Positions 1 through 48,083 are shown, numbered from the stretch's first letter. The stretch: 48,083 nt of DNA from Flavobacteriales bacterium (GCA_028122735.1 JAOHSR010000007.1:1-48083); one strand, 5' to 3'. Numbers and translations: made by a program. The notes: generated by a model not told the origin, from the letters alone.

Positions 1-277
1 ATGGGCCAATCTTGAAAGCACTTTTTAATAATGAGTTTTCAGTGTAACTTTCTTCTAATATAATTACATATTCACTTTCATTATTTTCTCTTAAAATCAG
101 ATACTCATTTTCATCAATTATAAAATAGTTGTCATTTTCTCTAACAATTGGAAAATCATCTTGTTTTTCAGAAAAATTGATGTTTAGTACTTTATATTTA
201 AAGTTATTATTCTGGGCATAATTAGAAACGCTTATAATAGAGAATAGTACTGAAAGAATAATAAATTTTATTTGCAT
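1..277 (-). CDS. Secreted hypothetical protein, 3' part cut by window edge (MQIKFIILSVLFSIISVSNYAQNNNFKYKVLNINF...)
   Basis: Minus-strand frame open from ATG (CAT at 275-277) to the window edge; N-terminal signal-peptide-like sequence. Not in the ORF track because it is truncated. Confidence 0.7.
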   Translation of the reverse strand, partial: MQIKFIILSVLFSIISVSNYAQNNNFKYKVLNINFSEKQDDFPIVRENDNYFIIDENEYLILRENNESEYVIILEESYTENSLLKSAFKIGP

Positions 278-343
278 CTATTTTTTTTTACAAATTTACA
301 AATATTGAGTATATCATAAGATTTAAATCAATAAGTTTGTATT

Positions 344-1327
344 ATGAAATTATATCAATTATTTGTTTATTTTTTAATAGTTTTTTCTTCTTGTGAGACT
401 GATTTTGATGTTAATGCTGAATGGGATGATGTCACTATTGTTTATGGATTATTGGATCGAAATAGTGAAATTCAACTCATTAAAATTAATAAAGCATATT
501 TAGGTGCTGGAGATGCTGTTCAAATGGCATCTGTTTCAGACTCAGTAAATTATACCCCATCTGATTTAAATGTAAAGCTTTACAGAATTAAATCACTTGG
601 ATTTGGTCAATATGATACTCTAGCTACAGTTACTTTATACGATACTTTAGTGGAAAAGGATGATGGCCTTTTTTCAACTGAAGAAAATATTATTTATGCA
701 TTTAAAAAACCAAATTCTTTCTACAATACAAATTCTTTTTATGTATTAGAGATAACTAATTTAAATACTAATGATAAAGTTTCTTCTCAAACAGAAATAA
801 TTGATAATTTTAATTTTGAGTCTTTAAACTCTAGCTTTGAATGGGGCCTATATAACGGTGATTTGGTAGATAGTTTAAGATTTAGAACTAAAAATATTGA
901 ATGGACTAAATCAACAAATGGGGAAATTTATCAGCTAGATTTAATTATTAATTATTTAGAAGACGGTGAAAATAAAAATCTTGTGTGGAGTCAGCCTTTA
1001 ATTGAATATACAAGTGGTAATATGAGTGTTAAAATTAAAGGTGATCAATTCTTTTTATTCTTGACTAATAACTTATCCAATAACACAACTAAACAATTTC
1101 TTAATTTGGATCTTTTAATGACTGTAGGAACAAATGATTTAAAGACTTATATAAATGTAAATAAGCCTTTCTCTGGAATTGTGCAAGAAAGACCAGTTTT
1201 TTCAAATATTAATAATGGTATTGGATTATTCTCGTCTAGGTACACTTATGATGATATTTACGGTATAGAATTAACTAACGCTACCGTTAATTACATTATT
1301 AATGATTTAGATTTAGGTTTTGAATAA
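344..1327 (+). CDS. Putative lipoprotein, DUF4249-like
   Basis: 327-aa ORF; signal peptide with Cys (VFSSCETDF); general resemblance to Bacteroidota DUF4249 lipoproteins. Confidence 0.75.
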   Translation: MKLYQLFVYFLIVFSSCETDFDVNAEWDDVTIVYGLLDRNSEIQLIKINKAYLGAGDAVQMASVSDSVNYTPSDLNVKLYRIKSLGFGQYDTLATVTLYDTLVEKDDGLFSTEENIIYAFKKPNSFYNTNSFYVLEITNLNTNDKVSSQTEIIDNFNFESLNSSFEWGLYNGDLVDSLRFRTKNIEWTKSTNGEIYQLDLIINYLEDGENKNLVWSQPLIEYTSGNMSVKIKGDQFFLFLTNNLSNNTTKQFLNLDLLMTVGTNDLKTYINVNKPFSGIVQERPVFSNINNGIGLFSSRYTYDDIYGIELTNATVNYIINDLDLGFE

Positions 1328-1328
1328 A

Positions 1329-1341
1329 TGACATTGTGTCA
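1329..1341. promoter_or_regulatory. Inverted repeat TGACA-TTG-TGTCA upstream of dnaK, candidate operator
   Basis: Perfect 5-bp arms with a 3-bp centre; a TGTCA-type half-site recurs at 1379-1388 (TGTCAGTTAC versus TGTCACTAAC at 1337-1346). Confidence 0.4.
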
Positions 1342-1467
1342 CTAACTCACTTTTGTAAGCTTTAACATTTCCCCTTTTTGTCAGTTACTTTTAATTTTTT
1401 TTATTTTGGAATACTTATTGCAGTATTACTCATTGAAACAAATTTTGAAAAATTAAAATAAAAAAAA

Positions 1468-3372
1468 ATGAGTAAAATAATAGGTATAGATTTAGGTACA
1501 ACAAATTCATGCGTTTCAGTAATGGAAGGTAATGAGCCTGTTGTAATTCCAAATGCTGAAGGAGCAAGAACTACTCCTTCTATAGTTGCTTTTATTGAAG
1601 GTGGTGAAAGAAAAGTTGGTGATAGTGCCAAAAGACAGGCCATTACAAATCCAGAAAAAACAATTTCTTCAATTAAAAGATTTATGGGGGAAAGCTTTTC
1701 CGCTATGAGTAAAGAAATAAAAAATGTTTCTTACAAGGTTGTGAAGGGAGATAATAATACTCCAAGAGTAAAAATTGATGATAGATTATATACTCCGCAA
1801 GAGATTTCTGCAATGGTCTTACAAAAAATGAAGAAAACTGCTGAAGATTATTTAGGACAATCTGTTTCTGAAGCCGTTGTTACTGTTCCTGCATACTTTA
1901 ATGATGCACAAAGACAAGCTACAAAGGAAGCTGGTGAAATTGCAGGTTTAACGGTTAAAAGAATTATTAATGAGCCTACTGCAGCGGCATTAGCATATGG
2001 CTTAGATAAATCTGATAAAGACAGAACAATTGCTGTGTTTGACCTCGGAGGTGGAACTTTTGATATTTCAATTTTAGAATTAGGTGATGGTGTTTTTGAG
2101 GTAAAGTCAACTAACGGAGATACCCATTTAGGTGGAGATGATTTTGATCAAGTTATTATAGACTGGCTAGCTGAAGAATTTAAAAAGGATGAAAGCATGG
2201 ATTTAAGAGAAGATCCAATGGCTTTACAACGTTTAAAAGAAGCTGCTGAGAAGGCAAAAGTTGAACTATCTAGCTCAACTCAAACTGAAATTAATCTTCC
2301 ATATGTAACTGCAACTGCATCAGGCCCTAAACATTTAGTTAGAACATTAACTAGAGCGCAGTTTGAGCAATTAGCAGACAATCTTATTCAAAATACAATA
2401 AAGCCTTGTCAAAGTGCCTTAAAAGATGCAGGAATGACTGCAGCAGATATTGATGAGGTAATTTTAGTTGGGGGTTCTACAAGAATTCCTTCAATTCAAG
2501 CGGTTGTTGAGAAGCACTTTAAGAAAGCTCCATCTAAGGGAGTAAACCCAGATGAAGTTGTTGCTGTTGGTGCAGCTATTCAAGGAGGTGTTCTTTCTGG
2601 TGATGTTAAAGATGTTCTACTTCTTGATGTAACTCCTTTATCTTTAGGAATTGAAACAATGGGAGGGGTGATGACAAGATTAATAGACTCTAATACCACT
2701 ATTCCTACCAAAAAATCTGAAGTGTTTTCTACTGCAGCTGATAATCAACCTGCTGTAGATATTCATGTCTTACAAGGAGAAAGACCAATGGCTGCTGATA
2801 ATAAATCAATAGGTAGATTTCAATTAGCTGATATTCCACCTGCACCTAGGGGTGTGCCTCAAATTGAAGTGACTTTTGATATCGATGCCAATGGAATCTT
2901 AAATGTTTCTGCTAAAGATAAAGCCACTGGTAAGGAACAAAATATCAAAATTGAAGCATCTTCAGGTTTGTCAGATGCAGAAATTGATAAAATGAAAAAA
3001 GAAGCCGAAGCAAATGCAGATGCTGATAAAACAGCAAAAGAATCAATTGATAAAATTAATGGTGCTGATGCCATGATTTTCCAAACGGAAAAACAATTGA
3101 AAGAGTTTGGTGAAAAACTATCAGATGATAAGAAAGCCCCTATTGAAGAAGCTTTAACTGAATTAAAGTCTGCTCATTCTAGCAAGGATCTTAATGCAAT
3201 TGATTCTGCAATGGAGAAAATTAATGCTGCATGGAAAGTTGCTTCTGAAGAGATGTATAAAGCTACAGAAGAAGCTAAAAATGCTGGTGGTGCCTCAGCT
3301 GAATCTCAAGCAGATAATGCTGACGATGTAACTGATGTTGATTTTGAAGAAGTAGATGAAGAAAAGAAGTAA
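1468..3372 (+). CDS. dnaK: Molecular chaperone DnaK (Hsp70)
   Basis: 634 aa; [19 protein letters not shown]-terminus, [28 protein letters not shown], acidic C-terminus [12 protein letters not shown]. Confidence 0.99.
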
Positions 3373-3393
3373 TTGTTAATTAGTTTTGAATTT

Positions 3394-3427
3394 AAAAAGA
3401 GCTCTTATTTAAGAGCTCTTTTTTTTT
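3394..3427 (+). terminator. Rho-independent terminator of dnaK
   Basis: AAAAAGAGCTCTTA / TAAGAGCTCTTTTT hairpin followed by a T tract, 22 bp after the dnaK stop. Confidence 0.9.
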
Positions 3428-3459
3428 GATTTAATAGGATTCTTTAATTATATAATCTA

Positions 3460-4044
3460 TTAATGTTTAAATTTTTCAAACGATCTAAGTAGGAAAATTA
3501 TTACAAGTAATTCAATAAATAATAATAAATAGTGAATATAAAATACTTGAGTCTGATTATCAATAATTTGAAATTGATATTCAATTGATTTGTAGAACAA
3601 GAAAGATAATAATAATCCTACTAAATACCCAAATTGTTTAGCCATATCTACTAAAGTTAAAATCCTATCTTTTTTTAATATTAGTGTTTCACCTCTCATT
3701 AAAAAGGAACCAAACATGAAAGTAACTTGATAACCAATATAAACTAGTAATGCAATTTGATAGTTAAATGAAAATAATAAAAAAGTAATTATTACGCTTA
3801 AAATTACAAGCTCCACAAATAATGAAATTTTATAGTAGTAATTGATATTCAAAATTTTTGAGTAAAGTGTTGCAACAAAAAGCATTCCAACGGCCAAAAT
3901 TATTCCACCAATAGAATATACTGATGGTTCTAATGGGGTATAGATTGTAAAAATACTTCCAATTGATGTGCCTAGAAATAAAGAGTTGAAAAATTTATAT
4001 TTTAAAAAATTTCTATTATTTATTCTTAATTTTCTAGATATCAT
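3460..4044 (-). CDS. Integral membrane protein of about six TM segments (half-MFS-like), unknown function
   Basis: 194-aa hydrophobic ORF; starts 5 bp after the gap stop, so probably co-transcribed with it. Confidence 0.7.
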   Translation of the reverse strand: MISRKLRINNRNFLKYKFFNSLFLGTSIGSIFTIYTPLEPSVYSIGGIILAVGMLFVATLYSKILNINYYYKISLFVELVILSVIITFLLFSFNYQIALLVYIGYQVTFMFGSFLMRGETLILKKDRILTLVDMAKQFGYLVGLLLSFLFYKSIEYQFQIIDNQTQVFYIHYLLLFIELLVIIFLLRSFEKFKH

Positions 4045-4049
4045 ATAAT

Positions 4050-5492
4050 TTAATAGTAGGTAAGTCTACGGACTTTTGAAATTTGTTTTGCTAACCTTAT
4101 TACTTGTTTGGTGTATCCAAACTCATTATCATACCAAACATAAATAACAATATCCTTACCGTTTTTTGTTACAATAGTTGCTTTGCTGTCAAAGACAGAA
4201 CAACATGGGTTCCCTACTATATCAGTTGAAACTAAATCTGGATCAATTTGATAGTTGATTTGATTTACCAGACTTCCGCTGATGGCTTCTTTTCTTACAA
4301 TACTGTTTAGATCTTCAATAGAAGTACTTTTATTGATATTTAATCTCATTATAGCTAAAGAAACATTTGCAGTTGGAACTCGAACTGCATTTGCAGTTAA
4401 TTTTCCTTCAAGAGATGGAATAACTTTTGTAACTGCCTTTCCAGCTCCAGTAGAAGTTATTACCATATTGATTGCAGCAGATCTTCCTCTTCTTGGCTTT
4501 TTATGCATGTTGTCAAGAAGGTTTTGATCATTTGTATAAGAATGAACAGTTTCTAAATGTCCATTGTTAATTCCAAAATTATCTTCAATAATTTTTAAAA
4601 TAGGAGCTATACAGTTTGTCGTACAAGATGCAGCAGAGAAAATATTTAGATTTTCTATATCTAAATTCTTGTTATTTATACCATATACAATATTTGGAAT
4701 TTCAGTTCCAGGTGCGGTGAGTAGAACTTTATTAATTCCTTTAGATTTTAAATGACAAGCTAATGCTTCTTTAGAAGTAAATGCACCAGTATTATCAATT
4801 AGGAGAGCGTTATTTATATCGTATGACTCATAATCTATTTCAGATGGTTTTGAGCCATCAATAATATTAATGGTTTGCCCATTAACGATTAAAACTCTAT
4901 TTTTAAGATCAATATCAACTACTCCGTTAAATGCCCCATGAACAGAGTCATTTCTTAAAAGATTTGCTCTTTTAATAATTTGTTCATCAGAAATATTTCT
5001 TACAACAATTGCTCTAAGTCGCATTTGTTGTCCTTTTCCCGCCTGTCTTATTAGTTCCCTTGCTGCTAATCTACCAATTCTTCCAAAACCAAATAAAACA
5101 ATATCTCTGGGAGAGAAGTTGTTTTTTGAGCTTATTATATTTTTTAACTTTTCTTTGATAAAATCAGTATAATTATTAGATGAATCCTCAAGATATTCAG
5201 CGGTTAATAAGCCTATATCTAATTTTGATGGAGGTAAGTCTATAGATAAGATTTCTTCTATAAGATAAGTTGCTGTTTGAATATCTATTTTTCTTTTTAC
5301 TACATTTTCTGCATAAGAAAATAGCCTCAACAATTCTGTTACTCCAACGTCTAAAATATTTTGTCTAAAAAGAACAATTTCTATTCCTTTATCATACATT
5401 AACTGTCCAGAATAATTTAGAAGATTTACAGCAGTCTTTTCGTTTGAAAGCCAATTGTTAAATTGGTTGTTGTAAAGATTATTATCAGTCAT
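4050..5492 (-). CDS. gap: Glyceraldehyde-3-phosphate dehydrogenase, long form with N-terminal extension
   Basis: 480 aa; FGFGRIGRLAARELIRQ, catalytic SAASCTTNCIAPILK, WYDNEFGYTKQV. Confidence 0.95.
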   Translation of the reverse strand: MTDNNLYNNQFNNWLSNEKTAVNLLNYSGQLMYDKGIEIVLFRQNILDVGVTELLRLFSYAENVVKRKIDIQTATYLIEEILSIDLPPSKLDIGLLTAEYLEDSSNNYTDFIKEKLKNIISSKNNFSPRDIVLFGFGRIGRLAARELIRQAGKGQQMRLRAIVVRNISDEQIIKRANLLRNDSVHGAFNGVVDIDLKNRVLIVNGQTINIIDGSKPSEIDYESYDINNALLIDNTGAFTSKEALACHLKSKGINKVLLTAPGTEIPNIVYGINNKNLDIENLNIFSAASCTTNCIAPILKIIEDNFGINNGHLETVHSYTNDQNLLDNMHKKPRRGRSAAINMVITSTGAGKAVTKVIPSLEGKLTANAVRVPTANVSLAIMRLNINKSTSIEDLNSIVRKEAISGSLVNQINYQIDPDLVSTDIVGNPCCSVFDSKATIVTKNGKDIVIYVWYDNEFGYTKQVIRLAKQISKVRRLTYY

Positions 5493-5547
5493 TTTTGTGT
5501 TTTAGTTTAGTTATGCAAATTTAAATTTTTCTATTTATTAAGTTGTC

Positions 5548-5577
5548 TTTGTCGCTAAATTTTATATTGTATTTTTA
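5548..5577 (+). promoter_or_regulatory. Bacteroidota-type promoter upstream of dapF
   Basis: TTTG (5548-5551)-N18-TATTTTTA (5570-5577); matches TTTG/TAnnTTTG except the last base. Confidence 0.45.
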
Positions 5578-5581
5578 CATT

Positions 5582-6355
5582 ATGATACTAGAGTTCTACA
5601 AATATCAAGCTACTGGAAATGATTTTATTATTATAGATGATAGAGATGAATTATTTGATACTAATGATTCTGCATTAATTAATGCTTTGTGTCAAAGAAG
5701 CTTTGGTATCGGAGCAGATGGGTTGATATTGTTAAGAGATGATAAAGATCATGATTTTAGAATGATTTATTTTAATAGTGATGGTTTCGAATCTTCTTTA
5801 TGTGGTAATGGTGCTAGATGTATAGTTAAGTTTGCTCATTTATTAGAAATTTCTTCAGAAAATATTAATTTTATTACATCTGCAGGTCTTCATCAAGCAA
5901 GAATTTCTGAATCTGATGTGTCTATTAAGTTTATTGATGTAAATGATATAAAAAACTATAATGATGACCTGGTTATTGATTCTGGATCTCCTCATTATGT
6001 TACTTTTTTAGAAAATATCGATCAAATTGATATTAATATTGAGGGTTCAAATATTAGAAATTCGAATCCATTTAAAAAGAAAGGGATAAACGTTAATTTT
6101 ATTCAAGTAGAAGATTCCGTTAGAATTAGAACTTATGAAAGAGGTGTGGAATCAGAGACGCTTTCATGCGGGACTGGCGCTGTTGCTTCAGCAATTGCTT
6201 TATTTCACAAACAAATAATCAATGAGAATACAATTGAATTGAATACTAGAGGAGGTCTTTTAACTGTTTCATTTGATAACTTTAAAAATGAGTACAGAAA
6301 TATTTGGTTAACTGGTGAAGCTAATTTGGTATATATTGGAGAATTTGAATGTTAA
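5582..6355 (+). CDS. dapF: Diaminopimelate epimerase
   Basis: FYKYQATGNDFIIIDDR, SLCGNGARCIVKFA, ESETLSCGTGAVASAIAL. The ORF track starts at 5543, but the internal ATG at 5582 fits the family N-terminus. Confidence 0.95.
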   Translation: MILEFYKYQATGNDFIIIDDRDELFDTNDSALINALCQRSFGIGADGLILLRDDKDHDFRMIYFNSDGFESSLCGNGARCIVKFAHLLEISSENINFITSAGLHQARISESDVSIKFIDVNDIKNYNDDLVIDSGSPHYVTFLENIDQIDINIEGSNIRNSNPFKKKGINVNFIQVEDSVRIRTYERGVESETLSCGTGAVASAIALFHKQIINENTIELNTRGGLLTVSFDNFKNEYRNIWLTGEANLVYIGEFEC

Positions 6356-6815
6356 AAATCACCAAATATCTTTAAGATTATTAGAAGATAATGATCTTGA
6401 ATTTTTATATTCCATTGAAAATAATCCAGTTAACAAAAAATACGGAAGTGATACTACCTACCTTTCAAAGAAAATACTTAAAGCTTATATTAAAAATTCT
6501 GGTGCTGATTTAAGTATTTATGGTCAAAAAAGGTTTGTTATTACATTAAATAATATTTCAATTGGTTTAATTGATCTTTTTGATTATAATCAATTTAATA
6601 GAAGTGCATATGTTGGGATAATTATTATAAATGAATTTCAAAATAATAATTATGGCTCCATTGCTTTGGAGCTTTTAATTTCTTACTCATGGGATAAATT
6701 GGATTTACTATCTTTATATGCCAACATTAATCCAAAAAATAATTCTAGTGTTTCTTTATTTAATAAATTTTATTTCAAAAAAATAAAAGATACTCTATAT
6801 AAACTTGACAAATGA
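6315..6815 (+). CDS. GNAT-family N-acetyltransferase
   Basis: RLLEDNDLEFLYSIENNPVNKKYG, IGLIDLFDYNQFNRSAYVGIIII, YGSIALELLISY. The true start may be a TTG near 6339-6345. Confidence 0.8.
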   Translation: MKLIWYILENLNVKNHQISLRLLEDNDLEFLYSIENNPVNKKYGSDTTYLSKKILKAYIKNSGADLSIYGQKRFVITLNNISIGLIDLFDYNQFNRSAYVGIIIINEFQNNNYGSIALELLISYSWDKLDLLSLYANINPKNNSSVSLFNKFYFKKIKDTLYKLDK

Positions 6816-8680
6816 GATTCATTTCATTAATTGTTTTAATTTTTCTCTATTCATGTTCTAATGATAATATAGTTGAATATAAATCATACCTCAATCATCA
6901 TGATACTGTCAAATATGTTGGAATGAATGAATGTAAGGCTTGTCATTATGAAATATATAATTCTTATATACAAACTGGTATGGGTAAGTCATTTTCTTCT
7001 GCAATAAAAACAAAATCTTCACTTCCAGAAAACCCTGAAATTATATATGATTCTATTAAAGATTTATCTTATATGCCTTTGTGGATTAATGATAGTTTAT
7101 GGATAAGAGAATTTAGAATGTTACATAATGATACTATTCATAAAATAGATAAGAAAGTAGATTATATAATAGGTTCTGGACATCATACAAACTCTCATTT
7201 ATTTAAAATAAATGGTTTTTTACATCAATTGCCATATACTTATTACGTTCAGGATAGTATTTCAGATCTTCCTCCGGGATATGAAGACGGAAATAATACA
7301 AGATTTGCAAGAGAAATTAATATGGAATGTATAAGTTGTCATAATGCATATCCACAGCATGTTGTGGGGTCAAATAATAAATATGATTTTATTCCACAGG
7401 GAATTGATTGTGAGAGGTGTCATGGTCCTGGGGAGATACATGTTGCACTTAAAAGTCAAGGTGTTTTAGTTGATACTTCTAAATATATTGACTATTCTAT
7501 TGTTAATCCTTCAAAATTAAACAGAGATTTACAGTTTGATGTTTGTCAAAGGTGTCATCTTCAAGGGACAGCAGTTTTACATCAAAATAGTTCTTTCACA
7601 GATTTTAAGCCTGGAATGCATTTAAACCATTTTATTGATGTTTATCTTCCAAAATACAAAGATGATAATAGCTTTATAATGGCCTCTCATGTTGAAAGAT
7701 TAAAACAAAGTAGCTGTTATGTAAATTCTGAAATGACATGTGTTACTTGCCATAACCCTCATCAAAGTGTTAAGTCCTTAGGAAAAAATTATTTTGATAA
7801 AAAATGTATGGATTGTCACGATCTTTGTGAGGATGAAGAAAATACATCTGATTGCTCTAGCTGTCATATGCCAATGTCTTCATCATCGGATATTCCTCAT
7901 GTAACTATATCAGACCATAAGATTTCAGTTCCAAATAATGACAGTATTTATAATAAAAATAATGGTAAAAGAGAATTTTTAGGCTTATTTGCTATAAATA
8001 ATGATAGCCCTACAAATTTATCTAAAGCAAAAGGATACTTAAAAAGATTTGAAAGCTTTGAGAGTAACCCTTTATATCTTGATAGTGCATATGTTTTTCT
8101 TAATAATAGTAATGTTGATGAGGTTTTTACAAGTTTTGTTCAATATTATTATCTGAAAAAAGATTATTTTTCATTAATTAACTACTATTTAACAATTGAA
8201 AAGGAAAGATTAAATTTGTTTTCTTCTGAAGAATTATCCTTGGCTTATTCAAGAATAGCAGATGCCTTCTCAAATAATGGTCTTGTAGATGAAGCTACAA
8301 CACTTTTTAATCAAGCTATAGAATTATCTCCTTTTGTTTTAGACTATAAGCTAAAATTAGCAGTTTTGTTTATTAATTCCAATAAATTCTTAGAGGCAGA
8401 AAAAACTTTAGATGCACTATTGTCATTAAATTCTGAGCGTAAGGAGATATACTTAAATTATGGATATTTAAATATTCTTAGAATGCAATTTGATAAGGCT
8501 GAGGAGGATTTAAAAAGAGCTATAAATTTAGATCCAGATTATTTGCTCGCTTATGAAAATTTAGCTCTTTTATATATTAAAAAGAATAATCTATTTTTGG
8601 CGAGAAAAAATTTAGAGTTAATATTAAAATTAAAGCCAAACTCTTTTAAAGCGAAACAAATGCTAAATAATTTAAATTAA
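6812..8680 (+). CDS. Heptahaem c-type cytochrome lipoprotein with C-terminal TPR repeats
   Basis: Seven CxxCH motifs (CKACH, CISCH, CERCH, CQRCH, CVTCH, CMDCH, CSSCH); cytochrome c554-like CERCHGPGE; C-terminal TPRs; lipobox FLYSC. Confidence 0.9.
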   Translation: MRFISLIVLIFLYSCSNDNIVEYKSYLNHHDTVKYVGMNECKACHYEIYNSYIQTGMGKSFSSAIKTKSSLPENPEIIYDSIKDLSYMPLWINDSLWIREFRMLHNDTIHKIDKKVDYIIGSGHHTNSHLFKINGFLHQLPYTYYVQDSISDLPPGYEDGNNTRFAREINMECISCHNAYPQHVVGSNNKYDFIPQGIDCERCHGPGEIHVALKSQGVLVDTSKYIDYSIVNPSKLNRDLQFDVCQRCHLQGTAVLHQNSSFTDFKPGMHLNHFIDVYLPKYKDDNSFIMASHVERLKQSSCYVNSEMTCVTCHNPHQSVKSLGKNYFDKKCMDCHDLCEDEENTSDCSSCHMPMSSSSDIPHVTISDHKISVPNNDSIYNKNNGKREFLGLFAINNDSPTNLSKAKGYLKRFESFESNPLYLDSAYVFLNNSNVDEVFTSFVQYYYLKKDYFSLINYYLTIEKERLNLFSSEELSLAYSRIADAFSNNGLVDEATTLFNQAIELSPFVLDYKLKLAVLFINSNKFLEAEKTLDALLSLNSERKEIYLNYGYLNILRMQFDKAEEDLKRAINLDPDYLLAYENLALLYIKKNNLFLARKNLELILKLKPNSFKAKQMLNNLN

Positions 8681-9738
8681 TGTTAAAAAATAATTCATCT
8701 TTAGAAAGAATTCTTATTGTAGTAGTTCTTTCTGCATCAGTTGGTATTTCCTATTTTGCTTATGATTTATACAAAAAAATATTAAAAATCAATACAAGAT
8801 TTGGAGAGGAGATTAAAGAGCAATATATTAACATTCAATCATATGATAATTTCTCAGATGTAATTTCTTTATTAGAAAGTAAAAATCTTCTTGTTGATAT
8901 TAACTCATTTAAATGGGTTGCTGATAAAAAAAACTATATTAATAATATTAAAGCAGGTAGATATTTTATTGATCAGAATATGAATAACAATGATTTAGTA
9001 AATCTTTTGCGATCTGGTAAGCAATCACCTGTTAAAGTTACATTTAATAATATTAGAACTTTAGGTGAAGTTTCTTCTAAGCTTTCAGAATTTTTAGAAG
9101 CCGATTCAAATGATATTCATAAATCTTTTATTGATCCATATTTTCTCAAAAAAAACAATTTTAACATCAATAATGTTATTTCTGTATTTATTCCTAATAC
9201 CTATGAATTTTATTGGAATACTTCGGCCGAAAAATTACGCAAACGAATGTTAAAAGAATATACTTCTTTTTGGAATAGAACTCGTAGAAAAAAAGCCTCA
9301 AAAATAAATTTATCATTTGATGAGGTTTCTGCTCTTGCATCTATAGTTGAAAAAGAACAAAATATAAGAAAAGATGAAAGACCTATGATTGCAGGCTTGT
9401 ATTTAAATAGAATCAATCAGAATATGAAGTTGGAGTCAGATCCTACTTTAATTTTTGCTTTGCAGGATTTTACTATAAACAGAGTTTTGAATAAAGATAA
9501 AAAAGTTAATTCTCCTTACAACACCTATAAATACAAAGGATTGCCTCCAGGGCCTATATGTATTCCTTCAATAAATTCTATTGACGCTGTATTGAATGCT
9601 TCTGAACATGAATATATTTTTATGTGCGCAAAAGAAGATTTTTCTGGTTATCACAATTTTGCAACTAATTATCGACAACATTTAGTAAATGCAAGGAAAT
9701 ATCAGAGAATGTTAAATAAGAAAAAGATTCTTCGATAA
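8680..9738 (+). CDS. mltG: Endolytic murein transglycosylase MltG (YceG family)
   Basis: LASIVEKEQNIRKDERPMIAGLYLNRINQNMKLESDPTLIFAL, YNTYKYKGLPPGPICIPSINSIDAVLN. Confidence 0.95.
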   Translation: MLKNNSSLERILIVVVLSASVGISYFAYDLYKKILKINTRFGEEIKEQYINIQSYDNFSDVISLLESKNLLVDINSFKWVADKKNYINNIKAGRYFIDQNMNNNDLVNLLRSGKQSPVKVTFNNIRTLGEVSSKLSEFLEADSNDIHKSFIDPYFLKKNNFNINNVISVFIPNTYEFYWNTSAEKLRKRMLKEYTSFWNRTRRKKASKINLSFDEVSALASIVEKEQNIRKDERPMIAGLYLNRINQNMKLESDPTLIFALQDFTINRVLNKDKKVNSPYNTYKYKGLPPGPICIPSINSIDAVLNASEHEYIFMCAKEDFSGYHNFATNYRQHLVNARKYQRMLNKKKILR

Positions 9739-9799
9739 TTGAATTATTGATTTAACTAATTTTAAGAATTACTTATTTTTGCATTAAAATAAAATATAT

Positions 9800-11206
9800 A
9801 TGTCTGATATTAAATTTGGAACTGATGGTTGGAGAGCACTAATTGCAAAAGATTATACAGTTAAAAATGTTGCAAGAGTAACAATTGCTGTTTCTCAATG
9901 GTTAAAAGTTAATTATGATAGTCCGTCTGTTATAATTGGCCACGATTGTAGATTTGGAGGTGAGATGTTTGCTCAAACAGTTGCTAAAGTTTTAGCAAGC
10001 TATAATATAAAAGTTGAAATTGCAATTGGATTTGTTTCAACACCAATGGTTTCCTTGGGAGTTGTAAAAAACTCTGCAAGTTTAGGCATTGTCATTACTG
10101 CTAGTCATAATCCACCTACTTATAATGGATATAAGCTAAAGGGTGATTTTGGTGGTCCACTATTGCCTAAAAATATTTCTGAAGTGGAAGCTCTCATTCC
10201 AAAAGAGTGTAATATAGATTTAGATAGTTTAGATTTTAATGAATATGTTGATAATGGAATAATAAAGATTATTGACTTAGAAAATATGTATTGTGAGCAT
10301 GTTAGTGCAAACTTTGATTTAGATCTCATTAATAATTCTAAAATGAAATTTGCATATGATGCCATGTATGGTGCTGGGATGAATGTTATTAAAAGATTGA
10401 TACCTAATACAACATTGCTTCACTGTGATGATAATCCAGGATTTAAGGGAATAGCTCCAGAACCTATATACAGAAATTTAAAAGAGTTTTCAAATTTAAT
10501 TAGTTCTGATGATTCTTTAAGTTGTGGTTTTGCTACTGATGGAGATGCTGATAGAATTGGTTTGTTCTCATCTGATGGTAGTTTTATTGATTCACATCAT
10601 GCAATTTTATTGTTAATACATTATTTAGTTAAATATAAAGGGATGTCAGGGAAAGTTGTAACTGCATTTTCATGTACGGATAGAATTAAAAAAATGTGTG
10701 AACATTATAATTTAGAGCATGATACTGTAATGATTGGATTTAAGCATATTGCTGGTAAAATGGTCACAGAAGATGTTTTACTTGGTGGTGAAGAGTCTGG
10801 TGGTATTGCAACAGCTGGTCATATTCCTGAGCGAGATGGAATTTGGATGGGCTTAATTTTATTCGAATTTATGGCTAAATCTGGAAAGTCAATCGAGGAT
10901 TTAGTGAAAGAAGTATATGAAATAGTTGGCTCTTTTGCATTTGAAAGAGTAGATCTTCACTTAACTGATGAATTGAAAAATAAGATTATAGATAATTGTG
11001 AAAATAATTTATATTCCAGTTTTGGTTCTTATAAAGTTAAAAGAACTGAAGATCTAGATGGTTTTAAATACTTTTTTGATAATGACGCTTGGTTGTTAAT
11101 TCGTCCTTCAGGTACAGAGCCTGTTTTAAGAACTTATGCTGAGAGTTCATCTTCAGAAAAAGCATTTGATATACTTAATGCTGTAAAAGCTGTTATTGAG
11201 TCTTAA
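9800..11206 (+). CDS. Phosphoglucomutase/phosphomannomutase family protein
   Basis: FGTDGWRALIAKDYT, catalytic TASHNPPTYNGYKLKG, metal loop DGDADRIG, LGGEESGGI, RPSGTEPVLRTYAE. Confidence 0.95.
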   Translation: MSDIKFGTDGWRALIAKDYTVKNVARVTIAVSQWLKVNYDSPSVIIGHDCRFGGEMFAQTVAKVLASYNIKVEIAIGFVSTPMVSLGVVKNSASLGIVITASHNPPTYNGYKLKGDFGGPLLPKNISEVEALIPKECNIDLDSLDFNEYVDNGIIKIIDLENMYCEHVSANFDLDLINNSKMKFAYDAMYGAGMNVIKRLIPNTTLLHCDDNPGFKGIAPEPIYRNLKEFSNLISSDDSLSCGFATDGDADRIGLFSSDGSFIDSHHAILLLIHYLVKYKGMSGKVVTAFSCTDRIKKMCEHYNLEHDTVMIGFKHIAGKMVTEDVLLGGEESGGIATAGHIPERDGIWMGLILFEFMAKSGKSIEDLVKEVYEIVGSFAFERVDLHLTDELKNKIIDNCENNLYSSFGSYKVKRTEDLDGFKYFFDNDAWLLIRPSGTEPVLRTYAESSSSEKAFDILNAVKAVIES

Positions 11207-11207
11207 A

Positions 11208-12086
11208 ATGAGATTTGTTCTAATAGTTGTACTTTTTTCTTACGCAGCTAATTTAGAGTCGAAATCTTTTATTTTTGAAGATTATCCTTTTAAAGATAAA
11301 AAACTTAAACATTTAGTAATTTCTGAAGTTTCAGTCTTTTCATTAGCTCTTGTTGGTTTTAATGAATTATGGTATAAAAATTATCCAAAATCTAATTTTC
11401 ATTTTGTAAATGATAATTCTTCTTGGCTGCAAATGGATAAGTTTGGGCATGCTGCAACGTCTTATTATGGTGGAGTAAATGGAATAAAACTATATAAATG
11501 GGCTGGTTTAGAGTATAAAAAGGCTGTATGGGTTGGAGGGTTAACAGGTCTTTTATTTAATAGTACTATTGAAATTTTAGATGGATTTTCTGCTAACTGG
11601 GGTGCGTCTTTAGGTGATGTCTTTGCAAATTCTATGGGATCACTACTTGCTATATCTCAGGAGCTTCATTGGAAAGAGCAGAAAGTTATGCTGAAGTATA
11701 GTTATTCAAAGTCTGTAATTGCAGGCAGTAATAACGAACTATTTGGTAACACAATTCTTCAAAGAAGTTTAAAGGATTATAATGGTCAAACGTATTGGTT
11801 GTCGGTAAATATTAACTCTTTTTTTGAACTTGAGAAAAGTAGTTTTCCAAAATGGTTAAATTTTGCTCTAGGATATAGTGGTAATGCAATGGTTAGTGCT
11901 CAAAATAAAACAGGAGATAATAGATATCGACAAATCTTATTTTCTTTAGATTTAGATTTGACAAGAATAAATACTAAAAATAAATTTCTCAAAAAATTAA
12001 CTCACGTATTTAGCTTTGTGAAAATTCCCTTTCCTGCTTTTGAATTTAGTAATAATCAATTAAAATTACATTCTATTTATTTCTAA
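11208..12086 (+). CDS. DUF2279-like (YfiM-type) predicted periplasmic/lipoprotein
   Basis: KFGHAATSYYGG, GGLTGLLFNSTIEILDGFSANWGASLGDVFANSMGS; internal ATG at 11208 preferred over track start 11196. Confidence 0.75.
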   Translation: MRFVLIVVLFSYAANLESKSFIFEDYPFKDKKLKHLVISEVSVFSLALVGFNELWYKNYPKSNFHFVNDNSSWLQMDKFGHAATSYYGGVNGIKLYKWAGLEYKKAVWVGGLTGLLFNSTIEILDGFSANWGASLGDVFANSMGSLLAISQELHWKEQKVMLKYSYSKSVIAGSNNELFGNTILQRSLKDYNGQTYWLSVNINSFFELEKSSFPKWLNFALGYSGNAMVSAQNKTGDNRYRQILFSLDLDLTRINTKNKFLKKLTHVFSFVKIPFPAFEFSNNQLKLHSIYF

Positions 12087-12598
12087 TGATTAATAATTTA
12101 AAAATAGGAGATAAGGTGAAATTTCTAAAATCTAATGATTTTGGAACTATTGTAAAAATAATTTCTGAACGTAAAATCCAAGTTGAAGATAGTTCACTTT
12201 TCTTATCTATTGTTAACGTTAAAGATCTTGTGAAGATCGATGATCACACAGATACTGTTCAGGCATATGGGGATGTAGTGTTTTCTAAAGAATCTAAAGA
12301 AAATACATCTGTTAAAATAATGTCTAGACAAAATTTAAATGAAGTAAAAATTGATTTGCATATTGAAAATCTTTCAAATGACTTTTTTGCTATGACCAAT
12401 TTTGAAATTGTTCAGGTGCAAATTAAAAAATGTGAAGATGCATTAATTGATGCAATAAATTCTAATGCGCAAAAATTAATTATTGTACATGGAATAGGAG
12501 AGGGAGTGCTTAAAAAAGAAGTACATAATATGCTTAAAATGTTTGAGCTACGATATTTTGTGTCAATAAATGGTGGTTCGACAGAAGTAATGCTTTAA
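12086..12598 (+). CDS. Smr-domain protein (MutS2 C-terminal-like)
   Basis: VKIDLHIENL...QVQIKKCEDALIDAINSNAQKLIIVHGIGEGVLKKEVHNMLK is an Smr domain. Confidence 0.88.
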   Translation: MINNLKIGDKVKFLKSNDFGTIVKIISERKIQVEDSSLFLSIVNVKDLVKIDDHTDTVQAYGDVVFSKESKENTSVKIMSRQNLNEVKIDLHIENLSNDFFAMTNFEIVQVQIKKCEDALIDAINSNAQKLIIVHGIGEGVLKKEVHNMLKMFELRYFVSINGGSTEVML

Positions 12599-14026
12599 CT
12601 ATTTTCTAGTTATTATTTCTGCAAATTGCTTATAGTTAATCCTCTTAGCAACTATTCTTTTCTTATCATCTAAAAGATATACAACTGGAGTTGAGTATAT
12701 ATCGTATTTATCTCTCCAATCACTGCTTGCTAATGGATTTCCTTCATCATCATGACTAATGTCAGCAACATTAATCCAATCTTCCGTTTTTTTGTCTTTA
12801 ATAAACTTTTTCCACTCTTCAACATCAAACTCTGTTGCTACAGCAAAAGTTTTAATATCATACTTTAAATTAATTAAAGAATCTAGTGCGTTTTTAATCT
12901 TAGGTATTTCTGTTTTGCAGTGTCCACAAGTAGGTCCATAAAAAACTAATAAAGTATAATCAGCTTCAATAGATTGAAGTGTATGGATTTTACCATTTAA
13001 GTCCTTCATAAAAGGTCTTCCATATACATCGATAAATTCTGGTGCAACTTTCCCAATAAGATTAGGTGAGATTTTCTCTGCTCTTTCTATAATTTTTTTT
13101 AATTGTTCTTCGTCTACCCACGGACACATCTTGGTTATATAATAATTTTCAACCATATTTACAAAAACTGCATCCATTCCCATAATTTTTGATCTTTCAT
13201 ATTTAGATGTAATGTGGGAAACTACATATCTAAATATTTCATCATTTTCCTTTGATTTTTCTACAAGAATATTTGCAGAAACAATCAGGGAATCAGGAAT
13301 TTTAGCGGTCATTTTATCCAAGTATTGCTCCATTTTAGAGAAAAATAATGGTGTTCTTAATATTCTAGAATCTGAAAAGTCAACATTATCCCAAAAGTGA
13401 TTTTTATAGTACATAAAAGGAAAGGTTTCATCAACTTTTCCTTCTTTATCTTTGGGAGATTCAGGTATTATTGGGTCAATAGTTGCCTTAATAATTTTAC
13501 TAAAGAATATATTTTTATTATTTGTAAGAAATTCCTCTCTATATTTCAAAACTTCATTGTCAATTTTTTCTTGTTCTTTTTGAAGTTCTTGATTTTCAGC
13601 TCCATTAGCAGTTTTTAATTTCTCTCTTATTGGGTTTATGTCTTTTTGTTTGGAATTTATAAAATTAAGGTATGAGTAAAAAGGGGTGTTTTCCTTTGAA
13701 TTTGTAAACTGCATATCACTCACAAGATTGTTTAATGAGGTTTTGAATTTAAATTTTTGTTCAGAAATAATTATATCAAACCATTTTTGTTCAGGAAGAA
13801 CAATTAAGTACATACCACCATCTAATTTTTCATCGCCCGTAAAAATAAATTTTCCGTTTTTTGATTCTGTAGTATCTTTAGCATATTGTTTTCCTCCAAA
13901 ATAATATGCTAAGATCACATCTGTGTTTTCAAGACCTACAACTTCTCCTTCAATTTTATAAGCCTGAGGAAAAAGATTGGAAAATAAAAAGAGGTTTAAA
14001 AAGATTAGAATTAGTATTTTTCTCAT
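12599..14026 (-). CDS. Secreted thioredoxin-fold protein with DUF4369/DUF5106-like regions
   Basis: N-terminal YKIEGEVVGLENTDVILAYYFGGKQYAKDTTESKNGKFIFTG; C-terminal LLVFYGPTCGHCKTEIPKIK (CGHC). Confidence 0.88.
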   Translation of the reverse strand: MRKILILIFLNLFLFSNLFPQAYKIEGEVVGLENTDVILAYYFGGKQYAKDTTESKNGKFIFTGDEKLDGGMYLIVLPEQKWFDIIISEQKFKFKTSLNNLVSDMQFTNSKENTPFYSYLNFINSKQKDINPIREKLKTANGAENQELQKEQEKIDNEVLKYREEFLTNNKNIFFSKIIKATIDPIIPESPKDKEGKVDETFPFMYYKNHFWDNVDFSDSRILRTPLFFSKMEQYLDKMTAKIPDSLIVSANILVEKSKENDEIFRYVVSHITSKYERSKIMGMDAVFVNMVENYYITKMCPWVDEEQLKKIIERAEKISPNLIGKVAPEFIDVYGRPFMKDLNGKIHTLQSIEADYTLLVFYGPTCGHCKTEIPKIKNALDSLINLKYDIKTFAVATEFDVEEWKKFIKDKKTEDWINVADISHDDEGNPLASSDWRDKYDIYSTPVVYLLDDKKRIVAKRINYKQFAEIITRK

Positions 14027-14041
14027 AAAATTAAATTTTTA

Positions 14042-14073
14042 CAAAATTAAGAATCAATTTTGATTCTTTCAAA
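14042..14073 (-). promoter_or_regulatory. Promoter of the thioredoxin-fold gene: TTTG-N20-TAATTTTG, minus strand
   Basis: CAAA at 14070-14073 (TTTG on minus) and CAAAATTA at 14042-14049 (TAATTTTG on minus); gene starts at 14026. Confidence 0.55.
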
Positions 14074-14965
14074 TCTGTTTCTTGTTTTTAATATACCCAT
14101 CCAAAAACACAATAAATAAGATTATTGTACTCCCAATATAAAACGATAAATTCATTTTTTCTGATTCACTAAAGATAATTAATCCAATTATTATACTGTA
14201 AATGGGCTCTAGGTTAATCGCCATTATTAAAGCATACGGTGTTATGTGTCTCATAATTTCTGTCATCCAAACAAAAATTCCTGCTGTACAAATTGTTCCT
14301 AATAGAAATAAGTAAATAAAATCATTTTGTGATAGTGGGGTTGTGAGTACGCTTAAATCTCCGATTGCTAAAAAATAGAGGCTTATAACTACAACTCCTC
14401 CAAACATTTCGACCATTGTTATTTTTGCTGCATCTAACTTATTAATGTATTTTCCATTAAACATTGTGAATAACGTACCTAAAAATGCACTAGCTATTCC
14501 ATAGATATAGCCTAGAACATAGTTGATTTCCTTATTTTCTGGTTTTTCATATAGCATGTAGGATAGGGCTATTAAAACAATAACTCCAAATAAAAGCTCA
14601 TATTTTAAAAGTTTTCTTTTAAAAAATAGAGGTTCCAAAAAAGCCGAAAATAAAGAAGCAGTTGCCATACAAATAACAGCAACAGAAATATTTGAAACTT
14701 TAATAGCACCAAAAAAGAAGAACCAATGAAAGGCAACAATTGCACCAATTCCCATTAGTGGTAAAATATCTTTTTTGGGTATTGATTGTATCTGCTTTTT
14801 TATTAAAAGAAAAATAAAAAGAGCAATGAATGCAATTAACATTCTATGCCATACAAGGTATGGTGTAGCAAGAGAGATTAGTTTACCAAGTACTCCTGTA
14901 AAACCTAAAAAAACAACCATTATATGTAATGATATTAATTTATTTTTTTTTAGGATTTGATACAT
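14069..14965 (-). CDS. DMT-superfamily (EamA) transporter
   Basis: About ten TM segments; two EamA-like halves (VWHRMLIAFIALFIFLLIKK; GAIVAFHWFFFFGAIKVSNISVAVI; ITPYALIMAINLEPIYSIIIGLIIFSESEK). Confidence 0.93.
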   Translation of the reverse strand: MYQILKKNKLISLHIMVVFLGFTGVLGKLISLATPYLVWHRMLIAFIALFIFLLIKKQIQSIPKKDILPLMGIGAIVAFHWFFFFGAIKVSNISVAVICMATASLFSAFLEPLFFKRKLLKYELLFGVIVLIALSYMLYEKPENKEINYVLGYIYGIASAFLGTLFTMFNGKYINKLDAAKITMVEMFGGVVVISLYFLAIGDLSVLTTPLSQNDFIYLFLLGTICTAGIFVWMTEIMRHITPYALIMAINLEPIYSIIIGLIIFSESEKMNLSFYIGSTIILFIVFLDGYIKNKKQI

Positions 14966-14986
14966 GATTTAAATTGAATAAATTTG
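14956..14986 (+). promoter_or_regulatory. Promoter of yaaA: TTTG-N19-TAAATTTG
   Basis: Exact match to the Bacteroidota -33/-7 consensus (TTTG 14956-14959, TAAATTTG 14979-14986), 20 bp before the ATG. Confidence 0.75.
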
Positions 14987-15006
14987 CGTAAAAATACAAT
15001 TACATT

Positions 15007-15756
15007 ATGAAAATTATCATTTCTCCAGCTAAGAAATTAAACGAAAATCCATGTAATATTAATAGTTCAACTTCTATATCGTTTCATAATGAATCACAAA
15101 CTATTGTTAATGAGCTAAAAGACTATTCTGCTGACAATCTGATTTCGTTAATGAATGTTAGTACTAATATTGCAAATCTTAATAATCGAAGATTTAATAA
15201 TTGGGAATATCCTTTTCAAACAAACTCAACAAAGCCAGCCGTATTTATGTTTGACGGTGCTGTTTATAATGAACTTGCTGTTCAAACATTAGGGGCTAAT
15301 GATTTAGATTATTTGCAAGAAAATCTTAGAATCATTTCTGGTTTGTATGGTTTGCTTAGGCCATTAGATGAAATTATGCCTTACAGACTAGAAATGGGTA
15401 CTAAGTTAATGATAAATGGTTATAAGAACTTGTATGAGTTTTGGGGTAACAAAATAACGGATCAATTATTAAATGAATGTAATAAAGAAGATGTTATAGT
15501 TAATTTGGCTTCAAATGAGTATAGTAAAGCAATAAACTTGAATAGTTTTGATAATGTTTTAACACCGGTGTTCAAGGATTTCAAAAATGGCAAATCTAAA
15601 GTAATTTCATTTTTTGCTAAAAAGGCTAGAGGTTCTTTTGCAAGATTTATAGTTGAGCAAAGACCTATTAAAGTTGAAGATCTGTTTAATTTTAATGGTT
15701 TAGGTTATCAATTTTCTGAAATTACATCCAACAACGAAGTAATATTCAATCGTTAG
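15007..15756 (+). CDS. yaaA: Peroxide stress protein YaaA (DUF328)
   Basis: MKIIISPAKKLNE, AVFMFDGAVYNELAVQTL, LRIISGLYGLLRPLDEIMPYRLEMGTKL, FFAKKARGSFARFI. Confidence 0.96.
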   Translation: MKIIISPAKKLNENPCNINSSTSISFHNESQTIVNELKDYSADNLISLMNVSTNIANLNNRRFNNWEYPFQTNSTKPAVFMFDGAVYNELAVQTLGANDLDYLQENLRIISGLYGLLRPLDEIMPYRLEMGTKLMINGYKNLYEFWGNKITDQLLNECNKEDVIVNLASNEYSKAINLNSFDNVLTPVFKDFKNGKSKVISFFAKKARGSFARFIVEQRPIKVEDLFNFNGLGYQFSEITSNNEVIFNR

Positions 15757-15785
15757 TTTTTACCTAAGTTATATTCTAGAGTTTC

Positions 15786-15816
15786 TTTGATATAGAAATG
15801 TCTTTTTATATATTTA
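15786..15816 (+). promoter_or_regulatory. Promoter of the 15832-24932 operon: TTTG-N19-TATATTTA
   Basis: TTTG 15786-15789 and TATATTTA 15809-15816 with exact N19 spacing, 15 bp before the ATG. Confidence 0.65.
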
Positions 15817-15831
15817 CAGAAAATCTCCCTA

Positions 15832-16779
15832 ATGAAAAAGACTCTAGTTTTAATTTTTTTAATTTTTTGTTTTTCAAATACAGTAAAATCTCAGTGTATT
15901 GATTCTACATTAATTAATCCATTGTGTTTTTGTCCAATGATTTACGCTCCAGTTTGTGCTTGTAATGGTTTGGTATATTCTAATGACTGTTTAGCACAAT
16001 GTGATGGTAATACAATAATTGGTCCAGTAGATCCAACGCTCGTTCCTGGTCAACCATGTTCTTTATCTGCATGTGATGTAAATATTGTTGGAGATTCTAT
16101 TCCATGTAATTATCCTGTAATTTTAGAAGCATTTTCTGCTAGCTTGGCAAGTCCTTTTATTTATTCATGGTGGGATGATTCTGGAACTATTCTGTCAACT
16201 GTAAACTTATTCACTGTTGCTGCGCCTGGTATGTATTACGTTTCTGTTACAGATGCAAATGGTTGTACAGACACAACTAGTGTCAATATGCAGAATATGT
16301 CAATGACTATTTACTCAATTCCAAATCCACCAAATATTTGCTTAGGTGATTCTATTTATTTAGTGCTTGACACTTCATATATTAATACGATTTGGTTAAA
16401 TTCTCCACAATCTTCAAATCCTGCTACTTTCTATCCATCACAAGATATTACTTATTTTGCTGAAGCTATTGATGCTAATGGATGTCAAAGAAAAGGAGAG
16501 ATATTTGTTGACGTTGACTCTTGTGAATCAAATATTGTTGATTTATCTAAAGTATTTAATATCTATCCAAATCCTACTAATGATTATTTAAATCTTCAAA
16601 ATAATACCAATCGTAATTATAGTTTTTATATCTATGATATCACTGGTAAACTTATAAAAGAGAAAAATAAACTTAAAAATTTACATATTGTTAATCTTGC
16701 CTACTTAAAATCAGGAATATACTTTTTAAATATTCACTCTGGAAATAATAATTTCTACAAAAAGATTATAGTTGAGTAG
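15832..16779 (+). CDS. Secreted protein with Kazal-like domain and T9SS type A sorting domain
   Basis: CPMIYAPVCACNGLVYSNDCLAQC (Kazal pattern); C-terminal VFNIYPNPTNDYLNL...YDITGKLIKE...LKSGIYFLNIHSGNNNFYKKIIVE (Por secretion tail). Confidence 0.88.
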   Translation: MKKTLVLIFLIFCFSNTVKSQCIDSTLINPLCFCPMIYAPVCACNGLVYSNDCLAQCDGNTIIGPVDPTLVPGQPCSLSACDVNIVGDSIPCNYPVILEAFSASLASPFIYSWWDDSGTILSTVNLFTVAAPGMYYVSVTDANGCTDTTSVNMQNMSMTIYSIPNPPNICLGDSIYLVLDTSYINTIWLNSPQSSNPATFYPSQDITYFAEAIDANGCQRKGEIFVDVDSCESNIVDLSKVFNIYPNPTNDYLNLQNNTNRNYSFYIYDITGKLIKEKNKLKNLHIVNLAYLKSGIYFLNIHSGNNNFYKKIIVE

Positions 16780-17680
16780 GAGTGTATTATATATTTTTTT
16801 TATAGTAATTACTATAATTTCTTGCAAAAAAGATGTTGTTATAATTCCGAACAATAATGCTCCTATTTATAGCGAGATACCCACTATTTTGTTGGAAAAT
16901 TATGTTAATCGACTATATATTGATTTAATTGGGAGAGAACCACTAGACGATGAAATGAGTTCTGATGTACAGTTTCTTAGAAATAATGATGTTACTTTAG
17001 AATCTAGAGACTCCTTAATTTATAAGTTGCAATTTGATACTATTTTTGTTCCTGGAGATTCTTCATACAAGCAGGCGTATTTTCATAGGTTGTATGAGAT
17101 GGTTAAAGTTAGATTAATAGAGGGAGTTTCTGATGGTTATATTCAGAACGAAATGGGAATTCTTTATTTTTTTTATGAAGTTGATTCAATTGCTGGAAAT
17201 TTAATTCAGGCTCATAACAACCTTATTAAATACTATAGGTTAAAAGATGTAATTAACTCTAAATCAAAACTTTATAATGGATCATTGGATATTAAAGAAA
17301 TGCATAGAAGGATGGTTAATAGTTCTATTTATGATAATATAAATATGAATACTTTCAATTTTGTAAATGCAGCCTTTGATAATTTATTATTTCGCTATCC
17401 TTCTGAATATGAATTTAATAATTCGTATTCAATGATTGAAGATAAAGAACCTTATACTGTTTTGGGTTATTCCGGAACAAATAAAGAAGATTTTATAAAT
17501 ATTATATGTAATTCTCGTGAATTTTACGAAGGAATAATACATTGGACCTATTTAACTCTATTGGCTAGAGTGCCAACAACAATAGAAACAGATTTTTTAA
17601 TGAATGATTTTTATATCTCTTGTGATTTTCATAAATTACAACGTTATGTAATGCAAACAGATGAATATGCACATTTTTAG
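16772..17680 (+). CDS. Putative lipoprotein with DUF4214/DUF1549-like helical modules
   Basis: TTG start overlapping the upstream gene; IISCKKD lipobox-like; NRLYIDLIGREPLDDEM and WTYLTLLARVPTTIETDFLM. Confidence 0.7.
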   Translation: MSRSVLYIFFIVITIISCKKDVVIIPNNNAPIYSEIPTILLENYVNRLYIDLIGREPLDDEMSSDVQFLRNNDVTLESRDSLIYKLQFDTIFVPGDSSYKQAYFHRLYEMVKVRLIEGVSDGYIQNEMGILYFFYEVDSIAGNLIQAHNNLIKYYRLKDVINSKSKLYNGSLDIKEMHRRMVNSSIYDNINMNTFNFVNAAFDNLLFRYPSEYEFNNSYSMIEDKEPYTVLGYSGTNKEDFINIICNSREFYEGIIHWTYLTLLARVPTTIETDFLMNDFYISCDFHKLQRYVMQTDEYAHF

Positions 17681-18158
17681 AAAATATATATTATTTATTT
17701 TAATTTTTTCCTTTTGCTTTTCTGCTTGTAAAGAAGAAGATTTAGTTTATGACATTAATCAATTACAATCAAGTTCTTATAATGCAAATAAGAACAAATT
17801 AAAATCTATTAGTCAATATATTTCTATAGTTTATGCAAATCTTTTTCAACAAGCTTTATCTTCAAATGAATTAGTTGAGATTACTAGATGTATTGAATCA
17901 ATTGGAGATAAAGAAGTAGCTCACGAAATTGTTTTAAGTAATTTTATGAATAGTGATGATGTTATTTTGCCTTCAGATTCTCTTATGCGTGCTGATTTAG
18001 ATATTTTTCTGGAAGATACCTACAAACGTTTTTATGTTAGAGATATAACAGAAGCTGAACGAGAATTTTTTCTAAACTTTTTAAATTCTAATCCAAATGT
18101 TAGCGCAGAAATGGTTTACATGTCTTTTGCTTTATCTAATGAATATCAATTCTATTAA
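17661..18158 (+). CDS. Putative lipoprotein related to the upstream gene
   Basis: FSACKEED lipobox; TYKRFYVRDITEAEREFFLNFLNSNPNVSAEMVYMSFALSNEYQFY resembles the C-terminus of the preceding protein. Confidence 0.72.
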   Translation: MNMHIFRKYILFILIFSFCFSACKEEDLVYDINQLQSSSYNANKNKLKSISQYISIVYANLFQQALSSNELVEITRCIESIGDKEVAHEIVLSNFMNSDDVILPSDSLMRADLDIFLEDTYKRFYVRDITEAEREFFLNFLNSNPNVSAEMVYMSFALSNEYQFY

Positions 18159-18161
18159 ATC

Positions 18162-19496
18162 ATGAAAAGAAGATCGTTTATAAAAAAGTCATCGCTTGCC
18201 TCTACAGCTGCAATATCAATACCATTTATTCTCCCATCAGGAAGATTATTTGCTGCCTCTGGAGTGAGAATGGCCGATCATGTTGTATTAGTTGCTTTTG
18301 CCGGAGGGGTGAGACAACAAGAATCTATTCTTCAAAGATATTTAGACGATAGTCAATCCTACCCAAGTGCTGGTAATATTTTATATAATCTTTTTGACGG
18401 TTCTGCTCCAACCGATAAAATTGTTTATGGAACTAATAATATAATTAATGGGGATACTCCAATTCCTAAAATTCTTTCTCAAACTCTTCAAAATCAAGGA
18501 ACCACATTTAGGGAAGTAAATGCTTCTGCAGTTGGTCATTATGCTGGTGTTAATGCAATGTTAACAGGTAATTACATGTACACTCAAGGTTTAAGAAATA
18601 AACCTACCATGCCTACTATTTTTGAATATTTAAGACGTCATCAGGGTGAAAAAGCTACTAAGACTTGGTTTGTAGGTAATGGAATTGGAAATTCTATACC
18701 TCTGTTGGATTACAGTACTCATGCAGAATATGGAGCGTCCTATGGTGCAAATTTTTTAGCTCCAACTATTACATTTGGATCTGATGGCGAAAAGCATCTT
18801 AAAAATGCGAAAGTTTATCATCCTGAGGATGAATTAGATCCCATGTATAAAATGAAGTATTTTTTAGATAATGTATGGTATTCTCAAGGCAAGGCATTAC
18901 CAAATATTGGTAATACTGAAGAGGAAAAAGCAGAAATTAAACAATTTGTTAAAGATATGTTTGATAAAACACAAGCCGGAACAATTGCTCATCCTCCTGT
19001 CTCAGATAACGGTGATTTAAGTACTATTGGTTATGCCTGTGAGGTTATGCAAAGATTTAAACCAACTTTAACAGTAATTTATTTATCAAACGTAGATGGG
19101 TGTCATAGTAATTTTACTAGCTATTTGGGTAGCTTACACAGAGCAGACCATGGGGTAGGGCATATTTGGGATTATATTCAAAATAATATTCCTCAAATGG
19201 CTAATAATACAACTATGATGGTTATTCCAGAACATGGAAGAAATTTAGTCTCAAATAACATTGAAGATGGAAATGCATTTTCAGGATACGATCATTCTGA
19301 TGCTAATAGTAGGCGAATATTTTCCTCTATTGTTGGTCCTGGAATTGATGGTAATTTATCTATTGGAAATGAAAATAACCAGGTTGGAGATATTGTTAAT
19401 TTAACACCTACAATAGCTGAAATTCTTGGCTGTAAAGATGATGTTGTTAATTCTGGTTTAGTTGCTTCGAGTAAATCTCTTTTTGATTTAATATGA
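18162..19496 (+). CDS. Tat-signal DUF1501/alkaline-phosphatase-superfamily-like protein
   Basis: N-terminal MKRRSFIKKSSLASTAA twin-arginine signal; VIYLSNVDGCHSNFTSYLGSLHRADHGVGHIWDYIQ, MMVIPEHGRN, GYDHSDANSRRIFSSIVGPG, NLTPTIAEILG. Confidence 0.75.
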   Translation: MKRRSFIKKSSLASTAAISIPFILPSGRLFAASGVRMADHVVLVAFAGGVRQQESILQRYLDDSQSYPSAGNILYNLFDGSAPTDKIVYGTNNIINGDTPIPKILSQTLQNQGTTFREVNASAVGHYAGVNAMLTGNYMYTQGLRNKPTMPTIFEYLRRHQGEKATKTWFVGNGIGNSIPLLDYSTHAEYGASYGANFLAPTITFGSDGEKHLKNAKVYHPEDELDPMYKMKYFLDNVWYSQGKALPNIGNTEEEKAEIKQFVKDMFDKTQAGTIAHPPVSDNGDLSTIGYACEVMQRFKPTLTVIYLSNVDGCHSNFTSYLGSLHRADHGVGHIWDYIQNNIPQMANNTTMMVIPEHGRNLVSNNIEDGNAFSGYDHSDANSRRIFSSIVGPGIDGNLSIGNENNQVGDIVNLTPTIAEILGCKDDVVNSGLVASSKSLFDLI

Positions 19497-19499
19497 TCT

Positions 19500-20423
19500 A
19501 TGAAACAAGTATTACCGATTCTACTATTAATATTTTTCTTTTCTTGTAAAGAAGAGATAAATCCTTTCGATTTTAATTCGAACATTATTTCAGATAATGA
19601 TACTTTATATTTTACAGATCCAATATCTTTTTCCGCTTTACATAATAATATATTTTCTCCAACTTGTGCTAATTCAGGATGCCATGATGGAACTTTTGAA
19701 CCTGATTTTAGAACTATTGAAAGTGCATATAACTCTCTAGTTTATCATCCAGTTATTAAAAATGACTTAAATAACTCATTTTCTTATCGAGTAGATCCTG
19801 GGAATTCATTACAATCAGTATTGTATCATAGACTTATTGTTGATATTGATGGAATTTCTGGAATTATGCCGCTTGAATCTGAAGACGATTGGGAAAATAA
19901 CAAAGACACTTATATTAGTAATATTAAGGACTGGATTGATGATGGAGCAAAAGATATGTTTGGTAATACTCCAGTTTTGTCTAATGATATTCCTTTAGCT
20001 AGAGGAATGGTTGTCTTTAACTCTGGACAAACATCAAATCCAATTTCACCTGGTCCAAACGGTTCAGTATTAGTACCTAACAACCTTAGTTCTGTGGATT
20101 TATGGTTTAGTGTGGGTGATGATTTTTTAACTTCAAATCAACTCACTCATAATAAAATTAAATTTTCTACTAGTTTATTTAATTTTAATAGTCTCACTGC
20201 TTATGATTTAAATGTTTTGAATAATCCTATTTCTCAAATTGGTTTTTACTCAAATAATGAAGACTATTTTCACAAATATAATTTTGACTTATCATCTTTC
20301 AGTATAGGAGATGTTGTATATCTTAAAATATATGTTCAAGATAATGTTAATCCAATAACTGAAATCCCTAATAATGGCTCTCCATTTGTTTTAATAAAAC
20401 ATTTCTCTTTAACTATTATTTAA
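19500..20423 (+). CDS. Lipoprotein with cytochrome-c-like domain using CX4CH
   Basis: FFSCKEE lipobox; IFSPTCANSGCHDGTFEPDF, candidate distal Met GIMPLES, IKDWIDDGAKDMFG. Confidence 0.75.
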   Translation: MKQVLPILLLIFFFSCKEEINPFDFNSNIISDNDTLYFTDPISFSALHNNIFSPTCANSGCHDGTFEPDFRTIESAYNSLVYHPVIKNDLNNSFSYRVDPGNSLQSVLYHRLIVDIDGISGIMPLESEDDWENNKDTYISNIKDWIDDGAKDMFGNTPVLSNDIPLARGMVVFNSGQTSNPISPGPNGSVLVPNNLSSVDLWFSVGDDFLTSNQLTHNKIKFSTSLFNFNSLTAYDLNVLNNPISQIGFYSNNEDYFHKYNFDLSSFSIGDVVYLKIYVQDNVNPITEIPNNGSPFVLIKHFSLTII

Positions 20424-20424
20424 C

Positions 20425-20862
20425 ATGAGATCTATTTTTTATTTATTAATTTTTGTATCTGTATTTTTTTCTTCATGCTCTAAAGATGATGATCTAGTAA
20501 ATTTTAATTTAAGATTAATAGAAGTATTCCCATTAAACATAATAGAATTTCAAGAAAATATTTATGTTAGGTTATCCTATGAGCATCCTGAAGGATATCT
20601 AGGTTTTTCTGATCCTGATTATCTTTCTTTAGAAGTTAAGGATAGTAGGTTGTCACAGGCAGATTATTATCATGTAATACCTATTACTCCTCCAAATAAC
20701 AATTTATCAGTAACTGGAGAATTATTAGTTGAAATTGATTCGCCATTTCTTTTTGGAAATGGTAATACGGAATTAGTGAATTTTTCTATAAGAATTCAAG
20801 ACCAAAACCTTAGTTGGAGCAATACAATTACTACACCAAATATTAGTGTTAATAGAGAATGA
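20425..20862 (+). CDS. Small lipoprotein, unknown function
   Basis: 145 aa; VFFSSCSKDDD lipobox; in a tight operon. Confidence 0.75.
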   Translation: MRSIFYLLIFVSVFFSSCSKDDDLVNFNLRLIEVFPLNIIEFQENIYVRLSYEHPEGYLGFSDPDYLSLEVKDSRLSQADYYHVIPITPPNNNLSVTGELLVEIDSPFLFGNGNTELVNFSIRIQDQNLSWSNTITTPNISVNRE

Positions 20863-23800
20863 GAGTATTAATAATATTAATATTATCAATTTTCACAATT
20901 TCTAGTACAGCTCAATATAGTATGTCTAATCAAACCGTTTATGATTGTGAAGGAACATTAAGTGACAGTGAAGCTAATTCCCAACAAGCAGGTTGGTACG
21001 ATCATAACGAAAACTTCACATTTACTATTTGTCCCAATGGTGCTTCTTCAATTATTATTGATTTTAGTTTTTTTAACACTGAACCTATAAACGATTATCT
21101 ACTTATTTATGATGGTCCTAATACAGCATCCCCAATTTTAGCAGGTCCATTTTCTGGAGTGAATACTCCACCGCAAATTACATCTAGTGGATGTGTAACA
21201 ATTGTATTTGTTTCAGATTTAAATGTTGCTGCTGATGGGTTTAATTTAAGTTGGGAAACTATCATATCTGTTCCTGACCCTCCGCAATTAAGTTTAGCTA
21301 ATGCTCTAAATTGTAGTACTAATGTTATTGAGCTTATATTGGATAAAAATATTCATTGCGATTCAGTGTTCACAGCAAATATTTCTGTAACTGGTCAATT
21401 AAATCAAATCGTTAATGCTGTACCAATAGCTTGTTTAAATGACTCAACAAATATTATTCAATTAAACCTAACCCCTGGATTGAATGAAAGTGGTACATAT
21501 AATATTTTTTTTCAATCTTATTTTAAAGATGTTTGTGATAGTATATGGTCTTTGTCTTCATCTTTAAGTTTTGATATTTTAGATTGTCCTTTAATTGTTG
21601 ATATCGTTGCTGATGATGATACAATTTGCTTGGGAGATTGTACAGATTTAAATGTGATAGTAAGTGGGGGTGATGCTTCATCATATAATTATTCTTGGAT
21701 TCCAATCTTACCAAATAATTCTGGTCCTCATCAGGTTTGTCCAACTACTACTACTCAGTATATTGTTTCAGTTAGTGATCTTGGACCTGCTAATACCCAA
21801 TCTGATACCGTAATGGTAGTTGTAGTTCCTCCAACAATAACCCAAGCAGATTTCTCCATATGTAATACAGATGGTTCAATATCATTAATTGCTTCACCAT
21901 TAGGAGGGTGGTGGTCTGGAAATAGTATTATAAATGGTTTAAATCCAATATTTGATCCTACAGTTTTATCTCCTGGAGTATATTCTTTAAATTATGATGT
22001 TAATGGTTGTAATGATAATTTAGAAATTACAGTACTTGAAATTAGTGCAGGTCCTGATATCTCTGCTTGTACTAATGCTCCAATTTTTAATTTAAATTCA
22101 TCATTAACTACAGCAGGAGGTAATTGGTCAGGAAATAATGTACAAGCTAATGGAGATATTGATGTAGGTCCTTTCAGTTCTGTTATAGAGGCTATTTATA
22201 CGCTTTCTAATGGATGTTCAGATACTTTATTAGTAAATGTAGTTAATAGCATTTCAATGCCAAATAATCTCTCCTTATGTCAAAATTCAAATGACACCAT
22301 TTTATTTGCCTCGCCATCTGGAGGGACTTGGTCTGCTATTGAAAACAATCCATTAATTCCAAGTTCATGTTTAAATTCAATTGATGATTTTCCATATGTT
22401 GAAAGTTTTGAATTAGGACTCTCAAATTGGACAAATGATATTTCAAATGATTTTGACTGGGTAGCAAATACAAACGGAACTCCTTCTAATAATACGGGGC
22501 CATCACAAGCTTATGATGGAAACTCATATATATATACTGAATCATCAAATGCTAATTTTCCTTTTAAAAATTCATCTATAATTTCTCCTTGTATAAATTT
22601 ATCCCAATATGATAATCCTATTTTAAATTTTTATTACCACAAATATGGTAATGGTAATGAAAACGCTTTATTGACACTTGATATTTCAATGGATAATGGA
22701 ATTACTTGGCAATTAGATAAATGGAGTATTATTGGAAATCTTGGTAATAACTGGTTTAATCAGTCCATTGATTTGTCTTCTTATAACTCTAGTGAATTAA
22801 AAATTAGATTCAGGGTTTTAACAGGAAATCATTGGTCTTCTGATATTGCAATTGATAAAGTTTCAATCTTAGGAGGAGCAATCTCCTCAAATGGTATTCT
22901 TCTAAGTAATGTAGCAAATTCCGGATTTCACACATACACCTATTCAATTGAAGGTTGTAGTAGTAATTTTACAGTGAGCTATCAGGAAATTAATGCTGGT
23001 AGTGATTTAGAAATTTGTCCTTCTCAAGCTCCATTTAATCTTATTGGAAATCCCTCTGGTGGAATCTGGAGTGGTATTAATATTATTAATAGTAATAATG
23101 GATTATATGACCCTGTAAACTTAGGAACAGATATTATTACATATGCTAATAATTCATGTGTTGATACAGTTTTAATAAATGTAATTGATACCGATATTTT
23201 TGATGATTCATTATTTCTTTGTCATAATTCTCCAAACCAATATTTAGATTTAGATGTTGTTTCAAGGGAGCCTACTAATGGGATTTGGACTGGTTTTGGA
23301 ATAACAGATCCTAATTTTCCTGGTATTTTTAATCCTAATATTTCTGGATCTGGCTCGCACATAATAAACTATACAGCTAATTCTTGCACAGACAATTTAA
23401 TAATACAAGTATATCCAAAACCAATATTATTTGATTCTATTATATGCTCAAATTCTACACCATTTGTTTTAAATATTAACTCTAGTGGAGGTATATGGGA
23501 TGGTGTTGGTATTATTGATAATACAATTGGTTTGATTGACCCCTCATTTATGACTTTAGGCGTTAATTATCTACAATATACTTCATTAAACGGCTGTGTA
23601 GATACTTTTGAGGTAAATGTTATTAATCCACCTATTGTTTCCTTTAATAGTTTAACAGTAGATTATTGTTATGTAGACTCTTGGTATCCAATTAATACTA
23701 GTCCAATTGGTGGTGTTTTATCTGGAAATGGAATTGTTAATTTTTCCTTTAATCCTTCAGTAGCAGGATCTGGATATCATAATATTTCTTTTACATACGG

Positions 23801-24932
23801 TTCTGGAAATTGTATTGCAACTATAGATACAGTATTTTTTGTAGCAGATGAGCTAGTTACTACAACATCTGTTTCTGATGATACAATTTGTGAAGGTGAA
23901 TTATTAACAATAAGTGCTTCATCTGTTGGAGGAACTAGTAATTATCAGTTTGATTGGAACAATAATTTAAGTAATAGTTTTTCTCATCTAATTTCTCCAA
24001 CTCAAACTACAGAATATATACTTAGTGTTTCTGATGGTTGTTCCGAAAGAACTGTTGATACTTTACAAATTTTTGTTTTTGATACATTTGATTTAAATTT
24101 TTCAACTTCAGAAAAAAAATGTTTTGGAGAAGTTGGCTATGCTAAAGTGTTTTCTAACTCCAGTAATGTACAGTATGAGTGGAATACAAACCCTATTTCT
24201 TATGGTGATAGTATAATTGGTACAGTTGATAGAAATTATATCGTAAAGGCAACAAATACTATAACAAATTGTATTGTTTATGATACCATTAGAATTCAAG
24301 GTTATAGTAATTTATCTTCAATTTTTTCTTTAAATGTTAATGATTGTGTATCTATTCTAGATGCTAATATTCAATTAATAGATCTTAGTATTGTTAATTA
24401 TAATGAAATTTCTTCTGATAGTTATTGGGATTTAGGTGATGGAACTAGAATTCCTTATGTATATTCCATTAATCCTACACATACATATTTAGATACAGGA
24501 CAGTTTCAACTCAGTTTGTATTTAATAAATGATGGGGGCTGTATTGATTCTTCTAGCCTTAGTGTTTGTGTGGTCTCAGATAATAAATTTTATATACCAA
24601 ATAGTTTTACTCCAGATAATGATAATTGTAATGATTTGTTTTTTATTAAAGCTCTAGGCTTGTTTTCAGATTTTAATATTAAAATTTTTGATAGATGGAC
24701 ATCAACTTTAGTATTTGAATCTAATGAAATTTTACTTACAAACGATATATTAGAAAATTCAAGTTGTGATAATAATACAATAGGTGATTACTATAAGTTG
24801 GGGAAATGGGATGGAAGAATATTAAATGGAATAAAAGCACCCTTAGGAGCATATGTATACGAAATAAGCTATAAAGAAAAAAAGGATTCAGAAATCAAAA
24901 AATTACTTGGATCAATTACCTTGGTTAGGTAA
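20859..24932 (+). CDS. Large secreted CUB-domain and repeat protein with T9SS type B (CHU_C/gliding-motility-associated) C-terminus
   Basis: N-terminal CUB-like domain (YDCEGTLSDSE...FTICPNGASSIIIDFSFFNTEPINDYLLIYDGPNTASPILAGPFSG); GGxWSG repeats; C-terminal FYIPNSFTPDNDNCNDLFFIKALG...WDGRILNGIKAPLGAYVYEISYKE. Confidence 0.92.
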   Translation: MRVLIILILSIFTISSTAQYSMSNQTVYDCEGTLSDSEANSQQAGWYDHNENFTFTICPNGASSIIIDFSFFNTEPINDYLLIYDGPNTASPILAGPFSGVNTPPQITSSGCVTIVFVSDLNVAADGFNLSWETIISVPDPPQLSLANALNCSTNVIELILDKNIHCDSVFTANISVTGQLNQIVNAVPIACLNDSTNIIQLNLTPGLNESGTYNIFFQSYFKDVCDSIWSLSSSLSFDILDCPLIVDIVADDDTICLGDCTDLNVIVSGGDASSYNYSWIPILPNNSGPHQVCPTTTTQYIVSVSDLGPANTQSDTVMVVVVPPTITQADFSICNTDGSISLIASPLGGWWSGNSIINGLNPIFDPTVLSPGVYSLNYDVNGCNDNLEITVLEISAGPDISACTNAPIFNLNSSLTTAGGNWSGNNVQANGDIDVGPFSSVIEAIYTLSNGCSDTLLVNVVNSISMPNNLSLCQNSNDTILFASPSGGTWSAIENNPLIPSSCLNSIDDFPYVESFELGLSNWTNDISNDFDWVANTNGTPSNNTGPSQAYDGNSYIYTESSNANFPFKNSSIISPCINLSQYDNPILNFYYHKYGNGNENALLTLDISMDNGITWQLDKWSIIGNLGNNWFNQSIDLSSYNSSELKIRFRVLTGNHWSSDIAIDKVSILGGAISSNGILLSNVANSGFHTYTYSIEGCSSNFTVSYQEINAGSDLEICPSQAPFNLIGNPSGGIWSGINIINSNNGLYDPVNLGTDIITYANNSCVDTVLINVIDTDIFDDSLFLCHNSPNQYLDLDVVSREPTNGIWTGFGITDPNFPGIFNPNISGSGSHIINYTANSCTDNLIIQVYPKPILFDSIICSNSTPFVLNINSSGGIWDGVGIIDNTIGLIDPSFMTLGVNYLQYTSLNGCVDTFEVNVINPPIVSFNSLTVDYCYVDSWYPINTSPIGGVLSGNGIVNFSFNPSVAGSGYHNISFTYGSGNCIATIDTVFFVADELVTTTSVSDDTICEGELLTISASSVGGTSNYQFDWNNNLSNSFSHLISPTQTTEYILSVSDGCSERTVDTLQIFVFDTFDLNFSTSEKKCFGEVGYAKVFSNSSNVQYEWNTNPISYGDSIIGTVDRNYIVKATNTITNCIVYDTIRIQGYSNLSSIFSLNVNDCVSILDANIQLIDLSIVNYNEISSDSYWDLGDGTRIPYVYSINPTHTYLDTGQFQLSLYLINDGGCIDSSSLSVCVVSDNKFYIPNSFTPDNDNCNDLFFIKALGLFSDFNIKIFDRWTSTLVFESNEILLTNDILENSSCDNNTIGDYYKLGKWDGRILNGIKAPLGAYVYEISYKEKKDSEIKKLLGSITLVR

Positions 24933-25382
24933 TTCTTTTTCAGGGTCAAGCTCATCGCTTTCGTATGAGAAATCGTATCTTAATATTTTCCACTTTAAAT
25001 TATCATTTTGTCCAAGTAGAACATATTCATCACAAAGGCTAATATTTTCGTATAAACTTTTAAATTCTAAAAAAACATAAAACCCATCCCCAAGACCTTC
25101 AATAGTATTTTCGAATTTACTTGATGATAATTCTCTGCTCATTAATCCACCAAATTCAATCATCAATTGATTAATTGCTTTTAACCAATATGTTGAGTCA
25201 GAGTTTACTTTAACCTTTTCAGAATATTGATCATATGCTTCGCTAAAGTTTTTATTATTAATATTATCAAGCCAGATATTTGCAACTTTTGTAGCATCTT
25301 TTACGTACTTTTCTTTAAATATTTGTCCACTAATACTATTCATAAAGAGAAATAAAAGAGATAAAAGAATAATTTTTTTCAT
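24912..25382 (-). CDS. DUF4019-like secreted protein
   Basis: 156 aa with signal peptide; ATKVANIWLDNINNKNFSEAYDQYSEKVK...WLKAINQLMIEFGGLMSRELSSSKF. Confidence 0.75.
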   Translation of the reverse strand: MKKIILLSLLFLFMNSISGQIFKEKYVKDATKVANIWLDNINNKNFSEAYDQYSEKVKVNSDSTYWLKAINQLMIEFGGLMSRELSSSKFENTIEGLGDGFYVFLEFKSLYENISLCDEYVLLGQNDNLKWKILRYDFSYESDELDPEKELPNQGN

Positions 25383-25791
25383 TTTGATTTATAGAAAAAT
25401 CCAATTACAAAAATATAAAATCGCCTATTTTAATCTGTAATTTTTCTAATAATAATTAAGAATGTTATTTTATTTTATCATTTTTTATTGCTTAATCTAG
25501 ACTTATTAACTTTTTTAATCTAGTAATTTTTTTAACTTTCTCTAGTAGAGCTGCTAAATAATAATAATTTTAAGATATTAACTAAATTACTGATATTCAG
25601 GTGTTTATGATAATTCCTTGTTAATATTAATGAATGTCAAAAAAAATATTGCAATAAAAAGACAAATCAATTTATTTATAGAATAATTAAACTTATTAAC
25701 AATATATATATTTCTCTTCTAGTAGATTTTGTTTATTTAAGTCAATTAACTATATTAGTCCATAATTAATTATTAATAAAAAACAAATATT

Positions 25792-25989
25792 ATGGCTTTT
25801 ACACATGAAAACTCAAAAGGTACTACTTATCACTTAAATTGTAAGGACGTTACTTTAAAATCTACAGGAAGAGTACAAAGAATTTATTATTTCTCAAAAG
25901 ATTCAAGAGACACTGCTACTGATAAACCTGATGGATACAATGTTAAAGAAAACTCAAGAACTGGTTTACCATTCTTAACTAAAAAATAA
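25792..25989 (+). CDS. Conserved 65-aa small protein, unknown function
   Basis: MAFTHENSKGTTYHLNCKDVTLKSTGRVQRIYYFSKDSRDTATDKPDGYNVKENSRTGLPFLTKK; followed by a strong terminator; resembles small THxNxKGxxYYLxxKxVTLxxGxxQxIYFFSKD proteins from memory. Confidence 0.8.
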   Translation: MAFTHENSKGTTYHLNCKDVTLKSTGRVQRIYYFSKDSRDTATDKPDGYNVKENSRTGLPFLTKK

Positions 25990-26010
25990 TATCAATTTGA
26001 TATTTAGATA

Positions 26011-26036
26011 AAAGCCCTAGAAATAGGGCTTTTTTT
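26011..26036 (+). terminator. Rho-independent terminator, GAAA tetraloop
   Basis: AGCCCTA-GAAA-TAGGGCT then TTTTTT; sits between two convergent genes. Confidence 0.92.
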
Positions 26037-26040
26037 AGTT

Positions 26041-26721
26041 TTATTCCTTTAGTAAAGCAACGTAATATAGTAAATAAGCAGCTGCAGCTAATGCTGCTAC
26101 AACATAGGTGCTTGCAGCCCATTTTAACGCATCTTCTGCAAAATTAATTTCTTTGGTAGAAGTTATGTTTGCACTTTTAAGCCATATTAAAGCTCTTCTA
26201 CTTGCATCAAATTCAACTGGAAGGGTAATTAGTGTAAAAAGTGTAACAACTGCTTGTAGTATCACAAAAACTAAGATTATTGTTGCAAAAGGAAACATTT
26301 TTAATACTCCAGCTCCAATTAATCCAAGAATCATAATTATATTCATTAGTTTACTGCTAAAACTTACCATTGGAACCATCTGTGATCTCATTTGTAACCA
26401 TTGATACGAAGTTGCATGTTGAATTGCATGACCACACTCATGAGCAGCAACTGCTGCTGCAGAAACATGTCTGCCATTATAAACATCTGCACTTAGATTT
26501 ATTGTTCTGTCTTGTGGGTTGTAATGATCGGTTAATTTTCCAGCTACAGAAATTATTCTTACATCATTTATGTTGTGATCCTTAAGCATTTTTTGGGCAA
26601 TTTCTTTACCACTTAAGCCAGAGCTTGTTGCTATTTTACTGTATTTCTTAAATTTATTTTTTAAACGGTTACTGACAAATCCACCAACAACCATGAAGAG
26701 TATCATTATTATCCAAATCAT
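26041..26721 (-). CDS. Neutral zinc metallopeptidase, YugP family
   Basis: AAVAAHECGHAIQHATSYQWLQMRSQMVP, LITLPVEFDASRRALIWL. Confidence 0.95.
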   Translation of the reverse strand: MIWIIMILFMVVGGFVSNRLKNKFKKYSKIATSSGLSGKEIAQKMLKDHNINDVRIISVAGKLTDHYNPQDRTINLSADVYNGRHVSAAAVAAHECGHAIQHATSYQWLQMRSQMVPMVSFSSKLMNIIMILGLIGAGVLKMFPFATIILVFVILQAVVTLFTLITLPVEFDASRRALIWLKSANITSTKEINFAEDALKWAASTYVVAALAAAAYLLYYVALLKE

Positions 26722-26799
26722 TTTCTTTTTTTTACAAAATTAGTAAAAATCATATTTTTAGAACAACTTAATTATATTAGTTTTGTTAAAAAAAAATCT

Positions 26800-27567
26800 A
26801 TGGATTTACCCCTAATTCTTATTACCAATGATGATGGCATAGATGCACCTGGTTTACGTCATTTAATTAAATTAATGAATACTATTGGCAAGGTAGTTGT
26901 AGTTGCTCCTGATGGACCACAATCTGCTCAAAGTCATGCGATTACAATAAATAAACCATTTAGATGTAAGAAAGTAAAAATTGATAATGGAAAACAATTA
27001 GAATTTTCATGTAGTGGTACTCCAGTAGATTGTGTAAAGTTGGCATTGTCTAAAATTTTAGATAGAAAACCTGATTTGTGTGTCTCCGGAATAAACCACG
27101 GTTCTAATGCTTCAATAAATGTGATTTATTCAGGAACTATGGCAGCTGCTATAGAAGCATCTGTTCATGATATACCATCCATTGGCTTTTCATTACTAGA
27201 CCATGATGTGAATGCTAATTTTTCTCATGCTGATAATTACATTCTTAAAATTACCAAAAAATTACTTAGGTCAAAATTTAATAGTTGTCTTAATGTTAAT
27301 TTTCCAAAGTATAATTCAAAAAGTAATATAAAAGGTTTTAAAGTAGCTCATCAATCTAAGGGGAAATGGATTGAAGAATTTGATGAACGGTTAGATCCTG
27401 CAGGAAATAAATATTTTTGGTTAACAGGAAAATTCATTAATTCTGACAAATCTGAAAAAGGAGATCAAAATATATTAGATAAAAACTTTGTTAGTATTGT
27501 TCCAATAAGTCATGATTTAACCCATAATGATCAAATTATAGATTTAAAAAATATTCTTAATGAATAA
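26800..27567 (+). CDS. surE: 5'-nucleotidase SurE
   Basis: LILITNDDGIDAPGLRHLIKLM, VVAPDGPQSAQSHAITI, FSCSGTPVDCVKLAL, SGINHGSNASINVIYSGTMAAAIEA. Confidence 0.97.
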   Translation: MDLPLILITNDDGIDAPGLRHLIKLMNTIGKVVVVAPDGPQSAQSHAITINKPFRCKKVKIDNGKQLEFSCSGTPVDCVKLALSKILDRKPDLCVSGINHGSNASINVIYSGTMAAAIEASVHDIPSIGFSLLDHDVNANFSHADNYILKITKKLLRSKFNSCLNVNFPKYNSKSNIKGFKVAHQSKGKWIEEFDERLDPAGNKYFWLTGKFINSDKSEKGDQNILDKNFVSIVPISHDLTHNDQIIDLKNILNE

Positions 27568-27841
27568 ACAGAATGTTATTGGGCTTTTTGTAGGCATTAT
27601 ATCTCCATTTGTTGCATTTGCAATTTATGTTCTATTTGTTATGGAGTTAGATTTGTTTTATATGATTAATAAAGTTTTAGAAAGTAATAAGCTTCCGCAC
27701 ATAATAAGTTTAAGTCTTCTAGTTAATCTATTGATTTTTTTTATGAAAATTAAAACAAATAGAGATTCTGCAGCAAGAGGTGTTTTAGGAGCTACAATTT
27801 TTTATGGATTTGTTATTGTTTACTTGAAATTCATTTCATGA
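27560..27841 (+). CDS. Small membrane protein (about three TM) between surE and lpxB
   Basis: 93-aa hydrophobic ORF; overlaps surE and shares ATGA with lpxB. Confidence 0.8.
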   Translation: MNKQNVIGLFVGIISPFVAFAIYVLFVMELDLFYMINKVLESNKLPHIISLSLLVNLLIFFMKIKTNRDSAARGVLGATIFYGFVIVYLKFIS

Positions 27842-28930
27842 AGATTTATTTAATAGTGGGTGAAAGATCTGGAGATCAGCATGCTGCTAAAATTGTAGAA
27901 GAATTAAAAAAAGGATAAAAACGTAATAATTCGTGGATGGGGAGGAGATGATTTAAAATCTCAAGGCATGCATATTGATATGCACATTGATGAAGTAAGT
28001 TATATGGGGTTTTGGGAAGTCTTTAAAAATCTTAAGAAAATTTATAATTTAATAAAGGAATGTAAAAAAGATATTTTAAATTTTTCTCCTGATCTTATAC
28101 TACTAGTTGATTATCCAGGATTTAATTTAAGGATTGCTGAATTTGCTCACAAAAATAAAATTTCAACTTACTATTATATTTCCCCTAAGATTTGGGCTTG
28201 GAAAAAAAGCAGAATTAATAAAATCAGAAAATATGTTAATCGCATGTTTGTGATTTTTCCATTTGAAAAGGAATATTACAAAGATTTTAATTTTAAAGTA
28301 GAATATTTTGGTAATCCTGTATTTGAGAATATTGATGGTAAGATATTTAGTTTTGATTATAGAAAAAAACCTGTTATTTCTTTGTTTCCAGGAAGTAGGA
28401 AGCAAGAAGTTTCATTAGTGCTTCCTGTAATGTTGGAGATTGTTAAATTTTTCCCCAGTTATAATTTTGTAATTTCTGCTACTAATAGTTTCAATATTGA
28501 TTTTTACAACAAATTCATTAATGGATATAAAAATGTTGATGTAATTTACGATAAATCTCTTGAAATTTTATCTATTTCTAAAGCAGCATTAGTGACTTCA
28601 GGAACTGCAACATTAGAAACTGCTTTAATGAATGTGCCACAAATAGTTTGTTATAAAACTTCTAATCTTTCTTACTTAATTGCAAAATATTTAGTGCAAA
28701 TTAAATATATAAGTCTTGTAAATATCTTATTGGGTAAAGAATCAGTAGTTGAATTAATACAGTCTAAATTAACAGTAGAAAATTTAAGAAAAAATTTAGC
28801 TCATATTATAAAAGAAGAAAACATAAAAGAAATTCAATATGACTATAAAACACTAAAAAGTATCTTAAGTACTAGACAGAAAGTGTCTAAAGCAATTGCT
28901 AAAGAAATTTTAAGTGTTAAGAATACATAA
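27838..28930 (+). CDS. lpxB: Lipid-A-disaccharide synthase, frame disrupted at A7 run 27906-27912
   Basis: Zero frame from ATG 27838: MKIYLIVGERSGDQHAAKIVEELKKG*. Downstream frame continues DKNVIIRGWGGDDLKSQGMHIDMHIDEVSYMGFWEVFKNL...LLVDYPGFNLRIAEFAHK...YYISPKIWAWKKSRINKIRKYV...FPGSRKQEV...TSGTATLETAL. Removing one A joins them. Confidence 0.9.
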
Positions 28931-30614
28931 CTTTATTTGTAATTTCTATAATATCTTCTTCAAACTTTAAAGCTTCATTCAAAATTTTATCTCCATTATT
29001 TTCAATTTTATTTATGAATGCCTTATCATCATAGTCTAAACAATTAATTTTTACATTTAAAAATGCTCCTCTAATTGCTGATCTTGTACAAAATGCTGCA
29101 ACGCATGCGTCTGTTATTGAATTTGGATTACCTATTTCTGCCATTTTCTTTATTACATCCATTAATAATAATCCAGTTTCCATAACTTTAAATGGAGTTA
29201 ATATTGCATTTTTTGTTGCTTTCTGAATAGCAATGTTTCTTTTATTAATATCTTCTTGATTTTCTTTTGGAAGTTTAAAAGATTCCATTATCTGATTAAA
29301 TGCATTAGTATCTTCATCAACTAAAAATAGTAGTTGTTTTTGAAACTCAAATCCTTTTTCAGCCCATTGTGAAAATTCTTCCCATCTATCATCCCAGCCT
29401 CGTTTATTTGCAGAAAGATTAGCAACCATAGTTGCTAATGCTGCCCCCATAGCACCACAATAAGCTGAAATTGAGCCACCACCAGGGGCTGGAGATTCGC
29501 TAGCTGTTTCATAGCAGAAATCTTTTAATGATAAATCTATTAGTTTGTCATTGGCTTGATCATCTATCATAAATTCAATAATTCTCTCCTCCATCTTAAA
29601 TGGAGATAATTCATTTAGTCCTAAAGATTTTATAGCAATATTTATAATTTCTTTTTCATCAATTCCTATTGATCTATTTTGTTTAAGTAAAAAAAACTTA
29701 CCCGCATCAACAAGTACTTTTTTAGGAACTAGTCCAATAAGTTCAGATCCAGTTACTCTTAATCCTCTTAAGTTTGCTCTTTCACAAGTTTTGTCAAAAA
29801 CTTCATGAAGTGGAGAGGTTTTTATATCTGTTAAATTATAAGAGATTTGTGCAACTCCATATTCTTTAATATACCAACCAATTCCTTTTACAGATTTAAA
29901 TAATCCAGGGGTTCTTAATGGATTTCCTTTTTTGTCATTTATAATTTTACCAGATATTTTATTTCCTTCTCTTTTAATTCTACCGGCTTCTCTTATATCA
30001 AATGCAACAGAATTGGCTTTTCTTGTTGAAGTAGTATTAAGATTAATATTATATGCGACAAGAAAATCTCTTGCCGAAATTGCAGTTGCACCAGATTTTT
30101 TTATTGACTCTGTAAATTTTGAAGGACCAAAATCTGGTTTCCATTTTTTATCAGCTATTTTTTCCCCTAATCCTTCATATTCACCAGATCTGCAGTTAGC
30201 TAGATTTTTTCTTTCTTCAGAAAAAGCTGCATCTTCATAACAGTAAATAGGTATGTTTAATTCATTTCCAACTTTTTCAGCTAAAACGTGAGCCCATTTG
30301 ACTACTTCTTCCATAGATATATTTGATATTGGAACTAATGGGCATACATCGGTAGCACCCATTCTTGGGTGTTCTCCTCTATGCTCACTCATATCTATTA
30401 AATTTTGTGCTTTTTTTATTAAAAGAAATGCAGCTTCTACTACTTCTTTTGGCTCACCTACAAATGTTATTACAGTTCTATTTGTCGCTTTTCCTGGATC
30501 AACATTAAGTAGCTTTACTCCTTTTATTGTTTCAACAATATTTGCTATTTCATTTATTTTTTTTAAATCTACTCCCTCTGAAATATTTGGGACACATTCT
30601 ATTAACTGTTTCAT
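28917..30614 (-). CDS. ftcD: Bifunctional glutamate formimidoyltransferase / formimidoyltetrahydrofolate cyclodeaminase
   Basis: MKQLIECVPNISEGVDLKKINEIANIV, MSEHRGEHPRMGATDVCPLVPI, then cyclodeaminase ASESPAPGGGSISAYCGAMGAALATMVANLS. The ORF track starts at 30659; internal ATG at 30614 preferred. Confidence 0.94.
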   Translation of the reverse strand: MKQLIECVPNISEGVDLKKINEIANIVETIKGVKLLNVDPGKATNRTVITFVGEPKEVVEAAFLLIKKAQNLIDMSEHRGEHPRMGATDVCPLVPISNISMEEVVKWAHVLAEKVGNELNIPIYCYEDAAFSEERKNLANCRSGEYEGLGEKIADKKWKPDFGPSKFTESIKKSGATAISARDFLVAYNINLNTTSTRKANSVAFDIREAGRIKREGNKISGKIINDKKGNPLRTPGLFKSVKGIGWYIKEYGVAQISYNLTDIKTSPLHEVFDKTCERANLRGLRVTGSELIGLVPKKVLVDAGKFFLLKQNRSIGIDEKEIINIAIKSLGLNELSPFKMEERIIEFMIDDQANDKLIDLSLKDFCYETASESPAPGGGSISAYCGAMGAALATMVANLSANKRGWDDRWEEFSQWAEKGFEFQKQLLFLVDEDTNAFNQIMESFKLPKENQEDINKRNIAIQKATKNAILTPFKVMETGLLLMDVIKKMAEIGNPNSITDACVAAFCTRSAIRGAFLNVKINCLDYDDKAFINKIENNGDKILNEALKFEEDIIEITNKVMYS

Positions 30615-30683
30615 TTCTTTTAATTTGTTTAACAAAGATAATATTCTATTTATTATCAATCGAAATAATCTATTTTTGTATAA

Positions 30684-31317
30684 ATGAAAAATGACAATAA
30701 TATTGATCTTAAAAATGGGATTGTTTTACCTGTTATGGAATCATTTTTGACAATTCAAGGTGAGGGTTATTTTTCTGGAAAAACTTCATATTTTTTAAGA
30801 ATTGGCGGATGTGACGTTGGATGTCACTGGTGTGATGTTAAAGAAAGTTGGAACCCTAATCTTCATCCACTAATAAAAGTTGATACTATTATTTCATCAA
30901 TTCTAGAAACTAATGTTAAAACTGTTGTTGTTACTGGAGGAGAGCCTTTGATGTGGAATATGGAATATTTAACAAGCCAATTAGTTAAAAATAACATTCA
31001 AGTTCATCTTGAAACATCTGGTGCATATCCCTTGTCAGGTACATTTAACTGGATTTGTTTATCTCCAAAAAAAAACAATGAAACCATTGAACAGTATTTA
31101 TAGTCTAACTAGTGAATTAAAAATTATTATTTCAAATAAAAATGATTTTAAATGGGCTATGAAATATAAGGAAAATGTTAATTCAAAATGTAAATTATAT
31201 CTTCAACCTGAGTGGAGTAAAAAAGATTCTATTTTACCAATAATTATTGATTTTGTGACCAAAAATCCACAGTGGACCATATCTCTTCAAGCTCATAAAT
31301 ATATGAATATACCATAA
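30684..31317 (+). CDS. queE: 7-carboxy-7-deazaguanine synthase, frame disrupted at A9 run 31067-31075
   Basis: First part: FLTIQGEGYFSGKTSYFLRIGGCDVGCHWCDVKESWN...VVVTGGEPLMW...WICLSPKK. After loss of one A: TMKPLNSIYSLTSELKIIISNKNDFKWA...CKLYLQPEWSKKDS...PQWTISLQAHKYMNIP. Confidence 0.9.
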
Positions 31318-32951
31318 TGAGATTATTTATAATAATATTTCTATCTCTTCTTTGTAGTGCTTTATATTGTCAAAAAAAAGATTTCAAATCTTATGATAAA
31401 GCATTTAAATATTATAAGAATAACAATTTTGATAAATCAAAAGATATTTTAATTAAAATAATAGAAAATAATAATAATTGGGAGAAGCCTTATTTGTTAC
31501 TTTCAAATATTTATTTTATTGAGGATGATGTTTTTAAATCCTCAGAATTATTACTCGAAGTTTATGATGTCAATAATATTGATGATCAAAAAGGTATAGA
31601 AAAAGTAGCAAATAACTTTTACAAGAAAGGTTTTTATTCTGAAGCTCTTTACTATTATAATGCTGTCTGCAAGCTAGATTCTTCTTTTTGTAATAATAAA
31701 GTTAGACGTTCAATTAAGAGTTGTAAATTTTCTATAAACTCAATTAATAATCCTGTTGTTTTTAATCCTGTAAATATTGGAGGTAATATAAATTCTAATA
31801 TGTCAGAAATTGGACCTGCAATTAGTTCTGATGATAATAAGCTTGTTTTTACACGCAGGGTAGAGGATAGAGATTCTGAGCCCCAAGAAGATTTTTATTA
31901 TTCAAATAAAGTTGAGGGAGAATGGCAAAAGGCACTTCCATTCCCTCCTTCACTAAATACTTCTGGTAATGAAGGTGCATTATCATTTTCTAGTGACCAA
32001 AGCTTATTGATATATACCGCTTGCAACAGAAGTGATGGTTTTGGAAGTTGTGATCTCTATTATGGATATAATGATATTGATAATTTAAACTTTGTGAATT
32101 TAGGAGAAGATATTAATTCTAAATATTGGGATTCTCAAGCTTGTTTTTCATCTGATAGAAATTACATTTATTTTGTTAGTAATCGACCTGGCGGTTATGG
32201 AGGTACTGATATTTGGATTTCTGAAATTAAAAAAGATGGTTTTTCTAATCCAGTTAATGCTGGACCAGAAATTAACACCAAATTAGACGAAATGTCTCCA
32301 TACATTCATCCAGATAATTTAAACTTATACTTTGCTTCAAATGGCCATATTGGTCTTGGTGACTATGATTTATTTATTTCAAAAAGAAACGATATAAATG
32401 ATATCTGGCGAACTCCTATAAATTTAGGTTATCCAATTAATAATCATTTAAATCAAAACTCATTAGTTGTTTCTTCTAATGGTGTTACTGCATATTATGC
32501 TTCCACAAATGATGGATATGGTTTAGATGATATTTTTTATTTTGATTTACCTGAATTATTCAAATCCAACAAGTTAAATCAAATTGAACTTGAAATCATA
32601 CAGTCTAAAGCAGGAGAGGAGATAGTATTTCAAAATGTACTCTTTTCTACCAATTCTTATAATTTAATAAGTGATTCTTTATATGAGCTCAATCTATTAG
32701 CTGATTATATTATTAAGTATAATATTAATATTCTCATTGAAGGTCATACTGACTCAATTGGTAATTCTAATTCTAACCTTATATTATCAAAAAATAGAGC
32801 ACAAACAGTTTATAATTATTTAATATCTAAATCCGTCAAAAATGATCAGATTTCTTTTAAAGGATTCGGAGATAAAATGCCTATTTCTACAAACAATACT
32901 GAATTAGGACGTTCTCTTAACAGAAGAACTTCTTTTAGAGTTGTTGATTAA
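31317..32951 (+). CDS. TPR / PD40 beta-propeller / OmpA C-terminal-domain envelope protein (PorE-like architecture)
   Basis: SDDNKLVFTRRVEDRDSEPQEDFYYS, DRNYIYFVSNRPGGYGGTDIWISE, ILIEGHTDSIGNSNSNLILSKNRAQTVYNYLISK...GFGDKMPI...NRRTSFRV. Confidence 0.9.
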   Translation: MRLFIIIFLSLLCSALYCQKKDFKSYDKAFKYYKNNNFDKSKDILIKIIENNNNWEKPYLLLSNIYFIEDDVFKSSELLLEVYDVNNIDDQKGIEKVANNFYKKGFYSEALYYYNAVCKLDSSFCNNKVRRSIKSCKFSINSINNPVVFNPVNIGGNINSNMSEIGPAISSDDNKLVFTRRVEDRDSEPQEDFYYSNKVEGEWQKALPFPPSLNTSGNEGALSFSSDQSLLIYTACNRSDGFGSCDLYYGYNDIDNLNFVNLGEDINSKYWDSQACFSSDRNYIYFVSNRPGGYGGTDIWISEIKKDGFSNPVNAGPEINTKLDEMSPYIHPDNLNLYFASNGHIGLGDYDLFISKRNDINDIWRTPINLGYPINNHLNQNSLVVSSNGVTAYYASTNDGYGLDDIFYFDLPELFKSNKLNQIELEIIQSKAGEEIVFQNVLFSTNSYNLISDSLYELNLLADYIIKYNINILIEGHTDSIGNSNSNLILSKNRAQTVYNYLISKSVKNDQISFKGFGDKMPISTNNTELGRSLNRRTSFRVVD

Positions 32952-34431
32952 ATGTTTTTTGTCTTTCAGGTTTTTCTTTTATTTTCCAATTGAAACCTTT
33001 TAGGTATTTCTTTTCTTCAATTATATCTTTTAATGGTGTTGTAATAGAATATGGTGATTTTTTGTAGTTGATGTTATTTATTTTATTTTCTTTAAAAGAA
33101 AGATAAATGTTAGATGACTCAAGATAATTCATTCCAATAATTTCTTTATTTTCTTCAATAAAATATATGCTTTGTCCATTACCCAAAACATTTATATTTT
33201 TTAGTTTGTTATTAAAGAAATCTCCCTCCATATATTTTCCTTTTATTTGGTTAAATAGAGTGAAGTCTTGTTCAGAAATGATAATGGGGTTTGAAATTAA
33301 AAATAATTTGTTTATTCTCTTGTTATAGTAATTTATGCTCATGCTGTCAGAAGATATTTGATATTCATCAAGCCATAACATTGGATTCTTATACAAATGT
33401 ATTAATGAATCTGATGTTGAAAATGTAAGAGAATCACACTTCCCTTTAATATCATTATTTAAAATTTTAACATTATGAAAAGCATAAAGAATTTTTTTAC
33501 TTGAAATATCTTGATTATGAAATTCATCTGCTTTTATAAATACTGTATCTTCATCTGACACTAAATTTAGTAATGGGCTTTTATTAAAAATCATTTTCTT
33601 CTGATTTTCAATATATAAAGCATTATTACTTTCAATAAAAAAATTATTTATAGAGTCTTCTAAAACAACATTATTTTTTGCTCTTAAATTATTATTATTT
33701 TTATTAAAAAATATACTATCTGCAAATAAGATATATTTCTCTGTTTTTAGAGATGCTTTTTTAAAGAATTCAGCTTTATTTTCTTTTTCAAACAAATTTG
33801 CTTCTTCACAAAAAACTACTTTATTATCAAATAATATCTCTGATGGTCCTTTTAATGTAGTTAGTTGATTTTTTTCATCAATTATTAAATGATTAGTTAT
33901 TATTTGGTAGTTATTATTATAATAATTTACTGAGTCATTAAATTGATACGTTTTAATGTCGATGTTATAAATGCCTTTTTTTGCTGATATTTTTTGATTT
34001 CCTTTAGATATTTCGCTTAATGAATTAAAACTTATTTTATTTTTTTGAATATTGTAAGTTAATCTGTTGGAATTTAAAATATTTTCTTTATTTATTAAAA
34101 TAACATTTTTTGAAATTATTGCAATTTTATTTTCTCCGTCATAATTTAGTATGTCTCCATTAATATTTATACAGTCACCCTTTTTAACTTTTACATTTAC
34201 ATAGGCAGTAATCTTCTCTTTTTCTGAAAAATAATGAGCAGAATCACAAAACATATCTGTTTGATTATGTCTTATATTAACATTGCCAATTAAACGCCAA
34301 TAATCAGGGTGTAATTTATTATTTACGTAAGTAAAATCAGCATTTATTATTTCTATTTTCTTTTGATTTTTTTGAGCAAAAGAACTAGTACTTATAAGAA
34401 GAAAATAAATTATAAGATTTAAGTATCTCAA
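32935..34431 (-). CDS. OstA/LptA-like organic solvent tolerance protein (LPS transport)
   Basis: KKIEIINADFTYVNNKLHPDYWRLIGNVNIRHNQTDMFCDSAHYFSEKEKITAYVNVKVKKGDCININGDILNYDG. Confidence 0.85.
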   Translation of the reverse strand: MRYLNLIIYFLLISTSSFAQKNQKKIEIINADFTYVNNKLHPDYWRLIGNVNIRHNQTDMFCDSAHYFSEKEKITAYVNVKVKKGDCININGDILNYDGENKIAIISKNVILINKENILNSNRLTYNIQKNKISFNSLSEISKGNQKISAKKGIYNIDIKTYQFNDSVNYYNNNYQIITNHLIIDEKNQLTTLKGPSEILFDNKVVFCEEANLFEKENKAEFFKKASLKTEKYILFADSIFFNKNNNNLRAKNNVVLEDSINNFFIESNNALYIENQKKMIFNKSPLLNLVSDEDTVFIKADEFHNQDISSKKILYAFHNVKILNNDIKGKCDSLTFSTSDSLIHLYKNPMLWLDEYQISSDSMSINYYNKRINKLFLISNPIIISEQDFTLFNQIKGKYMEGDFFNNKLKNINVLGNGQSIYFIEENKEIIGMNYLESSNIYLSFKENKINNINYKKSPYSITTPLKDIIEEKKYLKGFNWKIKEKPERQKTFNQQL

Positions 34432-34433
34432 GT

Positions 34434-35696
34434 TTATCTGAAAAATGTTTGTTTTCGATCTGGTCCTACAGAAATGATTTTTATGGGTACATTAAGATGA
34501 TCTTCTAGATATTTAATATAATTATGTACTTGATCTGGGGCTTCATCAAGATTATTAATCTTCATGATATCTTTTTCCCAGCCTTCTATTTCATCATAAA
34601 CAGGAATTAAACTTTCATTATCTTCAAATGGTAAATAATCAATCTTTTCATTATTAGAATTTAAATAATGAGTGCAAACTTTTATTTTATTTATTCCAGA
34701 AAGCACATCAGATTTCATCATCATTAATTGGGTAACACCATTAATGTTTATTGCATATTTTAGTGCAGGTAAATCAATCCATCCACATCTTCTTGCTCTT
34801 CCAGTAGTAGCACCAAATTCATTCCCGACTTTTCCAAGATGTTCTCCAATTTCATCATTTAGTTCAGTCGGGAAAGGTCCGCTTCCAACTCTAGTACAGT
34901 ATGCTTTGAATATGCCAAAAACATCAGTTATCTGATTAGGAGCTACACCCAAACCAGTGCATGCTCCAGCAGTAATGGTATTTGATGAAGTTACAAATGG
35001 GTATGAGCCAAAGTCAATATCTAATAATGTCCCTTGAGCACCTTCAGCTAGTACTTTTTTTCCACTTTTTAAGGCTTTATGAATATAATGTTCACTGTCA
35101 ATATGACTGAAACTTTTTAAGGTGTTTAAACTTTTAAACCATTTTGACTCTAATTCTTCTAAATTATATTCAAAATCATAAAACTTTAAAAGTTCAATAT
35201 GTTTATTTTTAAGTTTTTTATATTTTTCATTAAAATTACTAGAGTTAACATCCCCAACTCTTAATCCATTTCTTCCAGTCTTGTCCATATATGTAGGGCC
35301 AATTCCTTTTAGAGTCGACCCTATCTTATTCTTTCCTTTTGCTTTCTCAGATGCTGCGTCTAACAGTTTATGAGTAGGTAAAATAAGGTGAGCTTTTTTC
35401 GAAATTAATAGTTCAGATATTTCAACATTTAATTTGTTTATTGATTTGATTTCGTTTTCAAAAATTACTGGGTCAATAACAACACCATTTCCAATAAGAT
35501 TTATTATGCCTTTATGAAAGATACCTGAAGGAATAGTATGTAAAACATGCTTAATACCATCAAATTCGAGAGTGTGTCCAGCATTTGGACCACCTTGAAA
35601 TCGGGCAATAATATCGTAGTTAGTAGTTAAAACATCAACAATTTTTCCTTTACCTTCATCTCCCCATTGAAGACCTAGCAATACATCAACTTTCAT
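34434..35696 (-). CDS. purA: Adenylosuccinate synthetase
   Basis: VLLGLQWGDEGKGKIVDVLT, ARFQGGPNAGHTLEFDG, GIGPTYMDKTGRNGLRVGD, FGATTGRARRCGWIDLPALKYA. Confidence 0.98.
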   Translation of the reverse strand: MKVDVLLGLQWGDEGKGKIVDVLTTNYDIIARFQGGPNAGHTLEFDGIKHVLHTIPSGIFHKGIINLIGNGVVIDPVIFENEIKSINKLNVEISELLISKKAHLILPTHKLLDAASEKAKGKNKIGSTLKGIGPTYMDKTGRNGLRVGDVNSSNFNEKYKKLKNKHIELLKFYDFEYNLEELESKWFKSLNTLKSFSHIDSEHYIHKALKSGKKVLAEGAQGTLLDIDFGSYPFVTSSNTITAGACTGLGVAPNQITDVFGIFKAYCTRVGSGPFPTELNDEIGEHLGKVGNEFGATTGRARRCGWIDLPALKYAININGVTQLMMMKSDVLSGINKIKVCTHYLNSNNEKIDYLPFEDNESLIPVYDEIEGWEKDIMKINNLDEAPDQVHNYIKYLEDHLNVPIKIISVGPDRKQTFFR

Positions 35697-36161
35697 CTAA
35701 TTATTTTTAATACAATTATTTTCATCAATACATCTTCCATATAAATTTAGGGAATGCCTTGAGATTTTAAATTTCATATTCTCTTCTATAAAACTCATTA
35801 TTCCTTGAAGTCTTGGGTCGCAAAATTCAATAACCTTATCACAATTTGTACAAATTAAGTGGTCATGTTGCTTATTTGAATAAGACTTTTCAAATTGTGC
35901 ATGTGATTTTCCAAATTGATGTTTTCTAACAAGATTAGAATCTAGAAGGAGCTCCATTGTATTATAAAGAGTAGCTCTACTTACTCTATATTTCTTGTTT
36001 TTCATTTTGATATACAAAGTTTCAATGTCAAAATGATTATCGTGCTCATAAATTTCATTTAGAATAGCATATCTCTCGGGAGTTTTACGTTGATTGTTTT
36101 TTACTAAGTAATCAGTAAAAACTTTAGTAACCTCATTTATTGTTTTGTGTTGTTGAGTCAT
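35697..36161 (-). CDS. Fur-family transcriptional regulator
   Basis: [61 protein letters not shown]...[15 protein letters not shown]. Confidence 0.93.
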
Positions 36162-36221
36162 ATTTTTTACAAAAAATAAAAATAATTAAAAACATTATTT
36201 TTATGACAGATTTTTAAATAT

Positions 36222-38435
36222 TTATGCTTTGATATTTTTGCTATGTTTATAAGTTCTTGAGATTTTAATTATGCCTTCAATTTTCTCTATCTTTTTAGTT
36301 ATCTCACTTAAGAACGTTTCATTGTGTACTTTTAGTGTGATTTCCCCTTCAAAAACACCATCATCTGTATAAATATTTATTGCTTTTATATCAACATGCA
36401 ATTGCTTAGATATTATTTGGGTAACTTTATTAACAAGTCCTACACTATCAATTCCACTTAGTTTTAAATTTGCTATAAAATCTAGATTTTCTTTTGTTGT
36501 CCATTTAGCTTTTAAAATCCTATATGCATAATTTGCTCTTAATTCAATGGCATTTGGACAATCTTCTCTATGTACTTTTAGCCCATCTACTATTGATAAA
36601 AAACCAAAAATATTATCACCTGGAATAGCATTACAACATTTTGATATTTTATATTCAAGGATTTCATCATCCTCATTAAATACTATTAAATTATTTATAA
36701 TTGGTGATTTATTTAAGTATCTAGATTTGTAAATTTTATTTTTTATTGTTTGATACCATCCAGAGTTTTTTAAATTAACAAATTCTTTTAATTCTTGATT
36801 TGAAATTTGACCGTTACCAAATCTAAAATATAATTCTTGAGAGCTGGATGATTTAAAAAATTTAATTAATTGAATTTCAGTATCTCTGCTTAATTTTGTT
36901 CTTAAATGTCTTAATTTTCTTTCTGCTAATTCTTTACCTTTTTCAGCAATAATTTTTTCTTCTTTTTTTAATGCACTTTTTATTCTCGTTCTTGCATGAG
37001 ATGTTACTACAAATCTTAACCAATCTTTTCTAGGGTATTGTTTTTTAGAAGTTATTATCTCAACTTGATCTCCACTTGAGAGAATATGGCTTAATGCTAC
37101 TAGCTTACCATTGACTTTTACACCCAAACAAGTCATCCCAATCTGTGTATGAATTTCAAATGCAAAATCTAATGCAGTTGCTCCCTTACGAAGAGTTTTA
37201 AGATCTCCTTTCGGTGTAAAAACAAATATTTCTCCTGAGTATAGATTTAATTTAAAATCATCAATAAAATCAATAGCATTTGATTCGGGATTTTCTAAGA
37301 GGCTACTTATTTTATTAATCCATACATCAAGACTATTTGATTTTTCACCTTGATTTTTATATTGCCAATGTGCTGCATATCCTTTTTCAGCTATTTCATC
37401 CATTCTTTTACTTCTAATTTGAACTTCGACCCATCTTCCATCTTCACCCATTACAGTGGTGTGTAAAGATTCATACCCATTTACCTTTGGTGTAGATATC
37501 CAATCTCTTAATCTGTCTGGGTTAGGTTTATAAAAATCTGTCACTATTGAATAAATTTTCCAACAATCAGATTTTTCATTTTTGTTATTGCTATCTACAA
37601 TTATTCTTATAGCAAATTTGTCAAAGATATTATCAAATGTTACACCTTTATAAAGGATTTTTTCTCTGATAGAGTAAATTGATTTTGGTCTTCCCTTAAT
37701 TGTTGTTTTTAATCCTTCATTTCTCAAAACTGTTTTTATAGGTTGAGAAAATTTATTTATATATTTATTTCTACTCAACTTTGTTTCATTCAATTTCAAT
37801 GAAATTGCTTTATAAATTTCTGGTTTGGTAAACTTAAGTCCTAAATCTTCTAGCTCAGATTTAATTGAGTATAATCCAAGTCTGTGAGCAAGAGGAGCAT
37901 ATAAATAAAGTGTTTCTGATGCAATTTTTAACTTTTGTTGTTTAGACATTGCATCCAGTGTTCTCATATTATGCAGTCTGTCAGCAAGTTTAATTAATAT
38001 AACTCTTACATCGTCTGATAATGTAAGTAGCATTTTTCTAAAATTTTCTGCTTGTAATGAAACTTTTTGATCAAAAACATCAGAAATTTTTGTTAGCCCA
38101 TTTATTATCGTTGCAATTTTTTCGCCAAATAATTTTTGAATGTCTTCAATAGTGTAATCTGTATCTTCAACAATATCATGAAGTAAAGCACACATAATAG
38201 ATGTTGTGCCTAAACCAATTTCTTTTGCACATATATTGGCAACAGCAATTGGATGTAGAATATATGGCTCTCCAGATTTTCTCCTTGTGTTTTCATGTCC
38301 CTTTACAGCAAGGTTAAATGCTTTGCGAATTTCTTTTTTATCTTCTTTAGTAGTTTTTTCATTACAAGCTCTTAACAATGCTCTGTAACGATTTATGATT
38401 TCCTTTTTTTCATTTTCTAAATCTAAAGGATCCAT
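36222..38435 (-). CDS. rel: RelA/SpoT-family (p)ppGpp synthetase/hydrolase
   Basis: HD region RRKSGEPYILHPIAVANICA...ALLHDIVEDTDYTIEDI...KLADRLHNMRTL; synthetase; TGS VFTPKGDLKTLRKGATALDFAFEIHTQIG; ACT. Confidence 0.97.
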   Translation of the reverse strand: MDPLDLENEKKEIINRYRALLRACNEKTTKEDKKEIRKAFNLAVKGHENTRRKSGEPYILHPIAVANICAKEIGLGTTSIMCALLHDIVEDTDYTIEDIQKLFGEKIATIINGLTKISDVFDQKVSLQAENFRKMLLTLSDDVRVILIKLADRLHNMRTLDAMSKQQKLKIASETLYLYAPLAHRLGLYSIKSELEDLGLKFTKPEIYKAISLKLNETKLSRNKYINKFSQPIKTVLRNEGLKTTIKGRPKSIYSIREKILYKGVTFDNIFDKFAIRIIVDSNNKNEKSDCWKIYSIVTDFYKPNPDRLRDWISTPKVNGYESLHTTVMGEDGRWVEVQIRSKRMDEIAEKGYAAHWQYKNQGEKSNSLDVWINKISSLLENPESNAIDFIDDFKLNLYSGEIFVFTPKGDLKTLRKGATALDFAFEIHTQIGMTCLGVKVNGKLVALSHILSSGDQVEIITSKKQYPRKDWLRFVVTSHARTRIKSALKKEEKIIAEKGKELAERKLRHLRTKLSRDTEIQLIKFFKSSSSQELYFRFGNGQISNQELKEFVNLKNSGWYQTIKNKIYKSRYLNKSPIINNLIVFNEDDEILEYKISKCCNAIPGDNIFGFLSIVDGLKVHREDCPNAIELRANYAYRILKAKWTTKENLDFIANLKLSGIDSVGLVNKVTQIISKQLHVDIKAINIYTDDGVFEGEITLKVHNETFLSEITKKIEKIEGIIKISRTYKHSKNIKA

Positions 38436-38438
38436 TTT

Positions 38439-39713
38439 TTAGTAAGCAAAGATTTGATAATTATTCATTAATTTATTTACCTCATTTCTAATTTCTTTAA
38501 TCTTTATTTCGTTGTTATAATTTATGATTACTTGATCAATAAAGTCAACAATTTGAGGGATAGTGTCTTCTTTCACTCCTCTAGTTGTTATGGCAGGAGT
38601 TCCAAATCTAATTCCAGAAGTTACAAACGGAGATTTTGTGTCAAAAGGAACCATATTTTTATTTGCAGTAATATCAGCTTGAACAAGTGAGTTTTCAGCT
38701 TGTTTTCCACTTATATTTTTTGAAGTAAGATCAATTAACATACAATGGTTATCGGTTCCTCCAGAAATTATATTATATCCTTTTTTTGTTAAGCAATCTG
38801 CCATAATTTTAGCGTTAAGCTTTACTTGTTTTGAATAATCAGTAAATGATGGATCTAAAGCTTCACCAAAAGCTATAGCTTTTCCAGCAATTATATGCTC
38901 TAATGGTCCACCTTGAGAGCCAGGAAAAACTCCTGAATTAAGTAATATTGACATCATTTTATTTTCTCCTTTTAAGTTTTTATGACCAAATGGATTCTGA
39001 AAATCTTTACCCATCATAATCATTCCACCCCTTGGTCCTCTTAATGTTTTGTGAGTTGTTGTTGTTAATATATGGCAATAATTTGCTGGATTATTAAGTA
39101 ATCCTGCTGCAATCAGTCCTGCTGGATGTGCAATGTCAGCTAGTAAAATTGCTCCAACGCTATCAGCTACTTCTCTAAATTTTTTATAGTCCCAATCTCT
39201 AGAATAAGCTGATCCACCACAAATAATCATTTTTGGTTTTTCTTTTTTGGCAATATCTTCAAGCATATTATAATCAATTAACCCAGATTCTTTATCAACA
39301 TTATAAAAAGAAGTTTTATATAATTTACCAGAAAAGTTTACTGGAGACCCATGAGTAAGGTGACCTCCATGTGCTAAATTAAAACCTAGTATTTTATCTC
39401 CAGCGCTTAAGCATGCAAGCATAACAGCAGAGTTAGCTTGTGAGCCAGAGTGAGGTTGTACATTTACATATTCAACTCCGAATAATTTTTTTGCTCTATC
39501 AATTGCAATTTGTTCAATCTTATCAACTATTTCACAACCTCCATAGTATCTTTTATTTGGATAACCTTCTGCATATTTATTAGTTAGACAAGATCCAGCT
39601 GCATTCATAACATTATTACTAACAAAATTTTCTGATGCAATAAGCTCAATTCCATTTCTTTGTCTTAAGTCTTCTTCTTTAATCAAGTTAAATATTTGAT
39701 GATCGCTTTTCAT
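38439..39713 (-). CDS. glyA: Serine hydroxymethyltransferase
   Basis: [61 protein letters not shown]. The ORF track starts at 39746; internal ATG ([11 protein letters not shown]) preferred. Confidence 0.97.
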
Positions 39714-39759
39714 TATTGTTTTTTTTAATTTCGTAGCTAAGAACAAATATAGATTTTTT

Positions 39760-40698
39760 ATGAATAGACTTAATGAACTTTTTAAAATAAAATATCCAAT
39801 TATTCAAGGTGGAATGATTTGGTGTAGTGGATGGCAATTAGCTAGTACAGTCAGTAATTGTGGAGGTCTTGGATTATTAGGCTCTGGATCTATGTATCCA
39901 GATGTTTTAAGGCATCATATAAAAAAATGCAAACAATCAACCAATAACCCATTTGGAGTAAATATTCCTCTGTTATACCCAAATATTGAAGAACATATTA
40001 ATATAATTATTGAGGAAAAAGTGAAAATTGTTTTTACTTCAGCAGGAAATCCAAAAAAATATACACAATTTTTAAAAAGTAATGGAATAACTGTTGTTCA
40101 TGTTATTGCTAATCAAAAATTTGCTCTCAAATGTATTGATTCAGGAGTTGATGCTATTGTTGCTGAAGGTTTTGAAGCTGGAGGACATAATGGTATTGAT
40201 GAAATTACTACTATGTGCCTAATACCTCAGATAAAATCTATTATTGATGTTCCATTAATAGCTGCAGGTGGAATTGGCTCAGGTGGTGCAATGTTAGCTG
40301 CAATGTGTTTAGGAGCAGATGGTGTTCAAATTGGAAGTCTATTTGCTGCTAGTAAGGAATCTTCTGCTCATGAAAATTTTAAACGTAAAATTATAGAATC
40401 AAAGTTAGGAGATACACAGCTAACTCTTAAAGAGTTAACACCTGTAAGGTTATTAAAAAATGAGTTTTATGAAAAGATTCAAAACGCATACAATTCTAAC
40501 TACAGTAAAGAAGAATTAATTAATTTATTATCAAAGGGTAGATCAAAAAAAGGAATGTTTGAAGGTGATATGAAAAATGGTGAATTGGAAATAGGCCAAA
40601 TTTCTGCATCTATAAAAAATATTGAATCTGTTGAAAATATTATGAGTAATTTAATAAATGAATTTAATTTAACAAAACAAGAACTTTTAGATCTTTAG
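39760..40698 (+). CDS. Nitronate monooxygenase / NAD(P)H-dependent flavin oxidoreductase
   Basis: [75 protein letters not shown]. Confidence 0.93.
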
Positions 40699-40774
40699 TT
40701 TTTTGAATGTCTAAGATTAATTCCTTTTCAGAAGATTAGTGCATTTTTTTATTTGTAAATTTGTTAAATATAAT

Positions 40775-43700
40775 ATGAGAAAATTTATTTTATTTTTTGG
40801 TTTAGTGTTTTTTTCAATTAGTTCCTTTTCTTCCCATTTGATGGGTGGGGAAATCACTTGGAAGTGTCTAAAGTCAGGTCCTGATATAGGTAAATATGTT
40901 TTTACAATGAAAGTGTATAGAGATTGTTCTGGTATTACAGTTTCTACTCTAACTCAAGTTATCCAAGTTTGGGATCATCCTTCTGTTACTGGAATTGATG
41001 TTGATTTTATACTTCAACAAGATGTCTCTCCAATATGTGATCCTATTGCTAGTGGTAATAATCAATTAAGTTGTGCCGGAGGAGATCCTGGATCTGTTGA
41101 GGAGTATATTTTTGAATCACAACCTGTTCAACTTCCTGGAATTCCACCAATTACTGGTTGGCAATTTACCTGGGATAATTGTTGTAGAAATGCTGCTATC
41201 ACTAATATTACCACCCCTTCTTCTGCTGGTTTTACTTTAAGAGCATCTATGTTTCCATTTGTAGATCCTACAACTGGAATTCCAACTCCTGCAGATCCTT
41301 GTTTTGATTCATCTCCAGAGTTTAAAGAACAACCAAAAACAATTTTATGTACTGGTTTCCCTTTTTCTTACAGTCACAATGCTTTTGATGAGGAGCTAGA
41401 CGAATTAATATATTCTTGGGGTGAACCATTAGATGATTTTCTCACTACATATAATCCTCCTGTTGATCCACCTGTATTAACTTTTAATGCTCCTTATACA
41501 GTTGCTTCTCCTCTTCCTGGAGCTCCAACTCTAGATGCTGCAACTGGTGAGGTTTCTTACAATGCAAATATTTCTGGAAATTTTGTTACTTGTATTAAAG
41601 TTCAATCATGGAAATGTAATCAGTTAGTAGCTGAAGTATATAGAGAAGTACAAGTAGTTTTAATATCTTGTCCTACTTTACCAGCATCCCCAATTCCTAA
41701 TAGTCCACCTGAAGTTTCTCAACCATTTATTGATTCTCTAACTGGCTTTCCTTCTTATGACACAATAGTCTATGCTGGTTCTTTAGTTGAGTTTGTTATT
41801 GATGGAATAGATGCTGATTTATACAACGGATTAACTCCTCAGGAATTAGTTATGGAGGTTTCTGGAGGGCAGTTTGCTGATGATTTTCTTACTATTTCAA
41901 ATTGTTTAAATCCACCTTGTGCAACATTTAATAATGCTGCTGGTGTTCCAGCTCCATTTAGTAATTTTGGAACTGTTTCTGGGATTTTCCGTTGGCAAAC
42001 TTCATGTAATCATATTGCAGCAAATATTGGTTGTGGTCAGACCTCAAATGTTTTTACTTTTTTAGTGAAAGTTTATGATGATTTCTGTCCTGCTAATGGA
42101 ATAAAATTTGCTACAATAAAAGTTACTGTTTTACCCCTTCCGATAGATATTTCTCCTGATATTAGATGTATATCAGTTCAGGAAAATGGAGGTGTTAAAA
42201 TTTCTTGGCAACATATTGCATCAGCACCAGCTAGTACTGTATATTCACTATATCATTCAACTAATCAAAATGGTCCCTTTTTATTTGTTGATAGTATATA
42301 TTTTCCTGATAGTACTTATATTCATTCTAGCGTTGATGGAAATCAAGAATCTCAATTTTATTATTTAACTTCATTATCATCATGTGCTGATGAATCTGCA
42401 CCCTCAGACACTCTACAATCTATTCTTTTAGATGTAGTAGCAATTAGTTCTGAAACAGAAGCAGATATGAATTGGAATTTTCTTCGTCAACCAAATTTAC
42501 CAACATCTTCAAATACTTTTGATATTTATGCATTAGATGGAAATCAAATTTGGCAAAATAGTGGTAATAGCGCAAACAATAACTATATCTTTCCTGCTCA
42601 AACCTGTAATTCTCTCCAGCAATTATATGTTAGTTTGTCAGATGCTAGTGGATGCGTTTCAAATTCATCAATTAATGGTGCTATCTTGAAAGATACCATA
42701 AGTCCAAATAAGCCTGTAATTAATGATGTTTCAGTAAATTCAAATGGAAAATCTGTAATCTCTTGGTCTTCAACATCTACAGATGTAGATGTATATGCTT
42801 TATATATACTTGATGAGTTTGGAGCTTGGATTACTATTGATTCTGTTTATGGATTTAATAATACATCTTATGTTTTTAATTCATCAAATGCTATCAACAA
42901 TTTTGAAACTTTTAGTGTAAGATCAATAGATAGTTGTGGAAATGCAAGTTCTAGAAGTATTATGCATAATTCAATTGATATTACTTCTAAGCTTAATATT
43001 TGTGATTTATCTATTGTTTTTAGTTGGAATGAATATATAAACTTTAAAGATGATTTAAGTCATTACAAACTTTTCTTAGATATTACAGATCTTAATGGAA
43101 ATACAACAAAAGATTCCGTTAGAATTACTAACTCCTTAAATTATACTATTGATAATATTTTAGAAGGACATAACTATTATTTTTATATATCCGCATATAA
43201 TGGTGATTCAACTATGATAGCTATTTCTGATCAAATTAATTATTTAATTTCTCTTCCAGGACAACCAAAATATAATTATATTGATTATGTATCAGTAAAC
43301 CAAGATAATAACAGTATAGAGATAAGTTGTTTAATTGATAATGATGCCATAATTAATAAATATTTGATATATAGGTCTTTAGAAAATAGTTCTGTTTTTA
43401 ATGAGGTTGGTAGTGTTCCTTTTAATAATTCAAATATTTCATTTACAGATTACAGTGCATCTCCACAAAATACTTATTATCAATACCAAGTATATCCTGT
43501 TGATACCTGTGGTAATATTTTACAGGCACCAACTGTATATCAAGTCAATCAAGATACTTCATATGGGCAAACTATTTTTTTAAATTCGGAAATTAATATA
43601 GATTATGGTAATGATCCTATATTTTTTGAACAGTATACCAATACATTAACTTTTAACGAATATGAAAACTGGTTAGGAGGTGTTGTTGAATATCAACTGT

Positions 43701-44200
43701 ATAGATCTGTTAACAGAGAAGATTTTGATGTTTTACCTTTATATGTTTTTGATAGAATTAATAATCCAAATGAAGAATTGAAATTTATTGATATAGTAAC
43801 TGATTTTGGTGATGGAAATGGTCGTTTTTGTTATTATATTAAGGCAATTGAAGGAAATAATAATCCCTACGGATCAGTAACTAATGGAAGTTATTCTAAT
43901 ATTTCATGCGTTTCTCAAACTCCAATTCTTTTTGTTCCGACTTCATTTACTCCAAATGGTGATTTTCATAATGAGGTATTTAAGCCTATAACTAATTTTG
44001 TTTCTGAAATTGGATATGAATTTTCTGTTTACAGTAGATCTGGTGATGTATTGTTTAAAACAAATGATCCATCAAAGGGTTGGGACGGTACATATTTAGG
44101 AAGTTATGTTCAAAATGACAATTATATCTATCATGTTTCGTACTTTAATGGGGTAGGAGATCTAACTGAAAAAGTTGAAGTTTTTACTCTAATTCGTTAA
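40775..44200 (+). CDS. Large secreted protein with Fn3-like repeats and T9SS type B (CHU_C) C-terminus
   Basis: SHLMGGEITWKCLKSGPDIGKYVFTMKVYRDCSG N-terminus; C-terminal ILFVPTSFTPNGDFHNEVFKPITNFV...YSRSGDVLFKTNDPSKGWDGTYLGSYVQNDNYIYHVSYF. Confidence 0.92.
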   Translation: MRKFILFFGLVFFSISSFSSHLMGGEITWKCLKSGPDIGKYVFTMKVYRDCSGITVSTLTQVIQVWDHPSVTGIDVDFILQQDVSPICDPIASGNNQLSCAGGDPGSVEEYIFESQPVQLPGIPPITGWQFTWDNCCRNAAITNITTPSSAGFTLRASMFPFVDPTTGIPTPADPCFDSSPEFKEQPKTILCTGFPFSYSHNAFDEELDELIYSWGEPLDDFLTTYNPPVDPPVLTFNAPYTVASPLPGAPTLDAATGEVSYNANISGNFVTCIKVQSWKCNQLVAEVYREVQVVLISCPTLPASPIPNSPPEVSQPFIDSLTGFPSYDTIVYAGSLVEFVIDGIDADLYNGLTPQELVMEVSGGQFADDFLTISNCLNPPCATFNNAAGVPAPFSNFGTVSGIFRWQTSCNHIAANIGCGQTSNVFTFLVKVYDDFCPANGIKFATIKVTVLPLPIDISPDIRCISVQENGGVKISWQHIASAPASTVYSLYHSTNQNGPFLFVDSIYFPDSTYIHSSVDGNQESQFYYLTSLSSCADESAPSDTLQSILLDVVAISSETEADMNWNFLRQPNLPTSSNTFDIYALDGNQIWQNSGNSANNNYIFPAQTCNSLQQLYVSLSDASGCVSNSSINGAILKDTISPNKPVINDVSVNSNGKSVISWSSTSTDVDVYALYILDEFGAWITIDSVYGFNNTSYVFNSSNAINNFETFSVRSIDSCGNASSRSIMHNSIDITSKLNICDLSIVFSWNEYINFKDDLSHYKLFLDITDLNGNTTKDSVRITNSLNYTIDNILEGHNYYFYISAYNGDSTMIAISDQINYLISLPGQPKYNYIDYVSVNQDNNSIEISCLIDNDAIINKYLIYRSLENSSVFNEVGSVPFNNSNISFTDYSASPQNTYYQYQVYPVDTCGNILQAPTVYQVNQDTSYGQTIFLNSEINIDYGNDPIFFEQYTNTLTFNEYENWLGGVVEYQLYRSVNREDFDVLPLYVFDRINNPNEELKFIDIVTDFGDGNGRFCYYIKAIEGNNNPYGSVTNGSYSNISCVSQTPILFVPTSFTPNGDFHNEVFKPITNFVSEIGYEFSVYSRSGDVLFKTNDPSKGWDGTYLGSYVQNDNYIYHVSYFNGVGDLTEKVEVFTLIR

Positions 44201-44287
44201 AAAACATACTTTTTAGTAAATTACTTAGATATAGATATACTTTTTTTTCATCAAAATCGTTAATTTTGCCAACCTTTAAATAGCATT

Positions 44288-45745
44288 ATGGAAAATAAAA
44301 TTTTAAAAGAGGGACTTACCTATGATGATGTTCTTGTTGTTCCAGCTTACTCTGAAGTGTTGCCAAATAGTGTAGATACTAAAACATATTTTTCAAAAAA
44401 TATTAAACTAAACATTCCGCTAGTTTCTGCTGCTATGGATACTGTCACGGAATCTAAAATGGCTATTGCTATCGCTCAAGAAGGTGGTATTGGTGTTCTA
44501 CATAAAAATATGAGTATAGAACAACAAGCTTCTGAAGTTAGAAAGGTTAAAAGATCAGAAAGTGGAATGATTCAAGACCCTATTACTTTAAGTATCGATT
44601 CAAATGTAGGTGATGCTTTTAAATTAATGAAAGAAAACAAAATTGGAGGTATACCTATTGTTGGAGAAAATAATTTACTTCTTGGTATTGTTACAAATAG
44701 AGATCTTCGTTTTGAAAATGATCATTCTTTAAGTATTAAGCAAGTAATGACCTCAGAAGGTTTAATAACAACATTAATAAATGATCTTCAAAAAGCAGAG
44801 AAAATTTTAAAAAGTAACAAGATTGAAAAATTACCAATTGTTGATAAAAATAATTGCCTTGTTGGTTTGATTACTTTTAAGGATATTATAAAAAATAGAA
44901 TGCGACCTAATGCTTGCAAAGATAAATTTGGAAGATTAAGAGTTGCTGCTGCTGTTGGTGTTACAAATGATGTTTTAGACAGAATCGCTACCTTAATAAA
45001 TGTAGATGTAGATGCTATTGTGATTGATACTGCTCATGGACATTCAAAAAATGTTATTAATATTCTTAAAGAAGTAAAAAATAAATTTAAAGGAATCGAT
45101 GTTGTTGTTGGCAACATTGCAACTGCAAATGCAGCTGAGGATTTAATAAAAGCAGGTGCTGATGCGGTTAAGGTTGGAATTGGTCCTGGATCAATTTGTA
45201 CAACTAGAGTAGTAGCAGGAGTTGGTGTTCCACAGTTAACTGCCGTTATAGATGTTTATGAAATAACAAAAAAATATGATATTCCTTTAATAGCAGATGG
45301 TGGAATTCGCTATTCTGGAGATATTGTTAAGGCAATGGTTGCTGGGGCAAGCTCTGTTATGTTGGGTTCTATTATTGCTGGTGTTGAAGAAGCACCAGGA
45401 GATACTATCATTTTTGAAAGTAGAAAATACAAAACTTATAGAGGTATGGGGTCTATTGACGCTATGCAACAAGGATCAAAAGATAGATATTTTCAAGATC
45501 ATGAAGATGATTTAAAAAAGCTGGTTCCTGAGGGAATTGTTGGTAGAGTTGCCTATAAGGGGTTTTTAACTGAAGTTATACATCAAATGTCTGGAGGATT
45601 AAAAGCAGGAATGGGATATTCAGGAGCTGAAAATATTGATAAATTAAAACAAGCTGAGTTTATTAAAGTCACAACAGCAGGAGTTGTTGAAAGTCACCCA
45701 CACGATGTTACTATAACTAGAGAAGCTCCAAATTACAGTAGATAA
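44288..45745 (+). CDS. guaB: IMP dehydrogenase
   Basis: [18 protein letters not shown], two CBS domains, [45 protein letters not shown]. Confidence 0.98.
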
Positions 45746-45759
45746 AGAAGATAAAAAAA

Positions 45760-47673
45760 ATGAAAAAAATTATATTATTATTACTTATATTTAATTACAC
45801 CTCTTTTTCACAAGATGTTTTATTACAATTAGAAGAAGATAAGATTACTCTTGACGAGTTTAAACATATTTTTAATAAGAACAATGATGATGTTGTTATT
45901 GATAAAGCTTATTTAGATGAGTATATTGAACTCTTTATAAATTTTAAATTAAAGGTTAAAGAAGCAAAAAAATTAGGTTATGACACAGTTGCAACATTTG
46001 TCACTGAGTTAGAAGGCTATAAAAAACAATTAGCAAAACCATATTTACGTGATGATCAGTTTAATGAAGAGTTGTTCGATGAGGCTCTTGCAAGAATACA
46101 ATTTGATATTAACGCAAGTCATATTTTAGTTAATATTAATGATGAAAATAATGATGAATCTTTTAGTAAAATATCTGATATAAGAAGAGAAATATTAAAT
46201 GGAAAAATATCATTTGAAGATGCGGCGTTAAAATATTCTGATGATAAGTCAGCAGTCGATAATAATGGAAACTTAGGTTATTTTACTGCATTTATGATGG
46301 TATATGATTTTGAAACTGCTGCTTACAAAACAGCTATTGGTGATGTTTCAAAACCTGTTAAAACTAAATATGGTTATCATTTAATAAAAGTTAATGAAAG
46401 ACGTAAGGCTGTTGGAGAGAGAAAGGTTGCTCATATTATGTTTAAAATCGGTAAAAATTTTAGTGAAGAAAAACTGAATGAGTCTGAGAATAAGATTAAT
46501 AAGACTTATGAACTTTTAAAGAACGGAGACCCTTTTGCTGAAGTTGCCGAGCGTTTTTCAGAGGATCGTTCAACTGCTGTAAAAGGAGGGGTATTACCAC
46601 CATTTGGAGTTGGGAAAATGGTTCCTGAATTTGAAAATATTGCGTTTGATTTATCAAATCCTGGTGATTTTTCTAAACCATTTAGGACTGACTTTGGATG
46701 GCATATTGTTATGTTAATTGAAGACTTTCCAATTGAATTAAATGATGATTTATATTTAAAAGTTAAAACTGGTATTGAACGTGACTCTAGAAATAAATTA
46801 AGTAGTGATTTTATGTCTAAGAAATTAAAAGATCAATATAATGTTAAGGTTTATAAAGAAAATTTTAATTCTTTAAGAAAAGTTGCTGTTAAAGATGTGT
46901 CTAAAACTACATGGAATGGAAAAAGTGCCGAATTATTAGATAAACCTTTATTTAAAATTGAAGGGATGATTTTCTATCAAAATGAACTTACAGATTATAT
47001 TTTAAAGAATCAAAAAGGTAATAACGATTTTGATATGCTATATCTTGATTTTTTTGACAAATCATTATTCACTTTTGAAGAAACACAATTAGAATCTAAA
47101 TATCCTGAATTTAAAACATTACTTAATGAATACAGAGAAGGGATTTTATTATTTGATCTTACTAATAAGAATGTTTGGAAAAAAGCAGTTGATGATTCTT
47201 TAGGTTTAATTAAATTTTTCTCATCAAACATTGATAACTATAAGTGGGATGACAGAGTAGAAGCATCTATTTATAAGTGTATTAACCTTAATACAGCCAA
47301 AAAAGTTAAAAGTTTACTTTTTAAGTTAAATAGAGGTAGTATAGAAAATAAAGAAATTCTTGAAAAAATTAATAAGGATAGCCCTTTAAATCTTGAAATC
47401 ATATCAAAAAAATATTTAAGAGGTGAAAATAAATATATTGATCAGGTAGAATGGAAAAAAGGAATAAGTAAAGATATTAAGGATAATGATGGTTCCTATA
47501 TTATTGTTAATGTATTTAACGTCTTACCTGCTGCCACCATGACTTTAAATGATGTTAAAGGCAAGGTGATTTCAGATTATCAAAAATATTTAGATAATAA
47601 TTGGATTAAATATTTGAGAAATAAATATAATTATTCTTTAAATAAAGACCTTTTATACTCGCTTATTAAATAA
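45760..47673 (+). CDS. PpiC/SurA-type peptidylprolyl isomerase with two parvulin domains
   Basis: FDINASHILVNINDENNDES...ISFEDAALKYSDDKSAVDNNGNLGYFTAFMMVYDFE...VKTKYGYHLIKV; second copy RKVAHIMFKI...GDPFAEVAERFSEDRSTAVKGGVLPPFGVGKMVPEFE. Confidence 0.94.
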   Translation: MKKIILLLLIFNYTSFSQDVLLQLEEDKITLDEFKHIFNKNNDDVVIDKAYLDEYIELFINFKLKVKEAKKLGYDTVATFVTELEGYKKQLAKPYLRDDQFNEELFDEALARIQFDINASHILVNINDENNDESFSKISDIRREILNGKISFEDAALKYSDDKSAVDNNGNLGYFTAFMMVYDFETAAYKTAIGDVSKPVKTKYGYHLIKVNERRKAVGERKVAHIMFKIGKNFSEEKLNESENKINKTYELLKNGDPFAEVAERFSEDRSTAVKGGVLPPFGVGKMVPEFENIAFDLSNPGDFSKPFRTDFGWHIVMLIEDFPIELNDDLYLKVKTGIERDSRNKLSSDFMSKKLKDQYNVKVYKENFNSLRKVAVKDVSKTTWNGKSAELLDKPLFKIEGMIFYQNELTDYILKNQKGNNDFDMLYLDFFDKSLFTFEETQLESKYPEFKTLLNEYREGILLFDLTNKNVWKKAVDDSLGLIKFFSSNIDNYKWDDRVEASIYKCINLNTAKKVKSLLFKLNRGSIENKEILEKINKDSPLNLEIISKKYLRGENKYIDQVEWKKGISKDIKDNDGSYIIVNVFNVLPAATMTLNDVKGKVISDYQKYLDNNWIKYLRNKYNYSLNKDLLYSLIK

Positions 47674-47678
47674 CAATA

Positions 47679-48083
47679 GTGAGGTATTTAATATTTACTT
47701 TTTTAATAATAATTTTTTCTTGTAAAAATTCGGTAGATAAAGATATTGTTGCATCCGCATTCGACAAAAACTTATATTATGATGATGTTGTTTTAGAGTT
47801 GCCAACTAATATTTTAGATACCGCTTTGTACATTCAAAAATATATTGACGAATGGGTTACTGAAGAAGTTATGCTAAAACAAGCTCTTATTAACATAGAC
47901 GAAGATGATTATATTGATGCTGCTGTTCAAAAATTCAAAAATTCACTTTTAATATTTGAGTATCAAAAGGAATTGATTAATCAAAATTTTGATACTACTG
48001 TTTCTTCTCTCGAAATTTTAGATTATTATAATGATAATATTGAAAAATTTAAATTAGATCAAGATATCTTTAAAGGTCGTTTA
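47679..48083 (+). CDS. Lipoprotein next to the PpiC gene, possible SurA/PpiC N-terminal-like, truncated by window end
   Basis: GTG start at 47679; VRYLIFTFLIIIFSCKNSVDKDIVASAFDKNLYYDDVVLELPTNILDTALYIQKYIDEWVTEEVMLKQAL...; open to the window edge. Confidence 0.7.
   Translation, partial: MRYLIFTFLIIIFSCKNSVDKDIVASAFDKNLYYDDVVLELPTNILDTALYIQKYIDEWVTEEVMLKQALINIDEDDYIDAAVQKFKNSLLIFEYQKELINQNFDTTVSSLEILDYYNDNIEKFKLDQDIFKGRL

Follow-up and report, generated by a model that had tools for sequence, protein, structure and literature searches.

A seven-gene locus in a Flavobacteriales genome

The window is the whole stretch of DNA analyzed here, 48,083 nucleotides from a Flavobacteriales bacterium (GCA_028122735.1, JAOHSR010000007.1:1-48083). 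Seven plus-strand ORFs, here called g1 to g7, lie head to tail at positions 15832-24932, as a preliminary description of the locus had reported. The junctions are overlaps of 8 bp (g1/g2), 20 bp (g2/g3) and 4 bp (g6/g7) and gaps of 3 bp (g3/g4 and g4/g5) and 1 bp (g5/g6). Upstream, a YaaA-like gene ends 75 bp from g1, and the far end beyond g7 is bounded by a convergent DUF4019 gene on the opposite strand. The genes had been placed behind a promoter, and a candidate Bacteroidota-type sequence, TTTG-N19-TATATTT, does occur on the plus strand at 15786-15815, where its position is what speaks for it. The motif has 24 matches in the window against 25.7 expected from shuffled sequence; at this chance-level frequency it has no evidential weight by itself and was discarded as evidence.

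The first gene, g1 (15832-16779), encodes a Type IX secretion system (T9SS) type A protein with an Ig_7 domain, and g2 (16772-17680) and g3 (17661-18158) encode lipoproteins, the second of them short, with a DUF4214-like module in common. The g4 gene (18162-19496) encodes a Tat-exported protein of the alkaline phosphatase (AlkP) superfamily with a putative DUF1501-type altered active site, and g5 (19500-20423) encodes a lipoprotein with a predicted mono-haem c-type cytochrome domain followed by a C-terminal Ig-like beta sandwich. A small lipoprotein is encoded by g6 (20425-20862), and g7 (20859-24932) encodes a 1357-aa T9SS type B surface protein. Lipobox cysteines are present in g2, g3, g5 and g6.

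Both T9SS assignments of the preliminary description were borne out by Pfam and NCBIfam searches. The type A tail of g1 was matched at E 3.8e-16, with the proposed Kazal-like domain present as a weak, sub-threshold segment. The g7 protein carries CUB, MAM, PKD and CHU_C domains, and its type B tail scored 37.9 bits with PF13585, above the cut-off of 27, and 32.7 bits with TIGR04131, just below the cut-off of 35. Type B substrates are established partners of PorP-like proteins (PMC9143113). A PorP/SprF gene directly follows g7 in two other loci (L031 and L082, by Pfam), and in a third (L029) the next protein is similar to PorP/SprF. In the window no PorP/SprF gene lies beside g7, and four are found elsewhere in the same genome, which also encodes SprA. 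Of the 52 genomes in the window's family, 43 have SprA, among them every one of the 15 near-complete genomes.

Conservation and inheritance of the gene set

When about 85,000 species genomes were scanned with g4, a method that reaches near relatives only, 43 loci were returned. Those with a group in the title were all from Bacteroidota (Flavobacteriales, Saprospiraceae, Chitinophagaceae and Cryomorphaceae), and nearly all came from metagenome-assembled or single-cell genomes. Family HMMs built from these loci were then used to score gene order at 49 g4 loci. The order and orientation g2-g3-g4-g5-g6 was held, to the limits of the contigs, in 48 of the 49, with two additional genes inserted between g2 and g3 in one locus (L083). 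The sole exception (L025) is a 9-kb contig on which g4 sits downstream of two T9SS cargo genes without the rest of the cassette. Gene order was maintained at protein identities of 30-40%, falling to 28-37% at the lowest, which rules out chance grouping. The refuting outcome named in the preliminary description, genes that do not co-occur elsewhere, was thus not observed.

Within the window's family, 27 of the 52 genomes carry a full-length g4 and the same 27 carry an adjacent g5, 24 lack both, and the remaining genome (G331) has only a g5 truncated by a contig end. Among 297 genomes from across the phylum, full-length g4 was found only in the window's genome and one other (G073). This sample is rich in near-complete genomes, and the cassette therefore occurs mainly in uncultured lineages. 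Its hosts are Bacteroidota from several groups, most of them uncultured and largely aquatic. Weak matches to the g4 profile in a further ~50 genomes were, where read, ordinary AlkP proteins with an intact DHGR motif, and these proteins served as a control set. The cassette matched no PADLOC model of a known anti-phage defence system and was dropped as a defence candidate.

Comparison of related genomes showed which genes belong to the unit. In G015 the cassette occupies the same position as in the window, with yaaA on one side and DUF4019/zinc-peptidase genes on the other, and in G352, a genome of the same genus, these flanks adjoin and the cassette is absent. In the sister genome G351 only a g1-like gene remains between the equivalent flanks (L142). 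These empty sites indicate that g2-g7 were gained or lost jointly and that g1 is a separate gene. Beyond near relatives g1 is missing or divergent. We conclude that g1 is an independent neighbour outside the conserved unit, and a seven-gene unit that includes it is rejected.

The g4 tree divides into two sets with full support (100/100). In the type I set (35 tree rows) g7 lies downstream wherever the contig extends far enough, except in L025, and in the type II set (13 tree rows) g7 is never part of the cassette; a type II copy was found in three genomes of the window's family. The core is therefore g2-g6, to which g7 is added in the type I clade alone. Of the seven-gene set first proposed, the linkage of g2-g6 stands, while g1 drops out and the tie to T9SS surface proteins becomes a trait of one clade rather than a defining feature. 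That g2-g7 form one functional unit is almost certain. Mixed export routes and ordinary-looking domains could be read as unrelated envelope genes sharing a transcript by chance. The conserved order and the joint gain and loss already refute that reading for g2-g6, and for g7 in type I, and leave it a negligible likelihood for the set; it stands for g1.

g4 combines an AlkP fold with a DUF1501-type active site

The g4 protein had been described as a Tat-exported, phosphatase-like protein with a DUF1501-like fold. The Tat motif, MKRR-x-F-x-K, is invariant in 42 sequences. Export by Tat is in keeping with cytoplasmic folding around a cofactor. Against 14 ordinary AlkP relatives from Bacteroidota, g4 aligned over its full length (hhalign, 99.5%), and against DUF1501 it aligned at 97%, below the ordinary relatives and only over residues 308-429, the C-terminal third; DUF1501 aligned with the ordinary relatives at 65%. 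At the Pfam gathering score g4 of the window's genome did not match DUF1501 (PF07394), none of 23 g4 homologues matched that profile at E 0.01, and a sequence search of the PDB with g4 returned no match.

The active site was read from a joint alignment of 42 g4, 42 DUF1501 and 14 ordinary AlkP sequences. The first metal-binding Asp is replaced by Gly in all 42 g4 and all 42 DUF1501 sequences, and the Ser/Thr nucleophile by His in all 42 g4 and 41 of the 42 DUF1501 sequences. In the DH pair, Asp becomes Glu or Asp, and His becomes H, C, Q or I in g4 and Phe in DUF1501, so that the F of the DUF1501 motif EFGR corresponds to the variable position in g4. At the other metal site, Asp and the last His are retained in all but one gap. 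In g4 the altered site comprises G48, H126, D312, H315, E357 and H378. H126 was placed from the multiple alignment together with its matching distance to the TG motif: nine residues separate the nucleophile position from the next TG or SG in all three groups, where counted. H126, D312, H315 and H378 are invariant in the 42 g4 homologues, at identities down to 36%.

In all likelihood, then, g4 and DUF1501 share their active site, a distinctive alteration that may reflect either common descent or convergence. The AlkP fold and the DUF1501 residue pattern are both found in g4, and formal membership of the Pfam family is not reached. The earlier term, phosphatase-like, holds for the fold but not for the chemistry. 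It is very improbable that g4 is a conventional envelope phosphatase, phosphodiesterase or sulfatase with the lipoproteins as accessory factors: Pfam Phosphodiest/Sulfatase matches at 23 bits and the full-length alignment to ordinary AlkP proteins point that way, but a catalytically active AlkP enzyme needs Ser or Thr as nucleophile and both metal sites intact, and g4, with a His nucleophile position and a Gly for the first metal Asp in every homologue and with (E/D)(H/C/Q/I) in place of DH, has neither. On these residues an active phosphatase was rejected.

The same losses could be taken to mean that g4 is no enzyme at all but a pseudoenzyme platform, for example for g7, in an envelope scaffold that serves adhesion or surface architecture and in which the g5 haem has a structural or sensory role. 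Such a scaffold is favoured by the missing nucleophile and half-lost metal site, by the preponderance of linker-like repeats and Ig-like domains in the set, and by the T9SS protein with CUB and MAM domains in type I. However, four invariant residues are more than a dead site needs, the aligned substitutions are near-invariant in DUF1501 too, a haem accompanied by a conserved Met-Pro is an expensive choice for a purely structural element, and type II cassettes are maintained although they lack the adhesin g7. We regard a non-enzymatic scaffold as possible but somewhat doubtful.

g5 is a predicted cytochrome lipoprotein resembling PSCyt1

The CX4CH motif noted earlier in the g5 lipoprotein is kept in all aligned sequences. 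It lies in a (near-)invariant stretch, C-A-x-x-G-C-H-D-G-x-F-E-P-D-F-R, which is followed by a Met-Pro and a WI..GA helix. The g5 protein has no Pfam match and does not reach the gathering score of PSCyt1 (PF07635). When g5 was compared with the PSCyt1 part of PSCyt1-PSCyt2-PSD1 proteins, however, the whole cytochrome domain aligned (hhalign, 95.8%), with CX4CH on CXXCH, Met-Pro on Met-Pro and the WI..GA helix included, against 5-17% for the comparisons without support in the same set. The SO2930 cytochrome model was matched weakly by 5 of 20 g5 homologues. The sequence of g5 thus has the features of a c-type cytochrome, namely a cytochrome c domain with a CXnCH motif and a distal Met, and very probably the protein binds haem c. 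Its likeness to PSCyt1 may stem from a relation to cytochromes c in general, not to PSCyt1 in particular.

The AlphaFold model of g5 has a pLDDT of 83.8, with a poorly modeled haem loop, as expected without haem, and an Ig-like C-terminal domain. Foldseek matches to this domain were mostly generic Ig-like folds, with carbohydrate-binding module (CBM)-like matches among them. These matches fit a role in glycan use, in which the cassette would bind polysaccharides or carry out an oxidative step on them, a reading that overlaps with the redox mechanism set out below. PSCyt genes of Verrucomicrobia neighbour sulfatases and carry carbohydrate-binding modules, and a glycan role has been suggested for these PVC relatives (PMC5615132); clusters of chs, DUF1800 and DUF1501 genes, also reported (PMC5122149), point the same way. 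Against it, the sampled flanks of the cassette are mostly housekeeping and contain no CAZyme, SusCD or sulfatase gene, and we consider glycan use unlikely.

g2, g3 and g6 are the remaining lipoproteins

The module that the preliminary description saw in both g2 and g3 is supported: the two aligned at 94.4% (hhalign), and DUF4214 was matched at E<0.01 by 9 of 20 g2 homologues and 11 of 20 g3 homologues, with the window's g2 below the cut-off. The AlphaFold model of g2 is all-helical (pLDDT 90.8), consistent with phycobilisome (PBS) linker/DUF4214-like helical repeats, and its best PDB neighbours in Foldseek were the PBS linker domains 2ky4, 3osj and 3pru (prob 1.00, E 0.09-0.5), with TM (target) scores of 0.55-0.69 for the top single-domain matches. 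These lipoproteins had been called DUF4214/PSD1-like, and the second half of that label fails. Neither g2 nor g3 showed detectable homology to PSD1/PSCyt2 (DUF1553/DUF1549; hhalign, 4.6% and 4.8%), the PSD1 match of the window's g2 reached 14.6 bits against a cut-off of 28.5, and g2 showed no detectable homology to DUF1800 (hhalign, 17%), so that identities as PSD1 and as DUF1800 were both ruled out. We conclude that g2 and g3 look phycobilisome-linker/DUF4214-like, not PSD1-like.

The g6 protein has no match in Pfam, and many of its homologues contain a DGDGDLG motif. Its mature start, CSKDDD, agrees with the lipoprotein surface export signal C-X-K-(D/E)2-X, with which g2, g3 and g5 agree only partly; the signal, C-X-K-(D/E)2, was described for Capnocytophaga (PMC5080379).

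A possible redox complex at the cell surface

We infer that the products form one cell-surface complex. The best mechanism we can offer, to which we give somewhat less than an even chance, is an outer-membrane metalloprotein-cytochrome complex that does redox chemistry on a bound polymer. The g2-g7 unit would build a protein complex associated with the outer membrane, in which g4 would hold one non-hydrolytic metal site (H126, D312, H315, H378 and perhaps E357) and g5 would serve that site as electron donor or acceptor. At the outer membrane g4 and g5 would be kept in contact by g2 and g3, through their linker-like repeats, and by the small g6, and g7, with its CUB and MAM domains, would grip the polymer or particle on which the redox centre acts. 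Type II cassettes would perform identical chemistry with no dedicated adhesin. Because we found no report in the open-licence literature of an enzyme activity for a DUF1501 or PSCyt protein, the proposed redox function rests on the haem and the residues. The weakest point of the redox mechanism is where g4 sits with respect to g7: g4 has neither a lipobox nor a T9SS tail and should therefore be periplasmic, while g7 is outside.

A broader reading is that g4 and DUF1501 form one class of AlkP-fold proteins that have exchanged hydrolysis for redox chemistry, or for some other chemistry at a metal, with a neighbouring c-type cytochrome as electron partner. The Bacteroidota cassette would then be a version tied to the cell surface, its substrates being polymers held by a T9SS protein. 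We offer this as a speculation that is rather unlikely to hold.

DUF1501 and PSCyt/PSD are numerous exported families without an explanation, and the cassette splits the problem into separate small proteins. It names residues for mutation (H126, D312, H315, E357 and H378), sister genomes supply a natural contrast of presence and absence, and the type IX secretion system of marine Flavobacteriales is linked through it to the DUF1501/PSCyt1 kind. The role of the cassette is now open to testing, and g4 and g5 bear on the function of the whole DUF1501/PSCyt kind.

Comparison with known systems

DUF1501 is found in 91 of 198 sampled Bacteroidota genomes, some with 7-9 copies, and in Bacteroidota it can bear a T9SS tail (L048). 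Rhodopirellula baltica has 41 copies each of the PSD1 and DUF1549 domains (PMC2754498). For the PVC relatives function has been given as unknown (PMC5615132) or only guessed (PMC5122149, PMC2754498). We found no published description of the present gene set in the open-licence literature, and open-licence titles and abstracts on CX4CH, DUF4214 and T9SS with cytochromes held no matching system.

Two partial likenesses concern single components. By fold and by weak profile matches, g2 and g3 recall the DUF4214/phycobilisome linker domain (PF13946, PF00427), but they are lipoproteins of non-photosynthetic bacteria and the window's proteins fall below the cut-offs. The type B tail of g7, with PorP/SprF next in some loci, recalls T9SS type B-PorP/SprF pairs (SprB-SprF, PG1035-PorP), but in the window g7 has no adjacent PorP/SprF and is joined to a cytochrome/DUF1501-like cassette.

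Pairs of DUF1800 and DUF1501 genes resemble the cassette in that a helical protein adjoins a DUF1501 protein, but they lack a cytochrome, and g2 is not detectably DUF1800. A further comparison is with the PSCyt1-PSCyt2(DUF1549)-PSD1(DUF1553) and DUF1501 pairs of Planctomycetes and several Bacteroidota; PSCyt1-bearing and DUF1501 genes are also adjacent in other Bacteroidota. At the level of remote homology, the cassette has in common with these pairs a PSCyt1-like cytochrome and a Tat-type, DUF1501-type protein with the identical altered active site, encoded by adjacent genes, and to this extent the likeness drawn in the preliminary description stands, without its PSD1 component. In contrast to the pairs, the cytochrome of the cassette is a separate lipoprotein with CX4CH rather than CXXCH and an Ig-like C-terminus, DUF4214/PBS-linker-like lipoproteins take the place of PSCyt2/PSD1, g6 and a link with a T9SS type B protein are additional, and the proteins fall below Pfam cut-offs. 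We conclude that, within the functionally unsolved DUF1501/PSCyt1 kind, the cassette is a Bacteroidota variant that appears not to have been described before.

Variation around the conserved core

The type II cassettes L078, L080, L081 and L040, which lack the T9SS type B giant g7, have common flanks, with a phosphoglycerate mutase (iPGM) and an M20 peptidase upstream and a DUF255 thioredoxin-like protein downstream, as identified by Pfam for L078, by sequence for L040 and by length alone for L080 and L081. In a single genome (G014), two extra genes occupy the interval between the lipoprotein genes g2 and g3 (locus L083, contig C57, 12371-14805), one encoding an inner-membrane Fe-S protein with a weak Fer4_5 match and NapH-like cysteines and the second an Alginate_exp outer-membrane barrel. 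Such a pair would be consistent with a path for electrons to reach the cytochrome. G014 also carries two short open frames with weak similarity to the cytochrome half of g5 (C63:18604-19035 and C26:254-640), neither of which adjoins a g4.

The Tat-exported g4 stands without any cassette partner at one locus only, L025 (3-8133), where two T9SS cargo genes lie upstream of it. Secondary loss, rearrangement or an assembly fault could possibly account for this lone g4.

Canonical DUF1501 proteins in Bacteroidota

A canonical Bacteroidota DUF1501 protein (L048, 976-2697) carries a T9SS type A-like tail, indicating that DUF1501 itself can be T9SS cargo; a DUF1800 fragment adjoins its gene. Some Bacteroidota genomes (G092, G186, G210 and G218) hold 7-9 canonical DUF1501 copies each, and many of their matches are strong (>450 bits). 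This expansion resembles the one in Planctomycetes.
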